A DNA stretch of 35,177 nucleotides from Candidatus Magasanikiibacteriota bacterium (GTDB lineage Bacteria; Patescibacteriota; Patescibacteriia; Magasanikbacterales; UBA922), in assembly GCA_018650645.1 (NCBI GenBank), contig JABIFP010000015.1:1-35177 (forward strand), written 5' to 3'. The position numbers and the translations under genes were made by a program. Below, one piece after another: positions 1-35,177 of this stretch. Every line of letters starts with the position of its first letter. The first letter of the stretch is position 1. The notes under the pieces are model-generated. The model had not been told where the DNA came from. It did no database searches and saw nothing but the letters and a program-made list of their open reading frames with translations.

Positions 1-806
1 AATATTTTCTTATGAAAGTTTTTTTCTCCTGATATAAAATCCCAAAATTCCTTACCTATCAGTGATTTTGTTTCAAAATCCTTCATATTGTTTCGTATCT
101 GACTAGATATTCTATCTCGAGTACCATATGTCATACCAAGTAAAAAATCTACATTTGGTTCCTTCACATTATAGTCCTGTATAACATCATTTAGACTCTC
201 AACCATCCCCACATTCATTGTATTTGGCCCACTCTTTACCTGAATTAAAGTTAATTTGTCACCGTTTTTTTTCTGTATATCAGGCCGCTTCCCTCTATTC
301 CCAGTATCGTATTTTTTATCAACTTTTGTTGCCCCACATCTTATTAGTAGCTTTTCCACTGCATTACCCCATGAAGTCACAATGGATCTAGTAACCGTCT
401 GATATAAATTAAATTCCACTATACTTTGAGGGGTATTCAAATCTAAAACCTTCATCAAAAAAGGATTTATATCCATATTTTGGAAGCTAATACTTTCTAA
501 CATTTCGATCTGTCTCTTCAAAAAATCTCGCCCAACATAGGCAATCCAAGCTACATCTATATCAGTATATTGGGAGTATTCTTTCTTTACTTTTAATAAA
601 TCCTCTATCTGAAGATCACTCAATATTCTTTTTTTATTGCTTTTTATGATCAAACTTAATCTAGTAAAATCAGATTTTAAGAAATCTAGCCATTCATTCT
701 CAAAGTCTTCTGCTATAGAATAGGCTATGCCAGAGCCTACACCTTTAACTTGCCGACTCAATTCTGAAATCAATTCTTGCTCGTTGTTCTCTAGTTCATT
801 ACTCAT
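1..806 (-). CDS. Type II restriction endonuclease-like protein (PD-(D/E)XK nuclease), C-terminus truncated by window edge
   Basis: Own translation of the minus strand from ATG at 806: MSNELENNEQELISELSRQVKGVGSG...GNRGKRPDIQKKNGDKLTLIQVKSGPNTMN...FHKKI, 268 codons open to base 1. PD...QVK matches a PD-(D/E)XK core, and the KSGPNTMN context is typical of PmeII/TdeIII-like REases. Not in the ORF track because no stop lies in the window. Confidence 0.75.
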   Translation of the reverse strand, partial: MSNELENNEQELISELSRQVKGVGSGIAYSIAEDFENEWLDFLKSDFTRLSLIIKSNKKRILSDLQIEDLLKVKKEYSQYTDIDVAWIAYVGRDFLKRQIEMLESISFQNMDINPFLMKVLDLNTPQSIVEFNLYQTVTRSIVTSWGNAVEKLLIRCGATKVDKKYDTGNRGKRPDIQKKNGDKLTLIQVKSGPNTMNVGMVESLNDVIQDYNVKEPNVDFLLGMTYGTRDRISSQIRNNMKDFETKSLIGKEFWDFISGEKNFHKKI

Positions 807-985
807 ACATTTTTCTTAGCTATTGTGTTTTGTAAGAATTGACTAAACTCTGATTTACTAATCCTAAATTCTTTTCCAATTTTGTGAGCCTGTAGTTTCC
901 CCGCTTTTATATAACGGTAAATTGTCATATTAGAAACACGAAGTTTTTCAGCCAACTCTTCTACCAGATAAAATTCTTTTTCCAT
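803..985 (-). CDS. Excisionase-family helix-turn-helix DNA-binding protein
   Basis: MEKEFYLVEELAEKLRVSNMTIYRYIKAGKLQAHKIGKEFRISKSEFSQFL matches the excisionase/MerR-like HTH pattern. Its TGA overlaps the ATG of the next ORF (ATGA). Confidence 0.85.
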   Translation of the reverse strand: MEKEFYLVEELAEKLRVSNMTIYRYIKAGKLQAHKIGKEFRISKSEFSQFLQNTIAKKNV

Positions 986-1062
986 AGAATGATTTTAAAA
1001 AACTTGTTTTCTTACTCTTTTTACAGAATACCACACTTCACAATGGTTAACAATTTATTCTA

Positions 1063-2199
1063 CTAATCTATCCGCTGAGCCATGATCTTCAACAGCTGTT
1101 CTTTACTTAAAGAAGCGATGTTTGCCGTTGTGAGATTATCAAATGAAATATCTTGCACAATTCTTGCCTGCTTTATTGGATCGATATGTCCGTACCCATA
1201 GCTTCCAAACGTAGTTCCTACATTCTCATGCCCTAAATTCTGACTAAAGGCTTTCTTCTGTATTTCTGTTAAAGGAAGCTTGGATATTTCACTCACTAAT
1301 AGATTTCTAAACGTATGCGGATGAAAATATTCTACTCCTGCCAGCTCAAAACGCTTTCTGAATATATTTCTAGCAGATGTAGTACTCTTCCAAAAAACAG
1401 GCCCTACTTCCCCATTGCTATAAAATCCTAGGTTATGTTTACCAACCTCTGTTTTTGTGGCGGGAAAAATAGGATCACCCAGATTAAAGGCTTTCTGCTT
1501 TTGGAGATATTCTACCCAATCCATAAAATACTGCTTGGCCTTATTATTTGGAATGGGCACAAAGACGGAAGTTATTCTTTTACTAAATTTTGTCTCCACA
1601 CCAAACTTTGGGTTCTGATCTATAATCATTGTCTCTTTATCAAAACACTTAATAGAAAGACTCGCAAGAGCAGAAATCCTTATACCTGTTAGAAGAGTAA
1701 GAGAAATAAGCGCTCTATCACGTAATTCAACCTCTGTTTTCCCTTCAATGTGTTCTATGACTTTTTTTACCTGCTCAATAGAGGGAAAGCGCGTGTTTTT
1801 ACTTTGAGTCGCTATCTTATTTTCTGCCTTGGTTAGGTTGAGATATTCTACATCTTGCTCATGTATTTTGGATTTATACCCATCTTGCTTTGATAACCAG
1901 ATAAAAAACGCCTTAAGATATCTGATGTTTGTATGGCAGTAAGATAAACTCACGGTACCTTCCCCATTCTTCTTTTGTTTCGATTTTAACCACTTCTTAA
2001 AATCAATGGCTTTCTGCTTACTAAATACACCAAAATCAGCTTGTCCTGAAAATTCTTCCCAAAGCCAAATTCCTTTTTCGTAACACCGAATGGTTTTTTG
2101 AGAATACTGTTTTGCATTCTCTAGATATATATAATAGTTTCTTTTGACTAGTTCATTTTTGTATTGAGTGGAGGGCATATATTTGTATATTAGTTTCAA
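1063..2199 (-). CDS. Tyrosine recombinase / phage-type integrase
   Basis: Catalytic motifs: LLTGIRISALASL (Arg I), HPHTFRNLL (HxxR), LGHENVGTTFGSYGYGH (C-terminal Tyr region). Confidence 0.9.
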   Translation of the reverse strand: MKLIYKYMPSTQYKNELVKRNYYIYLENAKQYSQKTIRCYEKGIWLWEEFSGQADFGVFSKQKAIDFKKWLKSKQKKNGEGTVSLSYCHTNIRYLKAFFIWLSKQDGYKSKIHEQDVEYLNLTKAENKIATQSKNTRFPSIEQVKKVIEHIEGKTEVELRDRALISLTLLTGIRISALASLSIKCFDKETMIIDQNPKFGVETKFSKRITSVFVPIPNNKAKQYFMDWVEYLQKQKAFNLGDPIFPATKTEVGKHNLGFYSNGEVGPVFWKSTTSARNIFRKRFELAGVEYFHPHTFRNLLVSEISKLPLTEIQKKAFSQNLGHENVGTTFGSYGYGHIDPIKQARIVQDISFDNLTTANIASLSKEQLLKIMAQRID

Positions 2200-2239
2200 A
2201 TAGTTCTATTAGGACATTTAGGTTACACTCTTCACTACC

Positions 2240-2644
2240 TTATAATCGTTTTTGACATACCTTTATGAGTCTATTCATTTTTGACTTGCACACCCGACAC
2301 TTCGCTTTTTTCATTTGTTGATTTACTTTATTTTTACCAACTGTTTTTCCTGTTTCCACAATTCTTTCACTCCCTTCGTAAGCGGTTCTCGGCTTGCGAC
2401 ACTTGAAACAAAAATATTCATCTTCATTCAATTTACTTTTCTGGCTCTGTTGTTTTTCTTTGAAGAATTTCTTTAATTCTTTACCCATTATAAGAAGAGG
2501 CTTTTTTTCTATATCAATGGGTTTTAATCCTTCTCTTAACCACCGACCACAAGTCCTTCTATCTATAGAATATAATTGGGCAATCTCGCCAATTGAATAA
2601 CTTGCTTTTGATCTAATGAGTCCAACGTTATATTTATGTGACAT
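2240..2644 (-). CDS. HTH + zinc-ribbon protein
   Basis: N-terminal HTH (YSIGEIAQLYSIDRRTCGRWLREG) and two CxxC pairs (CFKC, CRVC). Start placed at MSHKYNV (2644) rather than the longer ORF-track start. Confidence 0.7.
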   Translation of the reverse strand: MSHKYNVGLIRSKASYSIGEIAQLYSIDRRTCGRWLREGLKPIDIEKKPLLIMGKELKKFFKEKQQSQKSKLNEDEYFCFKCRKPRTAYEGSERIVETGKTVGKNKVNQQMKKAKCRVCKSKMNRLIKVCQKRL

Positions 2645-2807
2645 ACTCCTCCCTGTTAGGCACTCCCTCACGAAGAAGACGCTGCTCTATTTTTTGTAGA
2701 GTGCTGAAAAATCCAAGAATGCTTTCATCAGCTTCTTGAATATCTTCTGGTTTAAGACTGAATGCCTCAACCAACCCTTTTTGTCGCAACTCTAAACTGG
2801 AGGACAT
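2634..2807 (-). CDS. 57-aa hypothetical protein, first gene of the integrase operon
   Basis: Own translation: MSSSLELRQKGLVEAFSLKPEDIQEADESILGFFSTLQKIEQRLLREGVPNREEYVT*. SD AAGGAG upstream; overlaps the start of the HTH/Zn-ribbon gene. Confidence 0.6.
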   Translation of the reverse strand: MSSSLELRQKGLVEAFSLKPEDIQEADESILGFFSTLQKIEQRLLREGVPNREEYVT

Positions 2808-2811
2808 AAAA

Positions 2812-2840
2812 AGCGGTCTCCTTTATGGAAAACCGCTTCT
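2812..2840 (-). promoter_or_regulatory. Hairpin AAGCGGT...ACCGCTT with the SD in its loop, followed by T-run and ATG
   Basis: Minus strand: AAGCGGTTTTCCATAAAGGAGACCGCTTTTTATG. Confidence 0.5.
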
Positions 2841-2852
2841 GCATATGCAATA

Positions 2853-2881
2853 TTGCAAAATATTTTAAACTTCGCTATAAT
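2853..2881 (+). promoter_or_regulatory. Sigma70-type promoter (TTGCAA-17-TATAAT)
   Basis: TTGCAA 2853-2858, 17-nt spacer, TATAAT 2876-2881, no gene immediately downstream on +. Confidence 0.55.
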
Positions 2882-2887
2882 GCATCT

Positions 2888-2957
2888 ACCCTAGTTTATG
2901 CGATTTTCCGTGTGAATGAGAAAGATGCCGTGTTACAAGCACGCGCATCTTTTTTTT
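2888..2957 (+). ncRNA. Putative ~70-nt small RNA between promoter and intrinsic terminator
   Basis: Predicted TSS ~2888, terminator hairpin and T8 at 2923-2957, no ORF on this interval with support. Confidence 0.35.
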
Positions 2958-2958
2958 A
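2921..2958. terminator. Bidirectional intrinsic terminator
   Basis: GATGCCGTG-TTACAAG-CACGCGCATC followed by T8 on +. It also lies directly after the stop of the minus-strand metallopeptidase gene. Confidence 0.7.
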
Positions 2959-3591
2959 TTGTGGGACAAGTATCCCTGTATTTTTCAATCGATATACGAT
3001 GCTTTGATATGAAACCTGAAAATGATCTGAAAGAGTATTCATATCATTACACTGTTGATATTGCGCTACTAATTCGGACTTTGGCACTAAATACATTGCC
3101 GTAGCCATATCGGTAGCACCCTCAACAAGTCTGGTCACCATATCAAAAGGCAATGTTTCATAAGTTAGAAATGCATCAATAAACTGACGAAATTCGGGAT
3201 CAAGAAACTGTAAGACGTGAATCGTCTCGTGTATCTTGGTGAAACGCTGTCTTTTAACAGACGATCTATTTGTATTGTATAGAATGTGGAGATCAAACGG
3301 ATTATCAGGAGATGAGTCCCAAAAACCCTCTAGTTCTGGTTTACCAAAGTCGCGATTATCAAAAGGATGATAATGCAGAGCATATCCTGAAAGATATTCT
3401 TCAATGGGTTTTGTTGTAATGGGAAACTCGACACTCGCTGCTTGTCCGTAGATATCATCTATAAGTTCTTGAAAGTACGCTTCTAATCGAAAGTAATATT
3501 TCCAATATGTTGCTTTATCTGTCCTTGGAAACCTTTGGTCAGCATACTTATACCTTGCTATCTCTTGGTGCACTTTTGATAAAGTCAACAT
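2956..3591 (-). CDS. ImmA/IrrE-like metallopeptidase
   Basis: HExxH motif (KIHETIHVLQF) and C-terminal LVPKSELVAQYQQ...LSDHFQVSYQSIVYRLKNTGIL typical of the ImmA/IrrE family; paired with an XRE protein. Confidence 0.8.
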   Translation of the reverse strand: MLTLSKVHQEIARYKYADQRFPRTDKATYWKYYFRLEAYFQELIDDIYGQAASVEFPITTKPIEEYLSGYALHYHPFDNRDFGKPELEGFWDSSPDNPFDLHILYNTNRSSVKRQRFTKIHETIHVLQFLDPEFRQFIDAFLTYETLPFDMVTRLVEGATDMATAMYLVPKSELVAQYQQCNDMNTLSDHFQVSYQSIVYRLKNTGILVPQ

Positions 3592-3904
3592 ACTTTAGTA
3601 CGTTATCCGCCTGCTCAACCGAGAGTCCACCATCGCTCCGTAATGCAGTTTTAAGTAAATAAAGACTTGGGCTATTGTCGTTCCCCTCAATGACTCCAAT
3701 ACGCTCAAAGAAATGTCTCAGTGTAAGGCCGAGACCAGTGGAAAGTGACTTTGCGGTTTTTAACCGTAAAGCAAGCTCATCGTACTGTCCATCTTCTAGC
3801 TTAGAAATATAAGCGAGAGAAAGACCTGATCTTCTATGGAGATCAGTAGCACTCAATCCTGCTTCTTCACGAAGCTGTTTGATGATTTTGGCTATTTTAC
3901 TCAT
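3548..3904 (-). CDS. XRE-family transcriptional regulator
   Basis: IIKQLREEAGLSATDLHRRSGLSLAYISKLEDGQY is an XRE HTH; overlaps the downstream peptidase ORF. Confidence 0.88.
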   Translation of the reverse strand: MSKIAKIIKQLREEAGLSATDLHRRSGLSLAYISKLEDGQYDELALRLKTAKSLSTGLGLTLRHFFERIGVIEGNDNSPSLYLLKTALRSDGGLSVEQADNVLKYVDFIKSAPRDSKV

Positions 3905-3918
3905 ACAGGTTTGTATTT

Positions 3919-3974
3919 AGCTATAATTAGCTTATATCTAAGATACCAGATTACTTAACTGTAGTCAAGTCACC
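3919..3974 (-). promoter_or_regulatory. Promoter and operator-like palindrome of the XRE/ImmA operon
   Basis: Minus strand TTGACT-17-TATCTT, then AGCTA-ATTA-TAGCT inverted repeat between the -10 and the ATG. Confidence 0.6.
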
Positions 3975-4055
3975 CTTTCCCCTAGTTGTGGACAGCCCAA
4001 TACCTCTACTATCATAGGGAGTCATGCGAGTTGATTATTATTCTGTTTCCTGATA

Positions 4056-4085
4056 AAATCACTTATATGAGCGAATAAGTGATTT
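4056..4085. repeat. 11-bp perfect inverted repeat
   Basis: AAATCACTTAT atgagcga ATAAGTGATTT. Confidence 0.6.
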
Positions 4086-4165
4086 AAAATGATATTCTTC
4101 CACAGTTCATCATCATGTGGTCTCTTGATCAATCGAAGTAGAGGTGGTATAAAGACTATCCCAAA

Positions 4166-4193
4166 CAAAAAGACCTCACAAAGTGTGAGGTCT
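4166..4193 (-). terminator. Intrinsic terminator (minus)
   Basis: Minus: AGACCTCACA-CTT-TGTGAGGTCT-TTTTG. Confidence 0.75.
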
Positions 4194-4199
4194 ATCTGC

Positions 4200-4223
4200 C
4201 CACCCCGAAAGGGGTGGCTTTTT
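4200..4223 (+). terminator. Intrinsic terminator (plus)
   Basis: CCACCCC-GAAA-GGGGTGG-CTTTTTC. Confidence 0.7.
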
Positions 4224-4282
4224 CATTCCGTTATATTAAGGGATAACGAACAAAACCCTTTTTTAGTCTAAGAAATCTCAGA

Positions 4283-4438
4283 CTATTTCCGCTTAGGCTT
4301 GCTAGCGACCTTTTTTGATCTGCTAGCGCTTCTGCGGCGCATTGTTTCGACTGTGGCAGTCTTCTTCCGACGACGTGCCTTTTCAACGGTGATGAATTCA
4401 CCATTGATAGCGTCTCTTCCAACCTTCCAACTTGTCAT
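4283..4438 (-). CDS. 51-aa highly basic protein
   Basis: Own translation: MTSWKVGRDAINGEFITVEKARRRKKTATVETMRRRSASRSKKVASKPKRK*. Below the ORF-track length cutoff; the track lists another frame here. A minus-strand terminator lies downstream. Confidence 0.65.
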   Translation of the reverse strand: MTSWKVGRDAINGEFITVEKARRRKKTATVETMRRRSASRSKKVASKPKRK

Positions 4439-4923
4439 AGACAAATATGGTTAGTTTCTGTTTCGTTCTATGCTTCCTCATTCGCATGAGTTCGTACCTT
4501 TAAGCAATGGGAGAAACGTCCCTCAGGATTTACACCCTGACCCACTCTTCATTTCGAACTGGAGAGCAGGTTCAGAGTGTAAAATAAAATCCACGACACA
4601 AGCAGACACTCAGGAGAATTCATTTTACTGAAACACTCCGTAGTTTGAGCCATCGGAGATACTTCTATCCCCAAGTGCCAGCTTATATAGCGGATTCATG
4701 TTTCTGGTAAACATATCTACTGTCCTCGGGCTCAATCGAAAACGATGATTTGTAACGAACGAGGATACTATACCATCTCTCAAAAAACAGTGCAAGAAAA
4801 CATACAAAGAAAAGCACTTAAATAAAAGTATCAACTGATTAGCTCTTCAATACGATCAATTGAATGTTCCAAATCATTGAGAATTGGTATCCAATCAAGA
4901 GTTCTGAAATCGTCCCGTAGGGC

Positions 4924-4968
4924 CCGCATAACAAAACACACCCCAAAAGGGTGTGTTTTGTTATGCGG
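4924..4968. terminator. 20-bp perfect hairpin
   Basis: CCGCATAACAAAACACACCC-caaaa-GGGTGTGTTTTGTTATGCGG. Confidence 0.6.
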
Positions 4969-5158
4969 ATTGGCGTACTCTTACCCTTAGGGTTCGACCA
5001 CGCAACTGAGCGAAGCAAGAAGAAAGCTGGAAGCTTTATTCTTGTGAGCGAAGGCAGCGTGGATAGCGGAACGCAGTGGAGCGTCGTCCCGCCTGATGAG
5101 GGTATTCTTCACAAATGATATTAGTGTATAATATACACCACACATATTTAAATGCCAT

Positions 5159-5812
5159 ATGCAAAGATTTAGATTCATTTTATCACTCGCTCTTATACTC
5201 TCGATTGGGTTTTCCATATTTACGCCCCTCCCCACTCAGGCAGAGAAAGACAAATATGGGATGGAAACGGACCCAAACCATCCAAACTATCCTGATGACA
5301 CATTTTTAACTGAAGAGGCAAAGGACTATCTAAACAATCTAGACAATGAATCTCCACTTGGTGACAATCTAGGCCCAGGGATAATTGGAGACAACTGCGA
5401 CAAAACCTTCAGTAACAAATTGCGTTGTAATATACAAAATACAATTGACGATATTTCACGCATGCCCCAAGAATATAAAATCATGTTCTTTATACTATTA
5501 TTCGCTGTTTTATATACGATTCTTGGAGCAAAAAAACTATCCGTCAAGAATATAAATCGCATAAATAAGGTGCTCGCAATTGTTTCTCTTGTTCTTATGC
5601 TTCTATATCTAGGTGACGGGGAAAAAAGAAAAAAGCTATTACGATATTTTCATATTTTCCTTTTACTGATCCCATCTATTCCTATCATCACCCTATTGGC
5701 AGATAAAATGAGGATTCATAATGTGTACGTAAAAACTTTCCTCGGCGCATGCATGATGATTTTTATTCCAATACTCATAATTGTTGTCCTCTTACCAGCG
5801 GTTTATACATAA
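5159..5812 (+). CDS. Hypothetical membrane protein with N-terminal signal sequence
   Basis: N-terminal hydrophobic segment then several TM stretches (IMFFILLFAVLYTILGA, VLAIVSLVLMLLYLG, IFLLLIPSIPIITLLA, FLGACMMIFIPILIIVVLLPA). Confidence 0.75.
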   Translation: MQRFRFILSLALILSIGFSIFTPLPTQAEKDKYGMETDPNHPNYPDDTFLTEEAKDYLNNLDNESPLGDNLGPGIIGDNCDKTFSNKLRCNIQNTIDDISRMPQEYKIMFFILLFAVLYTILGAKKLSVKNINRINKVLAIVSLVLMLLYLGDGEKRKKLLRYFHIFLLLIPSIPIITLLADKMRIHNVYVKTFLGACMMIFIPILIIVVLLPAVYT

Positions 5813-5877
5813 ATAACGTTCGAATGGCGTTCCATTAGTCCCGCAAAAATTACTTCGCTATATATTAAAAAATCATT

Positions 5878-6342
5878 ATGCATACAAATTGCCTCGCCTG
5901 TGAAAGAATCAAAATGATAAAACAAGGATCCAATCCTTATTTTGTTATGGAACTAGATTCTGGATATGTTGTCCTTGGAGATCATCAGCTATTTAAAGGA
6001 TACTCACTACTGCTTCTTAAAAATCATACTGAAGAGCTCCATATGCTCACCGATGCAGATCGAAAAATATTTCTAGAAGATATGAGTCTTCTCGGAAAAG
6101 CTCTCTATGAAATATATTCTCCAAGAAAGATGAACTATGAGCTCCTTGGAAATTCCGTTAATCATCTCCACTGGCATATTTTTCCAAGACACCATGATGA
6201 CCCTCGCCCGCAAGGAGCTGTTTGGGCTATTGATAAATCTATTCGATATGCTGATAAGTACATACCAAGCCCAGCAGAATTAGATGAAATGAAAAAATCA
6301 CTAAAAACAAAATTAGCTCAACTCATTTTGGAAAACAGTTAA
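5878..6342 (+). CDS. HIT-family nucleotide-binding protein
   Basis: Histidine triad NHLHWHIFPRH; typical N-terminal CLAC...YFVMELDSGYVVLGDHQLFKGYSLL. Confidence 0.9.
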   Translation: MHTNCLACERIKMIKQGSNPYFVMELDSGYVVLGDHQLFKGYSLLLLKNHTEELHMLTDADRKIFLEDMSLLGKALYEIYSPRKMNYELLGNSVNHLHWHIFPRHHDDPRPQGAVWAIDKSIRYADKYIPSPAELDEMKKSLKTKLAQLILENS

Positions 6343-6432
6343 TCTATAGAAAAAAGTTCGAATAGCGTCCCATCGGTCCCGCAAACATATAAAGTCAGCC
6401 TGAAAAGGGTGCTTTTATGTTTGCGGCATAAC

Positions 6433-6466
6433 AAAAAAACATCACCCTCTACAGGTGATGTTTTTT
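6433..6466. terminator. Bidirectional intrinsic terminator
   Basis: AAAAAACATCACC-ctctaca-GGTGATGTTTTTT. Confidence 0.75.
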
Positions 6467-6562
6467 CTAGCTCTCACGTTTACGATTGTACACATGAAAG
6501 CTAGTGAAGAGACGCGGTGGCAGGTGCCATGCGCCTCTTCGGGGTGGACTACAGATGAGATT

Positions 6563-7153
6563 TCAGCGGCTGAGCTGCCAGACCCAGGCGGGCCAGCGCT
6601 CAGCCGTGACGTCCCAAACATTGCGGACCTCGCCACCCACCGCGACGCTGAGCGTACCGGTGAGGTTGACGGCGGTCCCCGCGATCCGCTCGACTGTCCC
6701 CTCCTCCGATATCTCGGCGAGGCCGGTCCGGTTGAGGGGGTACACGGGACTCTCGTCCTGCGTGTAGCCGGTGAGGCGGAAATCGCACCCATCGAGCTCA
6801 GCAAAGCGCTGACCCGAGAACACGATCCCCATGCTCAGCTTGAGCGGGTCCTCGCCGAGGCGGTGGGGGCCCTGCAGATCGAAGGTCTGCTCGTAGTAGG
6901 CGATCTGATCGCCCAGCTTGCAGATCCCCTCGATCTGGTAGTTTCGAACCTCCGTCGTAGGAACCCGCTCGTCGAGCGAGATCTGCTCCCACTCCGCCCC
7001 GGGCTCGTCGAGCCGGGTAAAGTGGCCGTCCGCGTCCCACGTCACCTGAACGATGACGAAGTCCGCGTCGGCCTCATCAAGAGCGGGGTTGGGCAGGTCG
7101 CCGCAGGCGGCGAGGAACAGGGCGGTGATGGTGGCGAGCAGAATGCGAGCCAT
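6563..7153 (-). CDS. GC-rich putative lipoprotein of unknown function
   Basis: MARILLATITALFLAACGDLPNPALDEADADFVIVQ... with lipobox LAAC. SD GGGAG 7 nt before ATG. Start placed at 7153 rather than 7213. Confidence 0.75.
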   Translation of the reverse strand: MARILLATITALFLAACGDLPNPALDEADADFVIVQVTWDADGHFTRLDEPGAEWEQISLDERVPTTEVRNYQIEGICKLGDQIAYYEQTFDLQGPHRLGEDPLKLSMGIVFSGQRFAELDGCDFRLTGYTQDESPVYPLNRTGLAEISEEGTVERIAGTAVNLTGTLSVAVGGEVRNVWDVTAERWPAWVWQLSR

Positions 7154-7171
7154 AAGAATTCTCCCTTCAAA

Positions 7172-7198
7172 GAAAAAACGCCACGTTTGACATGTGGC
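7172..7198 (-). terminator. Intrinsic terminator in the 5' leader of the lipoprotein gene
   Basis: Minus: GCCACATGTCAAACGTGGC-GTTTTTTC immediately upstream of the SD. Confidence 0.7.
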
Positions 7199-7305
7199 AG
7201 GAAAAGGAATCATTCGGCTTTCTACAAAACCAAACCATTCCTTTCCCCACCATATCTGTAGTCACTGTAATGATCATCTTACCTGCCACAATTGGGAAAT
7301 AAGAA
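7172..7305 (-). promoter_or_regulatory. Structured leader, riboswitch/attenuator-like
   Basis: TGTGGCAGG (7290-7282) is perfectly complementary to CCTGCCACA (7201-7193), which includes the 5' arm of the terminator. An inner 8-bp stem AAAGGAAT/ATTCCTTT (7244-7237 / 7210-7203) abuts it. Confidence 0.55.
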
Positions 7306-7311
7306 CTATGC

Positions 7312-7340
7312 ACTATATCACAAAAACAGGCTTTTGTCAA
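7312..7340 (-). promoter_or_regulatory. Sigma70-type promoter TTGACA-17-TATAGT
   Basis: Minus: TTGACA (7340-7335), 17-nt spacer, TATAGT (7317-7312). Confidence 0.75.
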
Positions 7341-7405
7341 GGTGGAACCGTACATTTTGCGCTAATTTAAACCATTTTTTGTCAATAGTAGCATGGCAAT
7401 TCCGC

Positions 7406-7448
7406 AAAAATAAAAGAAAGCACTTTGATTGAGCTTTCTTTTATTTTT
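7406..7448. terminator. Terminator downstream of msrAB
   Basis: AAAAATAAAAGAAAGC ... GCTTTCTTTTATTTTT perfect inverted repeat. Confidence 0.75.
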
Positions 7449-7450
7449 TC

Positions 7451-8518
7451 CTAAAATCCACCAAAAAACTCTCCATACCCTTCCTCTACCATCTTTTCCA
7501 CTGGCACAAACCGCAATGCCGCAGAGTTTATGCAATATCGCAACTTACTAGGCAAGGGTCCATCTTCAAATACATGTCCCAGATGTGCATCAGAAATGGC
7601 GCTTCTAAGCTCTGTCCTTGGATACCCAATCTTGAGGTCAGTTCCTTCTGTCAGTGCATGCGAATATATGGGTTTTGTAAAACTCGGCCAACCTGTTCCT
7701 GAATCGAATTTATCTTTTGAAGAAAAGAGCGGCTCGCCAGAAATAAGGTCTACATAAATTCCCTTTTCTTTACTCTCAAAAAATGCATTCGCAAATGGGC
7801 GCTCGGTTCCATCCTGCTGCGTAATGTGAAACTGCTCCTCCGTTAATATATTTTTGAGCTCCGCAGTAGAAAGCTGACGCGCAATGGTATACATGCGCTC
7901 ATTTCCCCACACACGTTCAATAAACTGATCTCTTCCAGATCCCTTTCTATATTGTTTATAATGCGCACTATTTGTTTTGTAATAATTTTGATGATACTGC
8001 TCGGCCTGATAAAAAGTACCTGCCTGTAAAATTGGTGTCACAATAGGTTCTTCAAATATACCAGAAGCTATAAGCCCCTGCTTAGATCGCTCTGCAAGAA
8101 CTTTTTCCTTTTCTGTTTGGTAAAAGATACCCGATTTATATTGCGTTCCCCGGTCTACAAATGATCCTCCGTCATCTGTTGGATCAAACTGCCGCCAGAA
8201 AATTTCTAAAAGATCTTGATAAGTGATGAGTTCTGGATTATATAGTACCTTTACCGCTTCATAATGATCTGTCTGCCCTGCTGCCACTTTCTGATACTCC
8301 GCATCTACCGCAGAGCCACCAATGTAGCCAGAGATCGCATCTGTGACGCCTGGATACGCTTCAAAACCGGCTTCTACGCACCAAAAACAACCCCCCGCGA
8401 ATATGGCTTCTGCTGTTTCACCTGTAACCTGTTCGGATGGAGTAGTTTGCGCTATCTGTGCATTATTGCACCCGGTGAACAGTAGCAGCATTGCTACGAA
8501 AGATAATAGTATTTTCAT
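7451..8518 (-). CDS. msrAB: Bifunctional peptide methionine sulfoxide reductase MsrA-MsrB, lipoprotein signal
   Basis: MsrA: AIFAGGCFWCVEAGFEAYPGV; MsrB: SGTGWPSFTKPI ... RYCINSAALRF; N-terminal LLLFTGCNN lipobox. Confidence 0.95.
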   Translation of the reverse strand: MKILLSFVAMLLLFTGCNNAQIAQTTPSEQVTGETAEAIFAGGCFWCVEAGFEAYPGVTDAISGYIGGSAVDAEYQKVAAGQTDHYEAVKVLYNPELITYQDLLEIFWRQFDPTDDGGSFVDRGTQYKSGIFYQTEKEKVLAERSKQGLIASGIFEEPIVTPILQAGTFYQAEQYHQNYYKTNSAHYKQYRKGSGRDQFIERVWGNERMYTIARQLSTAELKNILTEEQFHITQQDGTERPFANAFFESKEKGIYVDLISGEPLFSSKDKFDSGTGWPSFTKPIYSHALTEGTDLKIGYPRTELRSAISDAHLGHVFEDGPLPSKLRYCINSAALRFVPVEKMVEEGYGEFFGGF

Positions 8519-8567
8519 ATGCTTGTATAGTAGCATATTTGCTGGCATATTGAGGCTGTGGAGAAAT

Positions 8568-8592
8568 AAAAAAACAACCCATTTCTGAGTTG
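8568..8592 (-). terminator. Intrinsic terminator
   Basis: Minus: CAACTC-agaaat-GGGTTG-TTTTTTT. Confidence 0.6.
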
Positions 8593-8609
8593 CTTTTCTG
8601 AGTCACTTA

Positions 8610-9128
8610 TTATTGTACTAGTGTGCCCTCAACAACATGCCCCGCAGGTGCAGGATCTCCGTCATCTGGCTCAATGGTAAGTACGTAAAAATCATGATCC
8701 GTAAGGTCTTTTGTACTCATAAAATCATTCACATATACCCCTTCTTCACTTAGCGTTACTCTACCTGTGCTAATAACATCAAAAGCTTCACCTTTCCGCA
8801 CAATCCATCCCTCATAAAAATCTGTCCCTTGTGGTTCTGGGAGTTTTTCAAATGAGACGGTTAATTCATACTTTTCTGCGAAAAATACTTCTGCATGCCC
8901 TGCCGCTTCTCCGGCAGTATTGATTCCTCCAACCTCTTTCCCTTCTGTTACATCAAGAAGATCTGCTTTCCAGCTTAATACCGGTTCTTGCACTTCAGGT
9001 TCTTCTATTGGCAAAGGATCTGTTTCTTCTTGCATAGCTGGCGCTTGCACAGGCTCTTCTGTGTGGGTTAATTTATACACCCCCAAAATTGCGAGTAATA
9101 GTAACGCTGCAACAAATATTTTTTTCAT
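8610..9128 (-). CDS. Membrane-anchored protein with an anti-sigma-K (RskA)-like C-terminal domain
   Basis: N-terminal TM; YELTVSFEKLPEPQGTDFYEGWIVRKGEAFDVISTGRVT resembles the RskA C-terminal fold. Confidence 0.55.
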   Translation of the reverse strand: MKKIFVAALLLLAILGVYKLTHTEEPVQAPAMQEETDPLPIEEPEVQEPVLSWKADLLDVTEGKEVGGINTAGEAAGHAEVFFAEKYELTVSFEKLPEPQGTDFYEGWIVRKGEAFDVISTGRVTLSEEGVYVNDFMSTKDLTDHDFYVLTIEPDDGDPAPAGHVVEGTLVQ

Positions 9129-9222
9129 ATATGATTACGCTCATGTGAGTAAACCTCATCTGTATCTTTTTTGCAGTATAGCATGTTATATAAAAGAAAA
9201 AAGCGCAATATGCGCTCGATTC

Positions 9223-10536
9223 TTATTTCACTCCACCAGCCAAAACGGGCACAGCCAAGCGTCGTCTCTTTGTTTCTCCAGGAAGAAGATGCCGCTTTCT
9301 ATATGCGATATTTCCCCGGCTTCCCGAATGCTGCGACGCATGTGCTGGCAACGCACCAGCTAAGTGAAGTGCATGCTTGCCAAATTGTTTTGCTACCTTG
9401 TCTACTGCTTCATATACTCGTTGCATTTTCATGAGCGCTACCGGAGATTCGAACATATCTGCCTGAACGCACATATCTTCTTGCAAATCTGCAAGAACTA
9501 CACCAGTGGCTCTATACATCACTCCTTTTTCAAAGAGCTGCGCAAAAATATCTTTTACTAGTGGTGTCATGTCATTTGGATATGCTGAAGCTCTGGTAAG
9601 ACATACATCTAGTGCTTGCACACCAAAATCTTGCGTTTTAAGAAAGACAGTCATCTTTCTTGCAAGTAATCCGTGTCTACGTGCCTTAATGCATGCATTT
9701 TCTAAATTCTTAAGCAGTTGCCCGAGTACAATGTTCTTTTTTTTTGAAGCAGGCGTAAATGTCCGTGTTTTAGAAATAGACATGTATCGCTGCTTCTCTT
9801 CTTTAATCACTTTATATACTTTAAATCCATTCAGTTCATGCCAAATCTGCTGATGTGGCTTGGTAAAATTCTGCTGTACAATTTCCCAAGGCATATTCAT
9901 AAACGCACTCACCGTTTCAATACCCATTTGCCGCATATATGCCGCTGTGTTTGGCCCTACACCCCACACATTATCAATTGGCATCACAGAAAGCATTTCA
10001 GCTGCCTTTCTATTAGGAATATAGGTAAACCCACTTGGTTTATTCATCTTTGAAGCTATTTTGGCTAATGATTTTGTTGCCGCAAGCCCAACAGAGACGG
10101 TAATTCCTAATTCTTGCTCAATAGTCGCTTTCATCGTTCTAGCAATGTCCTGATAACTCATGCCGAGCGGTTTACGTAATCCTGTAATATCTATAAACCC
10201 TTCGTCAATACCATATTCTTCAACAATATTACTAAACCGTTTCATGATAGCAAATAGTCGCTTAGAAAAGAGCCCATACGTTTCATAATCACTTGCTACA
10301 ATAATTGCTTCTGGACAGATTTTTTTTACATCTCTTAATGGTACTCCTCTACTAATTCCTTTTGCTTTTGCTTCATAGCTAGCAGCAGAAACAATACCTC
10401 TTTCTTTTCCTGTAACTACTGGTTTTCCTTTGTATTCTGGATGCAACGCCTGTTCACAACTTGCAAAGAATGCATCAGCATCAATGTGCAAAATTGCGTG
10501 CGGCAAAGAATGCATCTTGACTTGTGTCCATGTCAT
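9223..10536 (-). CDS. dinB: Y-family DNA polymerase (DinB/UmuC type)
   Basis: HIDADAFFASCEQALHPEYKGKPVVTG, YGIDEGFIDITG, VSVGLAATKSLAKIASKMNKPSG, VWGVGPNT. Confidence 0.93.
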   Translation of the reverse strand: MTWTQVKMHSLPHAILHIDADAFFASCEQALHPEYKGKPVVTGKERGIVSAASYEAKAKGISRGVPLRDVKKICPEAIIVASDYETYGLFSKRLFAIMKRFSNIVEEYGIDEGFIDITGLRKPLGMSYQDIARTMKATIEQELGITVSVGLAATKSLAKIASKMNKPSGFTYIPNRKAAEMLSVMPIDNVWGVGPNTAAYMRQMGIETVSAFMNMPWEIVQQNFTKPHQQIWHELNGFKVYKVIKEEKQRYMSISKTRTFTPASKKKNIVLGQLLKNLENACIKARRHGLLARKMTVFLKTQDFGVQALDVCLTRASAYPNDMTPLVKDIFAQLFEKGVMYRATGVVLADLQEDMCVQADMFESPVALMKMQRVYEAVDKVAKQFGKHALHLAGALPAHASQHSGSRGNIAYRKRHLLPGETKRRRLAVPVLAGGVK

Positions 10537-10564
10537 ACTCCCTAGATTAGGTAATTAATTGTCC

Positions 10565-11146
10565 CTAATACTTTCTAATAACACTTGTTACCGTGCCCGC
10601 AATCTTGAGCTCATCATCTGGATGAATATCAGGGTATTTTTTGTTTGCAGCGCGCAGAAACATTTTGCCACCACGCTTTATTAAATATTTCATTGTCCAG
10701 TCGCTATCAACCTCTGCCACAACGATGTCTCCACTTTGTGGCGTCTTTGACCTATCTACAACAACCATATCACCTTCCATAATTCCTGCATCAATCATCG
10801 AATCTCCGCTTACCTGGAGCATATAGCTCGCTTCCGGTGATTGAATAAGGAATTCATCCAAACTCAAGGTATCTGCCGTTTCTTCTTCTGTAGATGTTGG
10901 GAATCCAGCTTGTACAGAGCCCAGGACCCGCAATCCATAGAGTTTTGTGGTAGGTACCAATCGCCCAGTATCGCTTCTATCCATGTATCCGTCTTCTATA
11001 AACTTTTGTACGTATTTATGAATCGATCCTTTTGATCTTACTTCAAATAGATCCGCTAATTCGTCATATGTTGGCAATTGCTTATGCCGTTTGTAATATT
11101 TTATTATTGATGTTTTTCTTGATTCGTATAGTGAGTTGTTTTGCAT
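10565..11146 (-). CDS. lexA: LexA/UmuD-like SOS repressor (S24 peptidase)
   Basis: wHTH N-terminus; cleavage-site dipeptide VQAGFP; Ser SGDSMIDAGI; Lys TMKYLIKRGG. Start placed at MQNNSLYES (11146). Confidence 0.88.
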   Translation of the reverse strand: MQNNSLYESRKTSIIKYYKRHKQLPTYDELADLFEVRSKGSIHKYVQKFIEDGYMDRSDTGRLVPTTKLYGLRVLGSVQAGFPTSTEEETADTLSLDEFLIQSPEASYMLQVSGDSMIDAGIMEGDMVVVDRSKTPQSGDIVVAEVDSDWTMKYLIKRGGKMFLRAANKKYPDIHPDDELKIAGTVTSVIRKY

Positions 11147-11175
11147 AGGCCTATATGTTAAAAGAGGTATCCCAC

Positions 11176-11204
11176 CGATTATACCGGTGGCACATACAAC
11201 GCAC
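11176..11204 (-). promoter_or_regulatory. lexA proximal promoter with palindrome CCACCG-GTATAAT-CGGTGG
   Basis: Minus: TTGTGC-17-TATAAT; the -10 lies inside a 6+6 inverted repeat. Confidence 0.5.
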
Positions 11205-11329
11205 AAACACGGAACAACCAACTTTCCTCCAGATATCCCTATGAGAAGGCGATATGCAGAAGACAATAGTCATTCTGTAGTTATACGCTTTATGCCAGAG
11301 TTTGGAAGTGACGTCTTGCTTCCCCTCTG

Positions 11330-11366
11330 TTTACACTATACAAGAACATACGTTCTCTGCGCAAGA
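11330..11366 (-). promoter_or_regulatory. lexA distal promoter with Gram-positive-type SOS box
   Basis: Minus: TTGCGC-18-TATAGT; the spacer contains AGAAC-GTAT-GTTCT (plus-strand coordinates 11343-11356). Confidence 0.6.
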
Positions 11367-11426
11367 GAACAGCTATCCACATGTGGATAAGAACGTTTGT
11401 TTTCCCTATTTCCACCCTCTTTGGGC

Positions 11427-12248
11427 TTATAACATATCTAGTGGACTCTTAATTTTTCCTAGTTCCCTATTCGATACGTGCGTATATTGCTGCGTTGTTT
11501 GAAGCTTTGTATGTCCTAATAACTCTTGTATATATCGTATATCTACCCCCGACTCAAGCAAATGAGTTGCAAAACTGTGCCTGAGCGTATGTGGTGTTAC
11601 CTGAGTGTTAATTGCTGCGCGATTTGCAGCCTGCGCCACCACTTTTTGCACGGTTCTTGTATGCATCCTCTGTCCTTTTTTATTGGTAAAAATATAGGCT
11701 ATTCCTTTTTTTATACGATTTTGTGCTAATAAATCATTAGATATGTTACGTGGTAATAATGTCATACGATCTTTTCTGCCTTTCCCAGCCTTTACAAGAA
11801 TACACCCTCTTTCAAAATGGATATCTTGCATTTTTAATGTAACGAGCTCACTTACGCGTAATCCAGATCCATAGAGTAACGAAAGCATACAATGATGCTT
11901 CCGATTTACTGTATTTGTAATCATAGACAAAACCTCTTGCTTTGATAATACCCCTGGTAAGGCTTTGACGCGTTTAGGTGCTTGCATGTGTACAAAAAAT
12001 GGTCTTTTTAAATACCCAGCATAATATTTTTTAAGCGCCTGATACGTTGCACGTAACGTATTTGAGTGCACCCGCTGAGATATGTGTGCTAGGTATAGCG
12101 TAATATCTGCTTGAGAAATCTGCTGTGGTTTTTTCTGTATAAAACATAAAAAAGCCATATTTGCCTGTACATATGCCTGAATGGTTTTTTTGCTATAATT
12201 TGCAGCCTGCAATGACTGAATAAATCTCACTAATATATGATTTGCCAT
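11427..12248 (-). CDS. Xer-type tyrosine recombinase
   Basis: LLYGSGLRVSELVTL, TPHTLRHSFATHLLESGVDIRYIQELLGHTKLQTTQQYTHV. Confidence 0.92.
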   Translation of the reverse strand: MANHILVRFIQSLQAANYSKKTIQAYVQANMAFLCFIQKKPQQISQADITLYLAHISQRVHSNTLRATYQALKKYYAGYLKRPFFVHMQAPKRVKALPGVLSKQEVLSMITNTVNRKHHCMLSLLYGSGLRVSELVTLKMQDIHFERGCILVKAGKGRKDRMTLLPRNISNDLLAQNRIKKGIAYIFTNKKGQRMHTRTVQKVVAQAANRAAINTQVTPHTLRHSFATHLLESGVDIRYIQELLGHTKLQTTQQYTHVSNRELGKIKSPLDML

Positions 12249-12272
12249 ATAGTCAATTACCCTATATCATAA

Positions 12273-12602
12273 GCTTATACCCCCACCACCTATAGCACAA
12301 TAGAATTTCTTAGGCAATTTCGTTTAGGTGGATATGCAATCTTTGACTTCGCAGTATCTTTTCTAGGGATTTATTTGCTTTCCCCGTTATTATCAAGGCT
12401 TTTTTTGAAAATTAGATTAAAAATACCAAAAATAAATTGGCTATATTTAGCATTACCAATTGCACTAATAGCTCACTTATTAGTTGGAAATTTGACACCC
12501 ATGACACGTGATTTAGTAGATATTAATGGCCACTATATTTTAAAGATAGTCATTTTGACTTTATTTATACTTGGAACAAGGAATATTAAAATAATCAAAT
12601 AA
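12273..12602 (+). CDS. Hypothetical membrane protein, start codon uncertain or N-terminus damaged
   Basis: Frame is open from 12273 and reads AYTPTTYSTIEFLRQFRLGGYAIFDFAVSFLGIYLLSPLLSRLF...; no ATG/GTG before the TTG at 12375. Confidence 0.5.
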   Translation, partial: AYTPTTYSTIEFLRQFRLGGYAIFDFAVSFLGIYLLSPLLSRLFLKIRLKIPKINWLYLALPIALIAHLLVGNLTPMTRDLVDINGHYILKIVILTLFILGTRNIKIIK

Positions 12603-12604
12603 CT

Positions 12605-12904
12605 ATGATCATAAAAGATTTTTCTCAATTTCTAAAAGAAAGCAACATTGCTGGCATGGCATTAGCTTTTGTAATGGGGGCAGCCAGCGATACTCTTATC
12701 AAGTCATTTGTTGAGAATATACTTATGGCATTTGTAGCCCCTTTGACAGGCGAAACACCTTGGCAAGAAGCAGCCCTAAATCTAGGGCCAATACACTTGA
12801 GATATGGAGCCTTTTTGGCAGATTTTTTGCACTTCACAATTTTGGCTTTCGTAGTATTTATAACTGCTAAAAAGCTATTTAAAATGGACAAGATTAGCAA
12901 GTAG
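12605..12904 (+). CDS. mscL: Large-conductance mechanosensitive channel
   Basis: FSQFLKESNIAGMALAFVMGAASDTLIKSFVENILMAFVAPL, second TM FTILAFVVFITAKKLF. Confidence 0.85.
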   Translation: MIIKDFSQFLKESNIAGMALAFVMGAASDTLIKSFVENILMAFVAPLTGETPWQEAALNLGPIHLRYGAFLADFLHFTILAFVVFITAKKLFKMDKISK

Positions 12905-12908
12905 TAAC

Positions 12909-13532
12909 TTATGCATTTCTTTTTCTGGAGTGTTTGAGAAGAAGAATCATGAGAGTGGAACCTACAAGAATGCCTGATAAGTTCATTAACAATATCATTC
13001 CTGAAGCGAAAACAATTTCGTGATATGAGGCAAGTGCAGCACCAAACATTACAGCGGGTGGGACAAGTGCAACAGAAATGCCTACGCCTATAACTGATTC
13101 CCTTACCTTAGGCCAAAAGAAGCCAAATGCCCCTGCAAGTCCGCAACAAAATGCAACAGCGAAATATAGCGATGGGGTTTCAGCAAGACGGCTGACTATC
13201 TCCGAGTCTTTAATGTCTATAGGAGAAAAATATGAAAAAGTCATTGCAGTCAAAAGTATTATTGCGAGATCTAGTACCAAAAAGGCTATCATTTTTGTTA
13301 TGTGCTTAAAATCAATGCTCACAATAGATTCAGCAAGTCCTACAATCGGATATAGTAAAGGTGAAATAACCATCGCACCTATGATGACCGTTGGACTATT
13401 CATCACAAAACCAAGAAAACAAATAATACTTGCGAAAAGAATTAGTACAAAGAAGTCTAAATCCAAACTTGAAGTGTCTAGTACATGTAATCGAGCCCTT
13501 TTATACTCTTTATCGGTTAATCTTGTTTTCAT
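12909..13532 (-). CDS. DUF389 family membrane protein
   Basis: FVMNSPTVIIGAMVISPLLYPIVGLAESIVSID is the characteristic DUF389 motif. Confidence 0.85.
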   Translation of the reverse strand: MKTRLTDKEYKRARLHVLDTSSLDLDFFVLILFASIICFLGFVMNSPTVIIGAMVISPLLYPIVGLAESIVSIDFKHITKMIAFLVLDLAIILLTAMTFSYFSPIDIKDSEIVSRLAETPSLYFAVAFCCGLAGAFGFFWPKVRESVIGVGISVALVPPAVMFGAALASYHEIVFASGMILLMNLSGILVGSTLMILLLKHSRKRNA

Positions 13533-13612
13533 ATTGTTTATGTAAAATACTGAAGTATAGTATATACTAAAATAGCTGAATAAAAAAATTACATGAGTGA
13601 CTATTTAATCAT

Positions 13613-14704
13613 ATGAAAAATTCATTACTAAAAATATTTAGCATTTCAAAACTCCTACCCAAAACTGGAAAGGTTGCTTCTGTTCCTGGAACCGTTAAAT
13701 ATGTAGGCAAGAAAAGGGAAGCTAAAGTTAAAATCCATATTCTTGATTACAACGAAACAGATTTTACGGAAAAAAATCTAGAAAATATTGAAGCGAGCCT
13801 TCCATTTAAAGATGGCCCAAGTGTCACATGGCTAAATATAACCGGAGTGCATGAAGAAAAAATTATTCATGAGATCGGCGACAAGTTTAAAATACATCCA
13901 CTTGTTCTTGAAGACATTGCAAATACAACTCAAAGACCAAAGGTTGAAGAATATGATGATTATATCTTTGTCATTGTTAAGATGGCTTATTTCGAGGAAG
14001 AAACTCGCGAAATCGTTTTAGAGCAAGTTAGCCTGATTATTGGGGAAGACTATGTGATTTCTTTGCAAGAAAAAGAAGGTGATATTCTTGAAGGCTTGCG
14101 TGAACGAATTCGTAACAGCAAAGGGAAAATTCGGAAGCTTGGCAGTGATTATCTTCTATACGGAATCATAGATGCGATTGTTGACCATTATTTTTCTGTA
14201 TTGGAGCATATTGGAGAAGAAATAGAAGGCATGGAGGAAAAACTGTTGCAATATGCAAATCAAAATATATTAAATAAAATTTATGGACTCAAACAGGAAT
14301 TGGTGTTTTTGCGAAAATCTATCTGGCCGATGCGCGAAGTAGTAAGCGTGTTGCAGAGAGGTGAGCATAATCTGATGAGTGAAGGGACTTCTATTTATAT
14401 GCGGGACGTTTACGATCACACTGTTCAGGTTGTTGAAACAGTTGAAACCTTTCGGGACATGGCTTCTGGCATGCTTGATCTATATATGTCTACAGTAAGC
14501 AATAAGATGAATGAGGTGATGAAAGTGCTGACCATTTTTGCAGCTATTTTTATACCACTTACTTTTATAGCGGGGGTGTACGGTATGAATTTTGAATTTA
14601 TGCCAGAGCTAAAATGGCGTTTGGCATACCCTGTTTGGTGGGTGGCTGTAATAGTCTTAACTGTGGGGATGATTATTTATTTCAAACGTAAAAAATGGTT
14701 GTAA
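13613..14704 (+). CDS. corA: CorA-family Mg/Co transporter
   Basis: C-terminal YGMNFEFMPEL (GMN) between two TMs; HPLVLEDIANTTQRPKVEEYDDYIFVI. Confidence 0.95.
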   Translation: MKNSLLKIFSISKLLPKTGKVASVPGTVKYVGKKREAKVKIHILDYNETDFTEKNLENIEASLPFKDGPSVTWLNITGVHEEKIIHEIGDKFKIHPLVLEDIANTTQRPKVEEYDDYIFVIVKMAYFEEETREIVLEQVSLIIGEDYVISLQEKEGDILEGLRERIRNSKGKIRKLGSDYLLYGIIDAIVDHYFSVLEHIGEEIEGMEEKLLQYANQNILNKIYGLKQELVFLRKSIWPMREVVSVLQRGEHNLMSEGTSIYMRDVYDHTVQVVETVETFRDMASGMLDLYMSTVSNKMNEVMKVLTIFAAIFIPLTFIAGVYGMNFEFMPELKWRLAYPVWWVAVIVLTVGMIIYFKRKKWL

Positions 14705-14752
14705 ATATATTATGCGAGTAACCTTACTACACTATTAATTAACAATAAAAAT

Positions 14753-15151
14753 ATGAAAGGATTTAAAGCAAACATTGAGGATGAGACACTGGCAAATGAT
14801 AATTTTCGAAAAGTGTTATATACCTCTAAGCATAGCCAGTTGGTACTCATGAGTTTAAAACCTAATGAGGAAATTGGCATGGAAACTCATACTGATAATG
14901 ATCAATTTTTCCGCTTTGAAAAAGGAACAGGAAAATGCGTGATTGATGGTAATGAATATGATATTGAGGATGGTGTTGCGATTGTCGTTCCTGCTGGAGC
15001 AGAGCACAACATAATTAACACCTCATCTACAGATGACCTCAAAATGTATACTTTGTATGCACCAGCTCATCACAAGGACGGCATTATTAGAGCTACAAAA
15101 AAAGAAGCAGAAGAAAATGAGGAAGATTTCGAGGGCATAACCACTGAATAG
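14753..15151 (+). CDS. Cupin-domain protein
   Basis: IGMETHTDNDQFFRFEKGTGKCVIDGNEYDIEDGVAIVVPAGAEHNIIN. Confidence 0.9.
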   Translation: MKGFKANIEDETLANDNFRKVLYTSKHSQLVLMSLKPNEEIGMETHTDNDQFFRFEKGTGKCVIDGNEYDIEDGVAIVVPAGAEHNIINTSSTDDLKMYTLYAPAHHKDGIIRATKKEAEENEEDFEGITTE

Positions 15152-15301
15152 AATATGATTTAAGTAAAAGGTGTTTGAGGCTCGGGCATTCCCCCCTTTT
15201 GCTCCCCTCTGCCCTTCGCCCCAAACGAAAAAACAAAACCGGATCTTTTAATTAAGAGCAATTTGCTAACGCAAATTAAATTAAAGGAAAACAGGTACAT
15301 C

Positions 15302-15420
15302 ATATAACAAGGTATAAGCGGTTCCGTTCAGTCGTTACACTCCCTCACTTCACCCATATTGCACGGGTGTACGCTTTCAGCGTACACCCGTGCAACATCG
15401 CTTATACCTAGACGTTAGCT
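15302..15420 (+). repeat. Large palindromic element, attC-like architecture
   Basis: TAACaAGGTATAAGCG ... CGCTTATACCTagacGTTAGCT outer arms (11 bp) enclosing a perfect 16-bp hairpin TTGCACGGGTGTACGC-tttca-GCGTACACCCGTGCAA. Confidence 0.45.
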
Positions 15421-15588
15421 GAAATATTCCTCTTCTTTCTTGGGCTATCGCCCAATTGTTTTAAAAAATTTTCAAATTTCTTTATCCAATATGGTATTTC
15501 CTCCGCTATGCTACGGAAATAATTTATTTGATGAGGGAAAAACAAGGTGTTTTCTTCGCTCCCGCTGGATGCTCAAAAAATTTTTTTA

Positions 15589-15616
15589 TTGACATTTTAC
15601 TAAAAAAAACTAAAAT
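15589..15616 (+). promoter_or_regulatory. Promoter TTGACA-16-TAAAAT
   Basis: TTGACA 15589-15594, TAAAAT 15611-15616, upstream of the 15637 ORF. Confidence 0.55.
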
Positions 15617-15636
15617 TTAACATAACAATAAACACT

Positions 15637-15819
15637 ATGGTAGATACAGAGAATAATAGAAGGGTAGCTAAGCAAAAAATAGACTTACTACGAAGATGGT
15701 TTCACTCTCAGTTGTCAAAAATACGGGAACGTCAGCGGCAATTTTTTGTTTCTACAGATCAGGAAGAGACAAAAAAGAAAGTAGCTGATGTTCGGGATTT
15801 CATTGATCGCCTTAAATAG
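15637..15819 (+). CDS. 60-aa charged, probably helical protein
   Basis: MVDTENNRRVAKQKIDLLRRWFHSQLSKIRERQ...; 7 nt upstream of the giant ORF and under a good promoter. Confidence 0.55.
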   Translation: MVDTENNRRVAKQKIDLLRRWFHSQLSKIRERQRQFFVSTDQEETKKKVADVRDFIDRLK

Positions 15820-15826
15820 CCCAGAT

Positions 15827-18800
15827 ATGTCACGTGACAAAATCAATAAAAACTCACGGGAAGTGGGGCAAATTCCCAAACAGGAAGTTCAGGAAGAAAC
15901 GAATCTTGAAAAGTCTTTGGATGCGCTCGAGTTGGAAGCAAAGGAAGCTCTTTCGGAAGTGGATACGCAAATAGATGGTCAGCTACATGATTTTGGAGTA
16001 CAGACGTTGCGTGATACGAATAGCGTAAAGACATCATTTAGAGAACGGCTCGGACGATTGCGCGATCGGCTGTTTCCAAAGAAAAATATAGCGGCTATAC
16101 AAAAAGAGGATGCAGTGCTTGAGTCGGTGGAGCCAAAGTATATGTCTCCGAAAGGCGTTACCGGGCATGCAAAAACGGCAGAGCAACGTGTAAAAGCGCT
16201 TGCATCTGGGACGTACTTTGGATATGACGGTAAGGAAAAAATCTCTCGGTCAGCCTACGGACATTTGCATCTTGCGTCATCTGGGGTGGAGCGAGGGTAT
16301 CGTATGACAAAGGAGGACGAGGACTGGGATAAGGCTGCTGGTCGTGTGGAGCAAGCAGCATCGCAGTATTGGCGAGAGTTCATTGCGGGCAATATAGGAG
16401 ACAGCAGATATACACGTGATTGGATGAAGGCCGTCACAGATCCAAACGCAGAAGAAGCACAGGCATTGTTTGCAAATATGCCCGAGATATTAAGGGCGAC
16501 CTTTCATTCGGAGCTTGTGCAGCATTGCCGAGAAAAAGGAATTACGTCTGAAATAGGTAAGTGGAAGGAGTACGTTTGGGAGCTTGAACGATCATTTGAT
16601 TTTGACCGCATGGTCGAGCTGCTCGATGCGACCGAGCCGGTAAATGATGTCGAGGCACTTCTCGAGCGAAATATTGAGTCTAAAGGGTATCAAAGCAACC
16701 ATTACGAGGGCATCGAGGACAGTGTAGCAAATATGGCCATCCATCGCGCTGCGCTTGAGATCGCCGGAAGACAGCCAGATGGGTGGCATATCGATGAGGA
16801 AGAAGAGGTAGAAGCGATGAAGACACAGGTAGGACAGCGCTTGCCACAGTTTTATGAGCGTGTATACGATTCACTCAGGGGTCATCCCACAGCACTTGTG
16901 CAGGCATTCAAGGGCTTGTTTAAGATAAGTACACAATACTACTCTCCTGCGGGGTCATATCAGAGTGCACCAGGGTATATGGCTTATTCAAAGGAAGGTG
17001 ATCCTGTGAATCAAACAAAGTATAAGTATGGATTTCACAAAAAAATAGGAGATCTTCAAGCGTCTATGGAGGGGCATTTGTATGCAATATCTACGCCAGA
17101 TGACGTTCAGGGTCTCATTGATTTTTGTGCAGGAAAAATCGACGAGACGCCAGAGTTTCGTTCGATCCTTGCGCTCCTTCATAAGCGCTTTAGTGATGAT
17201 AGTAAAAGGTACAGTCCACATCATAATGACGAGAAGGGCCCAGCAGCTCTCTTCAGGGAACAGATTCATATACCAGGTGAACAGGCCATGGACCGATTTG
17301 TCCAGGTACTTCGCGATTGTGCAGATTCTGAGCTCCTTGAGGTGTATATGCGTCGATTTGAAGCCGGAGAAGATATATTTGCAGGCATTGATGCGTTGGC
17401 GTTGCGGAAAGCCATATGGCCCACTGGGAACAAAGGAAGAGCCGAAATATCGGATGCATTTATTGATTTTGTTCGCTCACAGGTAGATAGTCCAGAAGCA
17501 GCCACTGCAATCCCCGAACAAGCACGAAGACTTACAAAGTACTATTCCGTGGTTGGTAATAATAACCACCCCGAGGTGTATGCTTTTATATTTGAGGATG
17601 AGGAGAGGACAGATAAACTTATCGAAATGCTTCGAAGTATTGCCGAGCTCCCAAGCGAGTACAAAGAAAAAGTCCTCAACGACTTTGCAAATTGGAGCTC
17701 ACGATCCGAGGAGGACCGGAAGAATCATGTGGAAAGGCTAGAGAGATATCATGCGGCTGTGGGTGATGTCCACGATGATTCATTCAACTTTGTCTTTCGA
17801 GACGAGAGTCGTGCGGACGAGCTTCTGGATATTCTTGCAGAAACGACAGAGCTTGATGATTTTCAGCAGCGGAGACTCCTCGATTCCTTTGATACCTGGT
17901 CGCAATATCCCCCAGAAAAGCGTCGTGCGTATCGTGAGGTGCTTGTAGAACTTGCCAAATCGCCTTCGCAAGAGATTCAACGGATTGTTAGTGAATTGTC
18001 AGCTAGTATTGTCGAGAGTGACGATCCTGTGGGGAATTATCGACGCGTGGAGGACGTTTTTATCAAGAATAATCTTCCTCATGTTGGCAAGGTATACAGA
18101 GTCTTTGAGATTCTATACCCAGACGAGAAGATTGATGGCATGCTCGAAGACAAACCAACGTTGAGCCCATATTTGCAAGGGGCAAGTGAGAAACGTCGGA
18201 AGTACACAATTTTTTCTGATTTACTACGCATTCACGTGGAGACAGGGAATCGTTCGCTCGAGCAGTATTTGCAGTTGTTAAAAAAAGGTGAAGGGTTGAT
18301 CGCTGCTGTTGATGCCGGTGGTATCGAGAGTTTGTCTGCCGAAGAGGTGCGTCAGCTCGAGATGAATCTTGCCCGTCTTCGTACGCTGCAAGAACAGCGG
18401 CCCGAGTCTACATCGGCGGACGTATCAATAGTGGAACGTGCCGAAGGTAATCTGGTCTCGGCTATTGATACCCTCCGGGACAGTCTGGGGGTTGCTGATG
18501 GTCAGCAGATCGGCGAGCGAATCATAGAATTGTTTGCCTCACAGCTGGGATACGAGAGTATCGATCAGGTGCTTGACGCAATGCGTCGGAAGAAGCAAGA
18601 GGCACATGACCGTGGGGTAGCACTTGCACGATCTGCCAAGGACGGTCAGCTTGCTATTCATGACGGAGATTTTGTAAAGGGTGTCGCAGAGAAGTACATT
18701 GGATCTATTCTCCAAAATGGATCAGTCGCGCGCGAGTACCTTGGATCTTCTTCGAACTCAGATGGGACTCCATTTGATACAGATGTGACCCTGGTGAGCG

Positions 18801-20050
18801 AGACAGCTGGGAATGATTTTGCACAAATACATGATGCTACACCGGCTCGAAAATATGGAGAGATTTCTTTTGTCGTCCGCGACAGAGGGCAGTTTGAACA
18901 CACCACCAAAGAAACCAGTGAACAGATCGATGCATCTAAGCTCGAGGTATTTCGTACCGGGGTGGCGGACGCCGATAGTCACTATGGCATCCGAACCGGT
19001 TTTCCAGCGACAGAAATAGATTTCATGGTGCGTGATGAGGACAAGACGCAACGGCAGCTTGAGATCGAGATTGCAAAAAACGGATATTACATTCCCATTG
19101 TCGATGGCAATGGTAAGATCACGTTTACTCCAGAACAGTACGATGCAAAGCGGGCTGCCTTTGCAGGTATCGAGCGATTTGGGGGCCCTGCATTCGAGTA
19201 TGTCCGGACAGGAGAGGACAGTGCACACCACGATGATGTAGAAGAAATGAAGCGTTCGCTCAAGGAGAATCGAGAGACGGTTGATCGTGTAAGTAAAGCC
19301 ATCCGACGCGAGATTTCTGCTACACTCGATGATGTCGGTATCAGCCTCAAGGACGCCTATGATATGGGGCTGCTGGGTGGAGAGCTTCTTGATACTGGCT
19401 CGACGGGGAGAGAGACAAACCTCCCACATGAGATGGATTTTGATCTTGCGCTCAAGCTGGACCTAAAGGATCAGGAAAAGATCAGAGATATTGTTGCGGA
19501 TCTTAAAAAGAGACTTGCCCCGCGCCAGGATCAGTCTCATGCTGGGGATGGCGGTGGAGATCTCTATCAGCTTCGCTACATGGGAGCAGATCTGAGTGAT
19601 GCTGGGAAAGCAGATATCGACATTGCATTTGTGGCTAAAAATGAGATGTCTGTATATGGATCTCATGATGCTGTCCGCGATAGGCTCGATTGGATTCGAG
19701 ACAATCTGGGTGAAGCGGCTCGGGATGATGTTGTCGGGAACATTCTTGTTGCAAAAAAACATTTGAAACTTGGTGAAGCATACAAAAAGTTTGAGCATGG
19801 TGGGTTTGGTGGAATTGGTGTTGAGAACTGGATCCTCGCGAATGGTGGAAATTTTGAGCGTGCTGCTCGCACTTTTTGGAAGGCCGCAGATGGTGGATCC
19901 AGATCACTCGAGGAGTTTAGGGAGCATTATCAGATAGTCGATCCGGGGGTAAATGTTAAGTTTATGAAGCATGATAATTTTGTAGAGCTCTTAAAGGAGG
20001 ATGGGTATCGAAAGATGCTCGAGACTATTCAGAGTTATTTTGATTTATGA
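15827..20050 (+). CDS. Giant (~1407 aa) protein with two tandem Pol-beta superfamily nucleotidyltransferase-like domains at the C-terminus
   Basis: Start placed at MSRDKINKN (15827). Motif 1: LGSSSNSDGTPFDTDVTLV ... TEIDFMV. Motif 2: TGSTGRETNLPHEMDFDLALKL ... ADIDIAFV, then GFGGIGVENWILANGGNFERAARTFW reminiscent of class I CCA/OAS-type enzymes. Confidence 0.7.
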   Translation: MSRDKINKNSREVGQIPKQEVQEETNLEKSLDALELEAKEALSEVDTQIDGQLHDFGVQTLRDTNSVKTSFRERLGRLRDRLFPKKNIAAIQKEDAVLESVEPKYMSPKGVTGHAKTAEQRVKALASGTYFGYDGKEKISRSAYGHLHLASSGVERGYRMTKEDEDWDKAAGRVEQAASQYWREFIAGNIGDSRYTRDWMKAVTDPNAEEAQALFANMPEILRATFHSELVQHCREKGITSEIGKWKEYVWELERSFDFDRMVELLDATEPVNDVEALLERNIESKGYQSNHYEGIEDSVANMAIHRAALEIAGRQPDGWHIDEEEEVEAMKTQVGQRLPQFYERVYDSLRGHPTALVQAFKGLFKISTQYYSPAGSYQSAPGYMAYSKEGDPVNQTKYKYGFHKKIGDLQASMEGHLYAISTPDDVQGLIDFCAGKIDETPEFRSILALLHKRFSDDSKRYSPHHNDEKGPAALFREQIHIPGEQAMDRFVQVLRDCADSELLEVYMRRFEAGEDIFAGIDALALRKAIWPTGNKGRAEISDAFIDFVRSQVDSPEAATAIPEQARRLTKYYSVVGNNNHPEVYAFIFEDEERTDKLIEMLRSIAELPSEYKEKVLNDFANWSSRSEEDRKNHVERLERYHAAVGDVHDDSFNFVFRDESRADELLDILAETTELDDFQQRRLLDSFDTWSQYPPEKRRAYREVLVELAKSPSQEIQRIVSELSASIVESDDPVGNYRRVEDVFIKNNLPHVGKVYRVFEILYPDEKIDGMLEDKPTLSPYLQGASEKRRKYTIFSDLLRIHVETGNRSLEQYLQLLKKGEGLIAAVDAGGIESLSAEEVRQLEMNLARLRTLQEQRPESTSADVSIVERAEGNLVSAIDTLRDSLGVADGQQIGERIIELFASQLGYESIDQVLDAMRRKKQEAHDRGVALARSAKDGQLAIHDGDFVKGVAEKYIGSILQNGSVAREYLGSSSNSDGTPFDTDVTLVSETAGNDFAQIHDATPARKYGEISFVVRDRGQFEHTTKETSEQIDASKLEVFRTGVADADSHYGIRTGFPATEIDFMVRDEDKTQRQLEIEIAKNGYYIPIVDGNGKITFTPEQYDAKRAAFAGIERFGGPAFEYVRTGEDSAHHDDVEEMKRSLKENRETVDRVSKAIRREISATLDDVGISLKDAYDMGLLGGELLDTGSTGRETNLPHEMDFDLALKLDLKDQEKIRDIVADLKKRLAPRQDQSHAGDGGGDLYQLRYMGADLSDAGKADIDIAFVAKNEMSVYGSHDAVRDRLDWIRDNLGEAARDDVVGNILVAKKHLKLGEAYKKFEHGGFGGIGVENWILANGGNFERAARTFWKAADGGSRSLEEFREHYQIVDPGVNVKFMKHDNFVELLKEDGYRKMLETIQSYFDL

Positions 20051-20175
20051 TCATCGATTCTCACTGCCACTTTTAATTAGACTAACTATAGATTCCTTCA
20101 CCCAAATTTTGCTCCATTTTATTACGCAAAAACTTCACATACTCTTAAACGTTATCACCCCCTCCTCCACAAAAC

Positions 20176-20206
20176 AAAAAAAGAGCGATTCAACTCGCTC
20201 TTTTTT
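20176..20206. terminator. Bidirectional terminator between convergent genes
   Basis: AAAAAAAGAGCGA-ttcaac-TCGCTCTTTTTT. Confidence 0.8.
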
Positions 20207-23200
20207 ACTGCCTACAACTCTGCCATCCATCAGGAACATCACACGGCGTTGGGAATAACTGACATTCCCCAGTATCTGGGTTCTCTCCGTAACTTATCAC
20301 CTGCGCACAGATCTCTTCCCCACCACTTGGTGGTGCATTTGGCTGCGTGATAAAGAAAAACTCGATTGATTCTACCATTTCTTCTAACTCTTCTGCCTGC
20401 CCGGCAACGTAGAGCGTATCTCCAGAAGGCGTAGCAAGCTCATATATGGTTGTAGTGGCGCCTCCTTGCATCTCTGTATACTTTGTACCATTTAACCCAC
20501 CAACCAGCGCTGCAGAGGCATTTGTGCCCGTTCCTTCTTTCATGTCTGCCAATCGATACACCTGAATGTATTCCCCATCATCTCTATCATAAAATTTTAC
20601 ACTTCCGTCGGCAGTACTTACTTGCCAATGATCTGGGTAATCGAGGGTAAATTCTGGCAACGCTCTATCTTTCTGCGCTAAGGCTTGTTCTTTTTCATGT
20701 TCTGCTGCCAAATTTTCTGTCACTTTCTGCTCTACTTGCATTCTGAGCTGCGCTGGCGTTACTATCTGATCTCGCTCGACTACTTTTGCCGGGAATACCG
20801 TTTCAATGCACCCCGCACCCACTCCTAATAGTGAAGACATCATAATACCAAACGTAGCAACAATACTCAGGTAGGTTTTATTTGTCTTGGTACCAGTTCT
20901 ACCAACGGTCTTTTCTAAATATGCTACTCGTTTTCTAGAAGAAAGAAGCACATCAGGATTGAGGGTCATGCTATCTACCCCTTGTTGCACCAAAAAATCT
21001 GCAAATGATGGGAATTCACTTGGCGTGTTTCCAGAAATACTTACATGCCGTGATTGCTTATGCGCCTCTTTAATAATTTGCCGCACTAATTTTTTTGCAA
21101 TGGCATCTTTCCCTTCAATACTCTTTTCTCTATTACCTGGCACAGCGTATCCAAGCGAGTGCTCAACTAAACTATCCACATCCACACTAAATCCATCAAA
21201 CATGGTGGCAAATTCCTCTGCCAAAATAACATTACTTGGGATGTCGCACATGACATATACTTGCAAATCTTGCTTTCCACGCTCAAGTCCGTATGTTTTC
21301 ATCTTTTCTAAAATCGAGGTCGCTTCTTCTGGAGTTCTACAAAATGGAACAAGTGGAATCAAATTTGTTAATCCCCACTGTTCACGCACCAATTTCATGG
21401 CTTCACATTCTAATGCAAACCCTTTTTCGTACCAATCGTTTAAATACCGACCTGCGCCAGGGAGTGATGTATCTTTTACAAAATCTTCTGCACCGAGCAG
21501 TTCGTTATAATCACTACTGGTCATGTCGGTGAATCGTACCATCACTGGCCGCGGATATGATGCAACAGCAATACGCGCCATTCCTTCTGCTAGTTTTGCT
21601 AGTGCAAATTCTTGTGAAGAGGCAAATCCTTTTGTTTTCTGCTTAATTGCCTTTTTTACCCCAGCTGCCTTCACCTTTTTAGGCTCAAGAAGCGCTAACG
21701 GATGAACACCAATAAAATGCCTGAAGATGTATTCTTGCCGAACAAGTCCAACACCATCATATGGAAGCGGTGCTAGCTGAAATGCGTTATCAGGATCAGC
21801 AACATTCATAAACAGCTGCGTTTTTGTCTCTGAAGCGCCATGTAAAGCAACATGTTCCACTTCATACGGAAGCAGCCCTTTATAAATGATCCCTTCATCT
21901 CCTTTTGCACAGCTTACTGTAATTCTATTTCCATTTTTTAATTCTTTTCTTGCATCTTTTGCACCAACAATACAAGGAACACCCAGCTCCCTACACATAA
22001 TTGCCGCATGAGATGTTTTACCACCCTCTTCTGTAATAACCGCAGACGCTTTTCTAATAGCTGATTCCCAATCGAGTGATGTTGCTTTGGTAACAATAAC
22101 TTCTCCGTCTTTTAATAAGTCGAGTTCTTTTTTATTATTTACAATCCGCACAAGGCCACTTCCAATCTGATGCCCAATCGCTTCTCCGCGTAATCGTACC
22201 GGCCCTTCTTTTTTCAAGTGATACATGTCGAGTGATGCATGGTACGTTACTGGCGCATGCGTAATTGGACGCGTTTGCACCACAAACACTTCGCCCTTAG
22301 CATTCATACTCCATTCAATATCTTGCGCCTGACCATAGAGCGCTTCTATTTGCATAACAGCCTTCCCAACTTGCAAAAGCTGTGCATCTGTCATACAAAA
22401 TGCTTCTTGCTGCGCTTTTTTTACCGGTTCTTGCGTAATACTACCACCACGTGTTGCGGTCACTGCCAACACATCTTTATGTCCTAATTCTTTTGCAAAT
22501 ACGGCTTGTTTATTTTGGCTTGTAGCCTGTTTAAACAAATAAAATCGATCTGGTGTCACACGCCCCTGCGCAAGGATACTTCCGAGCCCATAAGACGCCG
22601 TGATACACATGGCAGCATCTAATTTACTATCAGGATCCTGACTAAAAGCAATACCACTCACGCCAGTGCTAACATTTACAAATTCTTGCACCATGACCGC
22701 CATACGCATACCCACATGGTCATATCCTTTTTGTGTTCTGTGAATCACTGCTCTATCAGAAAATACCGATGCATAGCAGCTGCGGATTGCTTTTTCAATT
22801 CCTTTGATTGATGTTACATTGAGGATTGAATCATATTTTCCTGCAAAACTTTCTGTATCCGTATCTTCTAATTGCGCACTTGAGCGGACAGCAACACTTG
22901 GGCTTCCGAGCGATTTGTACGCCGCCGCAATTTCTTTTTTAATTGCTGTTGGAAGTGACTGCGCCAAAATAAGTTTTCTGATCTGTAATGCAATTTTTTT
23001 GAGTTCCGATTCTTTTTGCGTCTTTTCTAATTTACGCATCAGCTTTTTCATCTGCGCACCTTTTTTTCCAGTACATACCATTTGCTCATATACATCCACA
23101 TGAATAGCAAATCCATTTGGGACCTGCCAGCCTGTTTTCTTTTTGAGTGCATAGAGCTGCGCAACACGACTTGCCTTAGCTCCAAATCCAGATACCAAAA

Positions 23201-23255
23201 TTTCCGCTTGCGAAGAAAACGGAAGAACGAATTGGCGTGATTTCTGGCCTTTCAT
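20205..23255 (-). CDS. ppsA: Phosphoenolpyruvate synthase-like protein with C-terminal TM and extracytoplasmic extension
   Basis: FGAKASRVAQL, SSAQLEDTDTESFAGKYDS, GGKTSHAAIMCRELGVPCIVG, then TM TYLSIVATFGIMMSSLLGVGAGC and a ~170-aa tail ending CAQVISYGENPDTGECQLFPTPCDVPDGWQSC. Confidence 0.9.
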   Translation of the reverse strand: MKGQKSRQFVLPFSSQAEILVSGFGAKASRVAQLYALKKKTGWQVPNGFAIHVDVYEQMVCTGKKGAQMKKLMRKLEKTQKESELKKIALQIRKLILAQSLPTAIKKEIAAAYKSLGSPSVAVRSSAQLEDTDTESFAGKYDSILNVTSIKGIEKAIRSCYASVFSDRAVIHRTQKGYDHVGMRMAVMVQEFVNVSTGVSGIAFSQDPDSKLDAAMCITASYGLGSILAQGRVTPDRFYLFKQATSQNKQAVFAKELGHKDVLAVTATRGGSITQEPVKKAQQEAFCMTDAQLLQVGKAVMQIEALYGQAQDIEWSMNAKGEVFVVQTRPITHAPVTYHASLDMYHLKKEGPVRLRGEAIGHQIGSGLVRIVNNKKELDLLKDGEVIVTKATSLDWESAIRKASAVITEEGGKTSHAAIMCRELGVPCIVGAKDARKELKNGNRITVSCAKGDEGIIYKGLLPYEVEHVALHGASETKTQLFMNVADPDNAFQLAPLPYDGVGLVRQEYIFRHFIGVHPLALLEPKKVKAAGVKKAIKQKTKGFASSQEFALAKLAEGMARIAVASYPRPVMVRFTDMTSSDYNELLGAEDFVKDTSLPGAGRYLNDWYEKGFALECEAMKLVREQWGLTNLIPLVPFCRTPEEATSILEKMKTYGLERGKQDLQVYVMCDIPSNVILAEEFATMFDGFSVDVDSLVEHSLGYAVPGNREKSIEGKDAIAKKLVRQIIKEAHKQSRHVSISGNTPSEFPSFADFLVQQGVDSMTLNPDVLLSSRKRVAYLEKTVGRTGTKTNKTYLSIVATFGIMMSSLLGVGAGCIETVFPAKVVERDQIVTPAQLRMQVEQKVTENLAAEHEKEQALAQKDRALPEFTLDYPDHWQVSTADGSVKFYDRDDGEYIQVYRLADMKEGTGTNASAALVGGLNGTKYTEMQGGATTTIYELATPSGDTLYVAGQAEELEEMVESIEFFFITQPNAPPSGGEEICAQVISYGENPDTGECQLFPTPCDVPDGWQSCRQ

Positions 23256-23346
23256 ATAAAGATATTGTAGCAGATGGAGAGGGATTTTGCTAGTTGCGGA
23301 AAGGTAGTATTCTCTGTACTCTATAAAGAGTATTAAAAGCGTATCT

Positions 23347-23793
23347 ATGAAAATCGATCTTGTTGTTGGGGGATATATCTTTCACGAAGAAAAGGTACTT
23401 CTTATTCACCACAGAAAACTGCACTTGTGGCTCCCCGTTGGTGGGCATATTGACCCAAACGAGACGCCTGATAGCGCTATGATTCGGGAAGCAAAAGAAG
23501 AAACGAACGTAGATATTACGCTTCTACAAAAAACCAACATGCCGATGGGTGGAAATGCAAAAGAACATCTCGCTTCCCCGTTTTATGTGAATGTGCATTC
23601 TGTTGGCGATCATGACCACTGCTGTTTTTACTATATTTGCAAAGCTACAAATCCAGAAGCATTGCAGCCAAATAAAGAGCTTTTAGGCGCAGAGTGGTTT
23701 ACTTTGGACGAGGTGTTAGTGTGTGAAGCTCCTGTTGATGTAAAAAATCAGGTAAAGGTGGCGTTTACGCTGTATCATTCAATAAATACCTAA
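23347..23793 (+). CDS. NUDIX hydrolase
   Basis: Nudix box GGHIDPNETPDSAMIREAKEETNVD. Confidence 0.95.
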   Translation: MKIDLVVGGYIFHEEKVLLIHHRKLHLWLPVGGHIDPNETPDSAMIREAKEETNVDITLLQKTNMPMGGNAKEHLASPFYVNVHSVGDHDHCCFYYICKATNPEALQPNKELLGAEWFTLDEVLVCEAPVDVKNQVKVAFTLYHSINT

Positions 23794-23796
23794 TAT

Positions 23797-24426
23797 ATGA
23801 AAAAAACATGGCACTACTTTATTCCCACATTCATAATGGCGGGGATAGCAGCATATTTTTTATTAGCTGGGATGTTTGGGGATGGCTGGGGCAGAGAACC
23901 CGAAGGATTATTCCTCTGTATCACCATCATCCACCTCATCTATTTCATCTGGCTCACTGCTAAAAAACGGATATCGACAAAGTTAGCATTTGGATATATC
24001 CCAATTGCCCTACTGTTCTTTATCTTCATCATCTATGTTGTTGTAAAACCGCCTATTCTAAAAATAGAAAAGTTGTCTCTTGGTCCTGATCCATACTATC
24101 CAAGTAGTACAATATCATCAAAAGAAGAGTTTTGGATTTGGCAGCCTGGATTTTGGTCTCAATCCGTAAGGGACTCACGCAAACAATATCGCAAAGAAAA
24201 AATTCGCACAGCCAGGCAAGGGAGTATGTTTGATCACACAGGAACTGAACTTGCAGGATGGAGCGAATACGATATTATCCGTGCCTACGGAGAACCAGCG
24301 CGCATTGATGTGATTAATAGCTCTACAAAGAAATGGATCTACCACCCCTGGAAAAAAGATGGGCAAAAAGATTGGGAAATGCCCGTATATGTAACAAACG
24401 GATTGCTTGAGCGGATTGGGGATTAA
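23797..24426 (+). CDS. Hypothetical membrane protein
   Basis: Three N-terminal TM segments and a soluble C-terminus with WSEYDIIRAYGEPARIDVINSSTKKWIYHPW; 3 nt after the NUDIX gene. Confidence 0.75.
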   Translation: MKKTWHYFIPTFIMAGIAAYFLLAGMFGDGWGREPEGLFLCITIIHLIYFIWLTAKKRISTKLAFGYIPIALLFFIFIIYVVVKPPILKIEKLSLGPDPYYPSSTISSKEEFWIWQPGFWSQSVRDSRKQYRKEKIRTARQGSMFDHTGTELAGWSEYDIIRAYGEPARIDVINSSTKKWIYHPWKKDGQKDWEMPVYVTNGLLERIGD

Positions 24427-24436
24427 TCAATCAAAT

Positions 24437-24467
24437 AAAAAAACGGAGTGTAGACTCCGTTTTTTTA
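24437..24467. terminator. Bidirectional terminator between convergent genes
   Basis: AAAAAACGGAG-tgtaga-CTCCGTTTTTTT. Confidence 0.8.
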
Positions 24468-24478
24468 TGTATAATTTT

Positions 24479-25918
24479 CTACCCAACCTCATGAATATGC
24501 AAATTATCAGCTTCTCCGGGCCCACCAAATGGATGCCCTGAAAGAATAATAATTGTGTCTCCAGTATCTACCACACTGCGCATTTTCAATTGCACTTCTA
24601 ACTGTTTAATAAACGTCTCTTTCTTTTCAATATTTGCCACAAAGAGCGGCAATACTCCCCAAGAAAGATTCATTTGGCGTTGCAGCCTGCCGTGCATAGT
24701 ACCAACAACAATCGGCAGCTCCGGACGCGTTCTGCTAATATGCGCCGCCATTTCTCCGTCTAATGATGCCAAAATAATTGCTTTTGCATGCGAATGATCT
24801 GCTGCAAGCCTGCTAAGCCCACCAAGCATGTCTTCTGTTGTGGTAGCATTATCTAATACCCCAAACGCTGGCATATCATCAAAGGTTGAAACTTCTGTCT
24901 CTCTGATAATTGCCGCCATGGTTTCTACCGTTTGCACAGGGTACTTTCCTACAGCACTTTCATTTGAAAGCATCACCGCATCAGCATGATCAATAACCGC
25001 ATTAGCAACATCTGACACCTCCGCGCGCGTCGGCCGCGGGTTATCTTGCATAGAATCGAGCATTTGCGTTGCTACAATGACTGGTTTGGCATGCTTAAGC
25101 GCTGTTGCTACGAGTTGCTTTTGCAATACTGGCACTTGTTGTGGTGGTAATTCTACTCCCAAATCTCCTCTGGCGACCATCATGCCATCCGCCACTGCCA
25201 AAATTTCTTCAATACGTTTTACCGCTTCGCCTCGTTCAATTTTGGTAATAATTTTAATTGGTTGCGCTTCTACTATTCCCTGCTCTGCCGCATGTTCCTC
25301 AATTAAATCCCGCAGTTCTATCACGTCTTCTGGCGCCATCACAAAAGAAAGGGCAATCAAATCCACCCCTTGCTCAACACCAAAACGCGCATCGGCTTTA
25401 TCCTTTTCTGTCATTGCGCGCGCATTAATGGTTGAATCTGGAACATTGATACCCTTATGTGACCCAAGCGGCCCCCCATTCACTACCGTTGCATGAATAT
25501 TCGTTCCTTCCACGCTCTCTACAATACATTCCATTTTCCCATCAGCCAAAAGCATACGCTCTCCTTTTCCTACATGCTGATGTAATTCTTCCCAATCGAC
25601 TGGAATACGTCCTTCTGTTAATTCATTAATGCTGGTATCAAAAATCACTTTTTCTCCGTCTACTAATTTCACGCCTTCTTCTGGAACAGAACCCACACGA
25701 ATTTTTGGCCCCTGCAAATCTTGCATAATGGCAACAGGTTCCCCAACTCTTGCAGCCGCTTCACGAACATTCTTAATAAGCATGGTATGATTTTCATACG
25801 TGCCGTGTGAAAAATTCAGCCGTGCAACATTCATGCCTGCATGAATCATTTTTTCAATCATGTCCGTAGTCTCACAAGCGGGACCAAGAGTACATACAAT
25901 TTTTGTTCTTTTTTGCAT
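24479..25918 (-). CDS. pyk: Pyruvate kinase
   Basis: KIVCTLGPACETTDMIEKMIHAGMNVARLNFSHG, KIITKIERGEAVKRIEEILAVADGMMVARGDLGVELP, ATQMLDSM. Confidence 0.97.
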   Translation of the reverse strand: MQKRTKIVCTLGPACETTDMIEKMIHAGMNVARLNFSHGTYENHTMLIKNVREAAARVGEPVAIMQDLQGPKIRVGSVPEEGVKLVDGEKVIFDTSINELTEGRIPVDWEELHQHVGKGERMLLADGKMECIVESVEGTNIHATVVNGGPLGSHKGINVPDSTINARAMTEKDKADARFGVEQGVDLIALSFVMAPEDVIELRDLIEEHAAEQGIVEAQPIKIITKIERGEAVKRIEEILAVADGMMVARGDLGVELPPQQVPVLQKQLVATALKHAKPVIVATQMLDSMQDNPRPTRAEVSDVANAVIDHADAVMLSNESAVGKYPVQTVETMAAIIRETEVSTFDDMPAFGVLDNATTTEDMLGGLSRLAADHSHAKAIILASLDGEMAAHISRTRPELPIVVGTMHGRLQRQMNLSWGVLPLFVANIEKKETFIKQLEVQLKMRSVVDTGDTIIILSGHPFGGPGEADNLHIHEVG

Positions 25919-25919
25919 A

Positions 25920-26336
25920 TTAACGAATCGAGTCAATAACTTCTTTTAAATCTCCCAATTGTTTTGGGGAAAGATCTTGTGCAATTTCTTTATACCTATC
26001 AAGGGTACTTTTTGAAGTCTCGTCCTCTTGACTTGCTTCACCAATACCAATAAGCGATGTATATGGAGTTGCATACTCTTTAATCTTTTGCGGTAAAATA
26101 AATACCGTAAAGAGTAATATAAGAAGAATTGGCAAGTACAACAGTAATACTCGCGCCCAACTAGCCAGGCTTGTTAACCGCCCACTCCGTTCCATCTTTT
26201 TCAGATGCTTGTTCATTTCTTCTAGTATCTCCGAATGCTGTTCTAATTCTTCTTGCATCTTTTGCATATCTGCATGCAGCACTTGCGCACCGCCGGTTGC
26301 TGGTTTTCTGGGAGTTTTTCTTGTGACAGGAGGCAT
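25920..26336 (-). CDS. Hypothetical protein with coiled coil and one TM
   Basis: MQKMQEELEQHSEILEEMNKHLKKMER then VLLLYLPILLILLFTVFIL. Confidence 0.7.
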   Translation of the reverse strand: MPPVTRKTPRKPATGGAQVLHADMQKMQEELEQHSEILEEMNKHLKKMERSGRLTSLASWARVLLLYLPILLILLFTVFILPQKIKEYATPYTSLIGIGEASQEDETSKSTLDRYKEIAQDLSPKQLGDLKEVIDSIR

Positions 26337-26342
26337 ACCAAA

Positions 26343-26810
26343 TTATTTAGATGATTTTTTTCTTCTACTGAGTGATTTAATCTCACTTTCAAATGTATCA
26401 ACATCATCAAACGCTCTATAGATTGATGCAAACCGAATATACGCAACCTTATCGAATTTTTTAAGCTGTTTCATAACGACCTCTCCGACCTGCTTACTCG
26501 TAAGCTCTCGCTTTTTTTTCTTTTGCAGATCGCGTTCAATCATCTGAATCAATCGATTGAACTTCTCTTGTGTATATGGCCGTTTTACCAGTGACTGACG
26601 AATTCCTTCCTTCATTTTTTCTCTTGAATACGATTCTCGTCTTCCATCTGTTTTCACTACTGTTAAATCGAGTAGTTCCACTTCTTCAACCGTAGAAAAT
26701 CGATAGGTGCAAGAAATACACTCTCTTCTGCGGCGAATTGCCATCCCGTCTGTGGTGACACGCGAATCGACTACTTTTGTTTCTTTTGATTTACAAACCG
26801 GGCAGTGCAT
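26343..26810 (-). CDS. nrdR: Transcriptional repressor NrdR
   Basis: MHCPVCKSKETKVVDSRVTTDGMAIRRRRECISCTYRFSTVE plus ATP-cone. Confidence 0.96.
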   Translation of the reverse strand: MHCPVCKSKETKVVDSRVTTDGMAIRRRRECISCTYRFSTVEEVELLDLTVVKTDGRRESYSREKMKEGIRQSLVKRPYTQEKFNRLIQMIERDLQKKKKRELTSKQVGEVVMKQLKKFDKVAYIRFASIYRAFDDVDTFESEIKSLSRRKKSSK

Positions 26811-26847
26811 ATATCTGTCTATTAGTGTTGGTAGTATAACACATTAT

Positions 26848-26872
26848 AAAAAAAGAGCCTTCTCTAAGGCTC
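26848..26872 (-). terminator. ftsZ terminator
   Basis: Minus: GAGCCTT-AGAG-AAGGCTC-TTTTTTT. Confidence 0.8.
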
Positions 26873-26888
26873 CTCTTTTTATATGTGC

Positions 26889-28202
26889 TTACATCCCCAT
26901 TTTCTTTCTAATAAATGCTGGGATTTCTAGATCTTCCTCTTCATCTTCATCCACTTCTGGAGTGATTGGCATAGCGGCTACCGGTGGCTCAATTTTTCTT
27001 GATACCGGTGGAGCCGGTTTCTCTCTTACCGGCGCAAGCGGTTCATGGTCTGCTTTTTTTCTGGTAAAACTTGAGAATGTGCGCTTTGGACGTTCCGGTT
27101 CAACTTCTTCTTCCTCTTCTTCCGTTTCTTCTTCTCTGTTTGGTCTTTTCTTAAATCCTGTTCCAGAATAAAGCCCCTTTGGCCGAGTATTTGCAAAGCT
27201 TGGCCGTGGCTTATCTTCCATGAGTGATTCCATACTGCGCGGTTCATGATCTTCATCAAATCCTGTTGCAATAACGGTAATACGTAAATCTTCTCCCATT
27301 GTTTCATCAATAACAGCACCAAAGATCACACGCACATCTTCATCAGCTGAACTTGTAATAATTTTAGCAGCTTCTGATACTTCTTGCATTCCTAATGTGT
27401 TTCCACCGGTAATAGTAAACAGAATTCCTTGTGCACCATCAATTGATAATTCTAATAGCGGTGACGATACGGCAGCTTTAGCAGCAATCGCAGCTCTATC
27501 TTCTCCTGTACCGGTTCCAATTCCCATGAGCGCAGACCCTTGATTGGCCATGATCGCTTTTACATCTGCAAAATCGACGTTGATAAGCCCAGGAACAGTA
27601 ATCAATTCTGAAATTCCTTGCACACCGTGCTGTAATACTTCGTCCACAATCTTAAATGCATCAAGGATTGATGTATTCTTTTCAATAATCTGAAATACCC
27701 GTTCGTTTGGAATGGTAATAATAGTATCAACACATTTTGCAAGCGCTTGATACGCTCCGTCTGCAATCCGTTCTCTTTGTGGTCCTTCAAATTCGAATGG
27801 CTTTGTGACAACAGCAACAGTAAGTGCACCCATGTCTCTTGCGATTTCTGCAATTACTGGACTTGCTCCAGAACCTGTTCCACCACCAAGTCCACAGGTA
27901 ATAAATACCATGTCTGAATCTTTGATCATTTCACGAATTTCATTTTGTGCTTCTTCTGCACTTCGCTTTCCCATTTCAGGATTCATTCCAGCACCAAGTC
28001 CACGTGTAATAGTTTTTCCAATATGTAATTTATGCGGTGCGCTATTGTGGTGAAGCGCCTGAACATCAGTATTCATCACAATAAACTCAACACCACGAAT
28101 GCCACTTTTAACCATTCTATCTACTGCTGCTCCTCCGGATCCTCCAACCCCAACAACTTTAATTTTTGCGAATGTTTCAATTTCTGGTTTTACCTGCGGC
28201 AT
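26889..28202 (-). CDS. ftsZ: Cell division protein FtsZ
   Basis: KVVGVGGSGGAAVDRM, FITCGLGGGTGSGASPVIAEIAR; C-terminal PAFIRKKMGM. Confidence 0.98.
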   Translation of the reverse strand: MPQVKPEIETFAKIKVVGVGGSGGAAVDRMVKSGIRGVEFIVMNTDVQALHHNSAPHKLHIGKTITRGLGAGMNPEMGKRSAEEAQNEIREMIKDSDMVFITCGLGGGTGSGASPVIAEIARDMGALTVAVVTKPFEFEGPQRERIADGAYQALAKCVDTIITIPNERVFQIIEKNTSILDAFKIVDEVLQHGVQGISELITVPGLINVDFADVKAIMANQGSALMGIGTGTGEDRAAIAAKAAVSSPLLELSIDGAQGILFTITGGNTLGMQEVSEAAKIITSSADEDVRVIFGAVIDETMGEDLRITVIATGFDEDHEPRSMESLMEDKPRPSFANTRPKGLYSGTGFKKRPNREEETEEEEEEVEPERPKRTFSSFTRKKADHEPLAPVREKPAPPVSRKIEPPVAAMPITPEVDEDEEEDLEIPAFIRKKMGM

Positions 28203-28268
28203 ACAAATTATCTTTCTGAACACTATAATTGTTCTTTTTTGGCTCTACTCGGCCACGTTTGTACATAT

Positions 28269-28298
28269 ATTGTATCCGAGTTGATTGCCTACTGTCAA
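28269..28298 (-). promoter_or_regulatory. ftsZ promoter TTGACA-18-TACAAT
   Basis: Minus: TTGACA (28298-28293), TACAAT (28274-28269), directly downstream of the ftsA terminator. Confidence 0.7.
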
Positions 28299-28323
28299 GA
28301 AAAAAACCACATCCTGTGGTTCC
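28299..28323 (-). terminator. ftsA terminator
   Basis: Minus: AACCACAGGATGTGGTTTTTTTC. Confidence 0.7.
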
Positions 28324-28341
28324 TTTGCTAGGCTTAGTAAT

Positions 28342-29631
28342 TTACGGAATCAAAAACTTAAATATTTTTCTCATCTGCTGGGCAACTTGTGCACCATTTA
28401 CCAGTGATTTGCCACCCTTATGCCCTGCTCTGAGCGTTTCCATCGCACCCCATTTCATAAGCCCAATTGCTGTGGTATACGATAAATCATTGATTTTTTC
28501 TGTAGCACTTTGCAAATGCAGTGGATACCCATGTCCTGCATTCATACCCATATATTTTTTTGCCATTTCTACAAGTCCATGCAACTTTGCACCACCACCC
28601 GTAAATACAATTCCCGCAGGAAGTAAAGCCCGCCGATCAATCTGCATGAGTTCGTCATTTATTTTTTCAAAAATTTCTGCAACACGCGCGTTAATAATTT
28701 CTGCAACAAATTTCTTTGACACGCGTTCGCCTTCCGCACCAAATTCCGCCAAGTCAATAATATCTTTTTTTGTAAATCCTTTTGGAGAACATTCTCCGTA
28801 CGTAATCTTTACGCGCTCTGCAATATCAATATCTGTTTGCAGCCCAAGCGCCAAATCGTTTGTAATATGATCAGCTCCAATTGGCACAATACCAATATGA
28901 ATCATGTGCCCTTCTTCATATACCGCAACAGTTGTTGTTTCGCCACCGATATCTGCAACAACGACACCTAATTCTTTTTGCTTTTGTGTCAGCACCACAT
29001 CTGAAACAGCAAGCACACCCAGCACCAAATCGTCTACATCAATACCCGTTCTATACACGGCTTTCATGATATTTTTTACATGCGGTGTTGACCCAAAAAT
29101 GATTTGCGCATCTGCTTCTAATCGCACCCCTGTCATTCCTACTGGATCTTTAATCCCTGTTTGCCCATCCACACAATAACTTTTTGGTAATACGTGTAAT
29201 ACTTCAAAATTTAGAGGCGACGTAATTGTTTGCGCCGATTCCACTACTCGAAGGACATCTTCTCCTGAAATTTCTCCGTCTTGTTTTGCAACAGCAACCG
29301 CACCGCGACTTTCTTGAAACAATACCTGTGTACCATTAATACCAACCCACGCTGTTTCTATTGGCGCACCAATAAGTCGTTCAATATCTTCAAGCGCATG
29401 TGCAACAGAAGATACTGCTTCTTCAATTGAAGTAATAGATCCCTTTGCAACACCATTTGAATCAACTTCTGCGGTAGCAATAAGCTGTACATCTGGGCCG
29501 AGTTCTTTGTCTATAGAAGCTTGTCCAACGGCAACACGAATAGACGTAGAACCAATATCGATTCCCGTCACAATGTGTGATTGTTTTCTTCTTCCTGCCA
29601 TAGAATTGCTCATTGTAAGCAAAGAATACAA
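28342..29631 (-). CDS. ftsA: Cell division protein FtsA
   Basis: VTGIDIGSTSIRVAVGQ, VVADIGGETTTVAVYEEG, AGIVFTGGGAKLHGLVEMAKKYM. Confidence 0.96.
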   Translation of the reverse strand: MYSLLTMSNSMAGRRKQSHIVTGIDIGSTSIRVAVGQASIDKELGPDVQLIATAEVDSNGVAKGSITSIEEAVSSVAHALEDIERLIGAPIETAWVGINGTQVLFQESRGAVAVAKQDGEISGEDVLRVVESAQTITSPLNFEVLHVLPKSYCVDGQTGIKDPVGMTGVRLEADAQIIFGSTPHVKNIMKAVYRTGIDVDDLVLGVLAVSDVVLTQKQKELGVVVADIGGETTTVAVYEEGHMIHIGIVPIGADHITNDLALGLQTDIDIAERVKITYGECSPKGFTKKDIIDLAEFGAEGERVSKKFVAEIINARVAEIFEKINDELMQIDRRALLPAGIVFTGGGAKLHGLVEMAKKYMGMNAGHGYPLHLQSATEKINDLSYTTAIGLMKWGAMETLRAGHKGGKSLVNGAQVAQQMRKIFKFLIP

Positions 29632-29659
29632 GTTGTACTCAAGCCCACATATTGTACCA

Positions 29660-30052
29660 TTATTTGCGTATTAGCTCAATTATCATCACCGTGATGTGCG
29701 GGAGAAAAATAAGCATTCCAATAATGAGCGAAAAAAATGATCCTACTAGTACAGCCCCAGCTAGCATGTCTTTTACGGCTTCAACCTGATAAGAAAGCCT
29801 CGGTTTTAGTACATCTAAGAAGCGCTCTAAGGCGCTATTTACTACTTCTAGCGTTAAGACAAATGCAATAAGCATGAATACCACAATAGTCTCCATCTTT
29901 TGCAAGGGAAACACAATAACCCCAGCAAGTGCTGCAAGGCCAAAGATAAGCTGCATTCTAAAATTTGCTTCGGTAACAAATACCGTATGTAGTCCACGCA
30001 TTGCGTGACGCATGCTTGTATATAATCGATTATCCATAGAGCTGTGCCACAT
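29660..30052 (-). CDS. dgkA: Diacylglycerol/undecaprenol kinase family
   Basis: VVNSALERFLDVLKPRLSYQVEAVKDMLAGAVLV. Confidence 0.9.
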   Translation of the reverse strand: MWHSSMDNRLYTSMRHAMRGLHTVFVTEANFRMQLIFGLAALAGVIVFPLQKMETIVVFMLIAFVLTLEVVNSALERFLDVLKPRLSYQVEAVKDMLAGAVLVGSFFSLIIGMLIFLPHITVMIIELIRK

Positions 30053-30461
30053 ACTTTTCTTGAAGCGGAAACATGATTGCAGCCTCTTTTTTTGTCATGT
30101 GATCGTATCCGAGTAAATGCAACGTTCCATGCACCATCATGCGTGTCAACTCTTCCTTAAACGACACGTTGTGTGTGTTTGCTTGTCTACGGATTTGCGC
30201 AATGGAAATAAACATATCGCCAAAGTCTGTTTCTCCTGGCATCACCATCCCCTCTTCCATGGCAAAAGACAAGACATCAGTTGTTTTATCTTTCCCTCTG
30301 TATGTCTTATTGAGTGTGCGCATTCGCGTGTCTCCAATAAGTGAAACACTCACACTTCCCTTCTTTTTTTGTTTTTTTAACACATGCAAAACACTCTGAA
30401 CAATATATGTGCGCGATACACCTATCGGTGATCTGAGCGTTGAGAAAACACTACATTCCAT
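30030..30461 (-). CDS. ybeY: Endoribonuclease YbeY
   Basis: HGTLHLLGYDH; LNKTYRGKDKTTDVLSF. Confidence 0.95.
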   Translation of the reverse strand: MECSVFSTLRSPIGVSRTYIVQSVLHVLKKQKKKGSVSVSLIGDTRMRTLNKTYRGKDKTTDVLSFAMEEGMVMPGETDFGDMFISIAQIRRQANTHNVSFKEELTRMMVHGTLHLLGYDHMTKKEAAIMFPLQEKYVAQLYG

Positions 30462-30463
30462 AC

Positions 30464-31807
30464 TTATTCGAAAGCCGGAGGAAGGGCTTCCTCACTAGAT
30501 GTAACGATCACCTGATCCCCAGATTCTCCAAATAATAACGGATCGAATTCTTCTTCTACATCGTCTTCTGATTCTGACTCATCGTCTTCAAATGTTGTTT
30601 CTTCTACTCCATCTTCTGCTGCTGGTGCGGTACTTTCTTCTTCAATTACTGGCGTTGATGTTGCTGGAAGCACTTCTTCAACTGCTGAATCTGCAGTTGG
30701 TACTGGTACCTGCTCAGGCAGTTGTGCAGAAGCATCTGCCGGCCTAAAACTTTGCCATACCATTTCCATCACTGTTGGGTATACAAATCGATCAGTAATT
30801 CCTTGCATATACATCAGCACGTAAATTCTTGTTTCGTCTACAACAAGTGCTACTCGATTATCATTTCTTACGTATACCGGCACAGAAAATCGATTTGTTT
30901 TTTTGTCATATTCTTGCAACTTTTGAGCTGTTGCTTCTGCGGCAAACCACTGCACAAACGTTTGCCCCGCTTCCATAGTATATGCTGAAATCATTACGTA
31001 ATCACCCGTCACAGCATTAATAAGTACATCATTCGCATATGAATCTACGGCATCTAACTGCCATCCCACTGGATAATATAATCGATACTTCCATGTTGGA
31101 TTGACATATTCACGCGCAAGCCCAGAATCGATCAGTTTACTTGGCGCACCATTTTTAGGTGAATATAAATTGCGCACTTCTACGCCATCAACATATCCGT
31201 CAGCATCTGAATCTTGTGATCCACTATCAGTATTGAAAATTTCTTCTTCTAAATCGGTTAATCCATCAGTATCTACGTCTACTGCCGGCGCTAAAAACGA
31301 ACCCGGAAATGTGAGTGACGGTCGTTTTGTTACATCAATCTCATCTTCTATTGGTGTTGTCGTTGGTACAACAATAGGAGGCAAATCGATTGGCTCTGTA
31401 ATTTTCGGTGCGGGTACTACCGTGCGCGTTTGTTCTTCTTGCACTACAGGGGCTATTGGCGCAGCTTTTGGTGTAAAAATAATACCAGCCTGCCATAAAT
31501 AGTAGCCAACAATACCTAAAATAAGCAAGAACACGACGACTCCACCAACAATGAGCTTTGTTTTGGGGGTTTGTAATTGTACCGGCATTGGACGCGCTTT
31601 TGTTGCCGCATGCGGATCTACAGGCGCCTGCAAATCTTTCAGCTCTGGCTTTTTGATAGGTTTTTTTATTGCAGGAGCGGCAGAAGTTTTTTTATCATGA
31701 TAAATAACCGGATCTTTTCCGCCATAAAAAGCATCCGGCATTGCTTGTACGGGTACGTCTGGCAGCTCAGGAGCTGCTGATTTTTTTTTATCTTTTTTTT
31801 CAAACAT
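30464..31807 (-). CDS. Membrane protein with DxDxDG Ca-binding-type repeats
   Basis: TM KLIVGGVVVFLLILGIVGYYLW; VDTDGLTDLEEEIFNTDSGSQDSDADGYVDGVEV. Confidence 0.8.
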   Translation of the reverse strand: MFEKKDKKKSAAPELPDVPVQAMPDAFYGGKDPVIYHDKKTSAAPAIKKPIKKPELKDLQAPVDPHAATKARPMPVQLQTPKTKLIVGGVVVFLLILGIVGYYLWQAGIIFTPKAAPIAPVVQEEQTRTVVPAPKITEPIDLPPIVVPTTTPIEDEIDVTKRPSLTFPGSFLAPAVDVDTDGLTDLEEEIFNTDSGSQDSDADGYVDGVEVRNLYSPKNGAPSKLIDSGLAREYVNPTWKYRLYYPVGWQLDAVDSYANDVLINAVTGDYVMISAYTMEAGQTFVQWFAAEATAQKLQEYDKKTNRFSVPVYVRNDNRVALVVDETRIYVLMYMQGITDRFVYPTVMEMVWQSFRPADASAQLPEQVPVPTADSAVEEVLPATSTPVIEEESTAPAAEDGVEETTFEDDESESEDDVEEEFDPLLFGESGDQVIVTSSEEALPPAFE

Positions 31808-31816
31808 GTGAAAAGG

Positions 31817-33181
31817 TTACCCTGTACACACAGCCATCTGTGTGAGGAGATCTTTAAGGAAATCTGCATAGACATCTTGGCCTTCCACCGTGTCCACCTG
31901 CCAATGCAGTGGATCAAGTGCAAGCGCATACCCATCTCCCGGCTCAACTGGTAATGTAATACCCTGCACTGAATACAAGAAAATTGTTTTCGACATAGCT
32001 TCTTCTTTTTGCGCGTCTGTGCAAGAGTTTGCATTTGCTAGAGCGCGTAAACGTGTCTCAACAGTTGCCGAAAGTGCAACATCTTCGGTCTCTCCTTCCG
32101 CAGTTTCTTCTTCTCCCATTTCTTCTGAAGATGTGGATACCTGTTCTACCATTTTTCCTTCATCTGAAGCGGCAAATGGAGGAACAGCAAATCGTCCAGG
32201 GCCATTTGGATTATATCCTGCTTTTACTTCTGCCCCATCCAAATACCCATCTCCGTCAGTATCTGGATTTGTTGCATTTGTTGACCAAATAAGTACCTCA
32301 TCTCCGTCAGAGAGCCCATCATCATCAGTATCCCATAGTTCAGGATCTGTTCCTCCTCTGATTTCTTCTTCATCACTTAAACCATCTTCATCAGTATCTG
32401 AAGGCTCACCATACAGAATCTGCTCATCCAAACTCTCTTGTCCTACAATATCGGGAACGGTAATTGTAGAACCTTCGTCAATTTGATCAGTAGGATCTTC
32501 TGGGACTGCTGGTTCATTGTTTATTACCGTTGGAACAAATGAATCGCTCGGTGTCTCTGAGCTACTCTGTACAAGTCTGTACACAAACCACCCACCTGCT
32601 CCCAAAATAGTAGAAACAATAATAATGATGATAATGGTCATGATGCCTCTGCTGAGGGTCGGCTCTTTAATAGTATATTCCCCTCTTGGTACATGCGGCG
32701 CTTCTCCTGCCAATCCTGTAAGATCATCTCCTTGCGCTGGCATGCCCGCCGCTGTTGCTGCGCGCTCTACCGGAGGAGCGGTAATAACGGTAGGTTCTGG
32801 TTGTGGTTTTGACGGAATACTTGCTGCCATTGGATCTGGCGGAAGCGTAGCCTCCACAGGCTGTTTTGGACGCAAAATCCCCGCACCAAGTGCAGAAGAT
32901 CCTACCGCTTGCGGTGGTTCTGTTTGCAGTGGCGCTTGCACGACCGGTTCCGGGCGAGCAGATACAGGTTCTGGTTCTGGCATCTGTGCTGGATCAGCAG
33001 AAAGTGGTGGCAGAGCTGGAGCTGCACCTACTGGATTCATAGCTGAAAGCATCTGATCCGTCGGTTCAGAAACTGCTGGTGCATCTGGCATCGCAGCAAA
33101 CATGTCTTCGGGCTCCCCAATTGGGAGATTTGGTGGCGCGCCAGCTGGACCGCCTCCTTGTTGTTTATTATCGTCAAACAT
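31817..33181 (-). CDS. Membrane protein with three DxDxDG Ca-binding-type repeats
   Basis: TM IMTIIIIIIVSTILGAGGWFVYRL; DTDEDGLSDEEE, DTDDDGLSDGDE, DTDGDGYLDGAE. Confidence 0.8.
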   Translation of the reverse strand: MFDDNKQQGGGPAGAPPNLPIGEPEDMFAAMPDAPAVSEPTDQMLSAMNPVGAAPALPPLSADPAQMPEPEPVSARPEPVVQAPLQTEPPQAVGSSALGAGILRPKQPVEATLPPDPMAASIPSKPQPEPTVITAPPVERAATAAGMPAQGDDLTGLAGEAPHVPRGEYTIKEPTLSRGIMTIIIIIIVSTILGAGGWFVYRLVQSSSETPSDSFVPTVINNEPAVPEDPTDQIDEGSTITVPDIVGQESLDEQILYGEPSDTDEDGLSDEEEIRGGTDPELWDTDDDGLSDGDEVLIWSTNATNPDTDGDGYLDGAEVKAGYNPNGPGRFAVPPFAASDEGKMVEQVSTSSEEMGEEETAEGETEDVALSATVETRLRALANANSCTDAQKEEAMSKTIFLYSVQGITLPVEPGDGYALALDPLHWQVDTVEGQDVYADFLKDLLTQMAVCTG

Positions 33182-33199
33182 ACCTACTATTAGACGTGA

Positions 33200-33634
33200 T
33201 TAGAGGGTCAATTCTCCTTCCCCAAGTGGATTAAATCCTTCAGAAATTTCATAGGCGTCTGGGAAACCATCACCATCAGTGTCAGCTTGCAATGGATCGG
33301 TCTTCCACGTCATTATTTCGGCTTTATCACTAAGTCCATCGTTATCCGTATCCATATTCAAAGGATCTGTTCCGCGAGTTTTTTCCTCTTCATCAGTAAG
33401 CCCATCACTGTCTGCATCATTTATATTTGCGGGTGCTATCATGCTTTCAACCTCTTCTTCTGTAAATCCAGGTCCTAATGTTTCGTATGTAGGCTGTTCT
33501 ACTTTTTGCACCTGCTCTAATCCTTCATCGATTGGAATTATTACTGCAGGCGGTTCTTCTGCCTGTTTTGAGCAGCCAAAACCTAATACGCTCACAAGCG
33601 CAAAGCAGAATAGAATTTTTACTATGTTATGCAT
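33200..33634 (-). CDS. Lipoprotein with three DxDxDG Ca-binding-type repeats
   Basis: Lipobox VLGFGCSK; DADSDGLTDEEE, DTDNDGLSDKAE, DTDGDGFPDAYE. Confidence 0.8.
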   Translation of the reverse strand: MHNIVKILFCFALVSVLGFGCSKQAEEPPAVIIPIDEGLEQVQKVEQPTYETLGPGFTEEEVESMIAPANINDADSDGLTDEEEKTRGTDPLNMDTDNDGLSDKAEIMTWKTDPLQADTDGDGFPDAYEISEGFNPLGEGELTL

Positions 33635-33653
33635 ATAGCATTAGTATATCATA

Positions 33654-35177
33654 TTATCGAGGTGGAACGTCTACCCGTCCTCTATTTCTTGCTTCTTCTG
33701 GAAGTGCCGCCGGAGCATCATCTCCATCATCTGCAAATTCAGCTTCTGGACCACCCCATATACCACCAAATCCGTTCGCATTGATCTCACCGAGTAATGC
33801 ATCTTCATCCAACTCTACTTGCAAATTATTTGCCCAACCACCTCCTCGTTGCAACGCTCTTTGAATATTACTCATAACATTATTTCCACCATACTGTTCT
33901 TCTAACATGCGCGCCAATATTGGACTTATCCCATTTCCGGTCAAACTTGCGTGCATGTTATCTTTGATTTTATCAAAATCAGTAGCAATCATTCCTGAAC
34001 TGTATGGCTCAGAAAGATCTCCATCTCCCTCATCTGTTGGCAGCCATTGGCGCACCTGCTCTATATCAAATGCGACATCATCACCCGCTCCGCGCTTAAT
34101 GAGATTAAATACATGCCAGTATTTTGCAGAACTATTTCCACTGATTTCAGCATCACTTAAGTGAAATGTAGCTATTGGAGGGTACAAAGAATGCTCTGGA
34201 ACTTGACCTGGGAAGTATCTATACACTTCTACTGTGACATCTGCATCTAAATACTGCTGAATTGGTGGCTGGGCATTATCTACACCGCGCGCTCCAACTC
34301 CAACAAAAATACCAAAGGCTGTATTCTCTTCTATTTGATTTGAGAGTGTATTAATTGTTTGCGATTGTGTCCGAATCACATTTCCGTGATTTGCTCTATG
34401 CACGAATGTTCCATTTACCATATCACAAGTATCTCCTGCAGGATGCCAATATCCTTCGCTTACACCTGAAGCTGGATCGACAAACCGCCGCATGTCATCA
34501 CAAATTGTTCTATTTCCTAATGCTGAAGTTAAACGAGACACTGAATCATCCCATACTGGCCCAGCACCAGAATAATATGAAAGAAGCGGAAAGGTCAGTC
34601 CTCTTTCTTGTTCTGCCGTTGTCCATGTTACAACTATTCTAAACTGCCCTGGAGGAATAGCAGGAGAGAGCACCAAATCATGACTCAAAATCCTCCCTTC
34701 TCCGTTTACCGAATAGTCAAACGGCCCCAAGAGTGGAGGTCTTCTTCCGTTTGGATTAGGGTTTGGTTCTAACGTCTCTATTCCTGTCTGCCCACTACTA
34801 CTTCCAACACCTCTATACAGCGCTCCTACACCATAGTAATCATCCCCACTTGTTCCATCTTTTGCATCAAAAATATCACTGATCTGCCGTTCATTGAAAA
34901 ATACGGCATATCTGTCTGAACACTGCTGCGCAGTAATCAGTCGCTTGTCTGCATCTACAACATCTTGCCCCAACAATTGCATCTCTCCATTTTGTTGAAA
35001 TGGTGCAGGCTCCCCAAAATTAAATACATCTCTATTCCAAACATTATCAGTTCTCATCATGAATTTTGGTCTGAGTTCCTGAAGCCACGTCTGATAACCG
35101 TCAAAATCCATACCAGCCATCGGATTCACAATCCGTGCATGAGGAATAGCACCAGGCCCGTTTACTAATCCACAAGA
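33654..35177 (-). CDS. Large hypothetical (probably exported) protein, N-terminus beyond window
   Basis: Frame stays open from the ORF-track start (GTG at 35129) to the window end: SCGLVNGPGAIPHARIVNPMAGMDFDGYQTW... Confidence 0.7.
   Translation of the reverse strand, partial: SCGLVNGPGAIPHARIVNPMAGMDFDGYQTWLQELRPKFMMRTDNVWNRDVFNFGEPAPFQQNGEMQLLGQDVVDADKRLITAQQCSDRYAVFFNERQISDIFDAKDGTSGDDYYGVGALYRGVGSSSGQTGIETLEPNPNPNGRRPPLLGPFDYSVNGEGRILSHDLVLSPAIPPGQFRIVVTWTTAEQERGLTFPLLSYYSGAGPVWDDSVSRLTSALGNRTICDDMRRFVDPASGVSEGYWHPAGDTCDMVNGTFVHRANHGNVIRTQSQTINTLSNQIEENTAFGIFVGVGARGVDNAQPPIQQYLDADVTVEVYRYFPGQVPEHSLYPPIATFHLSDAEISGNSSAKYWHVFNLIKRGAGDDVAFDIEQVRQWLPTDEGDGDLSEPYSSGMIATDFDKIKDNMHASLTGNGISPILARMLEEQYGGNNVMSNIQRALQRGGGWANNLQVELDEDALLGEINANGFGGIWGGPEAEFADDGDDAPAALPEEARNRGRVDVPPR

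Follow-up and report, generated by a model that had tools for sequence, protein, structure and literature searches.

The locus studied here raises the question of whether the long RNA leader that precedes a GC-rich lipoprotein gene acts as a sensory switch, or whether it serves the expression of this gene in another manner. The gene lies in a stretch of 35,177 nucleotides from a Candidatus Magasanikiibacteriota bacterium, which was analysed as a whole and is called the window hereafter. A previous sequence-only reading had described the leader as an aptamer combined with a mutually exclusive terminator and antiterminator. The elements concerned, all on the minus strand, are the following:

7312..7340 (-): extended promoter TTGACAAAAgcctgTTTTTGTGaTATAgT, TTGACA-17-TATAGT (from sequence)
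7306 (-): G7306 (GTT), likely +1, inferred from the conserved GTT
7154..7306 (-): structured leader RNA, 153 nt, GC 0.41 (folding against dinucleotide shuffles)
7282..7290 (-): TGTGGCAGG, 5' strand of the antiterminator first proposed (from sequence)
7201-7193 (-): CCTGCCACA, perfect 9-nt complement of TGTGGCAGG (from sequence)
7195..7252 (-): main hairpin, 26 bp, interrupted (MFE and centroid)
7252-7237/7210-7195 (-): lower stem of the main hairpin, 16 bp (MFE and centroid)
7236/7211 (-): 1x1 mismatch of the main hairpin (MFE and centroid)
7235-7226/7221-7212 (-): apical stem of the main hairpin, 10 bp, GUAG loop (MFE and centroid)
7244-7237/7210-7203 (-): 8-bp stem AAAGGAAT/ATTCCTTT (from sequence)
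7173..7198 (-): weak terminator-like hairpin GCCACATGTCAAACGTGGCGTTTTTT, GCCAC-9 nt-GTGGC-G-TTTTTT (from sequence)
7161..7165 (-): Shine-Dalgarno site GGGAG (sequence and fold)
7153 (-): ATG start codon of the lipoprotein gene (from sequence)
6563..7153 (-): orphan gene, 196 aa, GC 0.66, GC3 0.86, predicted lipoprotein (composition; lipobox by eye)
6440..6562 (-): structured 3' UTR of the lipoprotein gene (z -8.44)
6540-6506 and 6504-6467 (-): long hairpins of the 3' UTR (folding)
6460-6440 (-): terminator of the 3' UTR, a hairpin followed by a T-run (folding)

Predicted structure of the leader

The promoter, TGTGGCAGG with its perfect 9-nt complement, the Shine-Dalgarno (SD) site and the ATG are all present where they had been placed, and the view of a promoter followed by a long structured leader upstream of the GC-rich lipoprotein gene is supported by folding. 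Indeed, the leader has a minimum free energy (MFE) of -55.8 kcal/mol, whereas 200 dinucleotide shuffles gave -35.6 ± 3.6 kcal/mol, none being as stable, and with a z of -5.60 its structure is far beyond chance. The 9-nt complement alone is marginal, because 4.5% of the shuffled leaders have one. The 8-bp stem described between the two segments exists, but it is really part of the 26-bp hairpin at 7252-7195, which had been missed and whose lower 5' arm (7252-7245) takes up CCTGCCA, a segment previously assigned to the antiterminator. In the transcript prefixes folded, from 95 to 152 nt in steps of 3, CCTGCCA is held by the 26-bp hairpin once transcribed, and the 7290-7282/7201-7193 helix is absent from every prefix as well as from the full-length MFE structure. 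Forcing this pairing gives a fold 5.7 kcal/mol worse than the MFE, so that the antiterminator is not supported. Most nucleotides in the 5' arm of the weak terminator are already paired within this same hairpin. The sequence of the terminator is indeed there, but its stem has only 5 bp and its loop 9 nt, the fold that includes it lies 2.9 kcal/mol above the MFE, and a terminator scan with a loop limit of 8 listed none at 7198-7173; this U-run hairpin is probably incidental. In the full-length MFE structure, the GGGAG site is paired with UUUCCC at the 5' end of the leader.

These results bear on the riboswitch or attenuator, in which a ligand or a factor would stabilise the 7290-7282/7201-7193 pairing, block the terminator and let transcription continue. 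Both pairings do use the 5' arm of the terminator, and a perfect 9-nt complement is found in only a few percent of shuffles, but the 26-bp hairpin is favoured by the above 5.7 kcal/mol and is the first of the two to appear in the folded prefixes, and the terminator has only 5 bp. Besides, no Rfam family matched the leader at its gathering score, and nothing exceeded any family cut-off when permissive thresholds were also used; most sub-threshold matches were to microRNA-type models of generic hairpins, and SAM-SAH scored 11 bits for a cut-off of 40. No homologue of the leader was detected among the 86 genomes of the order searched. The predicted folding, made from this single leader sequence, thus argues against the terminator switch, which is not supported, and a riboswitch or attenuator appears very unlikely at this locus. 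Leader-peptide attenuation through a 36-codon frame at 7277-7167 was not favoured either, since a frame of such length is common by chance according to a rough estimate from base composition.

The lipoprotein gene and its surroundings

The lipoprotein assignment was made by eye from an N-terminal lipobox. The protein has no Pfam family, and no homologue was found in 145 relatives, GTDB contigs, plasmids or viral contigs. Its GC3 of 0.86 compares with 0.26-0.36 for the other genes of the window. In the vicinity, a 39-nt imperfect direct repeat (82%), at 5812-5850 and 6350-6388 on the plus strand, flanks a HIT-domain gene (5878-6342); no further copy of this repeat occurs in the 544 kb of the window's genome examined.

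A class of promoter-hairpin leaders

When relatives were searched with the leader, almost only the promoter was matched, often with a hairpin leader and then a GC-rich ORF behind it. A class pattern, TTGACAAAA-N5-TTTTTGTGnTATAnT-N5-GTT, was taken from the window's own promoter, which has 0 mismatches to this extended pattern with GTT at +1. With at most one mismatch, the pattern was found in 67 of the 145 relatives, and it gave 0 matches on the reversed control. The exact pattern retrieved 60 stretches from 85,462 genomes (one per GTDB species), 59 of which are apparently from Patescibacteria, mostly Magasanikbacteria or Uhrbacteria, as judged from record titles that name Magasanikbacteria, Uhrbacteria, Parcubacteria, Patescibacteria or only 'bacterium'; the remaining one is a Lentisphaerae bin. 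An operator had also been considered in the ACAAAA/TTTTGT spacer of the promoter, and was dropped because the same promoter drives ordinary genes too.

Among the promoter sites with a usable ORF, 103 of 138 precede GC-rich ORFs. SD sites are present in 88% of these 103 sites versus 34% of the rest, and the median leader z is -4.1 versus -1.5, starts and leaders having been set in both groups by a heuristic giving preference to SD sites, on data that are mostly fragments of metagenome-assembled genomes. The 86 leaders of at least 70 nt upstream of GC-rich genes have a median main hairpin of 21 bp, where shuffles have one of 10 bp. Terminator-like hairpins occur in 10% of class leaders versus 4% in shuffles and are therefore no general feature of the class. 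The leader sequences differ from gene to gene, and such diversity, seen at the level of sequence comparison, is unlike a ligand-binding aptamer; together with the scarcity of terminators, it is a further point against a switch. With its 26-bp hairpin broken by one 1x1 mismatch, its z of -5.6 (class threshold z < -3), its GGGAG site and the GC3 of 0.86 of its gene (threshold at least 0.57), the window leader appears to belong to a numerous set of similar hairpin leaders in Magasanikbacteria and Uhrbacteria. No description of this class was found in the open-access literature library.

A covariance model of hairpin group A (R1) recovered its own members and L130, and did not find the window leader. 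Within the group-A hairpin, a nested GC-rich inverted repeat is common to L104 and L138, two leaders of the same genome (G071), with 97% identity over 146 nt; this repeat looks like a mobile palindromic element.

Covariation, modularity and age

In three homologous leader groups of other class members, both sides had changed with the pair kept at 4 of 22, 9 of 40 and 9 of 25 pairs; these counts are small because the groups hold 4, 3 and 5 sequences, whose relatedness was uncontrolled. The genome's own C13 leader and L161, from another family, are 72% identical over 153 nt, and their proteins 31% over 97 aa; as this pair shows, conservation in the class can be stronger for the leader than for the protein. 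Leaders L132 and L133 are 87% identical over 149 nt and their proteins have no match to each other, so that leaders appear modular. One hairpin type is common to L104, L106 and L109.

Similar leaders before different genes, as in these two cases, would also be expected if the hairpin acted as DNA, that is, as a recombination or mobile-element site shuffling promoter-leader modules and ORFs, with no role as RNA. Compensatory changes would preserve a fold of single-stranded DNA equally well. However, long hairpins go with GC-rich genes and are weaker in native genes behind the same promoter, and k-mer and pairwise searches revealed no common core site except boxA and one hairpin subfamily. A DNA site of this kind is consequently regarded as quite unlikely.

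Another explanation is that leader and gene are recent foreign DNA, with a structure devoid of function, as a GC-rich orphan gene in an AT-rich genome might suggest. Against it, the AT content of the leader is normal, its promoter is of the lineage's own type, its structure exceeds chance by a wide margin, and hairpins covary in other class members. Moreover, in ten homologous class pairs, 4-fold sites are only 21-68% identical while their GC is 0.58-1.00 in both members, not every one of the ten pairs being saturated at these sites. Such a pattern, derived from sequence comparison, would hardly be expected from recent import alone, and the idea that all GC-rich genes were recently imported was rejected on this ground; for the present locus, recent foreign DNA with a structure devoid of function seems decidedly improbable. 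Repeated exchange from GC-rich relatives is a possible source of the GC-rich class genes. That Patescibacteria exchange genes horizontally is, in general, amply documented (PMC12455944).

boxA, NusB and Rho

In an unbiased search, the top k-mers of GC-rich leaders tile GTTCTTTACAATT, which is close to TGCTCATTACAATT in the rRNA leader of the window's genome, and the 8-mers of GTTCTTTACAATT are about 20-47-fold above genome background in class leaders. Cores of the boxA type are present in 24 of 86 class leaders, compared with 5% in shuffles and 6% in the regions upstream of native genes. In E. coli, the boxA of rrn leaders and of the suhB 5' UTR binds NusB/S10 (PMC5725501). The NusB gene is present in the window's genome (G000:C32:12440-12820), about 140 bp apart from that of RNase III.

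From this, a Nus-type leader could be envisaged, in which boxA and hairpin would modify RNA polymerase in the manner of rRNA leaders and ease its passage through a GC-rich structured transcript. The enrichment of boxA, the highest of any motif in class leaders, and the presence of NusB in the genome are in its favour. Yet the best boxA match of the window leader has 4 mismatches out of 14, which is ordinary for shuffles, and boxA is therefore not claimed for this leader. Besides, a Rho RNA-binding domain was not found in the genome with the one model searched, hence protection from Rho is not an obvious purpose here. For the window leader, a Nus-type function is thus considered unlikely.

Two gene modes in the genome

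In 544 kb of the window's genome, ORFs split into two GC3 modes separated by a valley at about 0.45-0.5. SD sites precede 60% of ORFs in the GC-rich mode versus 10% in the other, as determined with a start rule separate from the class heuristic. The codon preferences of GC-rich ORFs reverse the native ones for most amino acids. Around GC-rich genes, mean GC climbs at the start codon and drops within about 80 nt past the stop, and the upstream and downstream flanks are more structured than those of native genes, the difference being moderate upstream (median z -1.7 versus -0.7). A Pfam scan of 30 GC-rich proteins gave matches at cut-off for 7, weak matches only for 2 and none for 21.

About 44 GC-rich islands, mostly of one ORF each, were counted in these ~544 kb (G000 contigs C5, C16, C17, C20 and others), i.e., roughly 80 per genome if the 544 kb are representative. 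No GC island was seen in 400 kb of G027, a single-contig relative (GC 0.32); hence not every member of the family has this GC-rich gene class. One contig of the window's genome (C30) has a GC of 0.316, the other contigs examined being at about 0.42-0.45. In the same 544 kb, the 9-mer AAATCGATT, which contains the palindrome AATCGATT, occurs 57 times for 6.6 expected from trinucleotides and could be a methylation or uptake-type site. TTTAGCG was rejected as an uptake-type signal, as it is not over-represented in the genome (61 for 54.5 expected).

Proposed role and comparison with known systems

We consider, with a probability of about 0.5, that the window leader is a non-sensory expression leader, one example of a class of Magasanikbacteria and Uhrbacteria. 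The unit of this class is a GC-rich, mostly single-gene transcription unit behind a stereotyped strong promoter. Its leader, of about 100-250 nt, carries a hairpin of about 20-30 bp broken by single mismatches, followed by an SD site, a GC-rich ORF and a structured 3' end. The hairpin may be kept for its double-stranded shape, for protection of the 5' end and/or for cutting by RNase III, roles suggested only by hairpin shape and gene presence. After a cut by RNase III, a short leader with the SD site would remain and allow constitutive translation. Where other members have a boxA, NusB/S10 is probably loaded on it, as happens in the rRNA leader; in the window leader this element is absent or degenerate.

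The class resembles the boxA leaders of rRNA operons in its strong promoter, its long stems, the NusB and RNase III genes of the genome and, in part of the class only, a boxA near the 5' end. Unlike them, class leaders precede single GC-rich protein genes, the window leader has no convincing boxA, and the Rho RNA-binding domain was not found in the genome. Stabilising 5' hairpins and mRNA leaders processed by RNase III are known from the ompA leader, the early mRNA sites of phage T7 and the N leader of phage lambda. The window leader shares with these a long interrupted hairpin upstream of the SD site, whereas here a lineage-wide class, similar in shape and differing in sequence, is tied to GC-rich genes, and processing is a prediction. 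With riboswitches and terminator attenuators (Rfam cis-regulatory families), the window leader has in common its length, competing pairings and a U-run hairpin; it differs from them by the lack of a conserved aptamer or of an Rfam match at cut-off, by a disfavoured alternative fold and by a weak terminator.

Thus, a one-off riboswitch claim is replaced by a testable leader class in Magasanikbacteria and Uhrbacteria, which ties one promoter type and a similar hairpin shape to GC-rich genes, mostly of unknown function. A bolder idea, which we find doubtful, is that these AT-rich bacteria hold a second gene set, a long-maintained shared pool with reversed codon preferences, SD starts, a dedicated promoter-hairpin leader and expression rules of its own. 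If true, this pool may be adapted to a translational setting of another kind, namely that of a host cell, of a GC-rich relative or of a different ribosome state. The two gene modes, distinguished by GC3 and SD use, bear on how accessory, often secreted, proteins are acquired, retained and expressed in ultra-small bacteria.
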